From positions 1-64,000 of the forward strand of contig NZ_LFXL01000030.1 in NCBI RefSeq assembly GCF_001270745.1: a DNA stretch of 64,000 nt. Direction: 5' to 3'. Below the pieces are notes generated by a model, which saw only the letters and a program-made list of their open reading frames with translations, was not told the origin of the DNA and searched no databases. The translations under genes were made by a program, and so were the position numbers. The DNA comes from Jiangella muralis. Lineage in GTDB: Bacteria > Actinomycetota > Actinomycetes > Jiangellales > Jiangellaceae. Shown here in pieces: positions 1 through 64,000 of the stretch. Position 1 is the first letter of the stretch. Every line of letters starts with the position of its first letter.

Positions 1-1
1 C

Positions 2-472
2 AAGGCTGCCGGCGCGGAGGTCACCGGCGTGTGCAGCCCGGCGAAGACGGACCTGGTGCGCGCTCTGGGCGCCGACCACGTCCTCGACTACACCCACGAC
101 GACTTCGCCGACGGCACGCACCGCTACGACCTGATCCTCGACATCGCGGGCAACCCGTCGCTGTCGCGGTTGCGCCGGGCGCTCACCCCGTCCGGGACGG
201 CCGTGATCGTGGGCGGGGAGAGCGGCGGCGCCTGGACCGGCGGCTTCGGCCGTCAGCTGCGGGCGCCGATCGTCTCGCTGTTCGTCCGGCAGCGGCTGGT
301 CATGCTGGCCTCCAAGGAACGCGCCGGCGACCTCGTCCGGCTCACCCCGCTCATCGAGGCGGGCGCGGTGACGCCCAGCGTCGACCGGACCTTCCCGCTC
401 GAACGGGTCGCCGACGCCATGCGCTATCTGGAGTCGGGGAAGGTGCGGGGAAAGCTCGCCATCACGATCTGA
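2..472 (+). CDS. Zinc-binding/quinone-type MDR dehydrogenase, C-terminal part
   Basis: The reading frame is open from base 2, so the gene begins before the window. The 156 visible residues are the Rossmann half and C-terminus of a medium-chain dehydrogenase/reductase: an AAGAEV strand-turn, the LGADHVLDY motif that precedes the substrate-side loop, then IVGGES and a C-terminal GKLAITI typical of NAD(P)H:quinone-reductase-like MDR proteins. The catalytic N-terminal half is outside the window, so zinc dependence and substrate cannot be judged. It converges on the desaturase gene, with only 18 nt between the two stop codons. Confidence 0.85.
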   Translation, partial: KAAGAEVTGVCSPAKTDLVRALGADHVLDYTHDDFADGTHRYDLILDIAGNPSLSRLRRALTPSGTAVIVGGESGGAWTGGFGRQLRAPIVSLFVRQRLVMLASKERAGDLVRLTPLIEAGAVTPSVDRTFPLERVADAMRYLESGKVRGKLAITI

Positions 473-490
473 GCGCGGCCGCCGGTGCGA

Positions 491-1600
491 TCAGGGCCGG
501 AGCTGGCTGGCGAGCGGGCAGCGGAACGGGTCCGTCGCGGCGTGCTCGACGGTGTTGAGGTAGCGGACGATCACGCGGTAGGCGCCGGCGAACGTGGTCT
601 CGGTGTACCGGACGTCGTGCTTGGCGCAGTGCTCGCGGACGAGGGCCTGTGCCTTGCGCAGGTTCGGGCGGGGCATGTTGGGGAACAGGTGGTGCTCGAT
701 CTGGTAGTTGAGCCCGCCCATGGCGAAGGTGGTGAAGCGGCCACCGCTGATGTTCCGTGACATCAGGACCTGGCGGCGGAGGAAGTCGATCTTCAGGTCC
801 GGCGGGACGATGGGCATGCCGAGGTGGTTGGGCGCGAACGCCCCGCTGAGCAGCAGGCCGAAGAGGGCCATCTGGACACCGAGGAACGCGGCGGCCTTGC
901 CCGGCGGCAGGACCAGCAGCAGCACGGTGAGGTACCCGCCGAACCGGCCCACGATGAACGCGACTTCCCACCACCGGTGCTTGAGCTGTTGCTCGTGCAG
1001 CAGCCGCTGGATGCTCGCGACATGCAGGGCGAGACCCATGAAGATGGCGAGGGGGAAGAAATAGCCCTGCCACCGGGTGAGGCGGGCCGCCAGGCCGCGC
1101 CGGCTCGCCGCGATGGCGGGGGTGAAGGCGAAGGCGCTGGGCCCGATGTCGGGATCCGCGCCCTCCTTGTTCGGGTTGGCGTGGTGACGACTGTGCTTGT
1201 TCATCCACCAGCCGTGGCTGAGGCCGACGAACGCCCCCGCGAGCACCCGCGAGGTCCAGTCGTTCCAGTGGTGCGACTTGAAGATCTGCCGGTGTGCGCT
1301 GTCGTGGCCCAGGAACGTCAGCTGGGTGAGCACGACCCCCAGCCCTCCGGCGAGGATGAGTTGGAACCACGAGTCGCCGATGAACGCGAAGAGCACCCAG
1401 ATGCCGGCGAGGACCGTGATCGTCGTGATGATCTTGGTCCAGTAGTAGCCGTAGCGGCGGCGGAGCAGCCCGGCGGCCTGAACCTGCTGCGACAGCTCCG
1501 TGTACGTGCTCACGTACCGCACCCGCCGTGGCACGGCCTCGCTGCGGATGGGCGCCGCTCTGACGGCGGAATCAGGTGATTCTGTGTCGGGCAGTCGCAT
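491..1600 (-). CDS. Membrane fatty acid (acyl) desaturase
   Basis: 369-residue integral membrane di-iron desaturase that would introduce a double bond into an acyl chain. All three histidine clusters are present: HDSAH at residues 99-103, HSRHH at 136-140 and QIEHH near 305, the last followed by LFP as in bacterial acyl-lipid/acyl-CoA desaturases. Hydrophobic segments lie at about 57-95 and 185-250. The ATG at 1600 (MRLPDTE) is chosen because the open frame further upstream runs into the neighbouring D-aminoacylase remnant; an ATG at 1693 is an alternative. It is the last gene of the leftward series but its role is unrelated to it, so it may have its own promoter. Confidence 0.85.
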   Translation of the reverse strand: MRLPDTESPDSAVRAAPIRSEAVPRRVRYVSTYTELSQQVQAAGLLRRRYGYYWTKIITTITVLAGIWVLFAFIGDSWFQLILAGGLGVVLTQLTFLGHDSAHRQIFKSHHWNDWTSRVLAGAFVGLSHGWWMNKHSRHHANPNKEGADPDIGPSAFAFTPAIAASRRGLAARLTRWQGYFFPLAIFMGLALHVASIQRLLHEQQLKHRWWEVAFIVGRFGGYLTVLLLVLPPGKAAAFLGVQMALFGLLLSGAFAPNHLGMPIVPPDLKIDFLRRQVLMSRNISGGRFTTFAMGGLNYQIEHHLFPNMPRPNLRKAQALVREHCAKHDVRYTETTFAGAYRVIVRYLNTVEHAATDPFRCPLASQLRP

Positions 1601-1697
1601 GACCACGCCCGTCTTCGGCCTCTGCGGCCGACCTACCTCGTACCGGCGCGGCTGGATCCATGCATGGTCTCCGTGTCCAACGCCATCACCCATCAGT

Positions 1698-3183
1698 TTA
1701 CCCACCGGCGCCCGCACCACCGGATCGCAGCGGGCGGCCGGATCGCTCAGAGGTGAGCTTGCCGTCCTGGAGCGTCCGGACCCCGTTGCACCACACGTCC
1801 CGCACGCCGGTCGCCGGCACCGTCGGATGGTCGTAGTCGGCGTGGCTGTCGACGGTGTCCGGATCGAACACGACCAGATCCGCGAACGCCCCCTCGGCGA
1901 TCCGCCCACGGTCCGGCAGCCGCAACCGATCGGCCGGCGCGCTGGTCAGGTGCCGAACCGCCTCCGGCAACGTCAGCACGCCCGCCCGTCGCACGTACTC
2001 GCCGAGGACCCGCGCGAAGGATCCCCAGGCGCGTGGATGCACGCGGGCTCCGACCAGGAGCCCGTCCGTGCCCACCGTGTGCCTCGGGTGCCGCATCAGT
2101 TCGCGGACGTTCGCCTCGAAACCGATGAACATGACGCACGTCGCGCTGAAGCCGGTGCCCAGCAACACCTCGATCGCGAACTCCGACGCGCCCGTTCCGG
2201 CCTGCGCGGCCGCGTCGGCGACGCTGCGTCCCACGGTCCAGGTCCAGTCGCCGTCCGGCACGCCGGCGATGACGATCGTGCTCCAGTCGACCACCAGGCC
2301 ACTGTGCCCGTCGGAGCCGTCCCGGTCGACGGCGGCGACGATGCGGCGGCGGGCGACGGGGTCGAGGAACCTCCGGCGCCGCTCGGCGTGGTCGCCGACC
2401 TGGGACCAGCCGGGGAACTGGGCGCTCAGCGTCGACATCCCGGCTCGGTACGGGTACGAGTCGAAGCTGAAGTCGACGCCGTCGCGTTCGGCCCGGGCGA
2501 ACAGGTCGAGCAGCTCGGGCATGCGGTGCTCGTTGACCGGCCAGCTCAGGTGGGTGTAGCCCGACCAGTTCCTCGGTCGACGCGAACATGCCCGGCACGT
2601 AGGTCAGGCCCGCGGACATGCCGAACGCGCCCTGGTCCAGCCCGGCTCGGACGACGTCTCGCTGACGGGCGAGTTCGGCCCGGCTCGCGGGCCCCTGTCT
2701 CGTCCCCATCGCGAGCTCGCGGACGTTGCCGTGCGGCACGAGGTAGGCCGCGTTGCACCCGGCCCCGGCCGCCAGCCGATCCAGGTAGCCGGCCACGTCC
2801 CGCCAGGTGAACTCGAAGTCGTCGGGGTCGCCGTTCCAGCCGCGGATGCGGTCGCGGAGGTTCGGCAGGGTGGTGTCGTCGACGGGCGCGTAGCTCAGGC
2901 CGTCCTGGCCCAGCAGCTCGGTCGTGACGCCCTGGGTGACCTTGGCCGGGCAGTCCGGATCCAGCAGGATCCGCAGGTCCGAATGCGAGTGCATGTCGAT
3001 GAAGCCCGGTGCGACGGTCCAGCCCGCGAGGTCGACGACGACGTCGTCCGGTGCGGCGTCGATGCGCGGCGCGACCGCGGCGATCCGGTCGCCGCGTATC
3101 GCGATCACCACCGGCTCGGCGGGCCGGCCGGTGCCGTCGACGACCTGCGCACCGGTCAGCAGCGTGCGCGGCTGCTCAGCCAC
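1698..3183 (-). pseudogene. D-aminoacylase / N-acyl-D-amino-acid deacylase, internally deleted and frameshifted
   Basis: The N-terminal frame (start 3183) gives a clear amidohydrolase: LLTGAQVVDGTG, the metal-binding DMHSHSD and GLTYVPGMFASTEELV. At about 2560 the similarity jumps to another frame that resumes with YTHLSWPVN, SFDSYPYRAG and reads to the stop at 1698. Compared with the intact paralogue at 56351-57919, roughly 45 residues between TEELV and the THLSW stretch are missing, including the segment equivalent to the paralogue's YVTHLRGG, which carries a probable metal-ligand histidine. A simple frameshift cannot restore it, so this is a deletion (or assembly collapse) and the gene should be inactive. 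Its 5' end overlaps the upstream oxidoreductase stop by 8 nt. Confidence 0.85.
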
Positions 3184-4249
3184 GGATCTCGACCGCCGTT
3201 CCGGTCAGCGCCGACTCGTAGATGCCGTCGGTCACCGCCACGACGTGCCGGGCCAGCTGGTGCGTCATCCCCTCGGGCGGCGGCTCCCCGCGGGCGCAGC
3301 GGATCAGGGCCTTCGTCGGGGCCCCGGCGTCGTACCGCCCGTCGGCGACCTCGGGCGGAAGATCGGTCGCGACCCCTCGATCGGAGATCCAGCGGGCCGC
3401 GTCCCGGCTCGTCTCGACGTCGAGCTGCCCGTCCCGCCCGTACAGCGAGAGCCGCCACTGCGGCGGCTGCGGGAACGGCTGGGTCGAGGCCGCCGACAGC
3501 ACCCCGGCGCCGGAGTCGGCGAACTCGACCGCGACGCTGGTGTGCAGGTCCGTCCTGGACCGTGACGGAGTCGTGAACGCGGCCAGCCGCGCGATGCGCT
3601 GTCCCGTGATCCAGCAGGCCAGGCCCAGCTGATGGGACATCGACACCGCCGCGGAGCCACCGCCCGACACCGCCGGGTCGGTGTAGGTGGACGGTTCCGA
3701 CGCACCGGCGCCGGCCCAGCCGCCGTCGCTGCCACCGCGCAGCAGCGCGCGGGTGTTGACCGCCAGCTGCATCGTCAGCTGCTCCAACGGCCCGAGCCGG
3801 CCGGACTCCACGCACGCGCGCGCATGCCGGAAGACCGGGGTGGCCGACCACCCGTAGCCGACCAGCAGCCGGCGGCCGCTGCTCTCCGCGGCCGCGCACA
3901 TGAGCTCGGCGTCGGCGCTGCCCAGCGCGAACGGTTTCTCCACCAGGACGTGCGAACCCGCCGAGAGCGCCGCGGTCACCTGGTCGACGTGCGCGATGGG
4001 CGGGCTGCTCACCACCGTGATGTCCGGCCGGAGGCCGAGCGCGTCCCGCCAGTCGGCCAGGGCGTGACGGGCGCCGAACTCCGCGGCCAGGCGTTCGGCC
4101 GTCGCCTGGCGCGGACTCGTGACCGCGAGCAGCTCGACCTCCGGATCCGACGTCAGGGCCGGCAGGTGGGCGGTCTGCGACCACGCCCCCGCGCTCAGCA
4201 CGACGGCGGTGACGGGTCGGCCGCGAGGTCGGTCAGGTGTGTCTGTCAT
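3176..4249 (-). CDS. Gfo/Idh/MocA family NAD(P)-dependent oxidoreductase
   Basis: 357 residues. The N-terminal Rossmann domain starts with TAVVLSAGAWSQTAHLPAL, and the family lysine motif is present as EKPFA near residue 105; the rest is the alpha/beta substrate domain. The family oxidises or epimerises sugars, inositols and related polyols with NAD(P). ATG 4249 is preceded by GAGGAAA 8 nt upstream, a good ribosome binding site. The gap to the lactonase upstream is 365 nt and holds an inverted repeat, so this gene may have its own promoter. The substrate cannot be deduced. Confidence 0.85.
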   Translation of the reverse strand: MTDTPDRPRGRPVTAVVLSAGAWSQTAHLPALTSDPEVELLAVTSPRQATAERLAAEFGARHALADWRDALGLRPDITVVSSPPIAHVDQVTAALSAGSHVLVEKPFALGSADAELMCAAAESSGRRLLVGYGWSATPVFRHARACVESGRLGPLEQLTMQLAVNTRALLRGGSDGGWAGAGASEPSTYTDPAVSGGGSAAVSMSHQLGLACWITGQRIARLAAFTTPSRSRTDLHTSVAVEFADSGAGVLSAASTQPFPQPPQWRLSLYGRDGQLDVETSRDAARWISDRGVATDLPPEVADGRYDAGAPTKALIRCARGEPPPEGMTHQLARHVVAVTDGIYESALTGTAVEIRG

Positions 4250-4559
4250 CAGCAGTTTCCTCGATGAGGTCCGTGGGTCCGTTCGCACCGGCCCGGCCGG
4301 CCTTGTGCGGGAGAGCGATGGTGACACCAGCGCCAACAGTTGGCAGCTCCGTCTACACCTGTGCCGGCATCGACACACCCCGCGTCTGCCTCCCGGCTTC
4401 ACCACCGTCTTCCCGGTGAGGTGTCTCGATGAAGCTCGCGGTCGGGGCGTTGCGAGTGCGGCACGTGACTCGTGGTGGTGTCGGGTGACCGGCCCCTGCA
4501 ACCCGGGGATGGGGGCGGGTGGCGTTTGGCCATTGAGGACGCATCCCCCGACGCATCGA
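4250..4559. other. Non-coding stretch upstream of the oxidoreductase gene
   Basis: No credible gene was found here; the short frames lack family features and ribosome binding sites. It holds one small perfect palindrome, GCCAAC-A-GTTGGC at 4332-4344, about 85 nt upstream of the oxidoreductase start at 4249, which is a reasonable position for an operator. No convincing -35/-10 pair was recognised. Confidence 0.4.
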
Positions 4560-4613
4560 CATGATCATCAACGATCGGCGACATCATGACGTCGCCACCG
4601 GTTGATGATCATG
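4560..4613. repeat. Inverted repeat with CATGATCATCAAC arms (copy 1), terminator-like
   Basis: Outer arms 4560-4572 and 4601-4613 are perfect 13-bp inverse complements (CATGATCATCAAC). Inside lies a second 6-bp stem, GGCGAC 4577-4582 with GTCGCC 4591-4596, around an 8-nt loop. It sits directly after the lactonase remnant stop (4615). The same 13-bp arms recur at 56301-56356, also directly at a gene end. There is no T-run, so it may be a factor-dependent terminator or a dispersed palindromic repeat. Confidence 0.6.
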
Positions 4614-4614
4614 G

Positions 4615-5356
4615 CTACTCCGCCAGCAGCCAGCCGGGCTCGCCACAACGAACGGCGATGCCGGCCGGCCGGAGGCTCGAGCCGGCCCAGTCGAAGCAGG
4701 ACACCGCATCGGAGTCCCAGCCGGCGACGTAGAGCCGGGACCCGGACCAGGCGAGGTGCTGCGGCCACTTCACGCCCGCGTCGACCTCCGCGACCTGTCG
4801 CGGTTCCGGCCCCGTCGCCACCACCCCGAGCGTGTCGACGCCCCTGTTGGCGACGATGACGTGGCCGCCGTCCGGTGTCCGGGTGAGGTCGGGCCGGTGC
4901 CCGGCGGCACGGCAAGGGCCTCGAGCGGTTCCAGCGCCGCGCTGACCGGCCGGTCCGCGTGCACCCGGGTAGCGGCGGATGAGATCGGCGCCGAGGTCGG
5001 TGACGTACAGCAGGTCGCCGTCGAACACGGCCTGGTGTGGATGCGGGGCGTCCTGCCGCGCCGCGTCGACGCCGGAGCCGCCCGCGGGCAGTGGATACAG
5101 GCCGTCCGCCGCCGGCCCGCCGGCCGGGTCCAGGGTGAGTATCGCAAGCGAGCCACCGGCATAGTTGGTCGCCACCAGCAGGCGTCCGGTCGGATCGACC
5201 GCGACGTGGCACGGCTCGCCTCCGCCGCTCGGCACCGTGAACAGTTCCTCGATCTCGGCACCGCCCAGGTGCCACCCGTGGAGCCGGCGTGGCGCAACGC
5301 AGCCCCGAGTCGGGCCGTCGTCCTCGGCAGGCGACCAGGAACGTGGGGTCGGGCAT
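4615..5356 (-). pseudogene. Lactonase (YbhE/6-phosphogluconolactonase-like beta-propeller), multiply frameshifted
   Basis: The start ATG 5356 with an upstream GGGAG gives MPDPTFLVA, but the lactonase frame continues only after a +1 shift near 5329, giving EELFTVPSGGGEPCHVAVDPTGR, an NYAGGS motif and QDAPHPHQ, all hallmarks of this family. A second shift near 4965 and a compensating one near 4890 are needed to recover RVHADRPVSAALEPLEA and PPGTGP. After repair the product is only about 247 residues against the usual 330-350, so blades are also missing. Either a decaying gene or a poor-quality stretch of sequence. Confidence 0.75.
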
Positions 5357-5366
5357 GCGATCTCCC

Positions 5367-5921
5367 TCAGCCGCTCGCCTGCCGCGCGCGATAGGCGGCC
5401 GTGTGGACGCGGTTACCGCAGCTCGGGTTGTCGCAGTAGAGCCGGGACCGGTTCTTCGAACCGTCCAGGAAGACCCGCGCGCAGTCGGGGTTCGCGCACG
5501 TCTTCAAGCGATCCCCCTCCCCGTCCTCGATCAGCAGCGCGAGCGCCATCGAGCAGTCGGCGCGCAGGTGCGCCGAGACGGCGACGAAGGGGAAGAAATA
5601 GTGGATGTGCACACCCAGTCCGTCGTGCGCGTTCAGCCGGGGACGGATGTCAGCCTGCGCCAGCAGCTCGTTGACCACCTGCATCCGGCGGTTGTCGTCC
5701 GGAGCCGCGAACGCCGCCCGCAACTGGTCGCGGAGAATGCGCAACTCCACGAGGTCCCGCTCCTCCGGTGGCGGCGCGTCGGTCACCACCCACTGTTCCA
5801 TCAAAGTGCGGAGTTGCTTCAGCGTCTGGAGCTGGTCCGGTGCGTCCCGGGACTCCGCGGAGTTCACCAGACTGACCGCGACCCCCAGCACACGGGGGCG
5901 ATCGGATTCCTTCTTCGGCAC
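5367..5921 (-). CDS. CGNR zinc-finger protein, putative transcriptional regulator
   Basis: 184 residues. The C-terminus (about 140-180) is a CGNR zinc finger: CANPDC, then FLDGSKNRSRLYC, then NPSCGNRVHTAAYRAR, with four cysteines placed to bind zinc. The N-terminal region is the helical ABATE-type domain (LVNS at the start) that is thought to sense a ligand in these stress or metabolite-responsive regulators. GTG 5921 follows AGGAGAGG, whereas the longer open frame upstream runs into the epimerase. It lies 26 nt after the epimerase stop and could regulate this operon. Confidence 0.85.
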   Translation of the reverse strand: MPKKESDRPRVLGVAVSLVNSAESRDAPDQLQTLKQLRTLMEQWVVTDAPPPEERDLVELRILRDQLRAAFAAPDDNRRMQVVNELLAQADIRPRLNAHDGLGVHIHYFFPFVAVSAHLRADCSMALALLIEDGEGDRLKTCANPDCARVFLDGSKNRSRLYCDNPSCGNRVHTAAYRARQASG

Positions 5922-5947
5922 GGCTGGAACCTCTCCTCTGACTTCCT

Positions 5948-7270
5948 TCAGTTGCGCCAGTAATGGTCGAGGGCATCCTGGGCCCGGAACCCGATGACCT
6001 CGTCGGCCCGGTCGAACCGGTACCGGCCATGCGGCGACGGAGCACCGATGTGCACGATCGGCGCTGCCTCGCGCAACGGACTCCGGCGCACCGCCGCGGA
6101 GACCGCACGGCCCGCGTCGGCCCAGGTGACGGCGAACGGATGCACCTCGGAGTGATACACCGCCCGCGGCGACACCAAACCACAGAACAACAGCATCGGG
6201 CAGTCGAGACCGTGCTGCTCGGCAAAGACCCGGGTCACCTCCTGCGCCAGATACTTCGACAGGAGGTAGGCATTCGCGCCCGGACGCGCCGGCGCGCTCT
6301 CGTCGACGGCGGCATCGTCCAGGTATCCGTCCGGATAGGGCTCGATGACCTGGGCCGGCCCGGTGTGGACGACGCGGCGGATGCCGAGCCGGACCGCCGA
6401 CCGGAGGACGAGGTACGCGCCCCGCAGGTTGACGGCGAACGCCGGCGCGCCGTCCCGCACGACGGCGCAGTTGACGACGCAGTCGATCCCGGTCATCGCG
6501 GCCAGCACGGCGGCCGGATCGGTCAGGTCGACGGTGCGGAAGCGGTGCGGGTCCGGGATCCGGTCCGGCAGCAGCGGCGCGCCTGGCGACTGCGGCGCCC
6601 GGGCGGCGCAGTCCGCCAACGAGGCCGCATCCGTCAGCGTCACCCGGCCGGCGGAGGCGAGGGCGTCGAAGGCGGCGGCCCCGAGCGGCCCGCCCGCTCC
6701 GGTCACCAGGATCTCCCGCGGGTCCCACGCCTCCTCGTGCCGTTCCCGGCGCGGCGCGCCTCCCCGGGGCGACGGCGAGCCGAGGTGTTCCACCGTCAGG
6801 GCGGCCCGCGGGTAGGAGGCCAGCGGTGCGCGCACCCGGTCCAGGATCCGCGCCGCGACGTCGCCGCCGGACTCGTCCGCGCCGTCATCGGCGAGCCGCA
6901 GGATCACCACGTCGATGTCCAGGGACCGGGCGGTCTCGACGACCGCCAGCTCGGCCACGTAGGGCGCGAGCGAATCCGGATCGGTCGTGGGCCGCGGGCG
7001 CCAGTTCTCGGTGATGCGCCAGCCGGGCTCGTAGCCGTCGAAGACGCGCAGGCTGGATAGCAGGATCACCCGCCGCGGCCGCAGGCGCACGAGCTCGGAC
7101 CAGGTCTGCCGGCCCATCCGCTCGATCCGGTCCTCGGCCGCACCGTCATCGCGGGTGCCCAGCACGACCGTGAGGTCGCCGTGCCGCTCAGCGGCACCCG
7201 GCAGGCCGGCGCCGATCGCGTCGCTCAGCCGCCGGCCGACCCCGATCAGCACGACCCGGCCCCGGCTCAC
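5948..7270 (-). CDS. NAD(P)-dependent epimerase/dehydratase (extended SDR) with an extra N-terminal domain
   Basis: 440 residues. Residues from about 190 form a normal extended SDR: VTGAGGPLGAAA for the nucleotide, NCAVV, and the catalytic pair in AYLLSKY (YxxxK). The first 180 residues look like a second, degenerate Rossmann-like half (GRVVLIGVGRRLSDAIG, VILLSSLRVFDG, VVILRLADDG), so the protein reads as an SDR with an appended SDR-like domain. GTG 7270 overlaps the preceding stop (GTGA). Probably acts on a sugar or polyol derivative; the substrate is unknown. Confidence 0.75.
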   Translation of the reverse strand: MSRGRVVLIGVGRRLSDAIGAGLPGAAERHGDLTVVLGTRDDGAAEDRIERMGRQTWSELVRLRPRRVILLSSLRVFDGYEPGWRITENWRPRPTTDPDSLAPYVAELAVVETARSLDIDVVILRLADDGADESGGDVAARILDRVRAPLASYPRAALTVEHLGSPSPRGGAPRRERHEEAWDPREILVTGAGGPLGAAAFDALASAGRVTLTDAASLADCAARAPQSPGAPLLPDRIPDPHRFRTVDLTDPAAVLAAMTGIDCVVNCAVVRDGAPAFAVNLRGAYLVLRSAVRLGIRRVVHTGPAQVIEPYPDGYLDDAAVDESAPARPGANAYLLSKYLAQEVTRVFAEQHGLDCPMLLFCGLVSPRAVYHSEVHPFAVTWADAGRAVSAAVRRSPLREAAPIVHIGAPSPHGRYRFDRADEVIGFRAQDALDHYWRN

Positions 7271-8265
7271 GGCGAACTCCGCAGGCTCACCAGGGGTTCG
7301 GCGTCCCGAGCCGGCTGCGTGCGATGCGGGTCGTCGAGGTTGGCGCCGCAGAGCACCAGCACCGGCGGGCCGGCGACGGGATCGGGCCGCCAGCTGCCGC
7401 TCAGGACCGACGCGACGACCGCGGCGGCGGAGTTCTCCACCGCCAGCCGGAACTGGTCCCAGATGTAGCCGCGAGCGGCGACGATCTCCTCGTCGCTGAC
7501 CAGCACGGACCGCACGTGACCGGCGGCCGCCGCGGCGAAGGCGAAGTCACCGATCACCCGGGCGCCCAGCGAGTCCACCGCGATCGTGTCGATCACCACG
7601 GGGACCGGCCGTCCCGCCTTCAACGCCTCGTGCAGACTCGGCGCGCCGGTCGGTTCCACCCCGATGACCTCGAAGTCCCGGTCCCGGCCGACCGCGGCGA
7701 TGCCCGCGCCGAGCCCGCCACCGCCGACCGCGACCACCACGGGTCCGTGATCGGCGCCGTCCAGCTCCAGGGCGAGGGTGCCGGCGCCGGCCACCATGTC
7801 GAACGTGTCGTAGGGGTGCATCGCCGCCGCACCCGTCAGGGACACGAACTCCGCCACGGCGAGATGGGTGTCCGGGTGGGTCGGCCCGCCGTCCCGGACC
7901 GTGGCGCCGAGGGAGCGGAGCCGGTCCACCTTGACCGCGGGGGTGTCCGTCGGCACGAACACGGTGACCGGTGCTCCCGCGTGCCGGCCGGCCAGGGCCG
8001 CCGCGATGCCGGCGTTGCCGCCCGAGGCGATGACCAGGCCGGCAGCCGGCAACCGGCCGAGCTCGACCAGCCGCAGCACGCTGTTGAAGGCGCCCCGGGC
8101 CTTGAAGCTGCCGGACAGCTGCAGTTGCTCGAGCTTGAGCAGGACGGGAACCGGACCCGCCGGGGTCTCGATCTCGGCCGGCCACAACGGCGTCGTCCGC
8201 ACCACGCCGCGGATGCGATCGGCGGCGGCCACGACGTCGGCCAGGACCGGCAGCCGCGCGGTCAT
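7267..8265 (-). CDS. Threonine/serine dehydratase-like PLP enzyme (fold type II)
   Basis: 332 residues. It has the PLP lysine in LSGSFKARGAFNSV near residue 54, a substrate loop SGGNAG (usually SSGNHA in threonine dehydratase) and the phosphate-binding glycine run VAVGGGGLGAG. No C-terminal ACT domain is present, so it would be the unregulated catabolic type. Members dehydrate L-serine or L-threonine, or hydroxyaspartate, to the 2-oxo acid and ammonia. The ATG at 8265 overlaps the M20 peptidase stop (ATGA). Beside a D-threonine-aldolase-like enzyme it suggests catabolism of a hydroxy amino acid. Confidence 0.85.
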   Translation of the reverse strand: MTARLPVLADVVAAADRIRGVVRTTPLWPAEIETPAGPVPVLLKLEQLQLSGSFKARGAFNSVLRLVELGRLPAAGLVIASGGNAGIAAALAGRHAGAPVTVFVPTDTPAVKVDRLRSLGATVRDGGPTHPDTHLAVAEFVSLTGAAAMHPYDTFDMVAGAGTLALELDGADHGPVVVAVGGGGLGAGIAAVGRDRDFEVIGVEPTGAPSLHEALKAGRPVPVVIDTIAVDSLGARVIGDFAFAAAAAGHVRSVLVSDEEIVAARGYIWDQFRLAVENSAAAVVASVLSGSWRPDPVAGPPVLVLCGANLDDPHRTQPARDAEPLVSLRSSP

Positions 8266-9437
8266 GACGTGCCCGCCAGCAGGTCGCCGATGACGCCGAC
8301 GGCGTCGGTGAGCTCCCGGATCGGGACGTACTCGCCGGCCGAGTGCGCCTGCCGGATGCTGCCCGCGCCGAACACGACGCACGGGAACCCGCACCGGACG
8401 AGCTTGGAGGCGTCCGAGCCGAACGGCACGCCGGTGGGCGAGCCGTCCAGGCCGCGACGGCCGAGCAGCTCACCGAACCGCCGGACGAACCCGTCGGACG
8501 GCGGCGTGTCGAGGCCGTCGTCGAGCAGCAGCGGCGGGTCGACGACGACGTCCGGCCAGCGCTCGCCCACCTGCCGGCGCAACGCGGCCCAGACCTGCTC
8601 GGCCCCTTCCGACGGGATGAGCCTGCGGTCATAGCTGAGGACGGCCGACCGCGGGATCAGGTTGATCGCCTCGCCGCCGCGGATCTGGGTGACCGTCATG
8701 GCGGGCGCGGTCAGCAGCGGGTGCTGTGCCGTCAGCTGCCGCGGGTACTCCCCCGACAGGAACGCCACCACCTCGGACAGCTGAGCGATCGGGTTCGGCA
8801 CGGACTCGGCCACCGAGCTGTGCCCGCCCGGGCCGCTGGCGGTGATCGTCCCCCGCAGCACCCCCTTGTGCGCCACGACGCATCGCAGTTCGGTCGGTTC
8901 CCCGACGACGGCCCCGATCACCGGCTCCGCGGCCGGGATGCCCTGCTCGATCAGTGCGGTCACGCCGGCGAACCGGTCCTCCTCGTCCACGCACGCGGCC
9001 AGGACGACCGTGTGGTGGCGGCGCCGGGCCAGCTGCTCGATCGCGGCCATGAACACGGCCAGCTGTCCCTTGGCGTCGCAGGTGCCGCGGCCATGGCAGC
9101 GGCCGTCCCGCTCGACGACGGTGAACGGCGCGCTCATCCCGGCGGTCTCGACGGTGTCGGTGTGGGTCTGGAGCAGGACCGCGCCCGGAAGCTCGCCGGG
9201 GATGACGACGACCGCGTTGTGGCGCCCGTCGACGACCTCCATCAGGTCGGCCCGCCAGCCCCGAGCGGCCGCCCACGCGCGGACGTACTCCGCGACCGCT
9301 GTCTCCCCGTGCGGATCGCCGCCCGCGCGGGGATTGACGCTGCGGATCGCCACGAGGTCCTGGAGCAGCTCCAGGACTCGCGGCCGCGGTTCGGCCGGAG
9401 CGGATTCACCGTTGCCATCGGATACTCGGGAGATCAC
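8262..9437 (-). CDS. M20 family metallopeptidase/deacylase (ArgE/DapE type)
   Basis: 391 residues. Zinc ligands are visible in order: HTDTV, GRGTCDAKG (bridging Asp), DEED (catalytic Glu then Glu ligand), GEPTEL and the C-terminal QAHSAGE histidine. GPGGHSS marks the lid/dimerisation domain. The family hydrolyses N-acyl or N-succinyl amino acids and dipeptides. GTG 9437 overlaps the preceding gene's stop (GTGA), which supports this start over the far longer open frame. In context with a D-aminoacylase remnant it fits removal of an acyl group from an amino acid. Confidence 0.88.
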   Translation of the reverse strand: MISRVSDGNGESAPAEPRPRVLELLQDLVAIRSVNPRAGGDPHGETAVAEYVRAWAAARGWRADLMEVVDGRHNAVVVIPGELPGAVLLQTHTDTVETAGMSAPFTVVERDGRCHGRGTCDAKGQLAVFMAAIEQLARRRHHTVVLAACVDEEDRFAGVTALIEQGIPAAEPVIGAVVGEPTELRCVVAHKGVLRGTITASGPGGHSSVAESVPNPIAQLSEVVAFLSGEYPRQLTAQHPLLTAPAMTVTQIRGGEAINLIPRSAVLSYDRRLIPSEGAEQVWAALRRQVGERWPDVVVDPPLLLDDGLDTPPSDGFVRRFGELLGRRGLDGSPTGVPFGSDASKLVRCGFPCVVFGAGSIRQAHSAGEYVPIRELTDAVGVIGDLLAGTS

Positions 9438-10249
9438 GAATGCCCTTCTTCGACGGGGTTGCGGACGCTGCGGAGGACCCTTGCCAGGTTGCCGCCGGCG
9501 ACGAGCGCCCAGTCCCGATCCGGGAGATCGAGCAGGTGACGCACGTCGACGGCCTGCGCGAAGGTCTGGTGCTCGAGGCAGGGGGCGAAGTCCGAGCCCC
9601 AGGCGATCCGCTCCGGCCCGAAGGACCGCAGCAGCGCGCCGAGGTACGGCCGGAGCTCCTCGTGCGGATGCGACGAGCCGGTGACGCCCAGCGCATACAG
9701 GCCGGACAGCTTCACCATGACGTTCGGCGACTCGGCGGTGGCCACGACCGCGCGCCGGCTGCGGGACCCGGACTCCCGCCCGGCCGGGAGGCCCAGGTGG
9801 CTCCACAGCACGGTGGCCCGCGGGCACGCGCGGGCCAGCGCGGTCACGAGGTCCGCGTTGCCCGGCCCGGTGTTGATCGAGACGATCAGCCGCTCGGCGT
9901 CGACGACCTCCAGCAGCCCTGCGAGCCGGGCGGCCACGTGCCGGGGGTCCGCCCCGTCCGGCGGGTAGATCGCGATGCCGTCGAACGCCGGGTCGACCGC
10001 GGCCGGCGCCGGTGCGGGATCGGCGACGTCGACGTAGGCCAGGAGGCGCATCCACGGCTCGCGCACGCGACGCAGGTAGTCGTTGTTCGTCCGGCACCAC
10101 GGCTCGCCCTGATAGCCGACGACGACGGCGGTGTCGATGTCGTGACGCCGCCGCAGTTCGCGGTAGCCGGCGAGGTCGTGGTCCGCGGCGGGCGCCGTGC
10201 CGCCGAAACCGTGCTCGAAGAGATGGATGTGGCTGTCGATCATGGCCAT
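9434..10249 (-). CDS. TIM-barrel amidohydrolase (amidohydrolase 2 family)
   Basis: 271 residues beginning MAMIDSHIHLFE, whose HxH is the metal site of the amidohydrolase-2 family (2-pyrone-4,6-dicarboxylate lactonase, ACMSD and related enzymes). Further support is VLWSHLGLP (metal-site histidine), VMVKLSGLY and IAWGSDFAP (active-site Asp). The ATG at 10249 overlaps the upstream stop as TGATG. Probably opens a lactone or decarboxylates a small acid; the exact reaction is not evident. Confidence 0.85.
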   Translation of the reverse strand: MAMIDSHIHLFEHGFGGTAPAADHDLAGYRELRRRHDIDTAVVVGYQGEPWCRTNNDYLRRVREPWMRLLAYVDVADPAPAPAAVDPAFDGIAIYPPDGADPRHVAARLAGLLEVVDAERLIVSINTGPGNADLVTALARACPRATVLWSHLGLPAGRESGSRSRRAVVATAESPNVMVKLSGLYALGVTGSSHPHEELRPYLGALLRSFGPERIAWGSDFAPCLEHQTFAQAVDVRHLLDLPDRDWALVAGGNLARVLRSVRNPVEEGHS

Positions 10250-11235
10250 CACGGCGCCTCGACCTTCCTGGCTCGTCCGCCGGACCGTCCCGACCGGCGC
10301 GCGGCCTCCGCCATCGCGACCACCGTGGCCGCGTCGGCGAAGCGGATCGTGCCGCTCGGCCGTCGTCCGGCCACGTCCTCGACGAACTCCGAGATCTCGG
10401 TCTCCAGCCCGGGGGCGTCCTCGGTCGTCCACGTCCGGACGTCCTCGCGCTGCCCGCTCCCCCGGCGGATCCACCCGGTGGTGCGGGCGCCGTCGACGGT
10501 CAGGCCGAGTGCGCCGGCCGGGCCCACCAGCTCGATGTCGTCGTAGCCGGGCGTGTCGGCCGGACGTTGCCAGGAACTCACCAGCTCCCAGTCCACGTCG
10601 TTGTCGGCGCGGCCCCGGGTGGTCGCGAGGGTGGCCACGCCGTTGTCGGGCTCGAGGACCGTGCTGACCTGCGGGAGAGACCCGCCGGTGAGCCAGCTGG
10701 CGAGATCGAGGTCGTGGATCTGGGTGAGGAAGATCGGGTCCGGATCGCCGTAGCGGACGTGACCGGCCTCCCGCGCTCGTTCGGCCCGCAACCGCTGGAC
10801 GGCGCCGATGCGACCGGACGCGAGCTGCGACCGGAGCCAGCGGTGCGGCTCGGAGAACCGCAGCACGTGGCCGGGCGTCACCAACGGCGCGAGACCGGCC
10901 GCGAGCACCTGGCGAGCCTCGGCGAGCGACAGCGCCACGGGCTTCTCCAGCAGCACCCGGATGCCCCGGCCGGCCGCCGCGAGCGCGAGTGCGGTGTGGG
11001 TGCTGCTCGGGCTGGCGATCGACACCGCGTCGAGAGCGACCTCGTCGAGCAGGGCGACCGGATCGGCCGCCGTCGCCGCTCCCGGGCACTGCCGGGCCGC
11101 CTCGGCGAGCCGGTCCAGACTCGGGTCGGACAGCCCCACCGGCACGATCCCGAGCTTCAGGTAGCAGCGCAGGTGCGCCAGGCCGAACCCGCCCAGGCCG
11201 ATGATGCCGACGCGCGGCCCGTTCGCGCCGGCCAT
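10249..11235 (-). CDS. Gfo/Idh/MocA family oxidoreductase
   Basis: 328 residues with the Rossmann motif RVGIIGLGGFGLAHL and the EKPVALS lysine motif near residue 95, then a substrate domain with FLTQIHDLDLASWLTGG containing the His-Asp pair used in catalysis by many family members. NAD(P)-dependent oxidation of a sugar, sugar acid or polyol is expected. It overlaps both neighbours by one to four bases, so it is translated as part of the operon. Confidence 0.87.
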   Translation of the reverse strand: MAGANGPRVGIIGLGGFGLAHLRCYLKLGIVPVGLSDPSLDRLAEAARQCPGAATAADPVALLDEVALDAVSIASPSSTHTALALAAAGRGIRVLLEKPVALSLAEARQVLAAGLAPLVTPGHVLRFSEPHRWLRSQLASGRIGAVQRLRAERAREAGHVRYGDPDPIFLTQIHDLDLASWLTGGSLPQVSTVLEPDNGVATLATTRGRADNDVDWELVSSWQRPADTPGYDDIELVGPAGALGLTVDGARTTGWIRRGSGQREDVRTWTTEDAPGLETEISEFVEDVAGRRPSGTIRFADAATVVAMAEAARRSGRSGGRARKVEAP

Positions 11236-12386
11236 CAGCGCGCCGCCCGATCGATCGCCGGCCAGCCGGCCACCCGCTCGCCGTCACGGTAGACGTGCAC
11301 GAAGCCGCTGCAGAAGAACGCGGTGCAGACGTGGTTGGGCACGACGGTGACACGCTGCCCGACGGCCAGCGGCGCCGGCGCGACCCCGTCCGCGGGGCGC
11401 AGCCAGCCGTGCTCCTCCGAGAGCCGGTCCAGGCGCCATCCCGGCGCCCCGACGATCAGCCCGTGCCCCGGATGCCACGCCCGGAGGGTCTCGCTCGGCA
11501 GCAGGTCCTGACCCAGTGCCTTGGACCCGGCGTCGATGCAGGCCCGGCCCGGCTCCGGCCGGCTCACCACGGTGGCCACGACGCGGACCGCGCAGTCGGC
11601 GAGGCCGGCGTTGCGCAGCCCGATCTGGCCGAGATCGTTGAACGCGAAGATCCCGGGCCGGATGTGCGTGACCCCCGGCACGGCGAGCACCGCCCGGGCC
11701 GACGCGCTGGCGCCCATGGACACGTCGCGCACCGGGACCCCCCGGCGCCGGATCGCCGCGGCGACGCCGGTCATCAGCTCGGCGGCCGCCACCGCGCGGG
11801 CGTCGCGATCGTCGGGGCCGGCCGCGTCGTAGACGGAGCCCTCGTGGGTCATGATCCCGGTCACCGTCACGCCGTCCAGCGCCGCCACGGCCGCCGCCAG
11901 CTCCGCTGCGTCGTCGGGTCGCACTCCGGCCCGGCCCAGACCGGTGTCGACGATGAGGTAGACGTCGGCCCGCTGACCCGCGGCGGCGAACCTGTCGCCG
12001 ATCGCTCGCGCCGCGACGACGCTGTCCGTCGCCAGGGTGAGCCGCGCCGTCTGCGCGACGGCGAACGCCTCCTCGACCGCGGCGCCGACCACCGGATAGG
12101 CCAGCACGATCCACGGCGCTCCGGCCGCGGCGAACGCCGCGGCCTCGCCGACGGTGGCGACGCACAGGCCGCGGGCACCGAGCCGCAGCTGCCTGACGCC
12201 CAGCTCCACCGTGCGGTGCGTCTTCGCGTGCGGGATCAGCTCGACCCCGGCGGCCTCGCACCGGGCCGCCAGGTCGCGCATGTTCGCTTCGAAGATCGCC
12301 AGGTCCAGGGCGAGGAACGGTGTCCTCGGCTCCGACCCGAGCAGCACCCGGTCCAGCTCCGTCGGCTCCTGCTCCACCGCGTGCAT
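11235..12386 (-). CDS. Alanine-racemase-fold PLP enzyme (D-threonine aldolase / D-serine dehydratase-like)
   Basis: 383 residues. The N-terminal TIM barrel has TPFLALDLAIFEANM and the PLP lysine in LIPHAKTHR near residue 53, as in D-threonine aldolases and DSD1-type D-serine dehydratases. The C-terminal part has IDAGSKALGQD and a VVPNHVCTAFF motif, whose His and Cys match the metal site of that subgroup. It would cleave or dehydrate a D-3-hydroxy amino acid. TGATG overlap with the permease stop. With the dehydratase and deacylases nearby the operon looks built for D-hydroxy-amino-acid derivatives (inference). Confidence 0.85.
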   Translation of the reverse strand: MHAVEQEPTELDRVLLGSEPRTPFLALDLAIFEANMRDLAARCEAAGVELIPHAKTHRTVELGVRQLRLGARGLCVATVGEAAAFAAAGAPWIVLAYPVVGAAVEEAFAVAQTARLTLATDSVVAARAIGDRFAAAGQRADVYLIVDTGLGRAGVRPDDAAELAAAVAALDGVTVTGIMTHEGSVYDAAGPDDRDARAVAAAELMTGVAAAIRRRGVPVRDVSMGASASARAVLAVPGVTHIRPGIFAFNDLGQIGLRNAGLADCAVRVVATVVSRPEPGRACIDAGSKALGQDLLPSETLRAWHPGHGLIVGAPGWRLDRLSEEHGWLRPADGVAPAPLAVGQRVTVVPNHVCTAFFCSGFVHVYRDGERVAGWPAIDRAAR

Positions 12387-13273
12387 CACCGGCCGCCCAT
12401 CCCGGACAACGCGACGCCCTGGATGAACGCCCGCTGCAGCAGCAGGAACACCACGACGATCGGGATGATGGTCAGCATGGACACCGCCATCAGGTGGTTG
12501 TAGTCGGTCGCGTGCTGGCCCTGGAAGAGCCGCAGCCCCACGGCGAGGGTGTACTTGTCGAGGCTGCGCAGGTACACGATCGGCCCGATCACGTTGTTCC
12601 AGTTCGCGACGAACGCGAACACCGTCACGGCGACCAGCGGAGGCTTCGACAGCGGCAGGATGATCGACCACAGGATGCGCAGCGACGACGCCCCGTCGAG
12701 CCGCGCGGCGTCGTCGAGCTCCCGGGGGATCGTCAGGAAGAACTGACGCAGCAGGAAGATGTAGAACGCGGTCCCGAACCACGCGGGCAGGAACAGCGGC
12801 CACAGGGTGTTCACCAGTCCCGCCTCGCTGAACATGATGAACTGCGGAACCAGCAGCACCTCCCCCGGGATCATCATGGTCGCCAGGGTCAGGGCGAAGA
12901 GGAAGCCGCGCGATCGAGCCCGCATCCGGGCGAACGCGTAGGCGGGCAGGACGCACGAGATCAGGGTGCCGACCACCGCCAGCACCGTGACCAGGACGGT
13001 GTTGACCGTGAACCGGCCGAACGGCAGCGTGTTCCAGCCCTCCGGGTAGTTCTGCCACAGCCATGACGTCGGGAAGAACTGCGGCGGGAACGACAGCACG
13101 TCCTGGCTCGACTTCAGCGACGTGCTGAACATCCACAACAGCGGCAGCAGGTACACCGCCGCGCCCGCGATCAACAGCACGTAGGCCGTTCTCCGTTGCG
13201 CCCGGACCACCCGGGCGGACTGCGCGGGTCCGGAGCTCGATGCCCGTGGCGTTCCCACGACACCCTCCCTCAT
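12386..13273 (-). CDS. Carbohydrate ABC transporter permease (MalG type)
   Basis: 295 residues with six predicted membrane segments, the first at about 27-50. The cytoplasmic EAA-type loop that docks the ATPase is ELDDAARLDGASSLRILWSIILPLSKP. A partner of the permease upstream; the ATG at 13273 overlaps its stop by ATGA. No ATP-binding gene is in this operon, so a shared MsiK-like ATPase encoded elsewhere probably powers the importer, as is common in actinomycetes. Confidence 0.93.
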   Translation of the reverse strand: MREGVVGTPRASSSGPAQSARVVRAQRRTAYVLLIAGAAVYLLPLLWMFSTSLKSSQDVLSFPPQFFPTSWLWQNYPEGWNTLPFGRFTVNTVLVTVLAVVGTLISCVLPAYAFARMRARSRGFLFALTLATMMIPGEVLLVPQFIMFSEAGLVNTLWPLFLPAWFGTAFYIFLLRQFFLTIPRELDDAARLDGASSLRILWSIILPLSKPPLVAVTVFAFVANWNNVIGPIVYLRSLDKYTLAVGLRLFQGQHATDYNHLMAVSMLTIIPIVVVFLLLQRAFIQGVALSGMGGR

Positions 13274-14208
13274 TTCGCCTCGTAGTGGACCCAGCGGCGA
13301 GCGGCCGCGAACTGGATGGCGGTGATGACCAGGATGAGCGCGAACAGCCCGACCGACAGCGCCGAGGCGTACCCGAGGTCGAAGTAGTTGAAGGCCTGCC
13401 GGTAGATGTAGAGGCCGAGGACCATCGTCGAGTTCTCCGGGCCGCCGTCGGTCATGATGAGAATCAGCGCGTACGCCTGCAGGCTGCCGATGAACCCGGT
13501 GATCATGTTGAAGAAGATGACCGGCGACATCATCGGGATGGTCACGTGCCAGGTGCGTCCCCACCAGCCGGCGCCGTCGATGGTGGCCGCCTCGTAGAGC
13601 GTGACGGAGACGTTCTGCAGGGCCGCCAGGTAGATCACGACGGTGTTGCCGGCGCCCCAGACACTCATGATGATCAGGCCGGGGATGGCCCAGGACGTGC
13701 TGGTCAACCAGCCCGGGCCCTGGATTCCGGCCCAGCCGAGCACCAGGTTGACCAGGCCGTAGTCCGGGTGCAGCAGATTGGTCCACAGCAGCGCGGTACC
13801 GACACCGGCCACGACCGCCGGGATGTAGAAGATCGCCCGGAAGATGCCGACCCCGCGCACCTTCTGGTTCAGCAGGATGGCGATGAAGAAGGTCGCCGCG
13901 ACGCTGGCCAGCGTCGCGCCCACGCCGAAGTACAACGTCACCCAGACCGAGCTGAGCAGCAGCTCGTCGGTGAACATCCGGGTGTAGTTGTCGAACCCGA
14001 TGAAGCTCGGGTCCGACAGCAACGACCAGTCGGTGAAGCTGATGCCGACCGAGGCGAGGATCGGGCCGCCGGTGAACACCACCAGCCCGATCAGCCACGG
14101 TGACAGGAACAGGTAGAAGTTCCGAGCCTCGGCACGTGCCAGCGGAGTACGAGTGCCCTTCGGTCGCGCGGTTCGTCGCGTCTTCGCTCGGTCGTCGATT
14201 CTGAGCAT
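13270..14208 (-). CDS. Carbohydrate ABC transporter permease (MalF type)
   Basis: 312 residues. The first membrane segment is at about 30-52 (LFLSPWLIGLVVFTGGP), and five others follow. The ATPase-docking loop reads LYEAATIDGAGWWGRTWHVTIPMMSP. ATG 14208 lies 17 nt after the binding-protein stop. Together with the MalG-type partner it forms the membrane channel for the solute delivered by the lipoprotein. Confidence 0.93.
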   Translation of the reverse strand: MLRIDDRAKTRRTARPKGTRTPLARAEARNFYLFLSPWLIGLVVFTGGPILASVGISFTDWSLLSDPSFIGFDNYTRMFTDELLLSSVWVTLYFGVGATLASVAATFFIAILLNQKVRGVGIFRAIFYIPAVVAGVGTALLWTNLLHPDYGLVNLVLGWAGIQGPGWLTSTSWAIPGLIIMSVWGAGNTVVIYLAALQNVSVTLYEAATIDGAGWWGRTWHVTIPMMSPVIFFNMITGFIGSLQAYALILIMTDGGPENSTMVLGLYIYRQAFNYFDLGYASALSVGLFALILVITAIQFAAARRWVHYEAK

Positions 14209-14225
14209 CTCGTCCCCCGCCGCTC

Positions 14226-15689
14226 TCAGCGGTTCTGCTCGAGCAGCGGAGTCACCGACTCCGTGATCTCCTGACAGCCGTCCGCCACCGACAGCGAGCC
14301 GTTGACGACGCGGTCCCAGATCGGGAACGCGGTCGCGTCGACCTGCGGCGTCGCCGGGCCGAAGTTGACGCCCTCGGTCGTCGCGTACGAGTTCAACGCC
14401 TCCAGCGCGTACTCGGCGCCGTCCGGCGCGTACTGCGACTCGAGGTACGCGGGCCAGGCCGAGGAGCGGGACGGGCTGCCGAGGCCGGTGCTGGCCCACA
14501 TGAAGGTCTGGCCGGCCGAGGAGAGGTACTCGTTGAGGTAGATCCAGGCCGCGTCCGGGTTCTTCGCCTCTTCGGTGATCGCGAAGCCGCTCCCGGCCGC
14601 CGCGGTCGTGTGCCGCTTCGGACCCTTCGGGTACGGCGCGATGGCCCAGTCGAAATCGGCCTGGTCGAGCAGCCCGGCCGCGGCCCAGGTCCCCTGGATG
14701 GCCATGCCGGCCCGGCCGAGGGTGAAGGCGTCCGCACCCATGGCCTTGTTGTCGGCGTCGCCGGGCATCATGGCGTTGTTGAGGAACGGGTCGAGCCAGA
14801 AGTTCGCGGCGTCGATGGAGGCCTGCTCGCCCAGCAGGCAGCTGGTCTCGTCGTCGTCGAGGTAGCGGCCCCCGAACGGCGCGAGATAGTTGGCGCTGAA
14901 GAAGCCGTCCGGGTACGGCACGCCGGCCAGCCCGAACGTCTTGTCCACCCCGGACCCGGTGCTCATGGTGAGCGCGGCCTGCTTCAGGTCGTCCAGCGTC
15001 CAGTTCTCGTCCGGCTCGTCGATCCCGAACTTCGCGAACAGGTCGCGGTTGTAGAACAGCATCAGCGGGCCGCAGTCGTACGGAATCGCGAAGAGCTGGT
15101 CGTCCTGTTCGTAGAACGCCGTCGCCGGCTTGGTGAAGTCGTCCCGATCGAAGTCGGTCTGCTGGGCGATGTAGTCGTCCAACGGCCGGAACCAGCCGGC
15201 CCGCACGAACTGCTGCACCCAGGCGTACTGCACGACCATGATGTCGGGAGCGGTGCCACCGGCCATCTGGGTCAGGTACTTCTGCAGGTAGTCGGCGAAC
15301 GGCGTCACCTCGATGACGACCTCGATATTGGGGTGCCGGCTCATGAAGAACTCGTCGAACTGCCGCTGCCGCTCGAGCAGCGTCGGGGACCAGGTACCGG
15401 CGACCGTCAGCTTCACCGGCTCACCCGGCTCCGCGATCATCGTCTCCGGCCAGTCGAGGCTCTCGAGCATCGCCTTGGCCTCGGCCTCCGGGTACAGCTC
15501 GGTGGAACCGCCCGTCGCGGGCGAACCCGCGGGCGGCTCGCTGGCCTGCCGCTGCTGGCCTCCGCAGGCCGCCGTCAGCAGGCCGGCGGCACCCAGCCCC
15601 AGAATCGAGGAGTACCGCAGGAAATCGCGCCGCGTGGCGCCGCTCGGCGCCCTTCCCGCGTTCATCGCTGCGCTGGTGTCGTCCGACAT
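14226..15689 (-). CDS. Extracellular solute-binding lipoprotein of a sugar ABC importer
   Basis: 487 residues of the family 1 solute-binding type (MalE-like). The N-terminus is a Tat lipoprotein signal: RRDFLR at about 20-25 and lipobox LTAAC with Cys42. The mature part has TAPDIMVVQYAWVQQF and LFYNRDLFAKFGID, which are standard in sugar-binding proteins. ATG 15689 follows AAAGGA by 7 nt. First gene of the leftward operon, with a well-formed promoter 78 to 106 nt upstream. The ligand is unknown. Confidence 0.93.
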   Translation of the reverse strand: MSDDTSAAMNAGRAPSGATRRDFLRYSSILGLGAAGLLTAACGGQQRQASEPPAGSPATGGSTELYPEAEAKAMLESLDWPETMIAEPGEPVKLTVAGTWSPTLLERQRQFDEFFMSRHPNIEVVIEVTPFADYLQKYLTQMAGGTAPDIMVVQYAWVQQFVRAGWFRPLDDYIAQQTDFDRDDFTKPATAFYEQDDQLFAIPYDCGPLMLFYNRDLFAKFGIDEPDENWTLDDLKQAALTMSTGSGVDKTFGLAGVPYPDGFFSANYLAPFGGRYLDDDETSCLLGEQASIDAANFWLDPFLNNAMMPGDADNKAMGADAFTLGRAGMAIQGTWAAAGLLDQADFDWAIAPYPKGPKRHTTAAAGSGFAITEEAKNPDAAWIYLNEYLSSAGQTFMWASTGLGSPSRSSAWPAYLESQYAPDGAEYALEALNSYATTEGVNFGPATPQVDATAFPIWDRVVNGSLSVADGCQEITESVTPLLEQNR

Positions 15690-15766
15690 CACGATCCTTT
15701 CTCGCCGTGAGCGGGCTCTGCCCATCCAGGTTGGTCGTAGCAGTACCAAACGTCGAAGCGGTCATG

Positions 15767-15795
15767 AATATAGGGGCGGCGCCAAACCCCGTCAA
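15767..15795 (-). promoter_or_regulatory. Sigma-70-type promoter of the ABC importer operon
   Basis: On the minus strand: -35 TTGACG (15795-15790), 17-nt spacer, -10 TATATT (15772-15767). This is the best promoter match in the window. Transcript start would be near 15760, giving a leader of about 70 nt. Downstream in the leader an imperfect inverted repeat TTGGT...ACCAA (15732-15750) could be an operator, for which no regulator is evident. Confidence 0.7.
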
Positions 15796-15821
15796 GCGTC
15801 ATATTCACTGAGTTCAGGCTA

Positions 15822-15850
15822 TTGACTGGCCATTGGGCCAGCCCTAGGGT
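15822..15850 (+). promoter_or_regulatory. Divergent promoter with a palindrome in its spacer
   Basis: -35 TTGACT (15822-15827), 17-nt spacer, -10 TAGGGT (15845-15850, weak). A perfect 6-bp inverted repeat CTGGCC-ATTG-GGCCAG (15826-15841) fills the spacer, where a bound protein would block or remodel the polymerase. It would drive the glycosidase-like gene at 15904. Confidence 0.45.
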
Positions 15851-15903
15851 TCACGACCATACGTCGCTTTGAACCTGTTGGCCATGAAGGAGTGGACCGT
15901 TCC

Positions 15904-17937
15904 ATGACAGCTCCCGAGACCGCACCGGCCGTACGCCCCGGGCGCGCCCTGCCGTCGAGGCACATCCACCTCGACTTCCACACGTCTCCGGCCATCCCCG
16001 GCGTCGGCCGGGACTTCGACCCCGAGGAGTTCGCCGACACGCTGGTCAAGGCCTCGGTCTCGTCGATCACCGTGTTCGCCAAGTGCCATCACGGGATGGC
16101 CTACTACCCCACCGAGATCGGCGTCCGCCATCCGGGACTCGACCGGGACCTGCTGGGCGAGCAGATCACCGCGCTGCACGGCCGCGGCATCCAGGTCACG
16201 GCGTACCTCAGCGTCATGTACGACCAGCGGGTCTGGAATCAGGAGGGCGGCTGGCGGGTCCTGGACCGCAGCGGGCTGGCACGAGGCCTGTTCGGCCCCG
16301 CGGGCCCGGTGGCGGGCGAGCTCGGCAAGATCTGCCTGAACACGCCGTACCTGGACGAGGTCACCGCCATGGCCGGTGAGGTGGTCAGCCGCTACGACGT
16401 GGACGGCCTCTTCTTCGACAACGTCCAGTACGGCCGCGCGCTCAGCGACGCCTCCATCTGCTTCTGCCAGTACTGCACGTCGGAGCGCCGGGCCGCCGGC
16501 ATCGACCCGGACGACCGCCAGGGCAACCAGGCGCACATGGCCGACATGATCGACCGGTCCCTGGCCCGCATGTTCGGCAGCGTCCTGACCACCCGGCCGG
16601 ACGCCTCGGTGTTCGTCAACGGCCAGCTGGTCATGGGGTCGCCCCCGGAGTACCTGCGCCGCGTCTCGCGCCGGTACCGGCACCTGGAGATCGAATCCCT
16701 GCCGGGCGGCGACTGGGGCTACGGCCACTTCCCCCTCGCGGCCCGCGCGATGCGTCAGTACGACGTCGAGCTGATGGGCATGACCGGCGCCTTCCATCGG
16801 AGCTGGGGCGACTTCGGCAGCGTCCGGAACCAGGCCGCCACCGACTACGAGTGCGCGGCGATGATCGCCCACGGCACGACCGTCGCCGTCGGCGATCATC
16901 TCCACCCGCACGGCGTGCTCAACGCCACCACCTACGACCGGATCGGCCGGACGTTCGCCCGGATCCAGCAGTTGCAGCCGTGGACGGACGCGGCTCGCCC
17001 GGTGGCCGACATCGGGGTGCTCATCAAGCCCGAGTCGGCGGAGTCGGCGGAGATCCGCGGCGCGAACGCCATGCTGAGCCAGCTACGCCACCAGTTCGAC
17101 CTGGTCGATGACCTGGCGGACTTCAGCCCCTACCGGGTGCTGATCCTGCCGGACCGGCACGAGGTGTCCGCGACGCTGCTGCCTCGCCTGGCCGCCTTCG
17201 TCGCCGGTGGCGGAAAGCTGCTCGCGACCGGCCGCTCGCTCGGCGCCGAGGCGGACCCGTCGGCCCGGTCGCTGTTCGGCGTCGACGAGATCACCGACTG
17301 GCCGTACGAGCACCAGTACTTCGAGCTGCTCGCCGACGCGGACACGCCGGCGCCCGGGGTGCACATCGCCTACCTGCCCGGGCAGGTGCCCGTGCCCGCG
17401 GACGACGGGCGAACCCTTGCGCGCTACTGGGCTCCGTACTTCGCCGCCAACGACTACGAGCACTTCCAGGTGGCGCAGGTGCCCCCGCAGGCGCCGACGG
17501 ACAGCGCCGCGATCGTCGGCACGGACAGCACCGTCTACATCGGGCCGAACCTGTTCACCGACTACGCGACCTACGCCTACCCCCAGCATCGCGACGTGGT
17601 CGCCGCTCTCCTCGGGCAGCTGCTGCCCGACCCCGTCGTGCGGGCCGGCGGGCCGACCACGCTCCAGGCGACGGTGACCGAACAGCCGGGCCGTCTCCTG
17701 GTCCACCTGATGCACTACGTGCCGCAGACCCGAGCGCCCCAGGTCGAGGTCGTCGAGGACACGCTGCCGCTGTACGACGTTCCGGTGCGGGTCCGCTGTG
17801 CCGCGGCGCCCAGCGCCGTGCTCCTCGCCCCCGGCGAGCAGCAGGTCGCGTTCAAGCACGTCGACGGGTTCGTCGAGTTCACGGTGCCGAAGATCGACGG
17901 CCATCAGCTGATCGCCATCGAGCGGCCGGCCTCGTGA
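15904..17937 (+). CDS. Glycoside-hydrolase-like protein (alpha-amylase/GH29-like TIM barrel with beta-galactosidase trimerisation-like domain)
   Basis: 677 residues, no signal peptide, so cytoplasmic. The first 350 residues look like a TIM barrel of the hypothetical glycosyl hydrolase group: RHIHLDFHTSP, a GLFFDN motif whose Asp is the likely nucleophile, then CFCQYC. Residues about 365-470 (DIGVLIKPES, RVLILPD, LAAFVAGGGKLLATG) match the glutamine-amidotransferase-like trimerisation domain that follows the barrel in GH42-type enzymes; a small beta domain ends the protein. ATG 15904 is 11 nt after AAGGAG. Overlaps the next gene by GTGA, so the pair probably acts together. Confidence 0.65.
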   Translation: MTAPETAPAVRPGRALPSRHIHLDFHTSPAIPGVGRDFDPEEFADTLVKASVSSITVFAKCHHGMAYYPTEIGVRHPGLDRDLLGEQITALHGRGIQVTAYLSVMYDQRVWNQEGGWRVLDRSGLARGLFGPAGPVAGELGKICLNTPYLDEVTAMAGEVVSRYDVDGLFFDNVQYGRALSDASICFCQYCTSERRAAGIDPDDRQGNQAHMADMIDRSLARMFGSVLTTRPDASVFVNGQLVMGSPPEYLRRVSRRYRHLEIESLPGGDWGYGHFPLAARAMRQYDVELMGMTGAFHRSWGDFGSVRNQAATDYECAAMIAHGTTVAVGDHLHPHGVLNATTYDRIGRTFARIQQLQPWTDAARPVADIGVLIKPESAESAEIRGANAMLSQLRHQFDLVDDLADFSPYRVLILPDRHEVSATLLPRLAAFVAGGGKLLATGRSLGAEADPSARSLFGVDEITDWPYEHQYFELLADADTPAPGVHIAYLPGQVPVPADDGRTLARYWAPYFAANDYEHFQVAQVPPQAPTDSAAIVGTDSTVYIGPNLFTDYATYAYPQHRDVVAALLGQLLPDPVVRAGGPTTLQATVTEQPGRLLVHLMHYVPQTRAPQVEVVEDTLPLYDVPVRVRCAAAPSAVLLAPGEQQVAFKHVDGFVEFTVPKIDGHQLIAIERPAS

Positions 17938-19064
17938 CGGCGACCCGGCACGGCTTCTGGGAGTACACCACTCCGGGTTGCGGTGGTGCCGAGTTCTACA
18001 CCCTCGACGACTGGCGCACGCTGATCGCGGACATGTCCGAGCACGGCATGGACGACCTGCTGCTGATGGTCAAATGGTGGACGACGGGGTACCGGTCGCG
18101 GCTCGACTTCCTCGACCAGGACCCGGACAACGCGGCGATCGCCTCGGACAACGAGCTGATCCACGCGATCATCGACCTGGCGCACGCCGCCGGCCTGAAG
18201 GTCACGCTCGGCGCCGTGCTCAGCTTCTACGTCCGCGACCGGTTCCCGTTCGGCGAGCCGCACACCGTGGTGGACGAGTGCGGCGGGTTCGGCCTCGGCA
18301 CCGACGTCGGCGTGTACACGCTGACCGACCCCCGGGTCCTCGACGCCGGGCTGCAGGTCGCGGCCGAGCTGTGCCAGCTCTTCCCCCAGGCCGACGGCAT
18401 GATGTTCGAGCTGGAGTCCTCGGGTCAGTACACCGACGAGTCGGCGGCCCGGTTCGAGACCTGGGCCCGGGCGAAGGGGGTCGGCACCACCCGCGTCCTC
18501 CATGCGCGGAACTTCGACTTCCCCGCCTGGCGCGACTTCGTCACGGACCTGCGGATCGCGTTCCTCACGAAGCTGGAGGACGTCTGCCGCGCGAACGACT
18601 TCCACGGCCGGCTGTCGACCATCGCGGAGACGGCCAACGAGAAGTACCTCGTCCAGCACGAGCTGAACCTCGACCGGCTGCTCGCGGACACGCCCGGCTG
18701 GCAGGTCATCTGCTACGACTACTGGCGTTGGCAGCACCGCCTCGCCGGCACCGACCTGTGCATCGTCCAGCCGAAGTCCGTCGGGCTGAGCTCGGCCTTC
18801 CTGGCCCGCGGGCTGATGACCTATCCGCATGAGGGCGGCTGGCCGCTGCCGATCCCGCTGACGGAGTCGTGGGACATCGACGTCGAGGATCTGCACCGGC
18901 ACCAGCCGGACCAGGCCTGGTGGTTCGGGGCGGGACCGGTGCGGGAGGGCCCGAGCACCAATGTCGAGCTGGCCCGGCTGCGGGAGAGCGGCTTCGCCTC
19001 CGGCCGGGACGCACGGCTCGACCTGTTGCGGCGCATCCGGGGCGCCAGCGCGACGACCCGGTAG
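17934..19064 (+). CDS. Unrecognised protein, possible TIM-barrel hydrolase partner
   Basis: 376 residues with no family I can name. It starts TRHGFWEYTTPGCGGAEFYTLDDW and has repeated strand-helix units (DDLLLMVKWW, VTLGAVLSFY, GMMFELESSG, STIAETANEKYL, QVICYDYWRWQ), which suggests a TIM barrel; the acidic pairs FELE and IAETANEK are the sort of positions that carry catalytic carboxylates in glycosidases. No signal peptide. GTG start overlaps the upstream stop by 4 nt, so it is translationally coupled to the glycosidase-like gene and may act on the same sugar. Confidence 0.6.
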   Translation: MTATRHGFWEYTTPGCGGAEFYTLDDWRTLIADMSEHGMDDLLLMVKWWTTGYRSRLDFLDQDPDNAAIASDNELIHAIIDLAHAAGLKVTLGAVLSFYVRDRFPFGEPHTVVDECGGFGLGTDVGVYTLTDPRVLDAGLQVAAELCQLFPQADGMMFELESSGQYTDESAARFETWARAKGVGTTRVLHARNFDFPAWRDFVTDLRIAFLTKLEDVCRANDFHGRLSTIAETANEKYLVQHELNLDRLLADTPGWQVICYDYWRWQHRLAGTDLCIVQPKSVGLSSAFLARGLMTYPHEGGWPLPIPLTESWDIDVEDLHRHQPDQAWWFGAGPVREGPSTNVELARLRESGFASGRDARLDLLRRIRGASATTR

Positions 19065-19075
19065 CACCAGCCGGG

Positions 19076-19098
19076 CCGGCGCCGTCCCCCGGCGCCGG
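19076..19098 (+). terminator. Short GC hairpin between two genes
   Basis: CCGGCGCC (19076-19083) pairs perfectly with GGCGCCGG (19091-19098) around a 7-nt loop, 12 nt after the stop at 19064. No T-run follows. It may attenuate transcription into the beta-helix gene. Confidence 0.35.
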
Positions 19099-19144
19099 TC
19101 CGGGTCAGGACCGGCAATGTCCCCTCAAGGAAGCGAGGCCTGCT

Positions 19145-21100
19145 ATGTCCGATGGAACCGCTCGTCCCGTCCCGGTGGAGCCGAAGCCGGCGGGTTCGGC
19201 CATGGGCCGCCGTGCCGTACTCGCCGCGGCCGGCGGCGTCACCGTCGCGGCGATGCTCCCCACGGCGTCCGCCACCGCGGCCGAACGCTCCACCCCCGAG
19301 CGCCGGCGCACGGCGGTGGCCGCGGCGGCGCCCGTCACGGGCTGCACCCTGGCCGACCTGCGCGCCACCACCAGCGGCGTCGCCGACGGCGACGTCTTCT
19401 ACGTCACCTCGCCCGGGCAGGAGGGCCACTTCCGCCACACCGCCGCCGACACCACCAGCGCCGACAACACCGGAACCGTCGTGGTGTCGACGTCCGGCCT
19501 GCGGTTCAAGCGCATCTACGAAGGTCAGCTCAGCGTCCGGTGGTTCGGCGCGAAGGGCGACGGCAGCACCGACGACACCGCGGCCATCCAGCTCGCCATC
19601 AACACGGCGCAGGTCGAGGGCGCGGTCCTGCACTTCCCCACCGCCCGGCCCTACATCGTCTCCGCCCCGCTGATGATCGACTCGGCGAAGGCCGGGCTGC
19701 GCATCCTCGGCGACACCATGCGCAGCGTCGGGACCTGGCGCTACACCACCATCAAGGTCTCCTCGAGCGTCAACCCGGCGACGCCGATCAACGCGGTCTT
19801 CGCGTTCACCGACACCGCGGAGAACTCTCGCTACGAGTTCGCGAACCTCTGCATCGACGGATCGCTGCGGGCCCGCTACGGCATCTACTCGGAGAAGATC
19901 ACCCACTCCGTCTTCCGGCGGCTCTGGATCAACCAGACGCTGACCGCCTGCCTCGGCATCGGGTACGGGTGGTGCAACGACGTCCTCGAATGCGAGCTGT
20001 CGATCAACAAGGGCGACGGCATCCGCTTCACCGGCCCGGCCGTCAACCAGCTCAACGTGGTCAACTCCAAGATCTACTTCAACGAGGGCATCGGCCTCAA
20101 CTTCCCCTTCGAGACGTTGTCGACGCGGATCACCGGCTGCACCATCGAGGGGAACCGCAAGACCGGCGTCTACGCCCAGCAGGGGCTGACCTCGCTGACC
20201 ATCTCCAGCTGCTACATCGAGGACAACGCCGAGGACGGCCTCGACATGAGCGGCACCCTGGTGCGCGCGGACATCATCCTGAACGGCAACGCCTCCGCCA
20301 CCCCGGCCACCACCGTCGCCGCGGCGAAGCCCAACAACGACGTCACGATCGCCAACAACTTCGTCGCGAGCTTCCGGACCAACAGCTTCGTCCACGCCTA
20401 CGCCGTCGACCGGTCGCTGAACCTGCACAACAACGCGATCAATCGCTACTCGGACTTCCGCCCCACGGACACCACCCCGTTCATCGTCCTGCGCGTGGGA
20501 TCGAGCGCGACCGGCGGCGGCAGCCTCGTCCGCGGGGTGCGCCTGGACGACAACCAGGTCGTCTGTCTCGGCACCCAGGTGCCGACCCAGCCGGTCGAGG
20601 TGCTGAATCTGAGCGGCGCCCACACCACCCTGCACGACACCACGATGCGCCACGTCCACCGCCACGACTACTGCCCGGAGCTGAGCCAGTTCACCGTGGT
20701 GGACACCGCCACGGTGCCGGGCACCTTCACCGCCGGAACCGGGAAGTTCCGCGGCGCGCCGACCTACGTCATCGCCGGCTCGACGCAGAGTGCCCGCTGG
20801 GGTGTGACGCTCAACGCGGCCGACCATCCGGAGCTGGCCGGCAAGCACGTCTACTTCGGCATCTCCGTCAAGCAATCGGCCGCCGGCGTCGGCACCAGCC
20901 TCCGCACCGGCCCGTCCGGCATCGACACCCAACCCGCGTCGTCGACGGCCTGGCGCGAGATCTCCCAGGTCTGCCTGTTCCCGGCCAGCGGATCGGTGAC
21001 CTTCGGCATCGGCATGACCGCCGACGCCGCAGGCAAGAGTCTCACCGTGGCCAAGCCCGTCATCGCCGAGCTCGGCGCGCCCTACAACGAACTGAGCTGA
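19145..21100 (+). CDS. Secreted right-handed beta-helix protein (pectate-lyase-superfamily-like)
   Basis: 651 residues. Signal peptide with GRRAVLAAAGG, twin-arginine type, and cleavage near ATAAE at about residue 47. From about 130 it has WFGAKGDGSTDDTAAIQLAIN, the signature of the pectate lyase superfamily/glycosyl hydrolase 28-like N-terminus, followed by helix rungs with ITGCTIEGNRKTGVY and ISSCYIEDNAEDGLD. A C-terminal beta-sandwich (from about 530) resembles a carbohydrate-binding domain. AAGGAA precedes the ATG. Could be a polysaccharide lyase or epimerase; catalytic residues cannot be assigned. Confidence 0.75.
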   Translation: MSDGTARPVPVEPKPAGSAMGRRAVLAAAGGVTVAAMLPTASATAAERSTPERRRTAVAAAAPVTGCTLADLRATTSGVADGDVFYVTSPGQEGHFRHTAADTTSADNTGTVVVSTSGLRFKRIYEGQLSVRWFGAKGDGSTDDTAAIQLAINTAQVEGAVLHFPTARPYIVSAPLMIDSAKAGLRILGDTMRSVGTWRYTTIKVSSSVNPATPINAVFAFTDTAENSRYEFANLCIDGSLRARYGIYSEKITHSVFRRLWINQTLTACLGIGYGWCNDVLECELSINKGDGIRFTGPAVNQLNVVNSKIYFNEGIGLNFPFETLSTRITGCTIEGNRKTGVYAQQGLTSLTISSCYIEDNAEDGLDMSGTLVRADIILNGNASATPATTVAAAKPNNDVTIANNFVASFRTNSFVHAYAVDRSLNLHNNAINRYSDFRPTDTTPFIVLRVGSSATGGGSLVRGVRLDDNQVVCLGTQVPTQPVEVLNLSGAHTTLHDTTMRHVHRHDYCPELSQFTVVDTATVPGTFTAGTGKFRGAPTYVIAGSTQSARWGVTLNAADHPELAGKHVYFGISVKQSAAGVGTSLRTGPSGIDTQPASSTAWREISQVCLFPASGSVTFGIGMTADAAGKSLTVAKPVIAELGAPYNELS

Positions 21101-21119
21101 TCCGGCCATCGGCACGTGG

Positions 21120-21159
21120 ACGCGCCCCTCACCTGCGCTCGCGTAGGTGAGGGGCGCGT
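21120..21159. terminator. Strong bidirectional hairpin terminator
   Basis: Perfect 15-bp stem: 21120-21134 pairs with 21145-21159 (core CGCCCCTCACCT / AGGTGAGGGGCG) around a 10-nt loop. It lies between two convergent genes, 19 nt after the plus-strand stop and abutting the IclR stop at 21160, so it can end transcripts from both sides. Confidence 0.85.
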
Positions 21160-21981
21160 TCAACCCTCGTTCTGCTGAGCGGCCCGCGGATCACCCATGA
21201 GCCGCGCGGCGGCGAAGGTCAGCGTCCTGGCGATCCTCGGGACGTCCTTGACGGGGAAGCGGCTGGCCGGAGCGCTCAGGCTCAACGCGGCCGGGACCCG
21301 TGTCCCGACGATGCCGACGGCGACGCAGCGGCCGTCCTCCTCGTTCTCCTGATCGTCGAGGGCGCGGCCGCGCTGGCGGACCAGCTCGAGCTCCTCGAGG
21401 AACCGGTCGAGGGAGGTGATGGTGCTGGGGGTGCGCCGCGGCATCTCGACCTGGTGCAGCAGCTCGCGCACCCTGGCCTCGGGCAGCTGCGCCGCGATGG
21501 CCTTGCCCAGCGCCGTGCAGTACAGCGGGTCGCGGGCGCCGGGCGCGCTCACCATCCGCACCTGACGCAGGCTCTCGGCGACCTCGACGTAGCGCACGGT
21601 GTTGCCGTCGAGGACGCCGAGGTTCACCGTCTCGCCGGTCTCGTCGCGTAGCTTCTCCAGCCATGGACGGGCCCGCTCCTTCAGCATGTCCAGGTCCCGC
21701 GACTGCATGCCGACGAAGCCGAGGCCGAGGCGGTAGCGCCCCTGGGCGTCGCGCTCGACGTAGCGGTGCCGCTCCAGGGTCCACAGGTACCGGAACGCCG
21801 TGGCCTTGGCCATGTCGATGGAACGGTGGACCTCGACCAGCGCCATCGGTTCCGGCGACTCCTGCAGCACGTTGAGCATCGACACGACCCGCTCGACGGA
21901 GCGGTTGTTGTACTTGCGGATCTGCTCCGGCGTCGCCGTCGCGGGATCGGGCGCGCCGGTGATGTCGATCTCGTCCCTCAT
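21160..21981 (-). CDS. IclR family transcriptional regulator (1)
   Basis: 273 residues. N-terminal winged helix-turn-helix (about 25-85): NRSVERVVSMLNVLQ, DMAKATAFRYLWTLE, GRYRLGLGF. C-terminal GAF-like effector domain (about 100-255) with TVNLGVLDGNTVRYVEV and YCTALGKAIAA, typical of IclR proteins that bind small organic acids. Last gene of the aminotransferase operon. The operon promoter carries the shared GTTCCA/TGGAAC operator, so this protein is a prime candidate for an autoregulator of the whole locus (inference). Confidence 0.92.
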   Translation of the reverse strand: MRDEIDITGAPDPATATPEQIRKYNNRSVERVVSMLNVLQESPEPMALVEVHRSIDMAKATAFRYLWTLERHRYVERDAQGRYRLGLGFVGMQSRDLDMLKERARPWLEKLRDETGETVNLGVLDGNTVRYVEVAESLRQVRMVSAPGARDPLYCTALGKAIAAQLPEARVRELLHQVEMPRRTPSTITSLDRFLEELELVRQRGRALDDQENEEDGRCVAVGIVGTRVPAALSLSAPASRFPVKDVPRIARTLTFAAARLMGDPRAAQQNEG

Positions 21982-21997
21982 GGTTCTCCCCCTGCCC

Positions 21998-22765
21998 TCA
22001 TCGGAACACCCAGCCGCCGTCGACGGTGACGACCTGGCCGGTCACGAACGCGCTGTCATCGCTGGCGAGGTAGACGAAGGTCGGCGCGAGATCGGCGGCG
22101 TAGCCGCGGCGTGACAGCGACTGCTGCGGCACGACCTCGTCGAAGAGCACCCGCTCGTCCGCGAACAGCTCCGTCTCCTGCTCGGTCCGGATCGCTCCCG
22201 GCATGACGGCGTTGACGCGGATGCCGTCGGCCCCGAGCTCGCGGGCCAGCGCCCGGGTGATCCCGATGATGCCCGCCTTGCTCGCGGTGTAGTGCAGCGA
22301 TCCGGGCTGGCCGGTCTCCGCCATGATGCTGGTGACGGTGACGATGGCGCCGTGCCCGGAGGCGGCCAGGTCCGGATGCGCGGCCCGGGCCAGCAGCCAC
22401 GTGGCGCGCAGGTTGACCGCCAGCACGTGGTCCCATTGCTCGACGGTGATGTCCTGCCAGCGCGCGTGCCCGCCGGCCGCGGCATTCGCCACGACGATGT
22501 CGATCGGGCCCAGCGCGCGCCGGGCCTGTTCCACCAGGTCCGACGGCCCGCGCGGGTCGCCGAGGTCCGCCTCCGCGGTGACCACCCGAGCGCCGTCGGC
22601 CGCGAGCTCGTCGGCGAGCTGGGCCGCCTCGGTCTTGCGGTCGACGCGCGGCTCGTGGGCCAGGACCACGGCCGCGCCCTCGGCGGCGAAGGCACGCGCC
22701 GCGGCGGCTCCGATGCCGCGCGAAGCGCCGGTGACGAGTGCCACCCGGCCGGCCAGCCGGCTCAT
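21998..22765 (-). CDS. SDR family oxidoreductase
   Basis: 255-residue classical short-chain dehydrogenase. Cofactor motif TGASRGIGAAAA, NAAAG, catalytic Ser in TSIMAETG, YTASKAG (Tyr and Lys), and the terminal VTVDGGW seen in 3-oxoacyl-reductase/glucose-dehydrogenase-like enzymes. ATG 22765 overlaps the preceding stop (ATGA). Probably reduces or oxidises a hydroxyl of the catabolised sugar or its acid. Confidence 0.9.
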   Translation of the reverse strand: MSRLAGRVALVTGASRGIGAAAARAFAAEGAAVVLAHEPRVDRKTEAAQLADELAADGARVVTAEADLGDPRGPSDLVEQARRALGPIDIVVANAAAGGHARWQDITVEQWDHVLAVNLRATWLLARAAHPDLAASGHGAIVTVTSIMAETGQPGSLHYTASKAGIIGITRALARELGADGIRVNAVMPGAIRTEQETELFADERVLFDEVVPQQSLSRRGYAADLAPTFVYLASDDSAFVTGQVVTVDGGWVFR

Positions 22766-24261
22766 CGGACCGACTCCGGGTCGAACCGGGCGTCGGGCTC
22801 GAACGGATACATCGGCCGGCGGCGATGGTGGAAGTCGAACGCGGTGAGGTCGGCGCTGGTGGAGCCGGGTGTGTCGGCCCAGATCAACTGGCTGGCGATC
22901 GGCTCGAACGCCGCCCGCGGCGCATGGACCCCCTTGGCGATGATGATCGGCACGTCGGCCGGCTCGATGCCGAGGGTGCTGAACTGCAGCCGGCTCCAGG
23001 TGCCCTCGGGCCGCGAGTGCAGCGCCAGCAGGAAGCCGTCGTCGGTGCGCACGCCCGCCGACCTGCCCAGGTCGAAGACGCGGGCGCCGCCGTGGGTGGC
23101 CGACGGGTCCTCGAACCGGCCGTCGGTCACCGCGATGACCTCGCCGCGGATCGGGAACGGGCTGCCGTGCCGGTCGTCGACCTTGCCGCCGACGGCGAGC
23201 TCGACCCGGGCGCCGACGCCGGCGGCCGCGCACGACAGCGCGACCGCGGGATCGTAGACGCACTGGGCCACTCCGGTGACGCCGAGCCGGCGGGCCGCGT
23301 GCAGCAGGTGGGTGGAGTCGCCGGGGCTGCCGCCGCCGACGTTGTCGCCCATGTCGAGGACGACCACGGGGCCGCCGTCCGCCGCGCCGGCCTGCCGCAT
23401 CGCCTCGTCGGTACCGGGTGCCGCTCCGACGAAGCCGGCGCGGTGCTCCCAGGTGTCGGCCGCGACGGAGCGGGCGACGTCGGCGGCGAGCGCCGCATCG
23501 CCGTCGGCGATGGCGATCACCGACATGCCCATCTCGGCGACGTCGGCGTACGGGAACCCCTCGACCAGGCTCACCGAGAGCACCCCGGTACGGCGTTCGT
23601 GCTCGCGGGCCCCGGCGAGCAGCCTGAGCATGGGTTCCTGGCTGGTGCCCATGCGCAGGATGCCGGCCGCCAGCGGCAGCTCGGCCAGCGCGGTGACCGG
23701 CCGGATCTCGCCGCGGATCGTCCGGCCCAGCAGCCGGGCACAGGCCAGGCCCTGCTCACGCGCGTCGACGTGCGGATTGGTCTGGTAGACGGTGACGACG
23801 TCGGCGTGGTCGACCAGCTGCCGCGAGACGTTCGCGTGCAGGTCGAGCGTGACGCCGATCGCGACGTCCGGGCCGACGGCATCGCGCACGCGCCGCAGGA
23901 ACTCGCCGTCGGCGTCGGGGTAGCCGTCCGCGACGGCCGCGCCGTGCTGCGGCAGCAGGACGCCGTCCCACGGGCCCTGGTCGCGCAGCCGCGCCACCAT
24001 GAGGCCGGTCAAGTGCTCGAATGCCTCGGCCGTGCTGGCACCGGTGGGCGTGATCCAGCTGAACACGAGCGGGACGACCTCGGCGGCGGGGTCCTCGGCC
24101 GCGTAGGCGAAGTAGCCGGCGAGGATGGACTCCGACCGCTCGTAGCGCTGCCGGATCGCCTCTCCCTCGAGGATGCCGGCCCGGTCCCACGCCGCCAGCG
24201 TCGCCGCGGACGGGGCGAACGTGTTCGCCTCGTGGCCGAAACCCACCATCGCCAGCCGCAT
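22762..24261 (-). CDS. M81 family metallopeptidase (MlrC-like)
   Basis: 499 residues in two domains. The N-terminal DUF1485/M81 half starts RLAMVGFGHEANTF and has QHGAAV and TLDLHANV, whose Asp and His are zinc ligands in MlrC (microcystinase C). The C-terminal half has VVLDMGDNVGGGSPGD. Most MlrC-like proteins are far from cyanotoxins and hydrolyse unknown amides or peptides; that is likely here. Start ATG 24261 overlaps the upstream stop as TGATG. Confidence 0.88.
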   Translation of the reverse strand: MRLAMVGFGHEANTFAPSAATLAAWDRAGILEGEAIRQRYERSESILAGYFAYAAEDPAAEVVPLVFSWITPTGASTAEAFEHLTGLMVARLRDQGPWDGVLLPQHGAAVADGYPDADGEFLRRVRDAVGPDVAIGVTLDLHANVSRQLVDHADVVTVYQTNPHVDAREQGLACARLLGRTIRGEIRPVTALAELPLAAGILRMGTSQEPMLRLLAGAREHERRTGVLSVSLVEGFPYADVAEMGMSVIAIADGDAALAADVARSVAADTWEHRAGFVGAAPGTDEAMRQAGAADGGPVVVLDMGDNVGGGSPGDSTHLLHAARRLGVTGVAQCVYDPAVALSCAAAGVGARVELAVGGKVDDRHGSPFPIRGEVIAVTDGRFEDPSATHGGARVFDLGRSAGVRTDDGFLLALHSRPEGTWSRLQFSTLGIEPADVPIIIAKGVHAPRAAFEPIASQLIWADTPGSTSADLTAFDFHHRRRPMYPFEPDARFDPESVR

Positions 24262-25586
24262 CAAGCGGACACCTGCGCCGCGGCGGCGTCGAACCGCTCC
24301 AGCGTCGCCGCCAACTCCTTGTCCGCGTGTGCGGCCGAGACGTACCAGATGCCGCGGGCGGCGACCCAGATGCCGTGGTCGGCCAGGGTGTGCGAGAACG
24401 CCGCGTACCGCTCGAGGTCGAGGCCGGCCAGGCCGGCGTAGTCGTGCACCGGGGCGGGGTCGCCGAAGGACACGTGGAAGGCCATCGGCAGGCCCTGCGC
24501 ACGCAGCGGCAGGCCGTGGTCGCGGCCGATCTCGACGATCGCGTCCATCAGCGAATCGCCGTACTCCTCCAGTCGCGCGTACGGCGGGTCCTCGCGCAGC
24601 GCCTTCAGGCTGGCGATGACGGCGGCGCAGGCCGGCACGGAGCCGTTGAAGGTGCCCGCATGAACGACGCCGTTGGCGAACCGGTCCATCAGCGCGGCGG
24701 AGCCGGCCAGCGCCGACACCGGCCAGCCGCCGGCCATCGCCTTGCCGTAGACGGCGAGGTCGGGCCGCACCCCGAACCGCTCGGCGGCGCCACCCAGCGC
24801 GACCCGGAACCCGGTGATGACCTCGTCGAAGATGAGCACTACGCCGTGCGCGTCGCAGAGCCGGCGCACCTGCGCCAGGAACCCTTCGGACGGCGGGATG
24901 GCGCCGTTGTTGAACATGACCGGCTCCACGATCACCGCGGCGATGTCGTCGTGCTCGGCCAGCGTCGACTCCAGCGCCGCGGCGTCGTTGAACGGCAGCA
25001 CGTACGACTCGGTGAGGCCGTGCGACAGCTGGCCGGCGCTCGCCGGCTGCGGCTTGCCGTCGACCATGGCGATCAGGACGTTGTCCAACCAGCCGTGGTA
25101 CGTGCCGGCGAAGCGGACGAACCGGCTCCGGCCGGTGGCCGCGCGGGCCAAGCGCAGCGCTGCCTGGTCGGACTCGGTGCCGGTGACGCCGAAGCGCACC
25201 CGCTCCGCCCAGCCGATGGTGTCGAGGAACAGCTCCCCCGCCTCGTTCTCGAGGACGTGGTTGGCGCCGAACACCGATCCGCGCCGGGCCTCGGCCGCCA
25301 CCGCGTCGTTCACCCGTGCCGGGGCGTGGCCGAGGAAGTTCGGGCCCTGCCCCAGCAGGTAGTCCACGTAGTCATTGCCGTCGGCGTCGTAGAGCCAGGC
25401 ACCCTCGCCCCGCTCGAAGAAGATCGACGGCGCGCTCAGACGGACATTCGAATGCACCCCGCCCGGTGTGAGCTCGCGGGCACGGCTGGAGAACGCAGCG
25501 GAGCGCTCGAGAACGGTGGACAACCTCGCCTCCCAGGCGGTGACGGGAAACCGAGCCAGCTGCCGGCGAATCGGCAAATGTTCCAC
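24261..25586 (-). CDS. Class III PLP aminotransferase (glutamate-1-semialdehyde aminomutase-like)
   Basis: 441 residues. RELTPGGVHSNVRL at the N-terminus and TGTESDQAALRLAR match the GSA-aminomutase-like subgroup; FDEVITGFR holds the PLP-contacting Asp and YGKAMAGG the Schiff-base Lys near residue 280. Such enzymes often act on amino sugars or omega-amino acids. The GTG at 25586 is the only in-frame start upstream of the conserved region other than a TTG, and it lies inside an operator half-site. First gene of its operon (aminotransferase, M81, SDR, IclR). Confidence 0.88.
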   Translation of the reverse strand: MEHLPIRRQLARFPVTAWEARLSTVLERSAAFSSRARELTPGGVHSNVRLSAPSIFFERGEGAWLYDADGNDYVDYLLGQGPNFLGHAPARVNDAVAAEARRGSVFGANHVLENEAGELFLDTIGWAERVRFGVTGTESDQAALRLARAATGRSRFVRFAGTYHGWLDNVLIAMVDGKPQPASAGQLSHGLTESYVLPFNDAAALESTLAEHDDIAAVIVEPVMFNNGAIPPSEGFLAQVRRLCDAHGVVLIFDEVITGFRVALGGAAERFGVRPDLAVYGKAMAGGWPVSALAGSAALMDRFANGVVHAGTFNGSVPACAAVIASLKALREDPPYARLEEYGDSLMDAIVEIGRDHGLPLRAQGLPMAFHVSFGDPAPVHDYAGLAGLDLERYAAFSHTLADHGIWVAARGIWYVSAAHADKELAATLERFDAAAAQVSA

Positions 25587-25618
25587 TAGCTGGAACGCTC
25601 GGTTCTAACTGTTGAAGC
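25580..25618. promoter_or_regulatory. IclR-type operator array, copy 1 (aminotransferase operon)
   Basis: Four half-sites at an exact 11-bp step: GTTCCA 25580, TGGAAC 25591, GTTCTA 25602, TGAAGC 25613. The first pair forms a perfect 6-bp inverted repeat with a 5-bp spacer (CTAGC). The array overlaps the -10 element and the start codon, so binding should repress. The same architecture occurs at 38716, 42137 and 43199. Confidence 0.7.
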
Positions 25619-25644
25619 ATACGGGACGAAAACGGTCCTGCCTA
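25616..25644 (-). promoter_or_regulatory. Promoter of the aminotransferase operon
   Basis: Minus strand: -35 TAGGCA (25644-25639), 17-nt spacer, -10 TATGCT (25621-25616). The -35 lies within the stem of the upstream terminator. The expected start is near 25607, giving a leader of only about 20 nt; no good Shine-Dalgarno sequence is seen before the GTG. Confidence 0.5.
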
Positions 25645-25673
25645 CCCGTCATCGCGGCGGGTGGGCAGGACCG
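25633..25673 (-). terminator. Hairpin terminator of the importer/sialidase operon
   Basis: CGGTCCTGCCTACCC (25633-25647) pairs with 25659-25673 over 15 positions with a single G-U wobble, around an 11-nt loop. On the minus strand it is followed by a T-run (TTTT, 25629-25632). It begins 11 nt beyond the RraA-remnant stop. Confidence 0.8.
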
Positions 25674-25684
25674 TCGCCAGTCAG

Positions 25685-26188
25685 CTATTCGTAGGCGGCG
25701 AGGAAGTCGCCGAACCTCTCGACGTCGAGTCGTCCCTGCCGGACGTGGCCGATGATCTCCCGCTCGGTCGTCTCCACCGAGTGCGCCGCCGCCGCGACCT
25801 CACCAGCGATCGCGCGTGGCACCTCGACGACCCCGTGCGAGTCGCCGTGCAGCAACGCGCCGGGCTCGACGACCATCCCGCCGACCCGCACCGGCACCCC
25901 GACCTCGACCAGGTGGGCGTTGGCGTGCGACACCAGCACCGAACTCGCGTAGAACCGGAAACCCAGGGAGCCGACCTCGTCGATGTCGCGGACGCCGCCG
26001 TTGGTGACGGCGCCGACGCAGCCGTGAGCACGGTGGATGTTCGCCATCACTTCACCCCACAGGGCACCGACCGGGCGCTCGTCGAGGTCCTCGACGACCA
26101 CGACGCGCGGCTCCGGCAGCTCCGCGATGTGCCGCAACAACGACACCAGCGGCACCGCGTCGCCGGACCGCTCCAGCTCCGTCAGCCA
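25685..26188 (-). pseudogene. RraA-like aldolase/regulator, N-terminally truncated
   Basis: The frame shows the second half of an RraA-fold protein (the family of 4-hydroxy-4-methyl-2-oxoglutarate aldolases): VVVVEDLDERPVGALWGEV, the catalytic-type VTNGGVRDIDE, ASVLVSHANAHLVEVG and LLHGDSHGVVEVP. Full-length relatives have about 75 more N-terminal residues; here similarity begins abruptly at the IclR stop codon, with only a few in-frame start options (for example GTG 26155, giving 156 residues). The active-site Arg-Asp is kept, but the missing part supplies strands of the core, so function is doubtful. Confidence 0.7.
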
Positions 26189-26976
26189 CCCCCTTGGGTG
26201 GTGGCCGACTCGTCCGGCGCCGACTGGTCCCGCGGCCGGGTGGAGAGCGCCGAGAACTCGCGGGCCGCCTCGGTGAGCGCCTCGGCGACCATCGGGACGT
26301 CGTCCATGCTGAGCCGGGACAGCGGCGCGGACACACTCATCGAGATCGGCAGCCGCAGGCCGTGCACCGGCACGGCGACGCAGCGGCTGTCCGGCTCGCC
26401 CTCGCGATCGTTGATGGCGTAGCCGCGCTCCCGGATCCGAGCCAGTTCGCGCAGGTAGGCGTCCGGGTCGGTGATCGTGTGCTCGGTGTAGCGCGGCATG
26501 CCCTCGCGCTCCAGCAGCTCGCGCACGTCGGCGTCGGGGCGCCACGCGGTGAACACCTTGCCGAACGCCGAGGCGTGGATCGGGTACCGCACGTTCGGCC
26601 GCTGGACCGTCCTGGTGGCCCGCTGGCTCTCGACGATCGCGAGGTAGTACACGCCGCCGCGGTCGAACATGCCGAGGCTCACGGTCTCGCCGAACTCGTC
26701 GCGGAGCTTCTCCAGGTACGGGCGGACCCGCTGGGTGATGACGTCGAGCCGCTCGGAGTTCAGGGCCAGCCCGACCAGGAAGCGGCCGTCCTCGCCGCGC
26801 TCGACGTAGCCACGCGCCTCGAGCGCGGTGAGGTAGCGGAACGCCGAGCTCTTCGGCAGTTTGGTGGCCCGGGTGACGTCGACCAGCGTCAAGCCGTCGG
26901 GCCGTTGCTGGACCAGGTCGAGGATGTCGCAGACGCGCTCGACGGCGCGGATCGGATAGGACGAGTCGTTGCTCAT
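26182..26976 (-). CDS. IclR family transcriptional regulator (2)
   Basis: 264 residues. Winged helix (about 10-75): IRAVERVCDILDLVQQ, TLVDVTRATKLPKSSAFRYL, GRFLVGLAL. Effector domain with TVSLGMFDRGGVYYLAI and HASAFGKVFTA. It is roughly co-linear with the IclR at 21160 and clearly a paralogue. ATG 26976 overlaps the deacylase stop (ATGA). Being inside an operon whose promoter bears the GTTCCA/TGGAAC array, it is the second candidate for the regulator of that operator set. Confidence 0.92.
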   Translation of the reverse strand: MSNDSSYPIRAVERVCDILDLVQQRPDGLTLVDVTRATKLPKSSAFRYLTALEARGYVERGEDGRFLVGLALNSERLDVITQRVRPYLEKLRDEFGETVSLGMFDRGGVYYLAIVESQRATRTVQRPNVRYPIHASAFGKVFTAWRPDADVRELLEREGMPRYTEHTITDPDAYLRELARIRERGYAINDREGEPDSRCVAVPVHGLRLPISMSVSAPLSRLSMDDVPMVAEALTEAAREFSALSTRPRDQSAPDESATTQGGG

Positions 26977-27956
26977 CGGAGTGCTCCAGAGGGGACGAGC
27001 GAGTCGGACGGTAGGCCCAGCAGCGCGGGTCGGGCGGCAGCGATTCCGGCGACCGGCGTACCGGGATGGACGTGCGCGGCGCGGCGCAGGGTGACGACGT
27101 GACCGGAGGCTGCGGCGTGAACGTGCTCGAGCACCCGCGCACGAGTGTCGACGACGGTTCCGACCAGCTGGCCGGCCTCGACCCGGTCCATCAGTGCGAC
27201 CTCCGCGTGGAACATCCCGCCCACGGCGACCTGAGAGAACGTGTCGACGTCACCGTCGCCGTGCAGCCATACCGGCACCGTAGCGCCCTGCGCCGCCTCG
27301 CCGGGGAGCATCGCGAGATCGGCCAGTACCCGCCGCACGCCGGACACGTACGCGTCGAGGTACCGCTGGTCGAGAACACCGCCCACCGGCGACTCCGCAT
27401 AGATGGCCGGGACGCCCAGCTCTCGGGCCACGGTCAGGGTGCGCCCGGGACCGAGCCTGCCGTGCGTCCACACCACCGGAGCGCCGAAGGCCACCGCCAG
27501 CCGCACCGCGCGGCTCGCCGCGTCCGACCCGTCGTCGAGGCAGCCCGCGAACAGCGGCATGTCCGTGTCCGGGCTGGACGTGTGCAGGTCGACCAGGACG
27601 TCGGCGGTGCGCAGCAGCTGCTCGGTCACCAGGTGCGCCAGCCGTTCCGTGGCCGATCCGGCGGGCCGGCCCGGGAACACCCGGGCCAGGTTGAGGCCGT
27701 CGCCGGGGCCGACCCGGCTGTCCGCCTCGTAGGCCGCCTCGTGCGTGACGGGGACGACGCGCAACCGGCCGGCGCGCAGCGGCAGTGCCAGCCGGGTCAG
27801 CCGGGCCGCGGCCACGATGCCGCCGACCTCGTTGCCGTGCACCCCGCCGAGGATCACGACGGTCGGTCCGGGGACGCCGCTGTCCAGCTCGTGGACGTCC
27901 AGCCCCGGCCCATCCGAGCCAGCCAGGACCCGGTGCTCGTGCCACGCCGCGGTCAT
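26973..27956 (-). CDS. Succinylglutamate desuccinylase/aspartoacylase family protein
   Basis: 327 residues of the M14-related AstE/AspA group. Zinc motif GGVHGNEVGG (His and Glu) near residue 40 and second His in VLVDLHTSS near 125; the catalytic Glu is in IYAESPVGG. The C-terminal beta domain (from about 215) has HAAASGHVVTLRRAAHVHPGTPVAGI. These enzymes cleave N-acyl groups from amino acids. In this operon it may remove an acyl or amide group after import. ATGA overlaps on both sides. Confidence 0.85.
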   Translation of the reverse strand: MTAAWHEHRVLAGSDGPGLDVHELDSGVPGPTVVILGGVHGNEVGGIVAAARLTRLALPLRAGRLRVVPVTHEAAYEADSRVGPGDGLNLARVFPGRPAGSATERLAHLVTEQLLRTADVLVDLHTSSPDTDMPLFAGCLDDGSDAASRAVRLAVAFGAPVVWTHGRLGPGRTLTVARELGVPAIYAESPVGGVLDQRYLDAYVSGVRRVLADLAMLPGEAAQGATVPVWLHGDGDVDTFSQVAVGGMFHAEVALMDRVEAGQLVGTVVDTRARVLEHVHAAASGHVVTLRRAAHVHPGTPVAGIAAARPALLGLPSDSLVPSGALR

Positions 27957-29038
27957 CGCGTCCGCCCGAGCAGCGCGTCGAGCCGGGCGGGGACGTCACC
28001 AGCGGGGATCACCGGCGCGTCGTCGGCCGGGGCCATCCGCCGCAGCGCGTCCCGGTCCTTGTAGCCGGCGCCGGTGAGCACGATCGCCACCCGGTCGTCG
28101 GGCCGCAGCCGTCCGGCCCGGGCGTCGGCGAACAGCCCGGCCAGTGCGGTGGCGCCGGCCGGCTCGACCAGCAGGCCGCACCGCGCCAGTTCCTGCTGCG
28201 CCTGCCAGATCTCCTCGTCGGCGACCTCGACGGCGTGCCCGCCGGACTCGCGCACCGCGCCGACGGCGCCGTCGGTGTCGTACAGCGCCGCCATCTGCAG
28301 CCCCGATACCGTCGTCCGCACCGTCCCGGCGATGCCGCCGGGGAACCCGTCGAGGGCGCGGCGCAGCGCCGCGGACCCGGATGGCTGGACACCGACCAGG
28401 CGCGGGGTCCGGCCGAGCTCGCGGTAGCCGCGGTGCACCCCGGTGAGCAGGCCGCCGCCGCCGACCGGCAGGTACAGCGCCGTCAGCTCCGGGGCCTGCT
28501 CGGCCAGTTCGAACGCGATCGTCGACACCCCCTGCATGGCCTCGGGGGCGTAGTGGAACGCGGTCAGCATCGGCGCGAAGCCCCGCTGCTCCGCCTGCTC
28601 GGCGATGGCGTCGGCGACGGCGCGGGTGGACGCGGCGTCGTGCCCGACCCCGGCCACACGGTGCACCGTCGCGCCCATCACCAGGATCTCGCGCAGCTTC
28701 ACCGGCGCGGTGTCGGTGAGCGTGAACAGGATGGCCCGCGACCCGGCCGCCGCGGCGTAGGCGGCGGCCGCCGCACCGCCGTTCCCCGAGGAGGTCCCGA
28801 CCGTCCCGGCCAGACCGCGCTCGTTCACCAGCGAGTACGCGACCGACGCGATGCGCGCCTTGAACGAGCCGGTCGGATTGCGGTCCTCTGCCTTCGCCAC
28901 CACCGACGCCACGCCGAGCCGGCGGCCGAGCGACTCGGTGAGGTCCAGCACCGGGGTGCCGCCCTCGCCCAGGCTGACGATGCTCTTGGGCGCGACAGCC
29001 GGCAACCGGTCCGCGTAGCGCCACATTCCCTCTCTCAC
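27953..29038 (-). CDS. Threonine-synthase-like PLP enzyme (fold type II)
   Basis: 361 residues. [13 protein letters not shown] near the N-terminus is a threonine synthase feature; [11 protein letters not shown] holds the PLP Lys, [15 protein letters not shown] the carboxylate loop and [11 protein letters not shown] the phosphate loop. Could be a threonine synthase paralogue, a dehydratase, or a diaminopropionate-lyase-like enzyme. GTG 29038 overlaps the ATPase gene's stop as GTGA; the ATG at 29026 is an alternative. Confidence 0.82.
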
Positions 29039-30060
29039 GACGCCGTCCTCCCGGCCGGTCCGCTGGTCAACTCCGCCTCGGCGGCGAAGTGGCAGGCCGT
29101 GCCCGCGCCGCCGGGGGTGCGGATCTCCAGCACCGGCCGCTCCTCCCGGCACCGGTCCTCGGCCTTCCAGCACCTGGTGTGGAACGGGCAGCCGGCCGGT
29201 GGGTCGGCCGGGCTGGGCAGGTCGCCGCTGAGCAGGATCCGGCGGTCGAGGTCACGCAGCCGCGGGTCCGGCACCGGCACGGCGGACAGCAGCGCCTGCG
29301 TGTACGGGTGCGCCGGCCGGGTGAAGACGGTGCCGGCATCGCCGTACTCGACGATGTGCCCGAGATACATGACCGCCACCCGGTGCGCGAGGTGCTGGAC
29401 CACGGCCAGGTCGTGGGCGATGAACAGGTACGCCACGCCGAGCTGGCGCTGCAGCCGCGCGAGCAGATTGATCACCTGGGCCTGGATCGACACGTCCAGC
29501 GCGGACACCGGCTCGTCCAGGATGAGCAGCCGCGGCTCCAGCGCCAGCGCGCGGGCGATGCCGACCCGCTGCCTCTGCCCGCCGGAGAACTCGTGCGGGT
29601 AGCGGTTGACGGAGTCGGCGCCCAGGCCGACCAGCTCGAGCAGTTCGACCACTCGGGCCCGGCGCGACCGGCGGTCGCCCACACCGTGGATCTCCAGCGG
29701 CTCGGCCAGGATGTCGCCCACCGGCATGCGGGCCGGCAGCGAGGCGAACGGGTCCTGGAAGACGAACTGGATGTCGCGCCGGACGGCACGCAACTCGCGC
29801 GCCTTCATGGTGGCGAGGTCACGGCCGTCGAACCGGACGGTGCCGGCCGTCGGCGGGTGGAACCGCATGATCGTCTTGCCCACGGTCGACTTGCCGCAGC
29901 CGGACTCGCCGACCAGGGCCAGCGTCTCCCCTGTCCCGATCTCGAACGACACGCCGTCGACCGCGCGGACCGTGGCGACCTGGCGCTGCAGGACCCCGCC
30001 GCGCACGGGGAAGTGCTTCACCAGCCCGTCGACGGCCAGCAGCGGATCGTTGCCGCTCAT
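29035..30060 (-). CDS. ABC transporter ATP-binding protein, family-5 importer (DppF/OppF type)
   Basis: 341 residues. Walker [11 protein letters not shown]-loop [10 protein letters not shown], signature [10 protein letters not shown], Walker [13 protein letters not shown] and the switch His in FIAHDLAVV are all present. The C-terminal oligopeptide/dipeptide extension has [17 protein letters not shown], a cysteine cluster that in this family can hold an iron-sulfur centre. Partner of the ATPase gene next to it. Confidence 0.95.
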
Positions 30061-31049
30061 GCCACCCCCTCCTCAGCCAGCTCACCGTGGAAGTGACAGG
30101 CGCTGACGTGGCCGGCGGCGACCTCCGACAGTGCCGGCTGGAATCCGCACTCCGCCCGTCCGCCGGACAGGTCGCAGCGCACCCGGAACGCGCACCCGTC
30201 CGGGAGCCGGCGCGGGTCCGGCGGCTGTCCGCCGATGGCGGGCAGCTCGTCCCGCCGCTCCCCCAGCCGGGGCAGGCTGCGGAGCAGGCCCCGGGTGTAC
30301 GGGTGCCGGGGATGGTGGAAGATCGAGTCGACGTCGGCGGTCTCCACCACCCGGCCGGCGTACATGACCACCACCCGCTCTGTCATCTCGGCGATCACGC
30401 CGAGATCGTGGGTGATCATCACCAGCGCGGCGTCGTGCTCGCGCTGGACCCGCCGGAGCAGGTCCAGGATCTGTGCCTGGATGGTGACGTCCAGCGCGGT
30501 TGTCGGCTCGTCGGCGATGATCAGCCGGGGACGGTTCGCCATGGCCATCGCGATCATCGCCCGCTGGCGCATCCCGCCGGAGAACTGGTGCGGATACTGC
30601 CGCGCCCGCTCCTTGGGCGACGGGATGCCGACCTCCGCGAGCAGTTCGGCCACCTTCGTGGCCGCCGCCCGCCGGGAGATCGACGCGTGCCGGCGCAGGC
30701 TCTCGGCGATCTGCTCGCCGATGGTCATCACGGGGTTGAGCGCCGTCATCGGGTCCTGGAAGACCAGCCCGATGTCCCGGCCCCGCACCTGCTCCAGTTC
30801 GCGTTCGCGCATCGCGAGCAGGTCGCGTCCGGCGAACCGGGCGGTGCCGGACACCACCCGGCCGGACGACGGCAGCAGGCCCAGCACGGACGCCACGGTC
30901 ACGCTCTTGCCGGAGCCGGACTCGCCCACCACCCCGACGGTCTCGCCCGGCATCACCTGGTAGCCGGCGCCGTTGACGGCCGGGACGGTGCCGCCCTCCA
31001 CCCGGAACTCGGTGACGAGGTTCTCGATCGACAGCAGCGGCTCGCTCAT
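30057..31049 (-). CDS. ABC transporter ATP-binding protein, family-5 importer (DppD/OppD type)
   Basis: 330 residues. Walker [20 protein letters not shown], signature [11 protein letters not shown], Walker [13 protein letters not shown] and ITHDLGVI. The C-terminus has [13 protein letters not shown], the cysteine motif of the OppD/DppD extension. ATG 31049 overlaps the permease stop (ATGA), and its own stop overlaps the DppF-type start. Confidence 0.95.
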
Positions 31050-31945
31050 CGGGCCGCCCTCGGGTCGGCGGCGTCGCGCAGGCCGTCGCCGACGAAGTTC
31101 ACGGCGAGGACGGTGAGCGCGATCGCGATGCCCGGCGGCAGCCAGAGCCACGGCATCGACTCCAGGATGGTCAGCGACTGCGCCTCGTTGAGCATGTTCC
31201 CCCAGCTGGCGGTCGGCGGCGGAACGCCGAGTCCGATGAACGACAGCGCCGCCTCCAGCAGGATGGCCTGGGCCACCTCCAGCGTCGCGACCACCGTGAG
31301 CGGCGCGACGACGGCGGGCACGACGTGCTTGCGCAGCACCCGGGCCGGGCCGGCGCCCAGCCCGGAGACCGCCTGGATGGAGTCCTGCTCGCGCAGCGAC
31401 AGCGTCAGGCCGCGGACGATCCGGAACGCGACCGGCCAGTGGAACAGGCCGATGCCCAGGATCAGCGCCGGCACGCTGGGCCCGACGAAGGCCACCACGA
31501 CGATCACGATGATCAGCGTCGGGAACGACAGGACGACATCGGTGACGCGGCTGAGCACCGCGTCGACCCAGCCGCGGTAGTACCCGGCGACCGCGCCGAG
31601 CACCAGCCCGATGGTCGTCGTCAGGGCGGCGACGCTCAGCCCGACCAGCAGCGACACGCGGCCACCGGCGACCAGGCGAGCCAGCACGTCGCGTCCGGCC
31701 GAGTCGGTGCCCAGCAGGTGCCCGTCGCCCGGGCCCTGCCGGATCGCCGTCGGGTCCACCGCGTTCGGGTCGTCCAGGAAGAACGGCAGCACGATGGCGG
31801 CCAGGCCGAACAGGACCAGCACCACCAGCCCGGCCACCGCCACCTTGTGCCGCCGGAACCGCCGGACGGCCAGCTGACCCGGCGACAGCGAGCCCTGCCC
31901 CTCCGGCGGCCCGGCCGACGTCGTCATGGTGTCCAGTGCGGTCAT
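31046..31945 (-). CDS. ABC transporter permease, family-5 importer (DppC type)
   Basis: 299 residues. N-terminal segment FRRHKVAVAGLVVLVLFGL precedes the first membrane helix, and the periplasmic-loop motif HLLGTDSAGRDVLARL is diagnostic of DppC/OppC. The docking loop is near VSGLGAGPARVLRKHVVPAV. ATGA overlap with the DppB-type gene. Confidence 0.95.
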   Translation of the reverse strand: MTALDTMTTSAGPPEGQGSLSPGQLAVRRFRRHKVAVAGLVVLVLFGLAAIVLPFFLDDPNAVDPTAIRQGPGDGHLLGTDSAGRDVLARLVAGGRVSLLVGLSVAALTTTIGLVLGAVAGYYRGWVDAVLSRVTDVVLSFPTLIIVIVVVAFVGPSVPALILGIGLFHWPVAFRIVRGLTLSLREQDSIQAVSGLGAGPARVLRKHVVPAVVAPLTVVATLEVAQAILLEAALSFIGLGVPPPTASWGNMLNEAQSLTILESMPWLWLPPGIAIALTVLAVNFVGDGLRDAADPRAAR

Positions 31946-32913
31946 GCGCGTGCTCCAGACAGTCGGATGCGGGGGTCGATGATCGCGTAGGCGACGTCGG
32001 CGATCAGGTTGCACAGCAGCACCAGGACAGCGACCGCCATCACGAACCCGAGCAGGATCGGATAGTCGCGAGCGCGCACCGCGTCCAGCGCCATGCGGCC
32101 CATCCCCGGCCAGGCGAAGATCTGCTCGATGATCACGGCGCCGGCGAACAGCGTCGGGATCTGGACCGCGACGACGGTGACCAGCGGGATCAGCGCGTTG
32201 TGCAACGCGTGCCGGCCGATCACCCGCCGTCGCGCCAGGCCCTTGGAGCGGGCCGTCGTCAGAAAGTCCTGGCCGAGGACCTCCAGCATCGCCGCGCGTG
32301 CGTAGCGCACGTACGGCCCGGCCAGCGCGAGGCCGAGGATCGCGGCCGGCAGTACCAGGTGCCGGACGGAGTCCACGAACCCGCCGCCGCCGGGGCTGTT
32401 GATCCCGGCCGTCGGCAGCCAGCCGAGCTTCAGGCCGAACACGTAGATCCCGATGAGCGCGACGAAGAAGCTCGGGATCGAGATGGCCACCAGGCTGAGC
32501 ACCGTCGCGCCGTAGTCGACGGCGGTGTTGCGCCGCATCGCGGCGAGGATGCCGACCGGGATGCCCACGAGCAGCGCGATGACCAGCCCGGTCCCCATCA
32601 GCCGTGCCGTCGGCCCGAACCGCTCCAGCATGACCTCGGTCACCGGCCGCTGGGTGCTGTAGGAGAAGCCGAGGTTGCCCTGGACGAACTCCCCGATCCA
32701 GCGCACGTACTGCACGAACATGGACTGGTCCAGGCCCAGTTCCTCGCGCCGCTGCTGGACGGCTGCCGCGCGGTCGCCGCTGAAGCTGAACGGGTCGACC
32801 ATCATCTCCGCCGGGTCCCCCGGCATCAGCTGCAGCAGCACGAACAGCAGCACGCTGATGCCGGCGAGGACCACGACGGAGATCGCCAGGCGGCGGACGA
32901 TGAAAGCGAGCAC
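31942..32913 (-). CDS. ABC transporter permease, family-5 importer (DppB type)
   Basis: 323 residues. It starts MLAFIVRRLAISVVVLAGIS and has LQLMPGDPAE, as in DppB/OppB proteins. Six membrane segments and a docking region YVRYARAAMLEVLGQDFLTTARSKGL, which is the classic conserved block of this family. Only one base separates its start region from the binding-protein stop at 32915. Confidence 0.95.
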   Translation of the reverse strand: MLAFIVRRLAISVVVLAGISVLLFVLLQLMPGDPAEMMVDPFSFSGDRAAAVQQRREELGLDQSMFVQYVRWIGEFVQGNLGFSYSTQRPVTEVMLERFGPTARLMGTGLVIALLVGIPVGILAAMRRNTAVDYGATVLSLVAISIPSFFVALIGIYVFGLKLGWLPTAGINSPGGGGFVDSVRHLVLPAAILGLALAGPYVRYARAAMLEVLGQDFLTTARSKGLARRRVIGRHALHNALIPLVTVVAVQIPTLFAGAVIIEQIFAWPGMGRMALDAVRARDYPILLGFVMAVAVLVLLCNLIADVAYAIIDPRIRLSGARA

Positions 32914-32914
32914 G

Positions 32915-34546
32915 TCAGCTGCTCACGGTCCAGTCGGCCGCGTTCCAGAAGGCGTCGACCACTGACGGGTTCAGCTCGAAGCCCTGCAGGCGGTCGCTCG
33001 TGGCCGCGAGCGTGTTCGGCACGTAGAGCACGAAGATCGGCACCTCCTCGTTCACGATCTTCTGCGCCTGCGCGTAGATGGACTCGCGCTCGGCCTGGTC
33101 CGTCGTGGCGATGCCCTGCTGGAGCAGCGCGTCCAGCTCCTCGTTGCAGTACGCGGAGATGTTCGCGCCGCCGACCTGCGCGCACATCAGCCGGGCGTTC
33201 ATCGACGCCGGGTCGATGGTGAACAGACCGTAGCCGGAGATGAGCAGGTCGAAGTCGCGGTTGCCGATCGACTCGGACAGCTGTGCGGCCTCGTACGGCT
33301 GCACCTGAGCGTTGATGCCGACCTCCTGCAACTGGGCGGCGACGATCGTCATCGTGGTGTCCCGGTCGCGCTGGCCGGGGACGATCTCGAGGCGGACCGG
33401 GGTTGCCGGGTCCCAGCCGGCCTCGGCCAGCAGCTCCCGCGCCTTGTCCGGGTCGTACCCGTAGTGCGTCAGGTCGTCGGGCATCGCCCACTCCGGGCCG
33501 TGCACCAGCGTGTCGACGACCTTGCCCTCGCCGGCCAGGACCTCCTCGACCAACGACTCGCGGTCGATGGCGTACATGATCGCCTGGCGGACGCGCGGGT
33601 CGGCGAGCTTGCCGGAGTCGATTGCGGTGTGCAGCGCCAGCACGCCCGGGCCGTCGGCGCGGTGCAGCGTGACGCCGTCGAGGCCCTCGACCCGGGCGAC
33701 GTCGGGCGCCGCCACCTGGGCGAAGTCGATCTCGCCGGTCTCCAGCTGGGCGGTCGCGACGTCCGTGGTCACGTACTGCGTGAAGATCCGGTCCAGGCCC
33801 AGCTCGTCGCGGTACTCCGGGTTGGCCGCGAACTCGACCTGGTCGTCGGTGACCCAGCGCTGGAACACGTACGGCCCGAGGCCCACGGTGGGCTCGCGGA
33901 AGAACGGGTTGTCCGCCAGGCCCTCCAGCGGCAGTTCGCCGACCACGTGCTGCGGCAGGATGAACAGGATCGGCTGCACCAGCTCGTCCAGCAGCGCCAC
34001 GTTCGGCGCGTCGAGCTGGATCACGAAGGTGTGCTCGTCCGGCGCCTGGAAGCCGGCGACGGCGTCGGCCGTGCCGTCGGCCAGTGCGGCGGCGCCGGTG
34101 ACGGTGCCGAACTTGCCCGCGTAGGCGCTGCCGGTGGCCGGGTTGGCGTACACGTTGTAGGTGAACAGCACGTCTTCGGAGGTGAACGGCTCGCCGTCGC
34201 TCCACAGCACGTCGTCGCGCAGGTGGAAGGTCCAGGTCTTGCCGTCCGGCGAGACCTCCCAGCTCTCGGCCAGGCGCGGGCCGTACTCGCCGTCGGCGGT
34301 CGCCGACACCAGCGAGTCCCAGTGCAGCTGCTCCATCAAGTGGTCCGGGCCGATCGAGGCGAGCAGCGGGCTGAAGCCGCGCGGCGCCTGGTAGAGCTGG
34401 ACCGTCACTTCGCGGTCGCCGGCGGGCGCGCCGGACTCGCCGCCCGTCGAACCGGTGTCCTCGTCGGGACCGGAGCAGGCGGCCGCCGCCAGCAGGGCCA
34501 GGCCGGCCAGTGCTGCGGCGATCGACCGATTACGTCGTCCAATCAC
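32915..34546 (-). CDS. Family-5 extracellular solute-binding lipoprotein
   Basis: 543 residues with a lipoprotein signal (ALLAAAAC, Cys24). The mature protein has LAESWEVSPDGKTWTFHLRDDVLWSDG and PRVRQAIMYAIDRES, which define the peptide/nickel-type SBP_bac_5 family. Known members bind peptides, but also oligosaccharides and, in the Sat system of Haemophilus, sialic acid. GTG 34546 follows GGAGGGG by about 8 nt. Downstream of two sialidase-like genes, so it probably captures their product (inference). Confidence 0.93.
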   Translation of the reverse strand: MIGRRNRSIAAALAGLALLAAAACSGPDEDTGSTGGESGAPAGDREVTVQLYQAPRGFSPLLASIGPDHLMEQLHWDSLVSATADGEYGPRLAESWEVSPDGKTWTFHLRDDVLWSDGEPFTSEDVLFTYNVYANPATGSAYAGKFGTVTGAAALADGTADAVAGFQAPDEHTFVIQLDAPNVALLDELVQPILFILPQHVVGELPLEGLADNPFFREPTVGLGPYVFQRWVTDDQVEFAANPEYRDELGLDRIFTQYVTTDVATAQLETGEIDFAQVAAPDVARVEGLDGVTLHRADGPGVLALHTAIDSGKLADPRVRQAIMYAIDRESLVEEVLAGEGKVVDTLVHGPEWAMPDDLTHYGYDPDKARELLAEAGWDPATPVRLEIVPGQRDRDTTMTIVAAQLQEVGINAQVQPYEAAQLSESIGNRDFDLLISGYGLFTIDPASMNARLMCAQVGGANISAYCNEELDALLQQGIATTDQAERESIYAQAQKIVNEEVPIFVLYVPNTLAATSDRLQGFELNPSVVDAFWNAADWTVSS

Positions 34547-34578
34547 GGTAGTGCCCCTCCAATGTCGAGCCGGGCGCC

Positions 34579-36570
34579 TCAACGGCGCCGGCTGGCGAAC
34601 TCCACGTTGACGTCAGCGCGCGCGTCGGCCAGCACGAAGCTGTACGACGTGGTCGTGTGCGGCTGATGGATCTTCAGGTAGCGGTCGGTCACCGCGAGGC
34701 CGTCGAACCGGTGCACCACCCGGCCGTCGACCACGCGGGAGCTGAACGACCAGCCGGTGATCTCGGTGTAGGTCTCGTTGTCCGGGCTGCTGAACAGCCG
34801 GTAGTCCGCGCCGGTGAGCCGGGTCGCGGCATCCCGGTCGCGCAGTTCGACGGCGCTGATGCCGTGGGCGGCCGGGATGCGGACGTCCAGGCCGAGCGAG
34901 CGGGCCCGGTAGTCCAGCGCCAGGGACGCGGGCGCGCAGGCCCGGTCCCAGCCGTAGACGTGCCGGGTCTCCGGTGCGGTGTCCAGTTCGGCGAACCCGA
35001 CCCGCCACGGCCGGCTCGGCGGCGGCCCGCTCAGTTGCAGCACCGATCCGTTGCCGACACCGGCCGCGGCCAGGGTGTCCGACCGGTCCAGGGTCCGGCC
35101 GTCCAGGGTCAGCCGGAGGCCGGGGCCGGCGCAGGACAGGCCGGCGGCGGTCGCATCGATCACGGCGCCGACGGTGGTCGTCGCCGGGTGGCTGACCTTG
35201 CGGCTGGCGAACGGCCAGGCCCACTGGTCCCGGTCCGCGCGGTCGACGAAGAACGTGGGTGTCGTCTCCGCGGTCGCGGCCGCGGCGTCGGCCTGCGCCT
35301 GGCAGGTCGCGGCGTCCGAGGCGTCCTCGACGACGTTGGCGACGACCTTCGACGGCTGCCCCGGCAGGAAGACCTGGAACAGCACGAGCAGCCGGTCGTC
35401 GGAGAGCCGCAGGAAGTCCGGCTCGCCGGTGGCGGCACCCAGGTTCGTCGCGCCGGACGGGTCACGCAGCCGCACCTTGCCGGTCCACGTCACGCCGCCG
35501 TCGAAGGAGGTGTGCAGGGCGGCCTGGCCGATCCGGGTGCCCGCGGCGTCGAGCTCGCGATGGCCCATGATCAGCTTGGCCTGGCCCTCGGCCAGCCGGT
35601 CGGTGCAGGGCGCGTACGTCAGCGACAGCGCCTCCGCCTGCTGGCCGGTGGCCACCGGCGCCGTCCAGGTCGCGCCGGCGTCGGACGAGTAGGACAGGTA
35701 CACCTGGGCGCGGTTCGGGCCGACCCCCGTGGCATAGCGGACCACCGCGACGATGCGGCCGTCCGGCAGCTCGTGCAGGGCCAGCTCGTTCGCGCCGCTG
35801 GTGTAGTTGGCGCTGTGGAACGGCGGGAACTGCGGCGGGTTGTTGGGGTCGTAGGCGATCGTCCGGTAGTCGGACCAGGTCTGGCCGCCGTCGAAGGAGC
35901 GCAGCACGCCGGAGCGCCAGCGCATCGGGTCGGTCTCCCACCCGTCGACCAGCTCGAGCGCGCCCCAGATCGGCAGCAGCAGGGTGCCGTCGTCCAGTTC
36001 GAGGATCCGGCTGCCGCCGACGTGCGCCTCGCGGATCGGGATCGGCAGCGCGACCGGCTCGTCGCGCCCCGTCCAGGTCTGTCCGCTGTCGGTGGACCGC
36101 GCCACGAACAGCACCGACTCGCGGTTGTTGTAGTTCGTGTGGTTCACCGCGTCGTTGTACGGCAGCAGGATGGTGCCGTCGGACAGCGTGGCGATGCCGC
36201 GGGTGGCCGAGATGCTGCCGCGCGGGCCGAAGAGCCTCGGCTCGGCCACGACCTCGGACGGTCCCCAGGTCCGGCCCTCGTCGGTGGACCTGATCATCCG
36301 CAGCTGACCACCCGGGTGGGCGTCGCCGGAGGTGTTGAACGCGGCCAGCAGGTCGCCGTTGGGCGCGCGGGTGAGCGCGGGGCGCTGGGCCGGCAGCGGC
36401 GCGGGCTCGTCCGGGAAGGTCTCCGGGCCGGTCACGTCCCAGGCGTCGACGACACGCAGCGCCGGGTCGGGCGCCTCGACGGCATCGGCGGCGATCGGAG
36501 CGGGCGCGGCACCGGCGAGCGCGAGCGCCACGCCGGTCGCCAGCGCGAGAAGAGCGGGCGAACGCGTCAT
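34579..36570 (-). CDS. Secreted Asp-box sialidase-like protein with beta-grasp-like and discoidin-like segments
   Basis: 663 residues. Signal peptide 1-28. A six-bladed sialidase-type propeller at about 40-420 carries Asp-box motifs STDEGRTW, STDSGQTW, SFDGGQTW, SSDAGATW and SFDGGVTW, plus RPALTRAPNGDLL at the position of the first active-site arginine. Residues about 460-513 resemble a ubiquitin-like beta-grasp (DGRTLDRSDTLAAAG, then GSVLQLSG). Residues 520-663 are one copy of the discoidin-like module (LALDYRARSLGLDV ... RYLKIHQPHTTTSYSF). Whether it is a true exo-alpha-sialidase or cleaves another sugar cannot be told. ATGA overlap with the sialidase-like gene upstream. Confidence 0.85.
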   Translation of the reverse strand: MTRSPALLALATGVALALAGAAPAPIAADAVEAPDPALRVVDAWDVTGPETFPDEPAPLPAQRPALTRAPNGDLLAAFNTSGDAHPGGQLRMIRSTDEGRTWGPSEVVAEPRLFGPRGSISATRGIATLSDGTILLPYNDAVNHTNYNNRESVLFVARSTDSGQTWTGRDEPVALPIPIREAHVGGSRILELDDGTLLLPIWGALELVDGWETDPMRWRSGVLRSFDGGQTWSDYRTIAYDPNNPPQFPPFHSANYTSGANELALHELPDGRIVAVVRYATGVGPNRAQVYLSYSSDAGATWTAPVATGQQAEALSLTYAPCTDRLAEGQAKLIMGHRELDAAGTRIGQAALHTSFDGGVTWTGKVRLRDPSGATNLGAATGEPDFLRLSDDRLLVLFQVFLPGQPSKVVANVVEDASDAATCQAQADAAAATAETTPTFFVDRADRDQWAWPFASRKVSHPATTTVGAVIDATAAGLSCAGPGLRLTLDGRTLDRSDTLAAAGVGNGSVLQLSGPPPSRPWRVGFAELDTAPETRHVYGWDRACAPASLALDYRARSLGLDVRIPAAHGISAVELRDRDAATRLTGADYRLFSSPDNETYTEITGWSFSSRVVDGRVVHRFDGLAVTDRYLKIHQPHTTTSYSFVLADARADVNVEFASRRR

Positions 36571-37727
36571 CGGGTTCCTCCCAAGCGCAGGGTGTTCCAG
36601 GCCAGGAACCGGCCTCGGCCGGGCGCGTAGCTGTAGAAGACGGTGAGCACGGAGCCGTCGGCGAGATCGGCCATCGCCGGGTAGCCGCACTGGTACTCCG
36701 CCGTGTGCTGGTAGCCGTGCGGGTCATGCAGCGGCAGCGGCGCGGACCAGGAACCGCCGGCATCCCGGCTGACCCGCACCTCCACGCCCGGCGGCGTCGG
36801 ACCGCCCTCGGGCGCGAACCGCCGAGTGGCCAGCAGGATCGTCCCGTCCGCCGCGCGGTGCAGCAGCGGCGACATCCCGGCGAAGCCGATCAGCTCCGGC
36901 GTCGTCCAGGTGGCGCCGTCGTCGGCCGACTCGGAGCGGAACAACTGCATGGTGTCGTCACCGCCGACGCCCTGCTGGCGCAGGACGGCCAGCAGCCGGC
37001 CGTCACCGGTGGGGACCACCGTGGTCTCGGTGAAGCCGTCGATCGGGCTGTGCGGGCGGAAGTCAGGGTCAGCGGCGCGGGCGACATCCGGGTTCCCGTC
37101 GGCGCCGAGACCGCCCTCGGCCGGCGTCGCGTACGCGCCGGCCAGCCGGGCGTCCGGGTCGTAGCCGATGGTCGGGCCGACGGACCATTCGTGGCCGCCG
37201 TCGGCGGACTCCAGCAGCGCCGACCGCCACCGCTCGGCGACGCTGCGCTGACCCCAGACGGGCCAGAGCAGCCGGCCGCCGGGCAGCTCGATCAGCCGTC
37301 CGTAGACGCACGGCCCGTGGAAGCCGAGGTCGATCGGCGCGCCGCCGGTCCAGGACCGGCCGCCGTCGGCCGAGCGCAGCAGGTGCAGGCTGATGACCCG
37401 GCCGCCCACGCCCTCCCCCGGCGTCCAGCGCACGCCGTTGTACGGCAGCAGGACGGTGCCGTCACGCAGGGTCGTCAGACCGACGGCGTTGAGCACGGCA
37501 TCGAGGCCGTCCGCCGGCTCCGCGACGGTGTGCGGCGGCGACCAACTCTGGCCGCCGTCAGCGGACCGTACTACGCCGACGGTGCCGCCCGGCCAGCCGT
37601 CGGGCACCGTGGAGTAGCTCGCCAGCAGCTCGTCGCCGGCCCAGGTGAGACCCGGGAACATGGCCGGCACGGCGTCGACGACGACACCACTCCCGGTGAC
37701 CTCCACCTCAGACGTCAGGGCCGTCAT
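36567..37727 (-). CDS. Asp-box sialidase-like protein, no signal peptide
   Basis: 386 residues. Propeller with Asp-boxes SADGGQSW, SADGGRSW, SADGGHEW, SADDGATW and SRDAGGSW. Unlike the secreted members it has no signal peptide and no accessory module, so it would act in the cytoplasm on an imported fragment, unless exported by another route. ATG 37727 overlaps the lyase stop (TGATG). The mix of secreted and intracellular propellers in one operon fits stepwise breakdown of an oligosaccharide (inference). Confidence 0.82.
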   Translation of the reverse strand: MTALTSEVEVTGSGVVVDAVPAMFPGLTWAGDELLASYSTVPDGWPGGTVGVVRSADGGQSWSPPHTVAEPADGLDAVLNAVGLTTLRDGTVLLPYNGVRWTPGEGVGGRVISLHLLRSADGGRSWTGGAPIDLGFHGPCVYGRLIELPGGRLLWPVWGQRSVAERWRSALLESADGGHEWSVGPTIGYDPDARLAGAYATPAEGGLGADGNPDVARAADPDFRPHSPIDGFTETTVVPTGDGRLLAVLRQQGVGGDDTMQLFRSESADDGATWTTPELIGFAGMSPLLHRAADGTILLATRRFAPEGGPTPPGVEVRVSRDAGGSWSAPLPLHDPHGYQHTAEYQCGYPAMADLADGSVLTVFYSYAPGRGRFLAWNTLRLGGTR

Positions 37728-38650
37728 CACGGCGTCCGCGCCTGCTGGACGAGGTCCGTCACCGCCGCCACGAACGCGGCGTCGGGCTGCGTGAACGGCG
37801 CCGTCGTGCCGGGCGCCGGCAGGTCGAGGACGACGGCGGCGGCCACCTTGATCGCGGCGATCGCGCGGGCCGAGAACCCGGCGCCGTCCAGCGGCACGTC
37901 CAGGATGCCCAGCAGCCGCTGGTAGGTGCGCTGGGCCTCGGCGGCGCGAGCCGGGTCGCCGGAGCGCGCGGCGTCGAACACCGTGACCGCGGACCCGGGC
38001 AGGATGTTGGCCAGTCCCGGCACCACGCCGTCGAAGCCGAGGTAGGCGGCGAGGTCGAGGGTGATCTCCGACCCGAGGTAGGTGGCGAAGCCGGCCACGT
38101 GCTCGGTGGCCGCGCACAGCTGCCGTCCCGCCGTCAGGTTGCCCGACGAGTCCTTCAGGCCGCGCAGCACGCCCTCCTCGGCGAGGTCGCGCACGAGCGG
38201 CACCGGCAGCTTCCGCGGCGCTCGCGCCGGCACGTCGTAGGCCAGCACCGGAATGCCGATGGCCGCGGCGACCGTGCGGAAGTGCTCGGCCAGCTCGTTG
38301 TCGCTGGTGTCGAAGAACAGCGGCGGCAGCACCAGCGCGGCGTCGGCGCCGCCGTCCTCGGCCTCGCGGGCGGCCGTCACGGCGTCGGCGGTGCCGAGCC
38401 CGGCGACGCCGGCCCAGACCGGCACCCGGCCGGCCGCCGTCTCCACGACGGCGCGCAGCACGGCCGACCGCTCGGCCGGGGCCAGGTTGCCCAGCTCCCC
38501 GGTCGAGCCGTTGACCAGCAGGCCGCGGACGCCCGCCGCGATCTGGTGCTCGACCAGGGCCTTGGTGGCGGCGCGATCCGGCGCGCCGTCCTCGGTGCGG
38601 AACACCACCAGCGGAGTCACGACGCCGGTCGGTAGGGCTCGGTCGGTCAT
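37727..38650 (-). CDS. Dihydrodipicolinate synthase / N-acetylneuraminate lyase family protein
   Basis: 307 residues, class I aldolase TIM barrel. VNGSTGELGNLAPAER matches the carboxylate-binding GTTGE motif, AYDVPA has the catalytic Tyr, and GLKDSSGN the Schiff-base Lys near residue 160. The family includes DapA, NanA and several 2-keto-3-deoxy sugar-acid aldolases. Linked to sialidase-like genes and an importer, a 2-oxo sugar-acid lyase is more likely than lysine biosynthesis. ATG 38650 follows GGAGAG by 5 nt; first gene of a 12-gene operon. Confidence 0.88.
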   Translation of the reverse strand: MTDRALPTGVVTPLVVFRTEDGAPDRAATKALVEHQIAAGVRGLLVNGSTGELGNLAPAERSAVLRAVVETAAGRVPVWAGVAGLGTADAVTAAREAEDGGADAALVLPPLFFDTSDNELAEHFRTVAAAIGIPVLAYDVPARAPRKLPVPLVRDLAEEGVLRGLKDSSGNLTAGRQLCAATEHVAGFATYLGSEITLDLAAYLGFDGVVPGLANILPGSAVTVFDAARSGDPARAAEAQRTYQRLLGILDVPLDGAGFSARAIAAIKVAAAVVLDLPAPGTTAPFTQPDAAFVAAVTDLVQQARTP

Positions 38651-38715
38651 GTATCTCTCCACACGAAGATTCGGTCGGACGGGGGACACTTCAAGGTCTT
38701 GCGACCGACACCTGC

Positions 38716-38754
38716 GTTCCACCAATCAGAACGGGTTGTTTCAGTAGTCTGTCG
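38716..38754. promoter_or_regulatory. IclR-type operator array, copy 2 (lyase/sialidase/importer operon)
   Basis: Half-sites at 11-bp steps: GTTCCA 38716, CAGAAC 38727, GTTTCA 38738, and a degenerate CTGTCG 38749. The segment aligns without gaps to the array at 42137: GTTCCA, TCAG and TTGTTTCA are shared at identical spacing. A further set, TGGACC 38794, GTTTCG 38805, TGGAAC 38816, keeps the same 11-bp step upstream of the promoter, inside the end of the ridA-like gene. Confidence 0.6.
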
Positions 38755-38773
38755 ACCCGGGCTCCGGTGTCAA
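38745..38773 (-). promoter_or_regulatory. Promoter of the lyase/sialidase/importer operon
   Basis: Minus strand: perfect -35 TTGACA (38773-38768), 17-nt spacer, weak -10 AGACTA (38750-38745). The operator half-site begins one base further on. The leader would be about 90 nt before the ATG at 38650. Confidence 0.55.
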
Positions 38774-38800
38774 GAGTTCCGGGCGCACGAAATTGGACCG

Positions 38801-39187
38801 TTACGTTTCGCTTACTGGAACCTCGTCGCCGACGTAAGCGACGCACTCCAGCTCGATCTGGAGGAAGTCGAACCCCATCGACGAGGTCGTGCGGGCCGGC
38901 CGCGGGTGTTTGAACGTCTCCCGGTACAGCTCGTTGTAACGAGGCAGGCTCGCCTCGTCGCGAACGAAGGCGGCGATCTTCACGATCTGGTCCTCCCGCC
39001 CACCGGCCTGCGCCAGCACGCGACGCAGATTCTCCACGCTGCGGGCGAACTCCTCGTCGAAGGTGCCCGGGACGAACACACCGGTCTCCGGATCGGTCGA
39101 CGCCTGGCCGGAGATGAACAGCCAGCCGCCCGCCCGTACCGCCGGCGAGTACGGCGCCTCGGGATCCGGCGCGAAATGCTCGATCAA
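38801..39187 (-). CDS. RidA family protein (enamine/imine deaminase)
   Basis: 128 residues. AVRAGGWLFISGQASTDPETG and the FARSVENLRRVLAQAGG helix are typical of the YjgF/YER057c/UK114 family, which hydrolyse reactive enamines released by PLP enzymes. The C-terminal IELECVAYV is the conserved strand that carries the active-site Glu in this family. The locus encodes several PLP enzymes, so a detoxifying role is plausible. ATG 39187 overlaps the oxidoreductase stop (ATGA). Confidence 0.88.
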   Translation of the reverse strand: MIEHFAPDPEAPYSPAVRAGGWLFISGQASTDPETGVFVPGTFDEEFARSVENLRRVLAQAGGREDQIVKIAAFVRDEASLPRYNELYRETFKHPRPARTTSSMGFDFLQIELECVAYVGDEVPVSET

Positions 39188-40281
39188 GATGGTCCATCCT
39201 CTCTACTGCGTGGCGAGACGTTCGCCACGGGCTCGGTGCCGGGCCCGGTGTCGACCGGGACCGGCGCGCCGCTGGCCAGCGAGCGGTAAGCGGCGTCGAT
39301 GGTCGCCACCGCGATCGCCGCGTCGGCGCAGTCGTAGGACGGCCGGCGCCCGGTGCGGATGCTGGCCTGCAGGTCGTCCAGGACCGCGGCCACGGGCGGC
39401 CGGTCGATCGGGATCGGCTCCGCGCCGGCGGCGGAGTACAGGTGCACGGCCGGCGCGCCCGCGTCCACCTCGGCGTGGCCGTGCGAGCCGATGACCCGCA
39501 GGGTGTACGTGCCCGGCCCCGGACCTGGCGCCACGGGCACCCGGCCAACCACGATCGACACCGCCAGGCCGTGGGTGAACCGCGCCGAGACGACGGCGAC
39601 GTCTTCCACGCCGTACGACCGGTGCTCGTCCCAGAACAGCGTCCCGGCCTCGGCGAACACGTCGACGGGCTCGCAGCCCGTGATGGCGCGGATGTCGTCG
39701 ACCGGGTAGCCGAGGACGTTCATCATCTCGCCGCCGCCGGACAACCGCGGGTCGGTCAGCAGTTCGGGCCGCTCGACCGAGGCGGCGAAGTGCGTCCCGC
39801 TGGACAGGAACTCGGCGTCGACGCTGCGCGGCAGCCCGAGCCGGCCGGCGTCGACCCAGGCGCGCAGCCGGCGCACGGGTGGCGCCAGTGCGCGGGTCAC
39901 CACGGCACAGTGGCGTCCGGCGGCGCGGGCCGCCTGGACCACGCTCCGGGCCGAGGGGACGTCGGTGGCCAGCGGCTTGTCGACCAGGACGTGCAGGCCG
40001 AGCCCGAGCATCCGCTCGGCCAGGACGGCGTGCCGGGTGGGCTCGGAGCAGATCACCGCGACGTCGGCCCGGTCCGGCGAGAGGTCGTCGAGCCGCCACA
40101 GCGGCACCGACCGCGCGGCGGCGAGGGCACGGGCGTCGGACCAGGCGTCCGCACCGGCGTCGTCGCTCTCCGCGACGCCGGCGAGGGCGTAGCCGGGGTG
40201 CGCGCTCAGCAACTCGGCGTACCCGGCGGCGTGCCGGACCGCGCTCACCAGCACCGTCCGCAGCGGTCCCGGTTCACTCAT
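39184..40281 (-). CDS. Gfo/Idh/MocA family oxidoreductase
   Basis: 365 residues. The family lysine motif appears as VDKPLATD, and GGGEMMNVLGYPVDDI provides the Asp/His-type catalytic region. The glycine-rich start is weak (VLVSAVRHAAGYAELL), so cofactor binding may be altered. It overlaps the next upstream oxidoreductase by 8 nt. Paired oxidoreductases of this kind often catalyse successive oxidation and reduction of one sugar. Confidence 0.8.
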   Translation of the reverse strand: MSEPGPLRTVLVSAVRHAAGYAELLSAHPGYALAGVAESDDAGADAWSDARALAAARSVPLWRLDDLSPDRADVAVICSEPTRHAVLAERMLGLGLHVLVDKPLATDVPSARSVVQAARAAGRHCAVVTRALAPPVRRLRAWVDAGRLGLPRSVDAEFLSSGTHFAASVERPELLTDPRLSGGGEMMNVLGYPVDDIRAITGCEPVDVFAEAGTLFWDEHRSYGVEDVAVVSARFTHGLAVSIVVGRVPVAPGPGPGTYTLRVIGSHGHAEVDAGAPAVHLYSAAGAEPIPIDRPPVAAVLDDLQASIRTGRRPSYDCADAAIAVATIDAAYRSLASGAPVPVDTGPGTEPVANVSPRSREDGPS

Positions 40282-41311
40282 CGCCCACTCCTCCCCCGTC
40301 CGGACCGTCCGGCACGTCCACCGGCCGGCCGGTGTCCAACGACCGCTGGGCCGCGATCGCCGCCGCCAGCGCCCACCTGGAGTGCCGCAGCTCGATGAGC
40401 GGCTCGGCGCGCCCGGAGACGACGGCGGCCGCGTGCTCGGCCTGCCGTTGGACGGCGTCACCGACCGAGGCAAGCGGCACCGGCGGCCCGCCGTCCGACG
40501 GCGCGGCGTCGTCGGACGTGTGGTGGCCCAGCGTGCCCTCGGTGCCGCAGAGCACCATCCGGCGCAGCACGTCACCGGGGTCGCGCAGCCCGTAGGAGAC
40601 CTCGATCATGGCCAGGCCGCCATCGGCGAAGCGGACGGTCAGGTGGAAGCTGTCCGGCGTCGGCATGTCGGGAGCGTGCGTGCACCAGCCGCGGGTGAAG
40701 ACCCGGACCGGCCGGGCCCTGAGCAGCCAGATCGCCAGGTCCAGCGGGTGCATGCCGTTGTGGACGAGGTGCCCGCCGGACTGCCGCGGGTCCAGCTGCC
40801 AGCTGCGCCACGCACCCGGCCAGACGTGCCCGACGTACCAGTTCAGGTGCAGCAGCCGCGGGTCGCCGACGCGTCCGGACCGGCTGGCCGCCTCCAAGGT
40901 CGCGACGGCCGGCTGGAATCGGACCGTCTGCCCGACCATCAGGCGGACGCCGGCCGACTTCGCCGCACGCACCATGGCGTCGAAGTCGGCGACGTCGCGG
41001 GCCGGCGGCTTCTCCACGACGACGTGTTTGCCCGCCGCGACCGCGGCCAGCGTGCGGCCGGGATGGTCCTCCGTCCGCCCGCAGACGTACACCCCGTGGG
41101 TGCCCGGGTCGGCCAGGACGTCGTCCAACGAGGTGGCGGGACGGCAGCCGGGCGCCAGCGCAGCGACCTCCGCCGCGCGGGCCGGGTCGGAGCCGAGCAC
41201 GTGGGTGACCCGCACCCCCGGCACCCGGCTGAGCGCCGCGACGTGCGCGCGGGCGATGCCGCCCGATCCGAGCACCGCGATCCCGGCCGGCCCCGGGTCC
41301 GGCCCGCTCAC
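40274..41311 (-). CDS. Gfo/Idh/MocA family oxidoreductase
   Basis: 345 residues. Nucleotide motif IAVLGSGGIARAHVAAL, lysine motif VVEKPPARD, and HNGMHPLDLAIWLL, whose His and Asp are the usual catalytic pair. GTG 41311 overlaps the SDR stop as GTGA, which selects it over the much longer open frame upstream. NAD(P)-dependent sugar oxidation is expected. Confidence 0.85.
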   Translation of the reverse strand: MSGPDPGPAGIAVLGSGGIARAHVAALSRVPGVRVTHVLGSDPARAAEVAALAPGCRPATSLDDVLADPGTHGVYVCGRTEDHPGRTLAAVAAGKHVVVEKPPARDVADFDAMVRAAKSAGVRLMVGQTVRFQPAVATLEAASRSGRVGDPRLLHLNWYVGHVWPGAWRSWQLDPRQSGGHLVHNGMHPLDLAIWLLRARPVRVFTRGWCTHAPDMPTPDSFHLTVRFADGGLAMIEVSYGLRDPGDVLRRMVLCGTEGTLGHHTSDDAAPSDGGPPVPLASVGDAVQRQAEHAAAVVSGRAEPLIELRHSRWALAAAIAAQRSLDTGRPVDVPDGPDGGGVGDE

Positions 41312-42087
41312 CGCGCCGTCCAGCCGCCGTCGACCGGCAGCGTCGCGCCGGTGACGTAGGCCGACGCGTCGGACGCCAGGAACACCAGCGCGCCGGTGAC
41401 GTCGTCCTCGGTGGCCATCCGGCCCAGCGGGACGCGGGCCGAGTAGGCGTCGACGAAGGCCTGCTCCTGCCCGCTGTACAGCCCGCCCGGGCACAGGCAG
41501 TTGACCCGCACCCCGGACCGGCCGAGGGCCGAGGCGAGGTACCGGGTCATGCCCACCATGCCGGCCTTGTCGTAGGCGTAGAACAGCGGCGAGGTGATCT
41601 CGGTGCCCTCGTACATCGGGAAGTCCGGGCCCACCAGCCCGTAGATGGAGCCGATGTTGACGATGGACCCGGAGCGCTGGGCGGCCATCGTCTCGGCGAC
41701 GGCCTGGGTGAGCAGGAACATCCCGCGCGAGTTGACCGCGGAGGTCGCGTCCCAGTCCGCCGCCGTCGTGCCGAAGAGATCGCCGCCGGCGCGGTGCACG
41801 GCGTTGTTGACCAGCACATCGACTCGGCCGTGCGCGTCGATGACGGAGCGGTGGAACGCCTCGATGGAGGCAGGGTCGGCGAGGTCCAGCGGCAGGCCGC
41901 TGGCCGACCAGCCGCGGTCGCGCAGCTCGCCGGCCGCCTTCTCGGCGGTCTCGGCCCGCCGCGAGGTCACGACCACGTGCGCGCCGGCCTCGGCCAGTGC
42001 GGCGGCGAAGGGCTGCCCGTAGAGTCCGGACCCACCGGTCACCACGGCGACCCTGCCCGTCAGCCGGAACCGCTCCAGCACGCTCAT
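41308..42087 (-). CDS. SDR family oxidoreductase
   Basis: 259 residues. VVTGGSGLYGQP cofactor motif (a variant of TGxxxGxG), NNAVHRAGG, catalytic Ser in IGSIYGLVGP, and YAYDK as YxxxK. The active-site loop is longer than usual, as in gluconate-5-dehydrogenase-like and 2-keto-3-deoxy sugar-acid dehydrogenases. First gene of the minus operon that continues into two Gfo/Idh/MocA genes and ridA. Confidence 0.88.
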   Translation of the reverse strand: MSVLERFRLTGRVAVVTGGSGLYGQPFAAALAEAGAHVVVTSRRAETAEKAAGELRDRGWSASGLPLDLADPASIEAFHRSVIDAHGRVDVLVNNAVHRAGGDLFGTTAADWDATSAVNSRGMFLLTQAVAETMAAQRSGSIVNIGSIYGLVGPDFPMYEGTEITSPLFYAYDKAGMVGMTRYLASALGRSGVRVNCLCPGGLYSGQEQAFVDAYSARVPLGRMATEDDVTGALVFLASDASAYVTGATLPVDGGWTAR

Positions 42088-42104
42088 CCGCCGTCCACCT
42101 CTCG

Positions 42105-42133
42105 TTGACGTGGCAATGGCGGGATGGTAGCAG
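42105..42133 (+). promoter_or_regulatory. Promoter of the plus-strand oxidoreductase gene
   Basis: -35 TTGACG (42105-42110), 17-nt spacer, -10 TAGCAG (42128-42133, weak). The operator array begins three bases after the -10, as at the 43168 promoter. Confidence 0.5.
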
Positions 42134-42136
42134 TGA

Positions 42137-42175
42137 GTTCCAACAGTCAGTATGGATTGTTTCATTCACTGGAAC
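42137..42175. promoter_or_regulatory. IclR-type operator array, copy 3 (divergent SDR / oxidoreductase promoters)
   Basis: Half-sites at 11-bp steps: GTTCCA 42137, CAGTAT 42148 (degenerate), GTTTCA 42159, TGGAAC 42170. The last pair has the spacer TTCAC, identical to the perfect site at 43221. Placed between the divergent genes at 42087 (minus) and 42188 (plus), it could control both. Confidence 0.65.
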
Positions 42176-42187
42176 TGGAGGCGGCAC

Positions 42188-43171
42188 ATGCCAGTGGCGC
42201 GGGTGGCGGTCAGCGGGCTTGGATCCATCGGTCGGCAACACCTCGACGTGCTCGTGGGACGCCCCGGCGTCCGGGTCGTCGCCTTCGACCCCGACCCGGA
42301 GTTGCGCCAACGCGCGACCGACCGAGGCGTCGAGCGGACCGTCGACGACTTCGACGCGCTGCTCGACCTGCGCCCGGACGCGTTGGTGATCGCCGCGCCG
42401 GATCAGTTCCACCTGCCCCAGCTCGAGGCGGCGGCCGGCCGGGGCATCCCCACCCTGGTGGAGAAGCCGCTGGCGCCGGGGGTGACCGAGGCCGCCGTCG
42501 CGGCCGAGCGCATCCGCGCCACCGGGACGCCGGTGCTCGTCGGCTACGTCCTGCGGCACCGGCCGGTCGTGCGGGCGGTGCGGTCGGCCCTGCACGACGG
42601 CCTGGTGGGCACGCCGACGTCGTTCCAGGTGATGCTCGGCGCCTACACGACGATCACCGCCGCGGTATCGCGGTTCGCAACCCCGGAACCGGATCGCCTC
42701 TACCGCGACTACTCGCACGAGTGGGACTACCTGCGCTGGTTCTTCGGCCCCGTCACGCGCTGCCTCGCCGTCGCCCGCACTGTGTCCGGCGTGCCGCACA
42801 TCGAGGAGCCGAACGTCGTCGACGGCCTCCTGGTTCACGCCGGCGGGGTGACGGGCGCGTTCCACCTCGACTACGTCGAGCCTCGGGGCACCCGGACGAT
42901 CCACGTCCTGGGCACCGGCGGATCGCTGCTGGCCGACGTGGGCCGCGGCACCCTGACGCTGCGCCGCGCCGGCGACGACGTCGACCGGCTGCAGAGCTTC
43001 TCCGAACCGCCCGCCGCCGCGCTGGGCCGCCAGCTCGACCACCTGCTCGAGGTGGCCGCCGGCACGGCCGCACCCGTCGTCGGGCTGGACGACGGCCTGG
43101 CCGCGCTCGCCGTGTCCGACGCCCTGCGCGCGTCCGCCGCCTCCGGCGAATGGACCAACCCGAGCCATTGA
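42188..43171 (+). CDS. Gfo/Idh/MocA family oxidoreductase
   Basis: 327 residues. VAVSGLGSIGRQHLDVL nucleotide motif, LVEKPLAPG lysine motif, and DYSHEWDYLRWFFG, where His and Asp take the catalytic positions. ATG 42188 follows CTGGAGGC by about 6 nt; an upstream in-frame ATG at 42152 lies within the operator and lacks a binding site. The product resembles inositol/scyllo-inosose-type or bacillosamine-type sugar dehydrogenases, without a clear choice. Confidence 0.87.
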   Translation: MPVARVAVSGLGSIGRQHLDVLVGRPGVRVVAFDPDPELRQRATDRGVERTVDDFDALLDLRPDALVIAAPDQFHLPQLEAAAGRGIPTLVEKPLAPGVTEAAVAAERIRATGTPVLVGYVLRHRPVVRAVRSALHDGLVGTPTSFQVMLGAYTTITAAVSRFATPEPDRLYRDYSHEWDYLRWFFGPVTRCLAVARTVSGVPHIEEPNVVDGLLVHAGGVTGAFHLDYVEPRGTRTIHVLGTGGSLLADVGRGTLTLRRAGDDVDRLQSFSEPPAAALGRQLDHLLEVAAGTAAPVVGLDDGLAALAVSDALRASAASGEWTNPSH

Positions 43172-43196
43172 CAGGCCGACGTCGGCCCGCCAAACT
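43168..43196 (+). promoter_or_regulatory. Promoter of the secreted-enzyme gene series
   Basis: Perfect -35 TTGACA (43168-43173, overlapping the stop codon of the previous gene), 17-nt spacer, weak -10 CAAACT (43191-43196). A perfect 14-bp palindrome, GGCCGAC-GTCGGCC (43174-43187), fills most of the spacer and may be a second regulator's site. Confidence 0.5.
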
Positions 43197-43198
43197 CG

Positions 43199-43237
43199 CC
43201 TCCACGTTCTGAAACCCAGCGTTCCATTCACTGGAAC
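43199..43237. promoter_or_regulatory. IclR-type operator array, copy 4 (secreted-enzyme series)
   Basis: Half-sites at 11-bp steps: CCTCCA 43199, TGAAAC 43210, GTTCCA 43221, TGGAAC 43232. The last pair extends to a perfect 8-bp inverted repeat GCGTTCCA-N5-TGGAACGC (43219-43239). It starts two bases after the -10 and lies 65-100 nt ahead of the start codon at 43302. Confidence 0.7.
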
Positions 43238-43301
43238 GCGGCCCGCTGGACCTCCGCCGTCAGGCGCACCGCAGCTTCAACGGACCGAATCGAGGCGCAG
43301 T

Positions 43302-46300
43302 ATGGCTCAGCCGTCGCAGCACGTCAGCCGCCGCTCGTTCCTGGCTCTCTCCGCCACCGTGGGCGCCGGCGCACTACTCCCGTCCCGGATCGCGACCGCC
43401 GCGACGCCACCCGCGGCCGGCACCGCGCTCGGGGCCGCCATCGGGTATGCCGATGCCGACTTCGCCGCGCCGCGATCGCCGCTGGGCAGCTGGGGTGAGC
43501 ACCTGAAGGTCGCGCTCGACCACAATCGGCGCAGCGTCGGCGCCGACCTGGGCTCCGTCCAGGACCTCAACGCCATCGAGCTCGCGAGGGACCTCGCGAG
43601 CGGCGACACCCGGCTGCCGGCCGCGATCGGCCTGCTCACCAATGACGCCGCACCGGCGACGGGCGCCTTCGCCAACTTCTCGGTGACCACCGCCGCCGCG
43701 CTGGACTTCCAGCGTCGCAGCCTCGGGGTGGACACCTTCGGCGCCGCCACCGTCCGGCGGGTCGAGCTGGTCGCCCGGGACGCCGCCACTCGGCTGACCG
43801 AGGCCGACTACACGCTGTGGACCAGCCAGGACAACGTCACCTACCAGCAGCTGACCGGCTGGTCCTTCACCGCGAGCAGCGAGGGTGGACGCGCCGTGCA
43901 CACCTTCGGCGGGTTCGAGGTGCAGGCCCGCTACCTCAAGGTGCACACGCGCTACGCCGACTCCGCGTTCACCTTCGTGCTGCAGGACCCGCCCGCCGAC
44001 GTCCGGGTCCACGGCACCGCCCCGCCCCCGGCCGCCGGCCCGGCGCACCGCCTCGGCCGCCGCGACGTGTCGGTCTACGTCAGCGATGACAACGCGACGT
44101 GGACCAAGGTCGGCGGCGTCGAACTGGTCGACGCCGGCGCCAGCCTCTGGCTGTACGGCTTCCGGGCTCGTGGCCGCTACGTCAAGGTGCACTGCCACCG
44201 GGCCGAGGTCGCCGGCTGGACCTTCACCCTGACCGATCTCCAGACCGGGGTGCGGGTGCACCGCCTCCCGGCGCACACCTTCGTCGGAGCCGGCGGCGGC
44301 TCCTGGAGCCACCGCACGCAGATCCGCATCCGCAACCCCCACCACCGGTCGCTGCGCGACCGCGCCGCTCACGTCAGCTTCGCCGACCTCGGCACCGAGG
44401 CGCTGATCGCCGCCGGACGGCTCGAGCCGGACCTGCGCGACCTCCGCTTCGCCACCCGCGACGGTGCCGAGCTGCACGCCTACGCCGACGCCACGGGCGT
44501 CCACATCCGCATTCCGGAGATCGGCGCCCGGCGCTCGGTGCTGATCTACGCCTACAGCGGCAACCCGGCGGCCGCCAACCGCGTCATCCACGACGGCGGC
44601 GCGTTGCAGGTCGAGTACGGCCGCCGGACGCTGCTGGAACAGCAGGGCATGACCCACCCGGACGGCCCGGCCTGGGGCGAGGGCATCAAGGTCGTGCGGC
44701 TGCCGAACGGCACCATGATGGCGGCGGCCGCGGCCGGGTCCGCCCAGAGCATCCACGCCCGCTTCAGCACCGACGGCGGCTGGACGTGGTCGGAGCTGGA
44801 ACGCATCCTGCCGCCGCTCGACGTGCCCAAGACCCGGACGGCCGGCCCCGGCGGCTTCATCGTCGACCCGCGGACCGGCGTGCTCAGCTTCTTCTTCCTG
44901 GTCGCCACCGCGTACACCCCGACCGGCGACTTCATGGACCCGGAACAGAACGAGGTCCAGCAGTGGATCGCCCAGGCGGAGACCTACACCGGCGACGGCC
45001 GCCCCGTCTTCGGTACGCCCCGCCGCATCCCGCTGCGCACCGTCGGCACCGACCAGCCGGTGAGCTGGGGGCTGGCCTACGCCAACGGCATCGTCACGCG
45101 CGCGGGCAGCCACCTGTACCCGATGGCGTACATGATCCGCTCCGACGGGACGTTCGCCAGCAACGTCATCCGTTCCACCGACGCTGGCCGCACCTGGGTG
45201 CAGAGCACCAGCGAGCTGACCCTGCCGGACACGTTCGGCTTCGAGAAGGGCGTCACCGAGGTCGCGATCAGCGAGCTCGGCGACGGCCGGATCCTGCTGC
45301 TCGCCCGGCAGCAGGCGCCGAAGCGGCACTACCTCACCGCCAGCTGGTCCGCCGACGACGGGCGCACCTGGACGCCGGTCACCGACAGCGCGATCCTGTC
45401 CAGCAACACCGCGCCGGGCCTCTTCCCCGACTCCAGCGACGGCCAGGTGCTCACCTGGTCCGGGCACAACGCCTTCGGGCAGACCAGCTACTACCGGAAC
45501 AACCTCACCGCCGCCTACACCGACGACGACGGCGAGAGCTGGCACGGCTACCAGGACCTGCTGGCCGGATCGGCGCTGTCCACGCCGGGATGGGCGCACA
45601 TCAGCGAGGTCCGCACCGCCGTCAACGCGGACTCCTGGGCCGCCGCCGGGACCGACCGGATGTTCGCATGGACCCGCCCGTCGAAGCCGGCCCAGCTCAT
45701 GCTGGTCGAGGACTTCGACGCGTTCGTGCGCGACACCCACGGTGCGCTGGACGTCATCGCGCACCGCGACACCGCCGGCGCCGCCAACGGCACCGAGCTG
45801 GCCGCGCACCGATGGTGGCGCACCACCCGGACCGGGGCGCTGGACCTCGCCGTCGGCGCCCGGACGCACCGGCAGGCGGTCCGGCTGCGGGCCGCGCCGC
45901 AGGGCGAGGCCGGGGCGTCTCGCCTCTTCCCAGCTGTGCGGCAGGCGCGGATCAGCTTCGGGCTGCGCAGCTCGCAGCTCGCCGGCGGACTGCACCTGTG
46001 CCTGCAGGAGGGGTTCGCCGCGCATCACAACGCCCACGGCACAGTGCTGTCGCTGGTGCTCGGGCCCGACGGCGAGCTGCTGGCCACCAGTGACGACGTC
46101 TTCGGGACCTTCCCCGACATCGGGCACGCCAACCTCGACGCCGACCCGGCCATCGGCAACCTGATCGCGCTGGGGCTGCACCAGCTCGTCGCGATGGACT
46201 TCCAGCACCGCAGCGTCGGCGCCGACCTGTTCGAGGTCCGCGAGGTCACCGGCGTCCAACTGGTCGACAACGACCTGATCGGCACGGGTGCCGGAAACCG

Positions 46301-46814
46301 GGTCAAGCCGGAGGACCTGAGCGTCTGGACCTCCGACACCAACCGCGGCGACTGGCAACGGGTCGAGGGCTGGAGCGGCAGCAAGGACGGCGCGGTCATC
46401 ACCCTCGCCGGCCCGGCCGTGCGCGCCCGCTACGTGAAGGTCGCGCACCCGTACGCCGACAGCGCGTTCACGCTCGCCAACGACGAGCAGCGCATCATGC
46501 GCGTGCTCCCGGACGGCAACGACGAGCAGGTCTTCAGGCCGCTGGAGGTCCCGACCCGGCTCACCCCCGGCGAGTGGCACGCCATCGTCGTCGATCTCGA
46601 TCTGCCCGGCGGCACCGTCACCGTCAGCGTCGACGGCACCCGGCGGGCCACGCTGCCCCCGCTGCACGCGGCCGAGGTGGTCACCCACCTGCTGCTCAGC
46701 ACCGGCGCCGCACCGGCCGGCGAGATCAGGCTGGACGAGCTGATCGTCCAGGACACCGCCCTCGGCCTGCCCGAGCCGGCCGGCGTCGGCCCGACGACCG
46801 CTGTCCCCCGCTGA
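43302..46814 (+). CDS. Secreted multidomain Asp-box sialidase-like protein (nested modules)
   Basis: 1170 residues. Tat signal RRSFLAL at 10-16. A discoidin-like module is split in two (about 45-105 and 252-322) by a second copy at about 106-250. Then DUF2341 (about 332-430: SWSHRTQIRIRN to IYAYSGNPAAANRV), a sialidase-type propeller (about 440-805; STDGGWTW, STDAGRTW, SADDGRTW, TDDDGESW) and a LamG/concanavalin-like domain that is itself interrupted by a third module copy at about 940-1070 (MDFQHRSVGADL ... ARYVKVAHPYADSAFT). The modules probably anchor the enzyme on a glycan. ATG 43302 follows GAGG. Start of a four-gene secreted series under the shared operator. Confidence 0.85.
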   Translation: MAQPSQHVSRRSFLALSATVGAGALLPSRIATAATPPAAGTALGAAIGYADADFAAPRSPLGSWGEHLKVALDHNRRSVGADLGSVQDLNAIELARDLASGDTRLPAAIGLLTNDAAPATGAFANFSVTTAAALDFQRRSLGVDTFGAATVRRVELVARDAATRLTEADYTLWTSQDNVTYQQLTGWSFTASSEGGRAVHTFGGFEVQARYLKVHTRYADSAFTFVLQDPPADVRVHGTAPPPAAGPAHRLGRRDVSVYVSDDNATWTKVGGVELVDAGASLWLYGFRARGRYVKVHCHRAEVAGWTFTLTDLQTGVRVHRLPAHTFVGAGGGSWSHRTQIRIRNPHHRSLRDRAAHVSFADLGTEALIAAGRLEPDLRDLRFATRDGAELHAYADATGVHIRIPEIGARRSVLIYAYSGNPAAANRVIHDGGALQVEYGRRTLLEQQGMTHPDGPAWGEGIKVVRLPNGTMMAAAAAGSAQSIHARFSTDGGWTWSELERILPPLDVPKTRTAGPGGFIVDPRTGVLSFFFLVATAYTPTGDFMDPEQNEVQQWIAQAETYTGDGRPVFGTPRRIPLRTVGTDQPVSWGLAYANGIVTRAGSHLYPMAYMIRSDGTFASNVIRSTDAGRTWVQSTSELTLPDTFGFEKGVTEVAISELGDGRILLLARQQAPKRHYLTASWSADDGRTWTPVTDSAILSSNTAPGLFPDSSDGQVLTWSGHNAFGQTSYYRNNLTAAYTDDDGESWHGYQDLLAGSALSTPGWAHISEVRTAVNADSWAAAGTDRMFAWTRPSKPAQLMLVEDFDAFVRDTHGALDVIAHRDTAGAANGTELAAHRWWRTTRTGALDLAVGARTHRQAVRLRAAPQGEAGASRLFPAVRQARISFGLRSSQLAGGLHLCLQEGFAAHHNAHGTVLSLVLGPDGELLATSDDVFGTFPDIGHANLDADPAIGNLIALGLHQLVAMDFQHRSVGADLFEVREVTGVQLVDNDLIGTGAGNRVKPEDLSVWTSDTNRGDWQRVEGWSGSKDGAVITLAGPAVRARYVKVAHPYADSAFTLANDEQRIMRVLPDGNDEQVFRPLEVPTRLTPGEWHAIVVDLDLPGGTVTVSVDGTRRATLPPLHAAEVVTHLLLSTGAAPAGEIRLDELIVQDTALGLPEPAGVGPTTAVPR
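43617..44051 (+). repeat. Discoidin-like module inserted within another copy of the same module
   Basis: Codons about 106-250 of the 43302 gene. The flanks join to one continuous module when compared with the paralogue at 49138 (DTRL + GRRDVSVYVSDDNATW against LSRLNSRDLALYVSNDNAAW). The insert itself (TTAAALDFQRRSLG ... ARYLKVHTRYADSAFTFV) is closest to the N-terminal module of the 52185 protein (TTAAVALDYLRRSL). About 435 bp, in frame. Confidence 0.75.
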
Positions 46815-46842
46815 GATCCCGCCGCACCGATCGGAGGAGCCC

Positions 46843-49113
46843 ATGACCGATGTGACCCGCCGTGGACTGCTGAAGGCCGCCGGAGTGCTCGGTGCCGGGG
46901 CCACGCTCAGCGCCGCCCCCGCGGTAGTGGGAGGCCCGGCCACGCCATCCGCCGCCGCGGCGCCCGTCAGACCGGACGGACGCCCGATCGAGCTCGGCGA
47001 CCGGCTGGAGCTGATCGCCGGGACGTCGACCGTCGATCATCTGGACGGCGCCGCGTTCCGGCTGCACCAGCCGGTGCGCCGCGAGGTGGCGATGACCACC
47101 GACCGGCCGTGGGAGGGCAGCGCCTGCCACTACCGGCACGTCTTCAGGGACGGCGACACGTACCGGATGTACTACACGGCGCTGGACTACAACGTCGGCG
47201 GCGGCAGGGTCGACATCCCGCATCCGAGCCGCGTCGCGATGGCCGAGAGCACCGACGGGCTCACCTGGAGCCGGCCCAGTCTGGGCCTGGTCCAGGACGG
47301 CGGCAGCACGGACAACAACCTCACCGCCGGCACCGGTGACGGCCACGCCTTCGTGTTCAAGGACACCAGGCCGGACACCCCGGCCGACGCCCGGTACAAG
47401 GGCATCGAGCTGGCCGACCGGGCCACCGCCATCTACGCGCTGAAGTCGGCGGACGGCACGACGTTCACCCGGATGAGCGGCACGCCGATGATGACCTGGG
47501 GCCCGTCGAGCAGCCACGGCCTGGTCAACATGGCCTTCGACACCCTCAACGTCGCGTTCTGGGACCCGTCGGCCGAGACGTACCGGCTCTACCTGCGCTA
47601 CTACCACGACCGGGCGGAAGACGGCGGCACGTACCGCGGCACCATGGTGTCGACCTCGGCGGACTTCCTCACCTGGACCACGCCGGTGCCGCTGGAGTAC
47701 CCCGGCTCGCCCGCGCCGGAGGAACACCTCTACACCAGCAACGTCGTCCCCTACTACCGATCCCCCGGCGTCCTCCTCGGCTTCCCGATGCGCTACGTCC
47801 AGCCGCAGGGCTGGCAGGAGTCGCACTTCCGCCTCCCCAACCCGGAGCATCGCCGGGAGCGGGCGCTGGCCAGCGAGCGCTATGGCACCGCGATGACCGA
47901 CACGCTGTTCATGAGCAGCCGGGACGGCGTCGTCTTCGACCGCTGGGACGAGGCGTTCATCCAGCCCGGCCCCGGCACGGAGAACTGGAAGTACGCCGAC
48001 AACAGCACCGGCTGCGGCATCGCGGTCACCCCGTCCCACATCCACGGGGCGCCGGACGAGCTGTCCGTCTACGCCACCGAGGGCTACTGGACCGGTGACG
48101 AGCTGGACGTCGTCCGCTACACCCTGCGCGTCGACGGGTTCGTGTCGCTCAACGCACCTCGCTCCGGCGGCGAGGCCGTGACGAAGGCGGTGCGGTTCAT
48201 CGGGGACCAGCTGGTCCTCAACCTGGCCACCTCGGCCGCCGGGCACGTGCGGGTCGAGGTGCAGAACCCGGCCGGGACGCCGATACCGGGCTTCGGCCTG
48301 GACGAGTGCGATCCGCTGTTCGGTGACGACCTGGCCCGGGTGGTCTCGTGGCGAGGCGGCGACACCGACCTCGGCTCGCTGGCGAGCCGCCCCGTCCGGC
48401 TGCGGTTCGCCATCAACGACGCGGACGTGTACTCGTTCCGGTTCCGGGCCGCCATCACCTTCGACAGCACGAAGACGCAGATCACGGCGTACCACCAGGA
48501 CGGCACGCTGACCACGGACCAGCGGGACCGGCTGCTGGCACACCTGTCGGACGCACAGAGCAGCGCGGAGCAGGGCCAGGCCGAGGAGGCCGGTCAGGCC
48601 CTCGACGACTTCGCCGAGGTGGTGCGGGAGATCCCCGACGACGCCGCCCGGGACGTGCTGGCCACCGCCGCCGCGGAGCTGCGCCGCATCGTCCGGGAAC
48701 TGACGGCCGAGCCGTGGCCCACCCGGTACGGCTGGCTGGGCAACGACGTCGATCCGGCGACCGGGAACCTGGAGAACCTCGGACTGTCCACGTCGCTGAT
48801 CGCGCTGGACTACCGGAACCGGAGCGTCGGTGCGGCGTTCTGGGAGCCGGTGACCATCACCGCGCTGACGCTGCGCGACGTCGACGGCAGCACCCGGCTC
48901 GCCGCCGGGGACCTCTCGGTCTACGTCAGCGACACCAACGACGGCGACTGGCGCCGGGTCGAGGGCGTCCAGGTCGCCCGGATCTCCAACGGCTTCACCT
49001 TCACCGGGCTCGACGTGACCGCCCGCTACGTCAAGGTCGTGCAGCCCTACGCCGACGACGCGTTCACCTTCACCAACCAGGTGGCCCGGATGCTCGAGGT
49101 CACCACCGCCTAG
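46843..49113 (+). CDS. Secreted five-bladed-propeller hydrolase (GH32/GH43-like) with FIMAH-like and discoidin-like domains
   Basis: 756 residues. Tat signal TRRGLLKAAG at the N-terminus. Residues about 45-545 resemble the glycosyl hydrolase family 32/43-like proteins of secreted glycan degraders: YRHVFRDGDTYRMYYTALDY, MAESTDGLTWSRP, GTMVSTSADFLTWT, MSSRDGVVFDRWDEAFIQPG and a C-terminal beta-sandwich. About 549-620 is FIMAH-like (DGTLTTDQRDRLLAHLSDAQSSAEQG), a small helical domain found in bacterial surface hydrolases. A discoidin-like module ends the protein (632-756). Lies 28 nt after the previous gene, with GGAGGAG before the ATG. Confidence 0.78.
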   Translation: MTDVTRRGLLKAAGVLGAGATLSAAPAVVGGPATPSAAAAPVRPDGRPIELGDRLELIAGTSTVDHLDGAAFRLHQPVRREVAMTTDRPWEGSACHYRHVFRDGDTYRMYYTALDYNVGGGRVDIPHPSRVAMAESTDGLTWSRPSLGLVQDGGSTDNNLTAGTGDGHAFVFKDTRPDTPADARYKGIELADRATAIYALKSADGTTFTRMSGTPMMTWGPSSSHGLVNMAFDTLNVAFWDPSAETYRLYLRYYHDRAEDGGTYRGTMVSTSADFLTWTTPVPLEYPGSPAPEEHLYTSNVVPYYRSPGVLLGFPMRYVQPQGWQESHFRLPNPEHRRERALASERYGTAMTDTLFMSSRDGVVFDRWDEAFIQPGPGTENWKYADNSTGCGIAVTPSHIHGAPDELSVYATEGYWTGDELDVVRYTLRVDGFVSLNAPRSGGEAVTKAVRFIGDQLVLNLATSAAGHVRVEVQNPAGTPIPGFGLDECDPLFGDDLARVVSWRGGDTDLGSLASRPVRLRFAINDADVYSFRFRAAITFDSTKTQITAYHQDGTLTTDQRDRLLAHLSDAQSSAEQGQAEEAGQALDDFAEVVREIPDDAARDVLATAAAELRRIVRELTAEPWPTRYGWLGNDVDPATGNLENLGLSTSLIALDYRNRSVGAAFWEPVTITALTLRDVDGSTRLAAGDLSVYVSDTNDGDWRRVEGVQVARISNGFTFTGLDVTARYVKVVQPYADDAFTFTNQVARMLEVTTA

Positions 49114-49137
49114 ACGCAGCCCGAGACGAGGTGGACC

Positions 49138-52100
49138 ATGTCCCAGCCCATCGCCCGCCGCACCTTCCTCGCCCTGTCCGCCACCACGATGGCCACCGCG
49201 GCGCTGCCCGCCGTCACGGCCGGCCGGGCCGCCGCCGCGCCGACGGCGCTGGCCAGCACCAACGGATGGACAGCGACCGACGTGAACCCGTTCGCGTCGT
49301 CGCTGACCGGCCTGGGCGCCGCCTCCCGGCTGGCGCTGGACTACGACCACCGCAGCGTCGGCGCCGACCTCGGCAGCGTCAAGGCGTTCACCGCCGTCGA
49401 GATCGTCCAGGAGAGCACGCTGTCCCGGCTGAACAGCCGCGACCTGGCGTTGTACGTCAGCAACGACAACGCCGCCTGGGAACGCGCCGACGCGGAGCAC
49501 GTCGACCTGGGCGGCAGCACCTGGCACTACCTCGGCACCGCGCGCACCGCCCGCTACGTCAAATTGCACTCGCACCGGGGCGACACCACCGGCTTCACCT
49601 GCGTCATCACCGACCTCCAGGCCGGCCTGCGGGTGTACGACCTCGGCCCGCACGAGTTCGTCGGCGGCAACGGCGGCAGCTGGGCGTACCGCACCCCCGT
49701 CGTCATCACCAACGCGAATCCCGCGACGTTGCGGGACCGGGCCGCGTTCCTGTCCTTCCAGACGCTCGGCACGGCCGCGCTGATCGCCGCGGGCAAGCTC
49801 GCGCCGGACCTGCGCGACCTGCGCATCGCCGACGCCTCCGGGCGGGAGCTGCACGCCTACTCGAACTCGTTCGGCGTGTACATCCGGGTCCCGCAGATCG
49901 CCGCCGGTAGCTCGGTCACCGTCTACGCGTATTCCGGCAACCCCGGCGCGACCAACCGGATCGACCGGGACACCGGCGCCCTGCAGGTGCAGTACGGGCA
50001 CCGGATCCTCCAGAGGCAGCCGGCCTCCGCCGACGCGATCAAGGTCGCCCAGCTGCCCAGCGGCCGGATGATCACGGTCTCGACCGCCCCGAGCCTCGGC
50101 GGGATCAACGCCCGGTACAGCACCGACGGGGGCCGGAGCTGGGGCGCGCTGGAGACGTTCAAGGCGTTCACCGGGGCGCCCGGCGCGAAGGGCGAGGGCC
50201 CGCAGGGCCTGCTCTGGGACCCGGTCCGCGGCGTGCTCACCTTCTTCTTCCGGATCTCCTTCGCCTACACCGAGGGCGGCGACTTCACCGACCCGGCGCA
50301 GAACAACGTCCAGACCTACGTCATCCAGGCGAGCTCGTTCACCGCGACCGGACGGCCGGTGTGGGGCACCGCACGGCACGTCCCGCTGGTCAACCAGGCC
50401 ACCGGGAGCCCGGTCGCCTGGGCGCTGTCCTACACCAACCCGATCCGCACGTCGTCCGGCGCCTACCTGCACGCGATGTCGTACATCGTGCGGCCGGACG
50501 GGACTTTTGTCAGCAACGTCATCCGGTCTGCCGATGGCGGGCTCACCTGGACCCAGAGCATTGACGAGCTGGCCCTGCCCGGCCAGTTCGGCTTCGAGAA
50601 GGGCATCACCGAACCGGCCATCGCCGAGCTCGGCGACGGATCGATCGCGATCCTGGCCCGGCAGCAGCTCGGCCGGAAGTCCTACCTCGCCGCCAGCCGG
50701 TCCATCGACGACGGCGTCACCTGGAGCGCCGTCACCGACAGCACCGTGCTCTCCAGCAACACCCAACCGGCGATGTTCCCCGGCACCGCCGCGGGCAGCC
50801 ACGTGCTCACCTGGTCCGGGCACAACGGGTTCAGCCAGACCAGCTACTACCGGAACAACCTCACCGCGGCGTACAGCGACGACGACGGCGCCAGCTGGCA
50901 CGGCTACCAGGACCTGCTCGGCGCCACCGAGCTGTCCGCGCCCGGCTGGGCAGCCGTGACCGACCTGCGCCAGGTGCAGAACGCGGACTCCGCGCCGTCC
51001 GGGACCGGGGACCGGCTGTTCGGCTGGATCACCCCCGGCGACACCCCGAAGACCATGCTGGTGGAGGAGTTCGACCGCTACGTCCGGGACAGTCAGGGCG
51101 CGCTGGACACCGTCAACTACCGCAAGGCCACTGGCACGGCCAACGGCACCGAGCTGGCCGACTGGCGCTGGTGGCGCTCCAGCCGGACCGGCACCCTCGA
51201 CTTCATCACCGGGCAGCGGGCCAGCCGCCGCGCGGTCCGGCTGCGGTCGTCGGCGAACGCCGACGCGAGCGCGTCCCGGCTGTTCCCGGCGATCCGCCGC
51301 GGCTACGTCCGGGCCGCGATCCGGCTGACGGCCAACGGCGGCGGCTTCCGGCTGTGCCTGCAGGAGGGCTTCTCCGACTCGGACAACGCGCCGGGAACGG
51401 CGCTGTCGCTGCTGGTCACGCCGTCCGGCGAGGTGCGGGCCACGACCTCGGACACGTTCGTCACCACCGCCGACATCGGGCACCAGAACGACGACACCAC
51501 TCCGGCCGACGGGCGGCTCATCGCCCTCGGCCAGTACGGCGCCGTCGGGTTCGACTACCAGAACCGCAGCCTGGGCGCGGACCTCTACACGACCCGGACG
51601 GTCTCGTCCATCGAGGTGGTCGACAACGACCTCGTCGGGCCGGCCGGGAACCGCCTCGATCCCAGCCAGCTGCGCATCTGGCGGTCCTCGGACAACGCGG
51701 CCTGGACCGAGGTGACCGGGTGGACCGGTGTCGAGACCGGCTCGGTGATCACCCTGTCCGGGCCGTCGTTCAGCGCACGCTACGTCAAGGTGTCCCAGCC
51801 ATACGGCGACACCGCGTTCACCTTCGCCAACGAGCGGTCACGCATCCTGCGGGTGCTGCCCGACCTCGGCAGTCCCCAGGCGTTCGCGCCGCTGACCACC
51901 CCGACCAGCCTGACCACGGGGAGTTGGCACCAGCTGTTCGTCGACGTCGACCTCCAGGGCGGCGCCATCGCCGTCTCCGTCGACGGCACGCTGCGGGCCA
52001 CCCTCCCCCTGGTCCACCCAGCGCAGGTGGTCAGCCACCTGTTCCTCGCGTTCGACGCGGCGTCGACGGCCGGTGACGTGGCCGTCGACGAGCTGATCGT

Positions 52101-52164
52101 GCAGGACACCGCCGGCGGGATGCCCGCGGTGAGCAGCGTCGGCACCACCGTCCCCGTCCCCTGA
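49138..52164 (+). CDS. Secreted multidomain Asp-box sialidase-like protein (paralogue of 43302)
   Basis: 1008 residues. Tat signal ARRTFLALSATT. An uninterrupted discoidin-like module (about 40-165), DUF2341 (about 178-275), the propeller (about 290-640; STDGGRSW, SADGGLTW, SIDDGVTW, SDDDGASW) and a LamG-like domain interrupted by a module at about 782-905. It is co-linear with the 43302 protein except that it lacks the nested N-terminal copy. Long stretches of near-identical DNA between the two (for example around 45452 and 50810) show a recent tandem duplication or gene conversion. Confidence 0.85.
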   Translation: MSQPIARRTFLALSATTMATAALPAVTAGRAAAAPTALASTNGWTATDVNPFASSLTGLGAASRLALDYDHRSVGADLGSVKAFTAVEIVQESTLSRLNSRDLALYVSNDNAAWERADAEHVDLGGSTWHYLGTARTARYVKLHSHRGDTTGFTCVITDLQAGLRVYDLGPHEFVGGNGGSWAYRTPVVITNANPATLRDRAAFLSFQTLGTAALIAAGKLAPDLRDLRIADASGRELHAYSNSFGVYIRVPQIAAGSSVTVYAYSGNPGATNRIDRDTGALQVQYGHRILQRQPASADAIKVAQLPSGRMITVSTAPSLGGINARYSTDGGRSWGALETFKAFTGAPGAKGEGPQGLLWDPVRGVLTFFFRISFAYTEGGDFTDPAQNNVQTYVIQASSFTATGRPVWGTARHVPLVNQATGSPVAWALSYTNPIRTSSGAYLHAMSYIVRPDGTFVSNVIRSADGGLTWTQSIDELALPGQFGFEKGITEPAIAELGDGSIAILARQQLGRKSYLAASRSIDDGVTWSAVTDSTVLSSNTQPAMFPGTAAGSHVLTWSGHNGFSQTSYYRNNLTAAYSDDDGASWHGYQDLLGATELSAPGWAAVTDLRQVQNADSAPSGTGDRLFGWITPGDTPKTMLVEEFDRYVRDSQGALDTVNYRKATGTANGTELADWRWWRSSRTGTLDFITGQRASRRAVRLRSSANADASASRLFPAIRRGYVRAAIRLTANGGGFRLCLQEGFSDSDNAPGTALSLLVTPSGEVRATTSDTFVTTADIGHQNDDTTPADGRLIALGQYGAVGFDYQNRSLGADLYTTRTVSSIEVVDNDLVGPAGNRLDPSQLRIWRSSDNAAWTEVTGWTGVETGSVITLSGPSFSARYVKVSQPYGDTAFTFANERSRILRVLPDLGSPQAFAPLTTPTSLTTGSWHQLFVDVDLQGGAIAVSVDGTLRATLPLVHPAQVVSHLFLAFDAASTAGDVAVDELIVQDTAGGMPAVSSVGTTVPVP

Positions 52165-52184
52165 AGGGCAGGAGTGAGACACCC

Positions 52185-55148
52185 ATGACCAGGCTCTCGC
52201 GACCACGCTCGATCGTTGCGCTGCTGCTCGCCACGCTCACCACGCTGGCCGCCGTCGCCGTGACGGCGCCGGCCTCCAGTGCGGCCGATGCCGAGGACGA
52301 GCGGCTGACCGCGAGCTTCGCCGTCCTCGGCCCGGACCCCTATCCCGCGACCGGCCGGATCGGCGGCGCCTTCAGCACCACCGCTGCCGTCGCCCTGGAC
52401 TATCTACGTCGCAGCCTGGTGGCCGACCTGGGCACGGTCTCGGCCGTCGACCGGATCGAGCTCGTCGACCGCGACGCCACCAGCCGCCTCACCGCGTCGG
52501 ACTACACGCTGTGGAGCAGCCGCGACAACCAGGCCTACCAGCAGCTGGACGGCTGGACGCTGCAGACCCGGCAGCAGGGCGGCCGGCTCGTGCACGAGTT
52601 CACCGGGCTGTCCGCCGAGGCTCGCTACGTCAAGATCAACACCCGGTACGACGACACCGCCTTCACCTTCGCGGTGAACAACCCGGTGGAGGACGTCCAC
52701 CTCTTCGGCACCGCCGGCGAACCGGACCCCGGCGCGGCGCTGGACGTGGTCGACTCCTGGAAGGTGACCAGCGAGGCCACCTACCCGGACGTCGAGCACC
52801 CGGACACGATGTCGGCCTTCCGCCCGGCCATCGCAGAAGCGCCCAACGGGGACTTCCTGCTCACCTTCAACACCTCCACCGACGCCAACCCCGGCGGTGA
52901 GATCCGCCTGATCCGGTCGACCGACCGAGGCCGCACCTGGAGCCCGTCGGAGGTCATCGCCGGCCCGAGTGACCGGTACGAGAACGGCAGCATCGCGTCG
53001 TCGCGCGGCATGACCACCCTGCGCGACGGCACGATCGTCATGACCTACGGCGAGGCCGTCAACCACACCCGGTTCAACAACCGGGAAGGCGTGAAGTTCG
53101 TCGCCCGCTCCACCGACAACGGCCACACCTGGGAAGGCACCGACGAGCCGATCGAGTTCCCGGTGCCGTTCCGCGAGCAGTTCGACGCCGGCGGCCGGAT
53201 GATCGAGACCGCGGACGGCACCTTGCTACTGCCGGTCTGGGGCACCCGGGAGCTCGCCGACGACTGGGAGACCAACCCGCGGCGCAGCGAGTCGGGTGTG
53301 CTGCGCTCCTTCGACGGCGGCAGGACGTGGACCGAGTTCTCGGTCATCGGTTACGACCCGCACGACCCCGTACACTCGCCGCCGTTCTACCCGTACGTGT
53401 TCGGCGCCAGCGCGACCGAGTTCGCCCTGCAGCAACTGCCGAGCGGCCGCATCGTCGCCGAGATCCGCTACGAGAACGCCGTCGACCCGGTCCGCTGGCA
53501 GCTCTACCGCACCTACTCCGACGACGACGGGGCCACGTGGTCGGCGCCGGAGCCGGTCGGCTACGTCGCGCCGGCGTACTCGTTCGCCTTCGCGCCGTGC
53601 ACCGATGAGCTGGCCGGCGGGCAGACCAAGCTCGTGCTCGGCGCGCGGGGCATCACCCGGCTCGGCAAGGCCATCATGGCGGTGTCCTTCGACGAGGGCG
53701 TGACCTGGCAGGACCCGTTCCCCCTCGAGCACCCCGACGGCAACGACTTCTACGGCACCCTCGGCGGCGAGCCCGACTTCCTCCGGCTGGACGACCGCCG
53801 GGTCCTCGTCGTCTTCCAGGCGTCCGACGACGACCGGCCGTACATCCCGCCGGGTGACCCGGGCAAGCCGTGGCACATCATGGCCAACGTCCTCGAGGAC
53901 GCCACGCCCGACGAGTGCCGGGCGCAGGCCGCCGCGGCCGGCGAGCGGCAGGAGAGCAGCCCGAACGTCTTCGTCCACCGGGCCGACCGCGCCGAGTGGA
54001 CCTGGGCGCTGTCCGCGAAGAACGCGGTCCAGCCGGCCGGCACGACCGTCGGCGAGTTCGTCGCGACCCAGGCGGGGGCGTTGAGCTGCCGTCCCGACCA
54101 GCCGCTGCGACTGCGCGACGAGGAGAGCCGGATCCTCGATCCCGGTGACACGTTGGCCGAAGCGGGCGTCCGCAACGGCGACTCCCTCGAGCTGGCCGGC
54201 GCGGAGCCCACGGCCCGGCCGTTCCGCATCGGCGCGTCCGAGCTGGACGTGTCACCAGCCACCCGGCACGTCGCGAACTGGGACGACGCCTGCGCACCCA
54301 CCCCGATCGCGCTGGACTACCGGTCCCGCGGCCTGGGCCTGGACGTGGCGATCCCGGCCGGCGAGGTGATCTCCGCGCTGGAGCTGCGTGACAGCGCCGG
54401 CACCACCCGGCTGAAGCAGGCCGACTACCGGCTGTGGACGAGCCCCGACAACGTGCACTTCACCGAGGTGACCGGCTGGTCGTTCACGTCCGGCGTGGAG
54501 GACGGCCGGATCGTGCACCGGTTCGGCGACCTCGCCGTCACCGACCGGTACCTCAAGGTGTCGCACCCGTACACCGACGCGGCGTACACGTTCGTCCTGG
54601 ACGATCCGCGTGAGGACATCTCCCTCGAGTTCGCCGCGCGGGCCTGCGACACCGTCGTCACCGGGAGCGTGACCGGGCCGGTGAGCATCGACGGCGACGG
54701 CACCACCTGCGTCACCGGCGCCACCATCGCCGGGCCGGTCACCGTCGAGGCCGGCGCGTCCGCGTCGGTGCGCGACAGCCGCATCACCGGGCCGCTGACC
54801 TCCGGCGGCGCCGCCGCGATCTCCGTCTGCGACTCGACCCTGACCGGGCGGGTCGCGGTGAGCGGCAGCACCGGCCCGGTGCTGATCGGCCAGGCCGACG
54901 GGCACGACTGCGGGCCGAACACGATCACCGGCCCGGTGAGCCTGGATGCGAACACGTCGACGATCCGGGTGGCGGGCAACCGGATCGTCGGGGCGGTCAC
55001 GCTGACCGCCAACACGTTCGCGTCCTCGGCCTACCTCGGCGGCAACCGGATCATCGGGCGGCTGAGCTGCGGCGACAACACGCCGGAGATCGACGGGGAC
55101 GACAATGTCGTCACCGGCCGCAGGAGTGGTCAGTGCGCCGAGCTGTGA
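52185..55148 (+). CDS. Secreted sialidase-like protein with two discoidin-like modules, beta-grasp-like segment and C-terminal beta-helix
   Basis: 987 residues. Sec-type signal (1-34, ending ASSAADA). Module A at about 36-180, propeller at about 185-560 (STDRGRTW, STDNGHTW, SFDGGRTW, SDDDGATW) with FRPAIAEAPNGDFL, a ubiquitin-like segment at about 619-673 (DPGDTLAEAGVRNGDSLELAG), module B at about 680-820 and, from 820, seven TGPV-type turns of 19-23 residues that read as a small beta-helix. Architecture is that of the 34579 protein with module A and the beta-helix added. AGGAG lies 11 nt before ATG 52185. Last of the secreted series. Confidence 0.85.
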   Translation: MTRLSRPRSIVALLLATLTTLAAVAVTAPASSAADAEDERLTASFAVLGPDPYPATGRIGGAFSTTAAVALDYLRRSLVADLGTVSAVDRIELVDRDATSRLTASDYTLWSSRDNQAYQQLDGWTLQTRQQGGRLVHEFTGLSAEARYVKINTRYDDTAFTFAVNNPVEDVHLFGTAGEPDPGAALDVVDSWKVTSEATYPDVEHPDTMSAFRPAIAEAPNGDFLLTFNTSTDANPGGEIRLIRSTDRGRTWSPSEVIAGPSDRYENGSIASSRGMTTLRDGTIVMTYGEAVNHTRFNNREGVKFVARSTDNGHTWEGTDEPIEFPVPFREQFDAGGRMIETADGTLLLPVWGTRELADDWETNPRRSESGVLRSFDGGRTWTEFSVIGYDPHDPVHSPPFYPYVFGASATEFALQQLPSGRIVAEIRYENAVDPVRWQLYRTYSDDDGATWSAPEPVGYVAPAYSFAFAPCTDELAGGQTKLVLGARGITRLGKAIMAVSFDEGVTWQDPFPLEHPDGNDFYGTLGGEPDFLRLDDRRVLVVFQASDDDRPYIPPGDPGKPWHIMANVLEDATPDECRAQAAAAGERQESSPNVFVHRADRAEWTWALSAKNAVQPAGTTVGEFVATQAGALSCRPDQPLRLRDEESRILDPGDTLAEAGVRNGDSLELAGAEPTARPFRIGASELDVSPATRHVANWDDACAPTPIALDYRSRGLGLDVAIPAGEVISALELRDSAGTTRLKQADYRLWTSPDNVHFTEVTGWSFTSGVEDGRIVHRFGDLAVTDRYLKVSHPYTDAAYTFVLDDPREDISLEFAARACDTVVTGSVTGPVSIDGDGTTCVTGATIAGPVTVEAGASASVRDSRITGPLTSGGAAAISVCDSTLTGRVAVSGSTGPVLIGQADGHDCGPNTITGPVSLDANTSTIRVAGNRIVGAVTLTANTFASSAYLGGNRIIGRLSCGDNTPEIDGDDNVVTGRRSGQCAEL

Positions 55149-55155
55149 GGTTCCG

Positions 55156-56262
55156 ATGAGGATCACGGGCGCCGTGCTCGACGAGCCCGGCCGCGGGCGC
55201 CCGTACGGGTCGACTCGGCCGCTGACCGTGGCCGAGCTCGACCTGGCTCCGCCCGGTCCGGGCGAGGTGCTGATCGAGATCGAAGCCGCCGGAGTGTGCC
55301 ACTCCGATCTGTCGGTGGTCGACGGCCAGCGCCCTCGCCCCACCCCGATGCTGCTCGGGCACGAGGCGGCCGGACGGGTCGTGGACGTCGGGGACGGCGT
55401 CGACGACCTGGCGGCGGGCCGGCGGGTGGTGCTGGTGTTCCTGCCGGCCTGCGGCGCGTGCGCCGGATGCCGGTCCGGCGGGCGGATCCCGTGCGAGCCG
55501 GGATCGGCCGCCAACGCGGCGGGGACACTGATCGGCGGCGGCACGCGCCTGTCCCGGCACGGCCGCCCCGTGTTGCACCACCTCGGTGTCTCCGCGTTCG
55601 CCACGCATGCGGTGGTGGACCGGGGTTCGGTCGTCCCCGTCGACGACGACGTGCCGGCGCCGGTCGCCGCGCTCCTCGGCTGCGCGGTGCTGACCGGCGG
55701 CGGCGCGGTGGTCAACGCGGGCCGGATGCGATCAGGCGACCGGGTGGCCGTTGTCGGGCTCGGCGGGGTGGGGCTGGCCGCGGTGCTCGTCGCCGCCGCG
55801 GCCGGGGCGTCCCGCCTCGTCGCCGTCGACCCCGTCGAACACAAGCGCGACCTCGCGCTGCGGCTCGGCGCCACCGCGGCGATGACGCCAGATCAGGCGG
55901 CCGCCGCGGGGCGGCTCGCCGATCTGGTCGTCGATGCGACCGGCTCGGTGCCGGCCTTTGAGGCGGCGCTGGCGGCCACCGCACCCGGCGGGCGCACGGT
56001 GACCGTCGGGCTGCCGCCGCCGGACCGGCTGGCCCGGATCTCGCCGCTTGCGCTGGTGGCCGAGGGACGCAGCGTGATCGGCAGCTACCTCGGCTCCTCC
56101 GTCCCGTCCCACGACGTGCCGATGTACGTCAGCTGGTGGCGCGACGGCCGGCTGCCGGTCGAACGGCTCGCGACGGCGGAGCTAACCCTCGGTGAGATCA
56201 ACCAGGCGATGGAGGCGCTGGCCACCGGACAGGCCGTTCGGCAACTCATCAGGCCCTCGTGA
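55156..56262 (+). CDS. Zinc-dependent alcohol dehydrogenase (MDR family)
   Basis: 368 residues. AAGVCHSDLSVV and GHEAAGRVV supply the catalytic-zinc Cys and His-Glu; ACGACAGCRSG has three of the four structural-zinc cysteines, with a fourth in IPCEPG. NAD-binding GLGGVGLAAVLVAAAAG follows. It resembles the S-(hydroxymethyl)glutathione/mycothiol-type and aryl-alcohol dehydrogenases. ATG 55156 lies 7 nt after the previous stop, so it may be co-transcribed with the secreted series, although its metabolic link to them is unclear. Confidence 0.9.
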   Translation: MRITGAVLDEPGRGRPYGSTRPLTVAELDLAPPGPGEVLIEIEAAGVCHSDLSVVDGQRPRPTPMLLGHEAAGRVVDVGDGVDDLAAGRRVVLVFLPACGACAGCRSGGRIPCEPGSAANAAGTLIGGGTRLSRHGRPVLHHLGVSAFATHAVVDRGSVVPVDDDVPAPVAALLGCAVLTGGGAVVNAGRMRSGDRVAVVGLGGVGLAAVLVAAAAGASRLVAVDPVEHKRDLALRLGATAAMTPDQAAAAGRLADLVVDATGSVPAFEAALAATAPGGRTVTVGLPPPDRLARISPLALVAEGRSVIGSYLGSSVPSHDVPMYVSWWRDGRLPVERLATAELTLGEINQAMEALATGQAVRQLIRPS

Positions 56263-56300
56263 CCATGCAGGACGCTCAGGTCGCGGTCGGCAGCGGCCAG

Positions 56301-56356
56301 CCATGATCATCAACCTTTTCGGCTGTCATAGCAGCTCAAAAGGTTGATGATCATGG
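56301..56356. repeat. Perfect 19-bp inverted repeat (copy 2 of the CATGATCATCAAC element), bidirectional terminator-like
   Basis: 56301-56319 is the exact inverse complement of 56338-56356, core CATGATCATCAACC plus TTTT/AAAA, and GCTG/CAGC adds a 4-bp inner stem in the 18-nt loop. It lies between two convergent genes and includes the D-aminoacylase stop codon. The same 13-bp core forms the arms at 4560-4613. Confidence 0.7.
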
Positions 56357-57919
56357 TGGGCGACGCCGCAGCGACCGGCCGGGCCGCCGGCCGGTCAGCC
56401 GGCCGTCCGCCAGCACGACGACGCCGTTGACCAGCACCGTGGCGATGCCGGCCGCCGGCTCGCGCGGACGGTCGTAGGTGGCCCGGTCCGAGACCCGCCC
56501 GAGGTCGACGACGGCGATGTCGGCGGCCTGCCCGGGCGCCAGGGTTCCCCGTCCGGCCAGCCCGAACCGCCGCGCGGCCCGGCCGGAGAGATGCTCGGCG
56601 GCCTGGTCCGGCGTGTACGCCCGGCCCGGGCCGGTGTGCTCGGCCAGCAGCCGCGCGAACGTGCCCCACGCGCGTGGGTGCGGCGCGCCTCCGACGAAGA
56701 TGCCGTCGGACCCGGCCAGGTGCCAGGGATGGGTCAGCAGGCCGGTGTAGTCGGCGGCGGTCGTGTGCCGCGACGCCGCGAAGATCGCCGTGGCCGTCAG
56801 CTCGGTCGCGACCAGCACCTCGTGCACCAGCGCCGCGGGGTCGGCCCGGCGCGCCGCGGCGGCCGTGGCGATCGTCCGGCCCTCCAGGTCCCGATGGTCC
56901 GCGGAGGGGACGTGCGCCAGCCGGGTCTGGAGGAACCGGCCGCCGGTGTCGGCGAGCGTGCGCGGGAACCACTCCTCCACCAGCCTGGCCCGCCCGCGCG
57001 GCCCGGCCAGCGCGGACCGCACCGCCGCGGCTGCCCCCGTCAGCCAGTCCTCGGGGACGATCGGCATCGCGAGCAGGGAGAAGCCGCGCCGGTACGGGTA
57101 GGCGTCGAAGGAGCCGTCGACACCGCGGCGCTCGAGGCCCTCGATGGCCTCCTCGATCAGCGCCTGGCGCGCGTGCAGGTGCGAGACGTGCAGCGGCACA
57201 CCGGCCGACAGCGCGATGCCCGCGGCCTCGTCCAGGCCCTCGCCGGAGCGCTCCTCGTAGCCGCCGCGCAGGTGGGTGACGTAGACCGCGCCGGTGCCGC
57301 GCATCGGGGCGAGGACGGCGGCCAGCTCCGCGGCCCCGGCGAACCGGCCGGGCACGTAGTCGAGGCCGGACGAGGCGCCGACGGCGCCGTCCTCCAGGCC
57401 CTGCTCGACCAGTCGCCGCATCGCGCGCAGAGCGGCGTCGTCCGGCGCGGCCGGGTCGTGGCCCAGCACCTCGTGCCGCACCGTGCCCAGTGGGACGGTG
57501 TAGGCGACGTTCACCGGGACGGCGCCGTCATAGCCGGCCAGCAGGTCGGCGACGCGATACCCCTGGTAGCTCGGGTGGACGCCGTTCAGCGCGCCGAAGT
57601 AGGTCTGGCCGTAGCGGCCGTCGCCGGGCGCCAGCGAGACGCCGTCCTGGCCGAGCACGATGCTGGTCACGCCCTGACGCAGCAGCGCGAGCTGCACGTC
57701 GTCTCGGAAGATGCTGCCTTCGGCGTGGCTGTGCGCGTCGACGAACCCGGGGAACAGGGTGCCCCCGGCGCAGTCGATGACGGTGCTGGCGGCGGCGCCG
57801 GCGAGGTCACCGATCTCGGCGACGAGCCCGTCGCGGACGCCCAGGTCGGCGGCGACCGGCGGCGTGCCGTCGCCGCGCACGACCGTGCCGCCCGCGAGCA
57901 GGCAGTCGAACCGGCTCAC
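56351..57919 (-). CDS. N-acyl-D-amino-acid deacylase (D-aminoacylase)
   Basis: 522 residues, intact. FVDAHSHAEG (metal HxH near 65), VLGQDGVSLAPG, SSGLDYVPG, YVTHLRGG and HVSHLHAR (metal histidines), SFDAYPYRRG and GSDGIFVGG with the catalytic Asp, in the order of the D-aminoacylase family. Liberates a D-amino acid from its N-acyl form; such enzymes also include dihydroorotase-like members with other amides. GTG 57919 overlaps a short upstream frame by GTGA. Confidence 0.88.
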   Translation of the reverse strand: MSRFDCLLAGGTVVRGDGTPPVAADLGVRDGLVAEIGDLAGAAASTVIDCAGGTLFPGFVDAHSHAEGSIFRDDVQLALLRQGVTSIVLGQDGVSLAPGDGRYGQTYFGALNGVHPSYQGYRVADLLAGYDGAVPVNVAYTVPLGTVRHEVLGHDPAAPDDAALRAMRRLVEQGLEDGAVGASSGLDYVPGRFAGAAELAAVLAPMRGTGAVYVTHLRGGYEERSGEGLDEAAGIALSAGVPLHVSHLHARQALIEEAIEGLERRGVDGSFDAYPYRRGFSLLAMPIVPEDWLTGAAAAVRSALAGPRGRARLVEEWFPRTLADTGGRFLQTRLAHVPSADHRDLEGRTIATAAAARRADPAALVHEVLVATELTATAIFAASRHTTAADYTGLLTHPWHLAGSDGIFVGGAPHPRAWGTFARLLAEHTGPGRAYTPDQAAEHLSGRAARRFGLAGRGTLAPGQAADIAVVDLGRVSDRATYDRPREPAAGIATVLVNGVVVLADGRLTGRRPGRSLRRRPP

Positions 57920-58020
57920 CGCGACTCCAGCGTGGCGCGGGCCAGCAGCGTGACGTCCTCGCGCGGCGGCGCCGGCGTGCCGTCGTAGAGCAGCCCACAG
58001 CGGATCACGGTCCTCGTCAC
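57916..58020 (-). pseudogene. Amidohydrolase N-terminal remnant (34 codons)
   Basis: GTG 58020 opens a frame reading VTRTVIRCGLLYDGTPAPP..., the start of an imidazolonepropionase-like amidohydrolase (normally about 400 residues). After about 26 residues the similarity stops and the frame ends in ATLESR. Coupled start-stop overlaps on both sides suggest the frame is translated but cannot fold into the enzyme. Confidence 0.55.
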
Positions 58021-58220
58021 GCTTCTCCCCCCACCCGCGCCGAGCGGTCCTCGAAGGTCGACGCTACGACGGGCTGCGTCCCGGCCCGCACGCAACCCGT
58101 GAACTCGTCGAGCAGCCGGGCGAACGGCTGTGTGAACATGTCGTCGGGCCAGCCGATCAGTGACGGCTCCGGCTCGAGGACGCGGGACTCCTCCGGGTCC
58201 TTGCCGCGGGTGAGGTGCAC
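58017..58220 (-). pseudogene. C-terminal remnant of a Gfo/Idh/MocA-like gene
   Basis: 67-codon frame ending ...LIGWPDDMFTQPFARLLDEFTGCVRAGTQPVVASTFEDRSARVGGEA. The DEFTGCVRAGTQPV portion has the pattern of the C-terminal helix of Gfo/Idh/MocA proteins. The frame is closed upstream by a stop just before the GTG at 58220, so the Rossmann half is absent. Assignment is tentative because the region is short. Confidence 0.45.
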
Positions 58221-58296
58221 CCCCTACCGGTCGACCAGCCGCCCGAGGATCAATGGGAGGCCCCCCGGCATGCGCCTGGAGTCGTACTCGCCCGGG

Positions 58297-59781
58297 TCAG
58301 GCGACGCTGCCGGCGCGGTGGCCGAAGACCGCGCCCGCGGCCAGGCCGGTGCCACCCGGGTAGTTGCCGCTGAACAGGCCACCGAGCATCTCGCCGGCGA
58401 CCAGCAGGCCCGGGATCGGCGAGCCGTCGTCGGCGAGAACGCGACCGTGGGTGTCGGCCCGCAGCCCGCCGAAGGTGAAGGTGATGCCGCACGTCACCGG
58501 GTAGGCGTAGAACGGCGGCGTCAGCAGCGGCGCGGCCCAGTTGCTCTTCGGCGGGCGGACGTCGGCGCGCCGGCCGTCCTTGACGGTGGGGTCGAACCGC
58601 GCCGTGGTGTCGATGGCGGCGTTGTACTCGGCAACCGTCTTGCGCAGTCCCGCCTCGTCGATGCCGGCCTCCCGCGCGAGCTCGTCGACCGTGTCGGCGA
58701 CGACGACGCTGATGCCGGGCATGTCGTACTCCTCGGCCCGCAGCATGGGCCGCAGTTCGGCGTCGAACAACTGGAAGGCGACGGAGCCGGGCTGCTCGAG
58801 GATCTGGCTCCCGTACTTGGCGTAGGTGTAGTTGCGGAAGTCCTCACCCTCGTCGATGAAGCGCTCGCCGTCGACGTTGACGACGATGCCGAGCGGGTAG
58901 CTCTGCCGGGTCAGCCGGTTGGTCAGCTCGCGGTTGCTCTCGTTCTGCGGGTGTCCGGCGTCCCAGGCCACGGCGTGGCAGGTGGACCAGTCGCCGGCCC
59001 TCCCGGCGCCGATCCGCAACGCCTCGACCAGCACTTCACCGGTGTTGTTCGACGTGCCGCGCACGCGCGCGTTGGCCCAGCCGCGGCCCAGGTGGAGTTC
59101 GCGCAGCCGCGGGTCCGCCTCGAACCCACCGGCGGCGAGCACCACCGACGCGGCCGCCACCTCGCCCTCGACACCGTCGCTGGTCACGTAGCCCACCCCG
59201 GTGACGGCGCAGTCGTCGACCAGGAGGTCACGCACGGCGTGCCCGTAACGGACGTCGACGCCGAGAGCGGCGGCCGCCCGGGCGTGGTCGGCCATCAGGC
59301 CCTGCCCGCCGTCGACGTTGCCGACGTGCAGGCCGCCCCAGAACAGGTATGTGCCGTCGTCGCGCTGGTACGCCTGGCGCTCGTACATCAGCCGGTAGCG
59401 CAGCCCGTGACCGTGCAGCCACCGCACGACGCGGCGGCTCTGCGCCACCAGAACGCGGGTGAGATCGGGGTCGTTGCGCCCGCCCGTCACCTTGGCGAGA
59501 TCGGCGGCGTACTCCTCGGCGGAGTAGGGCGGCACCTCGGTGGCGTCGTGCCGGTCGTCGGGCTCGACGATGTCGAGCAGGTCGGGCAGCCCGTCGTGCA
59601 CGATGCGGGTCGCGCCAGCCGTGTAGTAGCTGTTGCCACCCGCGTGCTCACGGTCGCCCTTCTCCAGCAGGACGACCGAGCGGCCACGCTCGGCGGCGGC
59701 GAGCGCGGCGCAGAAGCCGGCGTTGCCGCCGCCCACGACGACGACGTCGGCGTACGGCCGGGCGGTTCCCAGTCGGTTCAA
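58297..59781 (-). CDS. FAD-dependent fumarate-reductase/tricarballylate-dehydrogenase-like flavoprotein
   Basis: 494 residues. FAD motif VVVVGGGNAGFCAALAAAERG followed by VVLLEKGDREHAGGNSYYTAG. The C-terminus GLLVAGEMLGGLFSGNYPGGTGLAAGAVFG is the second FAD-binding region of the succinate dehydrogenase/fumarate reductase/TcuA group. Overall closest in appearance to TcuA, which oxidises tricarballylate to cis-aconitate. The start is TTG 59781, with GGAG about 8 nt upstream; no better start exists before the FAD motif. Confidence 0.8.
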   Translation of the reverse strand: MNRLGTARPYADVVVVGGGNAGFCAALAAAERGRSVVLLEKGDREHAGGNSYYTAGATRIVHDGLPDLLDIVEPDDRHDATEVPPYSAEEYAADLAKVTGGRNDPDLTRVLVAQSRRVVRWLHGHGLRYRLMYERQAYQRDDGTYLFWGGLHVGNVDGGQGLMADHARAAAALGVDVRYGHAVRDLLVDDCAVTGVGYVTSDGVEGEVAAASVVLAAGGFEADPRLRELHLGRGWANARVRGTSNNTGEVLVEALRIGAGRAGDWSTCHAVAWDAGHPQNESNRELTNRLTRQSYPLGIVVNVDGERFIDEGEDFRNYTYAKYGSQILEQPGSVAFQLFDAELRPMLRAEEYDMPGISVVVADTVDELAREAGIDEAGLRKTVAEYNAAIDTTARFDPTVKDGRRADVRPPKSNWAAPLLTPPFYAYPVTCGITFTFGGLRADTHGRVLADDGSPIPGLLVAGEMLGGLFSGNYPGGTGLAAGAVFGHRAGSVA

Positions 59782-59827
59782 GGTGTTCTCCGCTTCTCCG
59801 TGGACGGGCTGACGCGCGGGCGCGGCG

Positions 59828-61246
59828 TCATGGGCCGAGCGTCAGCAGCGTCTCCTCGGTCATGTCGCGGATGGCGTACGCCGGGCCCTCGTGGCCGAAT
59901 CCGCTGGCCTTGACGCCGCCGAAGGGCATGAGGTCGACGCGGGCGCTGGAGGTCTCGTTGACGTGCACGGTGCCGACCCGCAGCCGGCCGGCGACGTGCA
60001 GCGCTCGCCCGATGTCGGAGGTGAACAGGCCGGCCGCGAGGCCGTACGGGGTGTCGTTGGCCTCGTCGATCGCCTTGTCGACGTCGGTGAACGGGCGGAT
60101 CGACACCACCGGGCCGAAGATCTCGCGGCACATGACGTTCATGTCCGGCGCGACGCCGGTGAGCACGGTGGGCTGGACGACGGCGCCGCTGCGGGTACCG
60201 CCGGTCACGATCTCGGCGCCGTCGCCGGCCGCGGCCGCCACCCAGCTCTCGACCCGTTCGGCCGCCTGCTCGTCGATGAGCGGGCCGATGAACGTACCCG
60301 GTTCGCGCGGGTCGCCGACCTTCCGCCCGTCCAGCGCCGCCCGCAGCGCCGCCGTGAAGTCGGCGACGACGGCGTCGTGCACGTAGAGCCGCTGCACTGA
60401 CGTGCACACCTGGCCGGCCTTGCGGAAGGCGGCGTTGACGCACAGCTGCGCCGCCCGCGCGAGGTCGGCGTCCTCGCAGACGATGGTGCTGGCCAGGCTG
60501 CCCAGCTCGAGCTGGGCACGGCGCACGCCGATGGTGCGCTGGATGTGCTCGCCGACGGCCGTGCTGCCGGTGAACGCGTAGTACGCCGGCACCTCGTCCT
60601 CGAGCAGCCACTGGCCGACGGTCGGACCGTCGCCGTACAGGACGCTGATCAGCCCGGGCGGCAGCCCGGCGTCGAGCAGCACGCGCAGCAGCAGGTCCGC
60701 GGTGAGCGGCGTCAGCTCGGCCGGTTTCAGCACGACACCGTTCCCTGCTGCCAACGCCGGCGCGACCTTGTGCGCGACGGTGTTGAGCGGCGAGTTGAAC
60801 GGGGTGATGGCGCACACGACACCGACCGGGCGGCGCACGGTGAACGCGACCCGCGCGGGCCGGCTCGGGTCGGCGTCGATGGGCACCATCTCGCCGCGCA
60901 GCCGCTTGGCCTCCTCACCGGACAACAGCAGGGTCTGCGCCGTGCGCTCGACCTCGCGCCGGGCGTCCACCGTGGTGAAGCCGGTGTCGGTGACGATGGA
61001 CTCGACCAGCTCACCGGCCCGCTCGAGCACCAGCTCGCCGGCGCGGGCGAGGATGCGGTAGCGGTCGTAGGGCGAGAGCGACGGACCGGCCTGCGCGGCG
61101 GCGACGGCCCGGACGGCCGCCGCGACCTGCGCGCGGCCGGGCGACTGGACCTCGGCCACCGGCTCGCGCGTGTACGTGTCGCGGGCGACGGCGCTCTGTT
61201 CGCCGTCGGTCCAGTCGCCGTCGACGAACGGGCGCAGCTGCTTCAT
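59828..61246 (-). CDS. NAD(P)-dependent aldehyde dehydrogenase
   Basis: 472 residues. TPFNSPLNTVAHKVAPALAAGN, FTGSTAVG, LELGSLAS (the general-base Glu) and GQVCTSVQRLYVH with the catalytic Cys near 275; EIFGPVVSI and PFGGVKASGFG follow. Resembles succinate-semialdehyde or sulfolactaldehyde/lactaldehyde dehydrogenases. A strong GGAGGAG precedes ATG 61246. Co-transcribed with the TPP enzyme upstream (14-nt gap), which could supply its aldehyde. Confidence 0.9.
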   Translation of the reverse strand: MKQLRPFVDGDWTDGEQSAVARDTYTREPVAEVQSPGRAQVAAAVRAVAAAQAGPSLSPYDRYRILARAGELVLERAGELVESIVTDTGFTTVDARREVERTAQTLLLSGEEAKRLRGEMVPIDADPSRPARVAFTVRRPVGVVCAITPFNSPLNTVAHKVAPALAAGNGVVLKPAELTPLTADLLLRVLLDAGLPPGLISVLYGDGPTVGQWLLEDEVPAYYAFTGSTAVGEHIQRTIGVRRAQLELGSLASTIVCEDADLARAAQLCVNAAFRKAGQVCTSVQRLYVHDAVVADFTAALRAALDGRKVGDPREPGTFIGPLIDEQAAERVESWVAAAAGDGAEIVTGGTRSGAVVQPTVLTGVAPDMNVMCREIFGPVVSIRPFTDVDKAIDEANDTPYGLAAGLFTSDIGRALHVAGRLRVGTVHVNETSSARVDLMPFGGVKASGFGHEGPAYAIRDMTEETLLTLGP

Positions 61247-61260
61247 GGTTCTCCTCCGTG

Positions 61261-62868
61261 TCAGAACTGCGACGCGTACTGGGCCGGGTCGATGCGGGCC
61301 TCGACGACCAGCGGCCGGGTCAGCCCGGCGACGCCCTCGAGGGCGCGGTCGAGCTCGGCCCTGGACTCCACCCGGACCCCGTCGCAGCCCATCGCCCCGG
61401 CCAGCTGGACGAGGTCGGTGTCCTCGATGCGGGTCGCGACGCTCGGGTAGCTGACGGCCATCTGCTTGAGCTCGATCCGGTTGAGGCTGCCGTCGACGAA
61501 CACGACCACGACGATCGGCAACCCGAGCGCCGCCGCCAGCCGCATCTCCGTCGCGACCATGGCGAAGCCGCCGTCGCCGACGAGCGCCGCCACCGGCTGG
61601 TCCGGGCGCAGCAGCTTCGCGGCGATGGCGGCCGGCACGCCGAAGCCCATGGCCGAGAGACCGTTGGTCATGAGCACGCTGCGCGGACGGGTGGCCGGCC
61701 ACCCCTGGCCCACCAGCAGCTTGTGCGACCCGACGTCGGAGGTGACGATCGCCGTCGCGGCCAGCCGGCCGGCGACCACGTCGACGACGTCGGTCGGGTT
61801 GAGCCGACCGGCCACCCGGCCGTCGTAGTAGGCGTCGCGCAGCCGGGACCGCTGCTCCTTGACCTCCCGCTCGGTCCACCGCGGCTCGCCGGTCCAGCCG
61901 TCGGCCAGCAGGTCCAGCCCGGCCGCGATGTCGCCGACCACTTCGGTGGCGGCGGCGTAGATCTGGTCGGTGTTCGGCGTGGTGTCGACGTGCAGCACCG
62001 GGGTGGTCAGCCGCCACGGCTTGATCAGCTCGACCGGGTCGAACCCGGCGGCCACGATCAGGTCGGCCGAGCCGAGGAAGTCCCAGACCACCTGGTTGCA
62101 GGCCATGTCGAGCACGCCGGCGAACATCGGCGAGTCCTCCGGCACGACGCCCTTGGCCATGGGCGCCACGACCACCGGCATCCCGGCGGTCTCGGCCAGC
62201 CGGAGCAGCTGCTCGGTGGCCTCGCAGCGGGCCGCGCCGATACCGGCCAGCAGCACCGGGCGCCGCGCCGCCGCGAGCACCCGGGCGGGGTCCGGGCCGG
62301 TGACCCCGGCTCCCCCGCGCGCCGGGCCGAACGGCGGCACCGCCACCTCGGCGTCGCGCGCGGTGGCCTTGAACGTGTCCGAGCCGACCGTCAGGTGCAC
62401 AGCGCCGGGCCGTTCGGCCGTCGCCGTGCGCAGCGCCTTGCGCATGACGGTGGCCACGGCGCCGGCGTCCATGCGACCGGCCCATTTGGTGACCGGCCCG
62501 AACAGCGCCTGGTGATCGACCACCTGGTGGGTGAAGAACGGCTCCCTGGCCGAGTCGATCTGGCCCGACACCGCGAGCATCGGCACGCGGTCCAGCGTGG
62601 CCGCCGCGACGCCGTTGACCAGCGCGGTGGAGCCCGGGCCCAGCGTCGACAGGCAGACGCCGGGCCGGCCCGTGACCATGCCGTACGCCTCGGCCATGAA
62701 CGCCGCCGTGCCCTCGCGGCGGGCCAGCACGACGTCGATGCCGCGCACCCGCGAGCGCTCCATGAACTCGATGATCGGATCACCGGGATAGGCGAAGATC
62801 GCCTCGGTGCCCGCCTCGGCGAGGTAGGCCGCCATCACGTCCGCGGTGCTCGCCGCTTCGGTCGTCAT
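61261..62868 (-). CDS. Thiamine-diphosphate-dependent enzyme, acetolactate-synthase-like
   Basis: 535 residues in three domains: PYR domain with the activating Glu in RREGTAAFMAEAYG near 52, central domain, and PP domain with GDGGFAMVATEM ... DGSLNRIELKQ binding the diphosphate. The group covers acetolactate synthase, benzoylformate and sulfopyruvate decarboxylases and oxalyl-CoA-type enzymes. Because an aldehyde dehydrogenase follows, a 2-oxo-acid decarboxylase role is attractive (inference). ATG 62868. Confidence 0.87.
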   Translation of the reverse strand: MTTEAASTADVMAAYLAEAGTEAIFAYPGDPIIEFMERSRVRGIDVVLARREGTAAFMAEAYGMVTGRPGVCLSTLGPGSTALVNGVAAATLDRVPMLAVSGQIDSAREPFFTHQVVDHQALFGPVTKWAGRMDAGAVATVMRKALRTATAERPGAVHLTVGSDTFKATARDAEVAVPPFGPARGGAGVTGPDPARVLAAARRPVLLAGIGAARCEATEQLLRLAETAGMPVVVAPMAKGVVPEDSPMFAGVLDMACNQVVWDFLGSADLIVAAGFDPVELIKPWRLTTPVLHVDTTPNTDQIYAAATEVVGDIAAGLDLLADGWTGEPRWTEREVKEQRSRLRDAYYDGRVAGRLNPTDVVDVVAGRLAATAIVTSDVGSHKLLVGQGWPATRPRSVLMTNGLSAMGFGVPAAIAAKLLRPDQPVAALVGDGGFAMVATEMRLAAALGLPIVVVVFVDGSLNRIELKQMAVSYPSVATRIEDTDLVQLAGAMGCDGVRVESRAELDRALEGVAGLTRPLVVEARIDPAQYASQF

Positions 62869-62871
62869 CGG

Positions 62872-63861
62872 TCAGGCCGCCAGCTCGCGCAGGCGCGGCA
62901 GCACGTTCTCGCCGATCAGCTTGATGGTGCCCACCGGGTCGTTGCTGGCCACCTGGATCGAGACCCACTCCGCGTCGATCTGCTCGACCAGCGGCCGGTA
63001 CGCCTCCACCAGCGCGTCGGCGTCGGGGACGACCGTGTAGCTGCCGAGCACCTCGCTCCGGTCCATCGCGTCGGCCCGCTCGCGCAGCACGGCCGGGTCG
63101 GCCGCCTCCAGCCGGCCGGGCGCCCGCAACCCGCGCATCGGGCCGAGCGCGCGCCAGGCTTCCTCGTCGTCACCGGCCAGGACGGTCCACCGGGTGGCGA
63201 GGATCCGCGGGTCGGGGTTACCGCGCTCGGCGGCCGCGGCCCGGAACGGCTCGATGACCTTGGTGATGGTGTCCTGCGGGTTCTTGACGCTGGTGATGAG
63301 GCCGTCGGCGTGGGCGCCGGCGAACGCGGCCGACTTCGGCCCACCGGCCGCGAGCAGCGTCGGCACCGGCGCCGTCGGCGGGCTGTAGAGCTTGGCGGTG
63401 GTCGTCGTGTAGTGGTCGCCGGCGAAGTCCAGCTTCTCGCCGGCGTGCAGCCGCCGGATGATCTCCAGCGCCTCGCGCATGCGGCCCATCCGCTCGCCGT
63501 AGCCGGGGAACTCCCAGCCCAGCGGCGTCTCGTTGATGGCCTCGCCGCTGCCGACGCCCAGCAGCAGGCGGCCGCCGGACAGCCGCTGGACGGTGGCCGA
63601 GGCCTGCGCCACCAGGCCCGGGTGGTAGTGGAACAGCGGGCAGGTGACGGACGTGCCGAGCTCGACCCGCTCGGTGCGGGCCGCCACCGTGCCCAGCCAG
63701 CTCCACACGAACCCCGCGGCGGAGGTGTCGTCGACCCACGGGTGGAAGTGGTCGGATCCCAGGACGGTGTCGAACCCGGCCTGCTCGGCCAGGACGGCCT
63801 GCTCGACCAGGTCCTCCGGCTGGTAGGACTCGTGACTGCACAACCAGGCGAACTTGACCAT
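62872..63861 (-). CDS. LLM-class F420-dependent oxidoreductase (TIGR03557/G6PD-like)
   Basis: 329 residues. FAWLCSHESYQPEDLVEQAVLAEQAGFDTV, SDHFHPW, LGTSVTCPLFHYHPGLVAQA and GVGSGEAINE are the hallmark blocks of the F420-dependent glucose-6-phosphate-dehydrogenase-like LLM group. F420 use fits an actinomycete. Only three nt separate its stop from the TPP enzyme's start upstream in numbering, so it heads or continues the same operon. Confidence 0.9.
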   Translation of the reverse strand: MVKFAWLCSHESYQPEDLVEQAVLAEQAGFDTVLGSDHFHPWVDDTSAAGFVWSWLGTVAARTERVELGTSVTCPLFHYHPGLVAQASATVQRLSGGRLLLGVGSGEAINETPLGWEFPGYGERMGRMREALEIIRRLHAGEKLDFAGDHYTTTTAKLYSPPTAPVPTLLAAGGPKSAAFAGAHADGLITSVKNPQDTITKVIEPFRAAAAERGNPDPRILATRWTVLAGDDEEAWRALGPMRGLRAPGRLEAADPAVLRERADAMDRSEVLGSYTVVPDADALVEAYRPLVEQIDAEWVSIQVASNDPVGTIKLIGENVLPRLRELAA

Positions 63862-63873
63862 GCGCTCTTCCCT

Positions 63874-64000
63874 TCAGACCCGGCCGACGGTGATGGCCGA
63901 CGGGCCCTGGTCGGCCGTGCGGGCCACGACGGACAGGAACTCCGTCCGGTTGGTGACGATCTTGGCCAGGCGGGTCGTGTAGTCGACGCCGACCGCCCAG
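63874..64000 (-). CDS. 3' end of an unidentified gene
   Basis: An open frame enters from beyond the window and ends with TGA at 63874-63876; the visible 41 residues finish ...YTTRLAKIVTNRTEFLSVVARTADQGPSAITVGRV. It lies 12 nt upstream of the LLM oxidoreductase, with a GGGAAGAG between them, so is probably the same operon. Too short to assign a family. Confidence 0.5.
   Translation of the reverse strand, partial: WAVGVDYTTRLAKIVTNRTEFLSVVARTADQGPSAITVGRV

Follow-up and report, generated by a model that had tools for sequence, protein, structure and literature searches.

The locus analysed here, in a stretch of 64,000 nucleotides from Jiangella muralis (hereafter the window), raises the question of whether a protein module lies inside another module of its own family and, if so, how it came there. 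The gene concerned, named 43302 after its start, as are its neighbours, encodes a Tat-type signal (weak match), a nested pair of F5/8C modules, a part collinear with the weak DUF2341 match of 49138, a BNR propeller and a LamG-like domain with one module, in this order. Its features were as follows.

43302..46814, + strand: gene of the nested protein (1170 aa)
43437..43619, + strand: host module, N half (profile 4-62 of 138)
43620..44021, + strand: inserted complete module (profile 3-136; discoidin fold in the model)
44043..44264, + strand: host module, C half (profile 58-134; closest to the first module of 49138)
45684..46115, + strand: LamG-like domain, first part (below the Pfam cut-off; by homology with 49138)
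46113..46523, + strand: third module, within the LamG-like domain (profile search; surrounding domain by homology with 49138)
46521..46781, + strand: LamG-like domain, second part (below the Pfam cut-off; by homology with 49138)

Four proteins (43302-46814, 46843-49113, 49138-52164 and 52185-55148) were scanned with Pfam. F5/8 type C was above the cut-off (28.2) in the whole proteins of 43302 (41.4 bits), 49138 (38.8 bits) and 52185 (31.1 bits), as was BNR_2 (cut-off, 31.4) with 58.1, 47.5 and 63.8 bits, respectively. In the scan of the whole 46843 protein no F5/8 type C was listed; this protein has a FIMAH domain according to Pfam and one module at the C end according to our own module profile. 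Compared with PF00754/PF22633, the whole 43302 protein is alike in its F5/8C match above the cut-off and in the attached sialidase-like propeller, whereas the modules here form a divergent subfamily, three of the four single modules tested being under the Pfam cut-off (insert, 19.0 bits; 46843 module, 15.3 bits; one module of locus L057 from another genus, 15.7 bits) and one, the first module of 49138, at it (28.2 bits), and one module is nested in its own family. Residues 225-276 of 49138-52164, between the F5/8C module and the propeller, gave a weak match to DUF2341 (19.6 bits; cut-off, 23.4), and a weak YukD-like match precedes the C-terminal module in 52185-55148 (24.9 bits) and 34579-36690 (19.9 bits), neither reaching the cut-off of 27.

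Two module profiles were used, the first made from seven window modules with the host left out, and the second (A2) from 21 diverse modules. Both gave a first half, a full module and a second half in 43302, followed by a C-terminal full module, and the per-genome E-values with the 21-module profile were 5.2e-10 for the host N half, 1.0e-55 for the insert and 1.1e-12 for the host C half. The host halves complement each other at profile positions 58-62 with an overlap of 4-5 of 138 positions, and the host keeps 6 of the 7 positions that are invariant in A2. Since the profile searches match 43302 as half, full module and half, a complete F5/8-type-C module splits, as judged by sequence alone, a second module of its own family, and 43302 likewise falls under the A1-B-A2 definition of domain insertion (one domain in two segments with a complete other domain of at least 30 residues between them). 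The interval originally predicted, 43617-44051 (residues 106-250), corresponds to the module plus a C-terminal linker.

The following features of the window and its module-bearing genes were used for comparison.

49138..52164, + strand: paralogue with an uncut host module, the empty-site comparison (pairwise alignment)
49258..49638, + strand: uncut counterpart of the host module (profile search, tree)
51466..51867, + strand: module interrupting the LamG-like domain of 49138 (profile search, joined-flank Pfam test)
48721..49110, + strand: C-terminal module of the 46843 protein, after the FIMAH domain (Pfam, profile search)
52314..52715, + strand: N-terminal module of the 52185 protein, in the same clade as the insert (identity, profile search, tree)
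54219..54641, + strand: C-terminal module of the 52185 protein, in the same larger clade as the L057 host (profile search, tree)
34588..35010, - strand: C-terminal module of another BNR protein (profile search)

In a local alignment (BLOSUM62), 43302 and 49138 were collinear all the way from the signal to the C-terminus, interrupted by one large stretch absent from 49138, of the size of the insert, and by few short gaps, so that removal of the insert does restore continuity with the paralogue, as had been claimed. The split profile matches in 43302 and the uncut module of 49138 together confirmed the original prediction that one module interrupts another of the same family. Alignments in which at least four single modules were mixed with the 49138 rows placed all or part of the 49138 module in the insert and were rejected. 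With none, one or two module rows, or with two whole BNR proteins, the 49138 rows spanned the insert, the outcome being aligner-dependent; the spanning alignment was preferred, being the one consistent with both the profile search and the pairwise alignment.

For the tree, 48 modules were extracted, one duplicate arising from overlapping loci and one identical module were dropped, and the resulting 46 rows, with split hosts joined, were analysed. The 43302 host grouped with the first module of 49138 (support 100/98). When the halves were scored alone, 49138 was clearly closest to the host C half (165 versus 107 for the next module type), and the host N half (about 54 columns) scored 85 with the best 49138-type row and up to 96 with other modules; because this half-score does not single out 49138, the affinity of the N half to 49138 rests on collinearity. 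The insert clustered, with moderate support (86/81), with modules from the N-terminal end of BNR proteins, that of 52185 and that of a protein encoded in G010, another genome of the genus, and was 51-62% identical to the N-terminal modules of neighbouring BNR genes. It is nearer to the first module of 52185 (51% identity) than to its own host (31%), as claimed at the outset. The donor type proposed there, a module of a neighbouring gene transferred in frame, agrees with this grouping, but the nearest relative (62%) was found not in 52185 but in that G010 gene, which lies two positions upstream of the orthologue of 43302.

Over 142 codons, the insert and the 52185 module shared 65% of bases, with a longest exact run of 16 bases, and their 70 identical residues used the same codon in 76% of cases versus 64% expected from codon usage. 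The high-identity recombination tract for which these two DNA segments had been proposed for comparison was not found between them. An old transfer from a neighbour-type gene would fit these sequences, and a recent conversion would not. An Arg-Leu pair encoded by CGG CTG is present at the left junction and recurs both in the loop of the uncut host module of 49138 and immediately ahead of the N-terminal module of 52185; a further Arg-Leu, written CGC CTC, comes after the insert. In the 62% relative, Arg-Leu is absent from the corresponding place. These codons may mark the crossover, but they are no more than suggestive, as six bases match easily in GC-rich DNA.

Residues 40-330 of 43302 were modelled with AlphaFold2 from 37 rows, 34 of which inform the insert only and three the host (mean pLDDT, 75.5; pTM, 0.59). 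Block-mean pLDDT was 85-97 in the insert (model residues 71-200; 69 for residues 61-70) and 38-84 in the host, with stretches below 50. A full-length model of 43302, built from six full-length rows, had a pLDDT of 39.5 and was not used. The insert was modelled as E69-73 and E101-118, then E131-136, E143-145, E149-155, E158-164, E168-177, H191-194 and E195-200, and the host, at low to moderate confidence, as E7-11, E39-56, the break, E217-222, E229-231, E235-238, E242-259, H274-277 and E278-282. At that confidence the order in the host is similar to that in the insert, one long strand (E242-259) standing where the insert has two, and the break falls between the strands corresponding to E101-118 and E131-136 of the insert. 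Structural comparison gave at least 50 matches at Z 8.9-10.4, with 100-127 aligned residues and rmsd 2.7-4.1. Almost all of these covered model residues 61-205, and the sialidase module 2bzd was among the matches listed (Z 9.0). Foldseek gave 32 matches at E ≤ 0.001, with titles chiefly of discoidin/CBM-domain proteins, many of them two-domain chains with rmsd above 10. Searching the PDB with the module profile gave no match at E 0.01 and four weak matches up to E 10, and with the first module of 49138 as query the PDB yielded a single, unrelated match. On the model, the insert is a discoidin-type beta-sandwich, and with its similar strand order the host may close into one such sandwich. The arrangement named in advance as contradicting nesting, two complete tandem domains with no broken fold, was not seen, though confidence in the host part of the model is low to moderate. 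In the discoidin fold the N- and C-termini are expected to lie side by side, and adjacent termini are expected of any insert in a loop.

The full-length nested protein was found in 3 of 12 genomes of the genus, own genome included, the others being G010 (90%; a one-contig genome) and G001 (89%), and the un-nested paralogue was present in the same three genomes (89-90%). Across the three species pairs, dN/dS (Nei-Gojobori) was 0.32, 0.36 and 0.32 for the insert, 0.45, 0.39 and 0.19 for the host N half, and 0.24, 0.24 and 0.35 for the host C half. The insert is under purifying selection. Given three species with the nested protein and dN/dS below 1, the nested form therefore predates their split and is maintained. 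Further module-bearing BNR genes lie upstream of the 43302 orthologue in G010 (L048:13366-18925 and L049:1672-9748) and are lacking there in the window; the N-terminal module is identical in two of these G010 genes, which points to recent duplication.

Among 22 genomes of the order, which all belong to one family, 5 had the module (E 1e-4), with 51 match rows. Eight of these rows are half modules making up four split hosts, which brings the number of modules to 47. One of them, at G003:C111:134598-134930 (L055:616-2967), is incomplete or very divergent (profile 27-133) and has the longest branch of the tree. Three of the split hosts are the 43302 orthologue set, and the fourth lies in G016, a genome of another genus.

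L057:8456-12019, - strand: open frame of 1187 codons for the G016 protein, nested at residues about 560-1100

With A2, this protein matches profile positions 4-81, three complete modules and then 82-136, no position of the host being missing or doubled; the seven-module profile gave 4-83 and 84-131 for the same host. The L057 host was 47% identical to the C-terminal module of 52185, both of its halves scored best with the same C-terminal-type module of G010, and it grouped with the C-terminal module of a G010 BNR gene (94/93). Its three inserts are 46-56% identical to one another and form one clade (97/81) beside the 46843-type module (95/89). Because hosts, donors and insertion sites all differ, the two nestings are most simply taken as independent, and self-nesting probably arose twice; the L057 case is known from one genome, at the sequence level. 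Self-nesting in a loop, as originally predicted, is thus supported by the uncut paralogue, the two nested orthologues, the element order of the model (with the host at low to moderate confidence) and this case in a second genus.

Beyond the order, a phylum sample (396 genomes; E 1e-6; up to 10 candidates scored per genome) gave the module in the own genome only. In a class sample (393 genomes; E 0.001; up to 10 candidates scored per genome), seven genomes had a match, two of these weak. A scan of genome contigs gave two weak loci out of 87 matching stretches. The weak loci L093 and L094 had partial, divergent matches and no nesting. Plasmids gave no module match at E 1e-10. In the samples searched, strong matches were accordingly confined to the five genomes of the order (of 22) named above.

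The extra module copy that had been placed inside the LamG-like domain of both 43302 and 49138 was examined by joining the flanks after removal of the module. For 49138, the joined flanks matched Laminin_G_3 (PF13385) with 28.3 bits (cut-off, 27.6) over residues 94-191, across the join at 138/139, and the intact protein gave no LamG family up to E 10 in Pfam; as read from this match, the C-terminal module of 49138 interrupts a LamG-like domain. The joined flanks of 43302 gave Laminin_G_3 with 18.9 bits, below the cut-off, over residues 152-211 and not across the join at 144/145, and the intact protein gave a weak Laminin_G_2 match (13.7 bits). This part of the claim thus stood for 49138, but for 43302 the proposed interruption derives from homology with 49138.

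Ten neighbouring frames were scanned and comprised two Gfo/Idh/MocA oxidoreductases, a short-chain and a zinc-type dehydrogenase, an amidohydrolase, a DHDPS-family protein, two further BNR proteins, an ABC permease and one frame without a family. The locus reads like one for glycan utilisation. Domains of this type commonly bind sugars, and each extra module most likely adds predicted glycan binding to a secreted enzyme. The fold of the modelled insert is like that of CBM32-type modules, among them the one in the bacterial sialidase structure 2bzd (Z 9.0), and glycan binding is predicted for it.

Taken as a whole, these data are very probably best explained by the in-frame insertion of an F5/8C module into a loop of a module of the same family, between two core strands. 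The donor would have been the N-terminal module of a BNR-propeller gene nearby in a tandem array, and the insert would have entered by illegitimate recombination, for which such an array would offer many related in-frame donors. The host would still fold because the ends of the module lie side by side, the insert sitting on the loop as on a stalk. The extra module is predicted to provide a second glycan-binding site on a secreted sialidase-like enzyme and may raise avidity, being held by two links and not by one flexible linker.

It is quite unlikely that the difference between the two paralogues reflects ordinary loss, the common ancestor of the paralogues having been nested and 49138 having shed the insert. 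Outgroup orthologues that could polarise the change were not found at strict E-value limits, with two candidates per genome scored in one search, which leaves room for such a history; insert and host fall into different module clades, so that an insertion must have happened at some time anyway. Very unlikely, too, is a decayed tandem array of three modules in series, of which the first would now lack its C half and the third its N half. Such decay would account for a short host N half that has no clear nearest relative in the 49138 module, and for a host model of low to moderate confidence, but the remnants are complementary both here, sharing those 4-5 of 138 positions, and in L057, and two unrelated cuts seldom give that; moreover, the two host halves are joined in 49138, and in the three species that retain them dN/dS is below 1 for both. 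GC-rich repeats can misassemble, yet an artefact of assembly or gene model is hardly credible, as the same architecture occurs in two further genomes, one of which is a single contig, and the frame is open with dN/dS below 1.

If insertion into a loop is accepted, self-insertion might further be a regular mode of growth in this family, copies being added through loops at one end of the host sandwich and not end to end, so that chains would be telescoped, base on tip, and would replace or extend the binding face of the host. We regard this as tentative and rather doubtful. Between the two insertion sites (profile 58-62 and 81-82) lie two strands of the model, and both sites would be at the same end of the sandwich if these strands run antiparallel. 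The module profile aligned, non-significantly, with a CBM32 (E 0.05) and with Sm-hPAF (E 0.55), an F-type lectin. By these non-significant alignments the first site may fall in a loop that carries ligand residues in such lectins.

A 2026 ECOD survey reports 48,551 domain insertions, 65.8% of them between different homologous groups and thus, by subtraction, 34.2% within one homologous group, with inserted domains that are compact and have close termini, at a median distance of 14.3 Å (PMC13114784). The present proteins resemble its A1-B-A2 insertions in that one domain is split by another; they differ in that the survey, whose main text contains neither 'self' nor 'same family', does not, in the parts consulted, single out insertion into a domain's own family or three tandem same-family copies in one host (PMC13114784). 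A literature search found no report of a self-nested F5/8C module, which is weak evidence of absence. The Plasmodium 6-Cys protein Pf41 reportedly has, by the title of the report, an unexpected intra-domain insertion (PMC4587554). Domain insertion, also between homologous domains, is already known, and repeated self-nesting, once with a tandem array, is a notable variant of it.

The loops of a common binding fold thus appear able to accommodate an entire copy of the fold, and even a tandem of three. This would guide the choice of permissive insertion sites in the engineering of multivalent binders, and would serve to test domain parsers and structure predictors built on the assumption of domains in series. 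It would also exemplify how tandem arrays of paralogues supply in-frame domain shuffling in bacteria.
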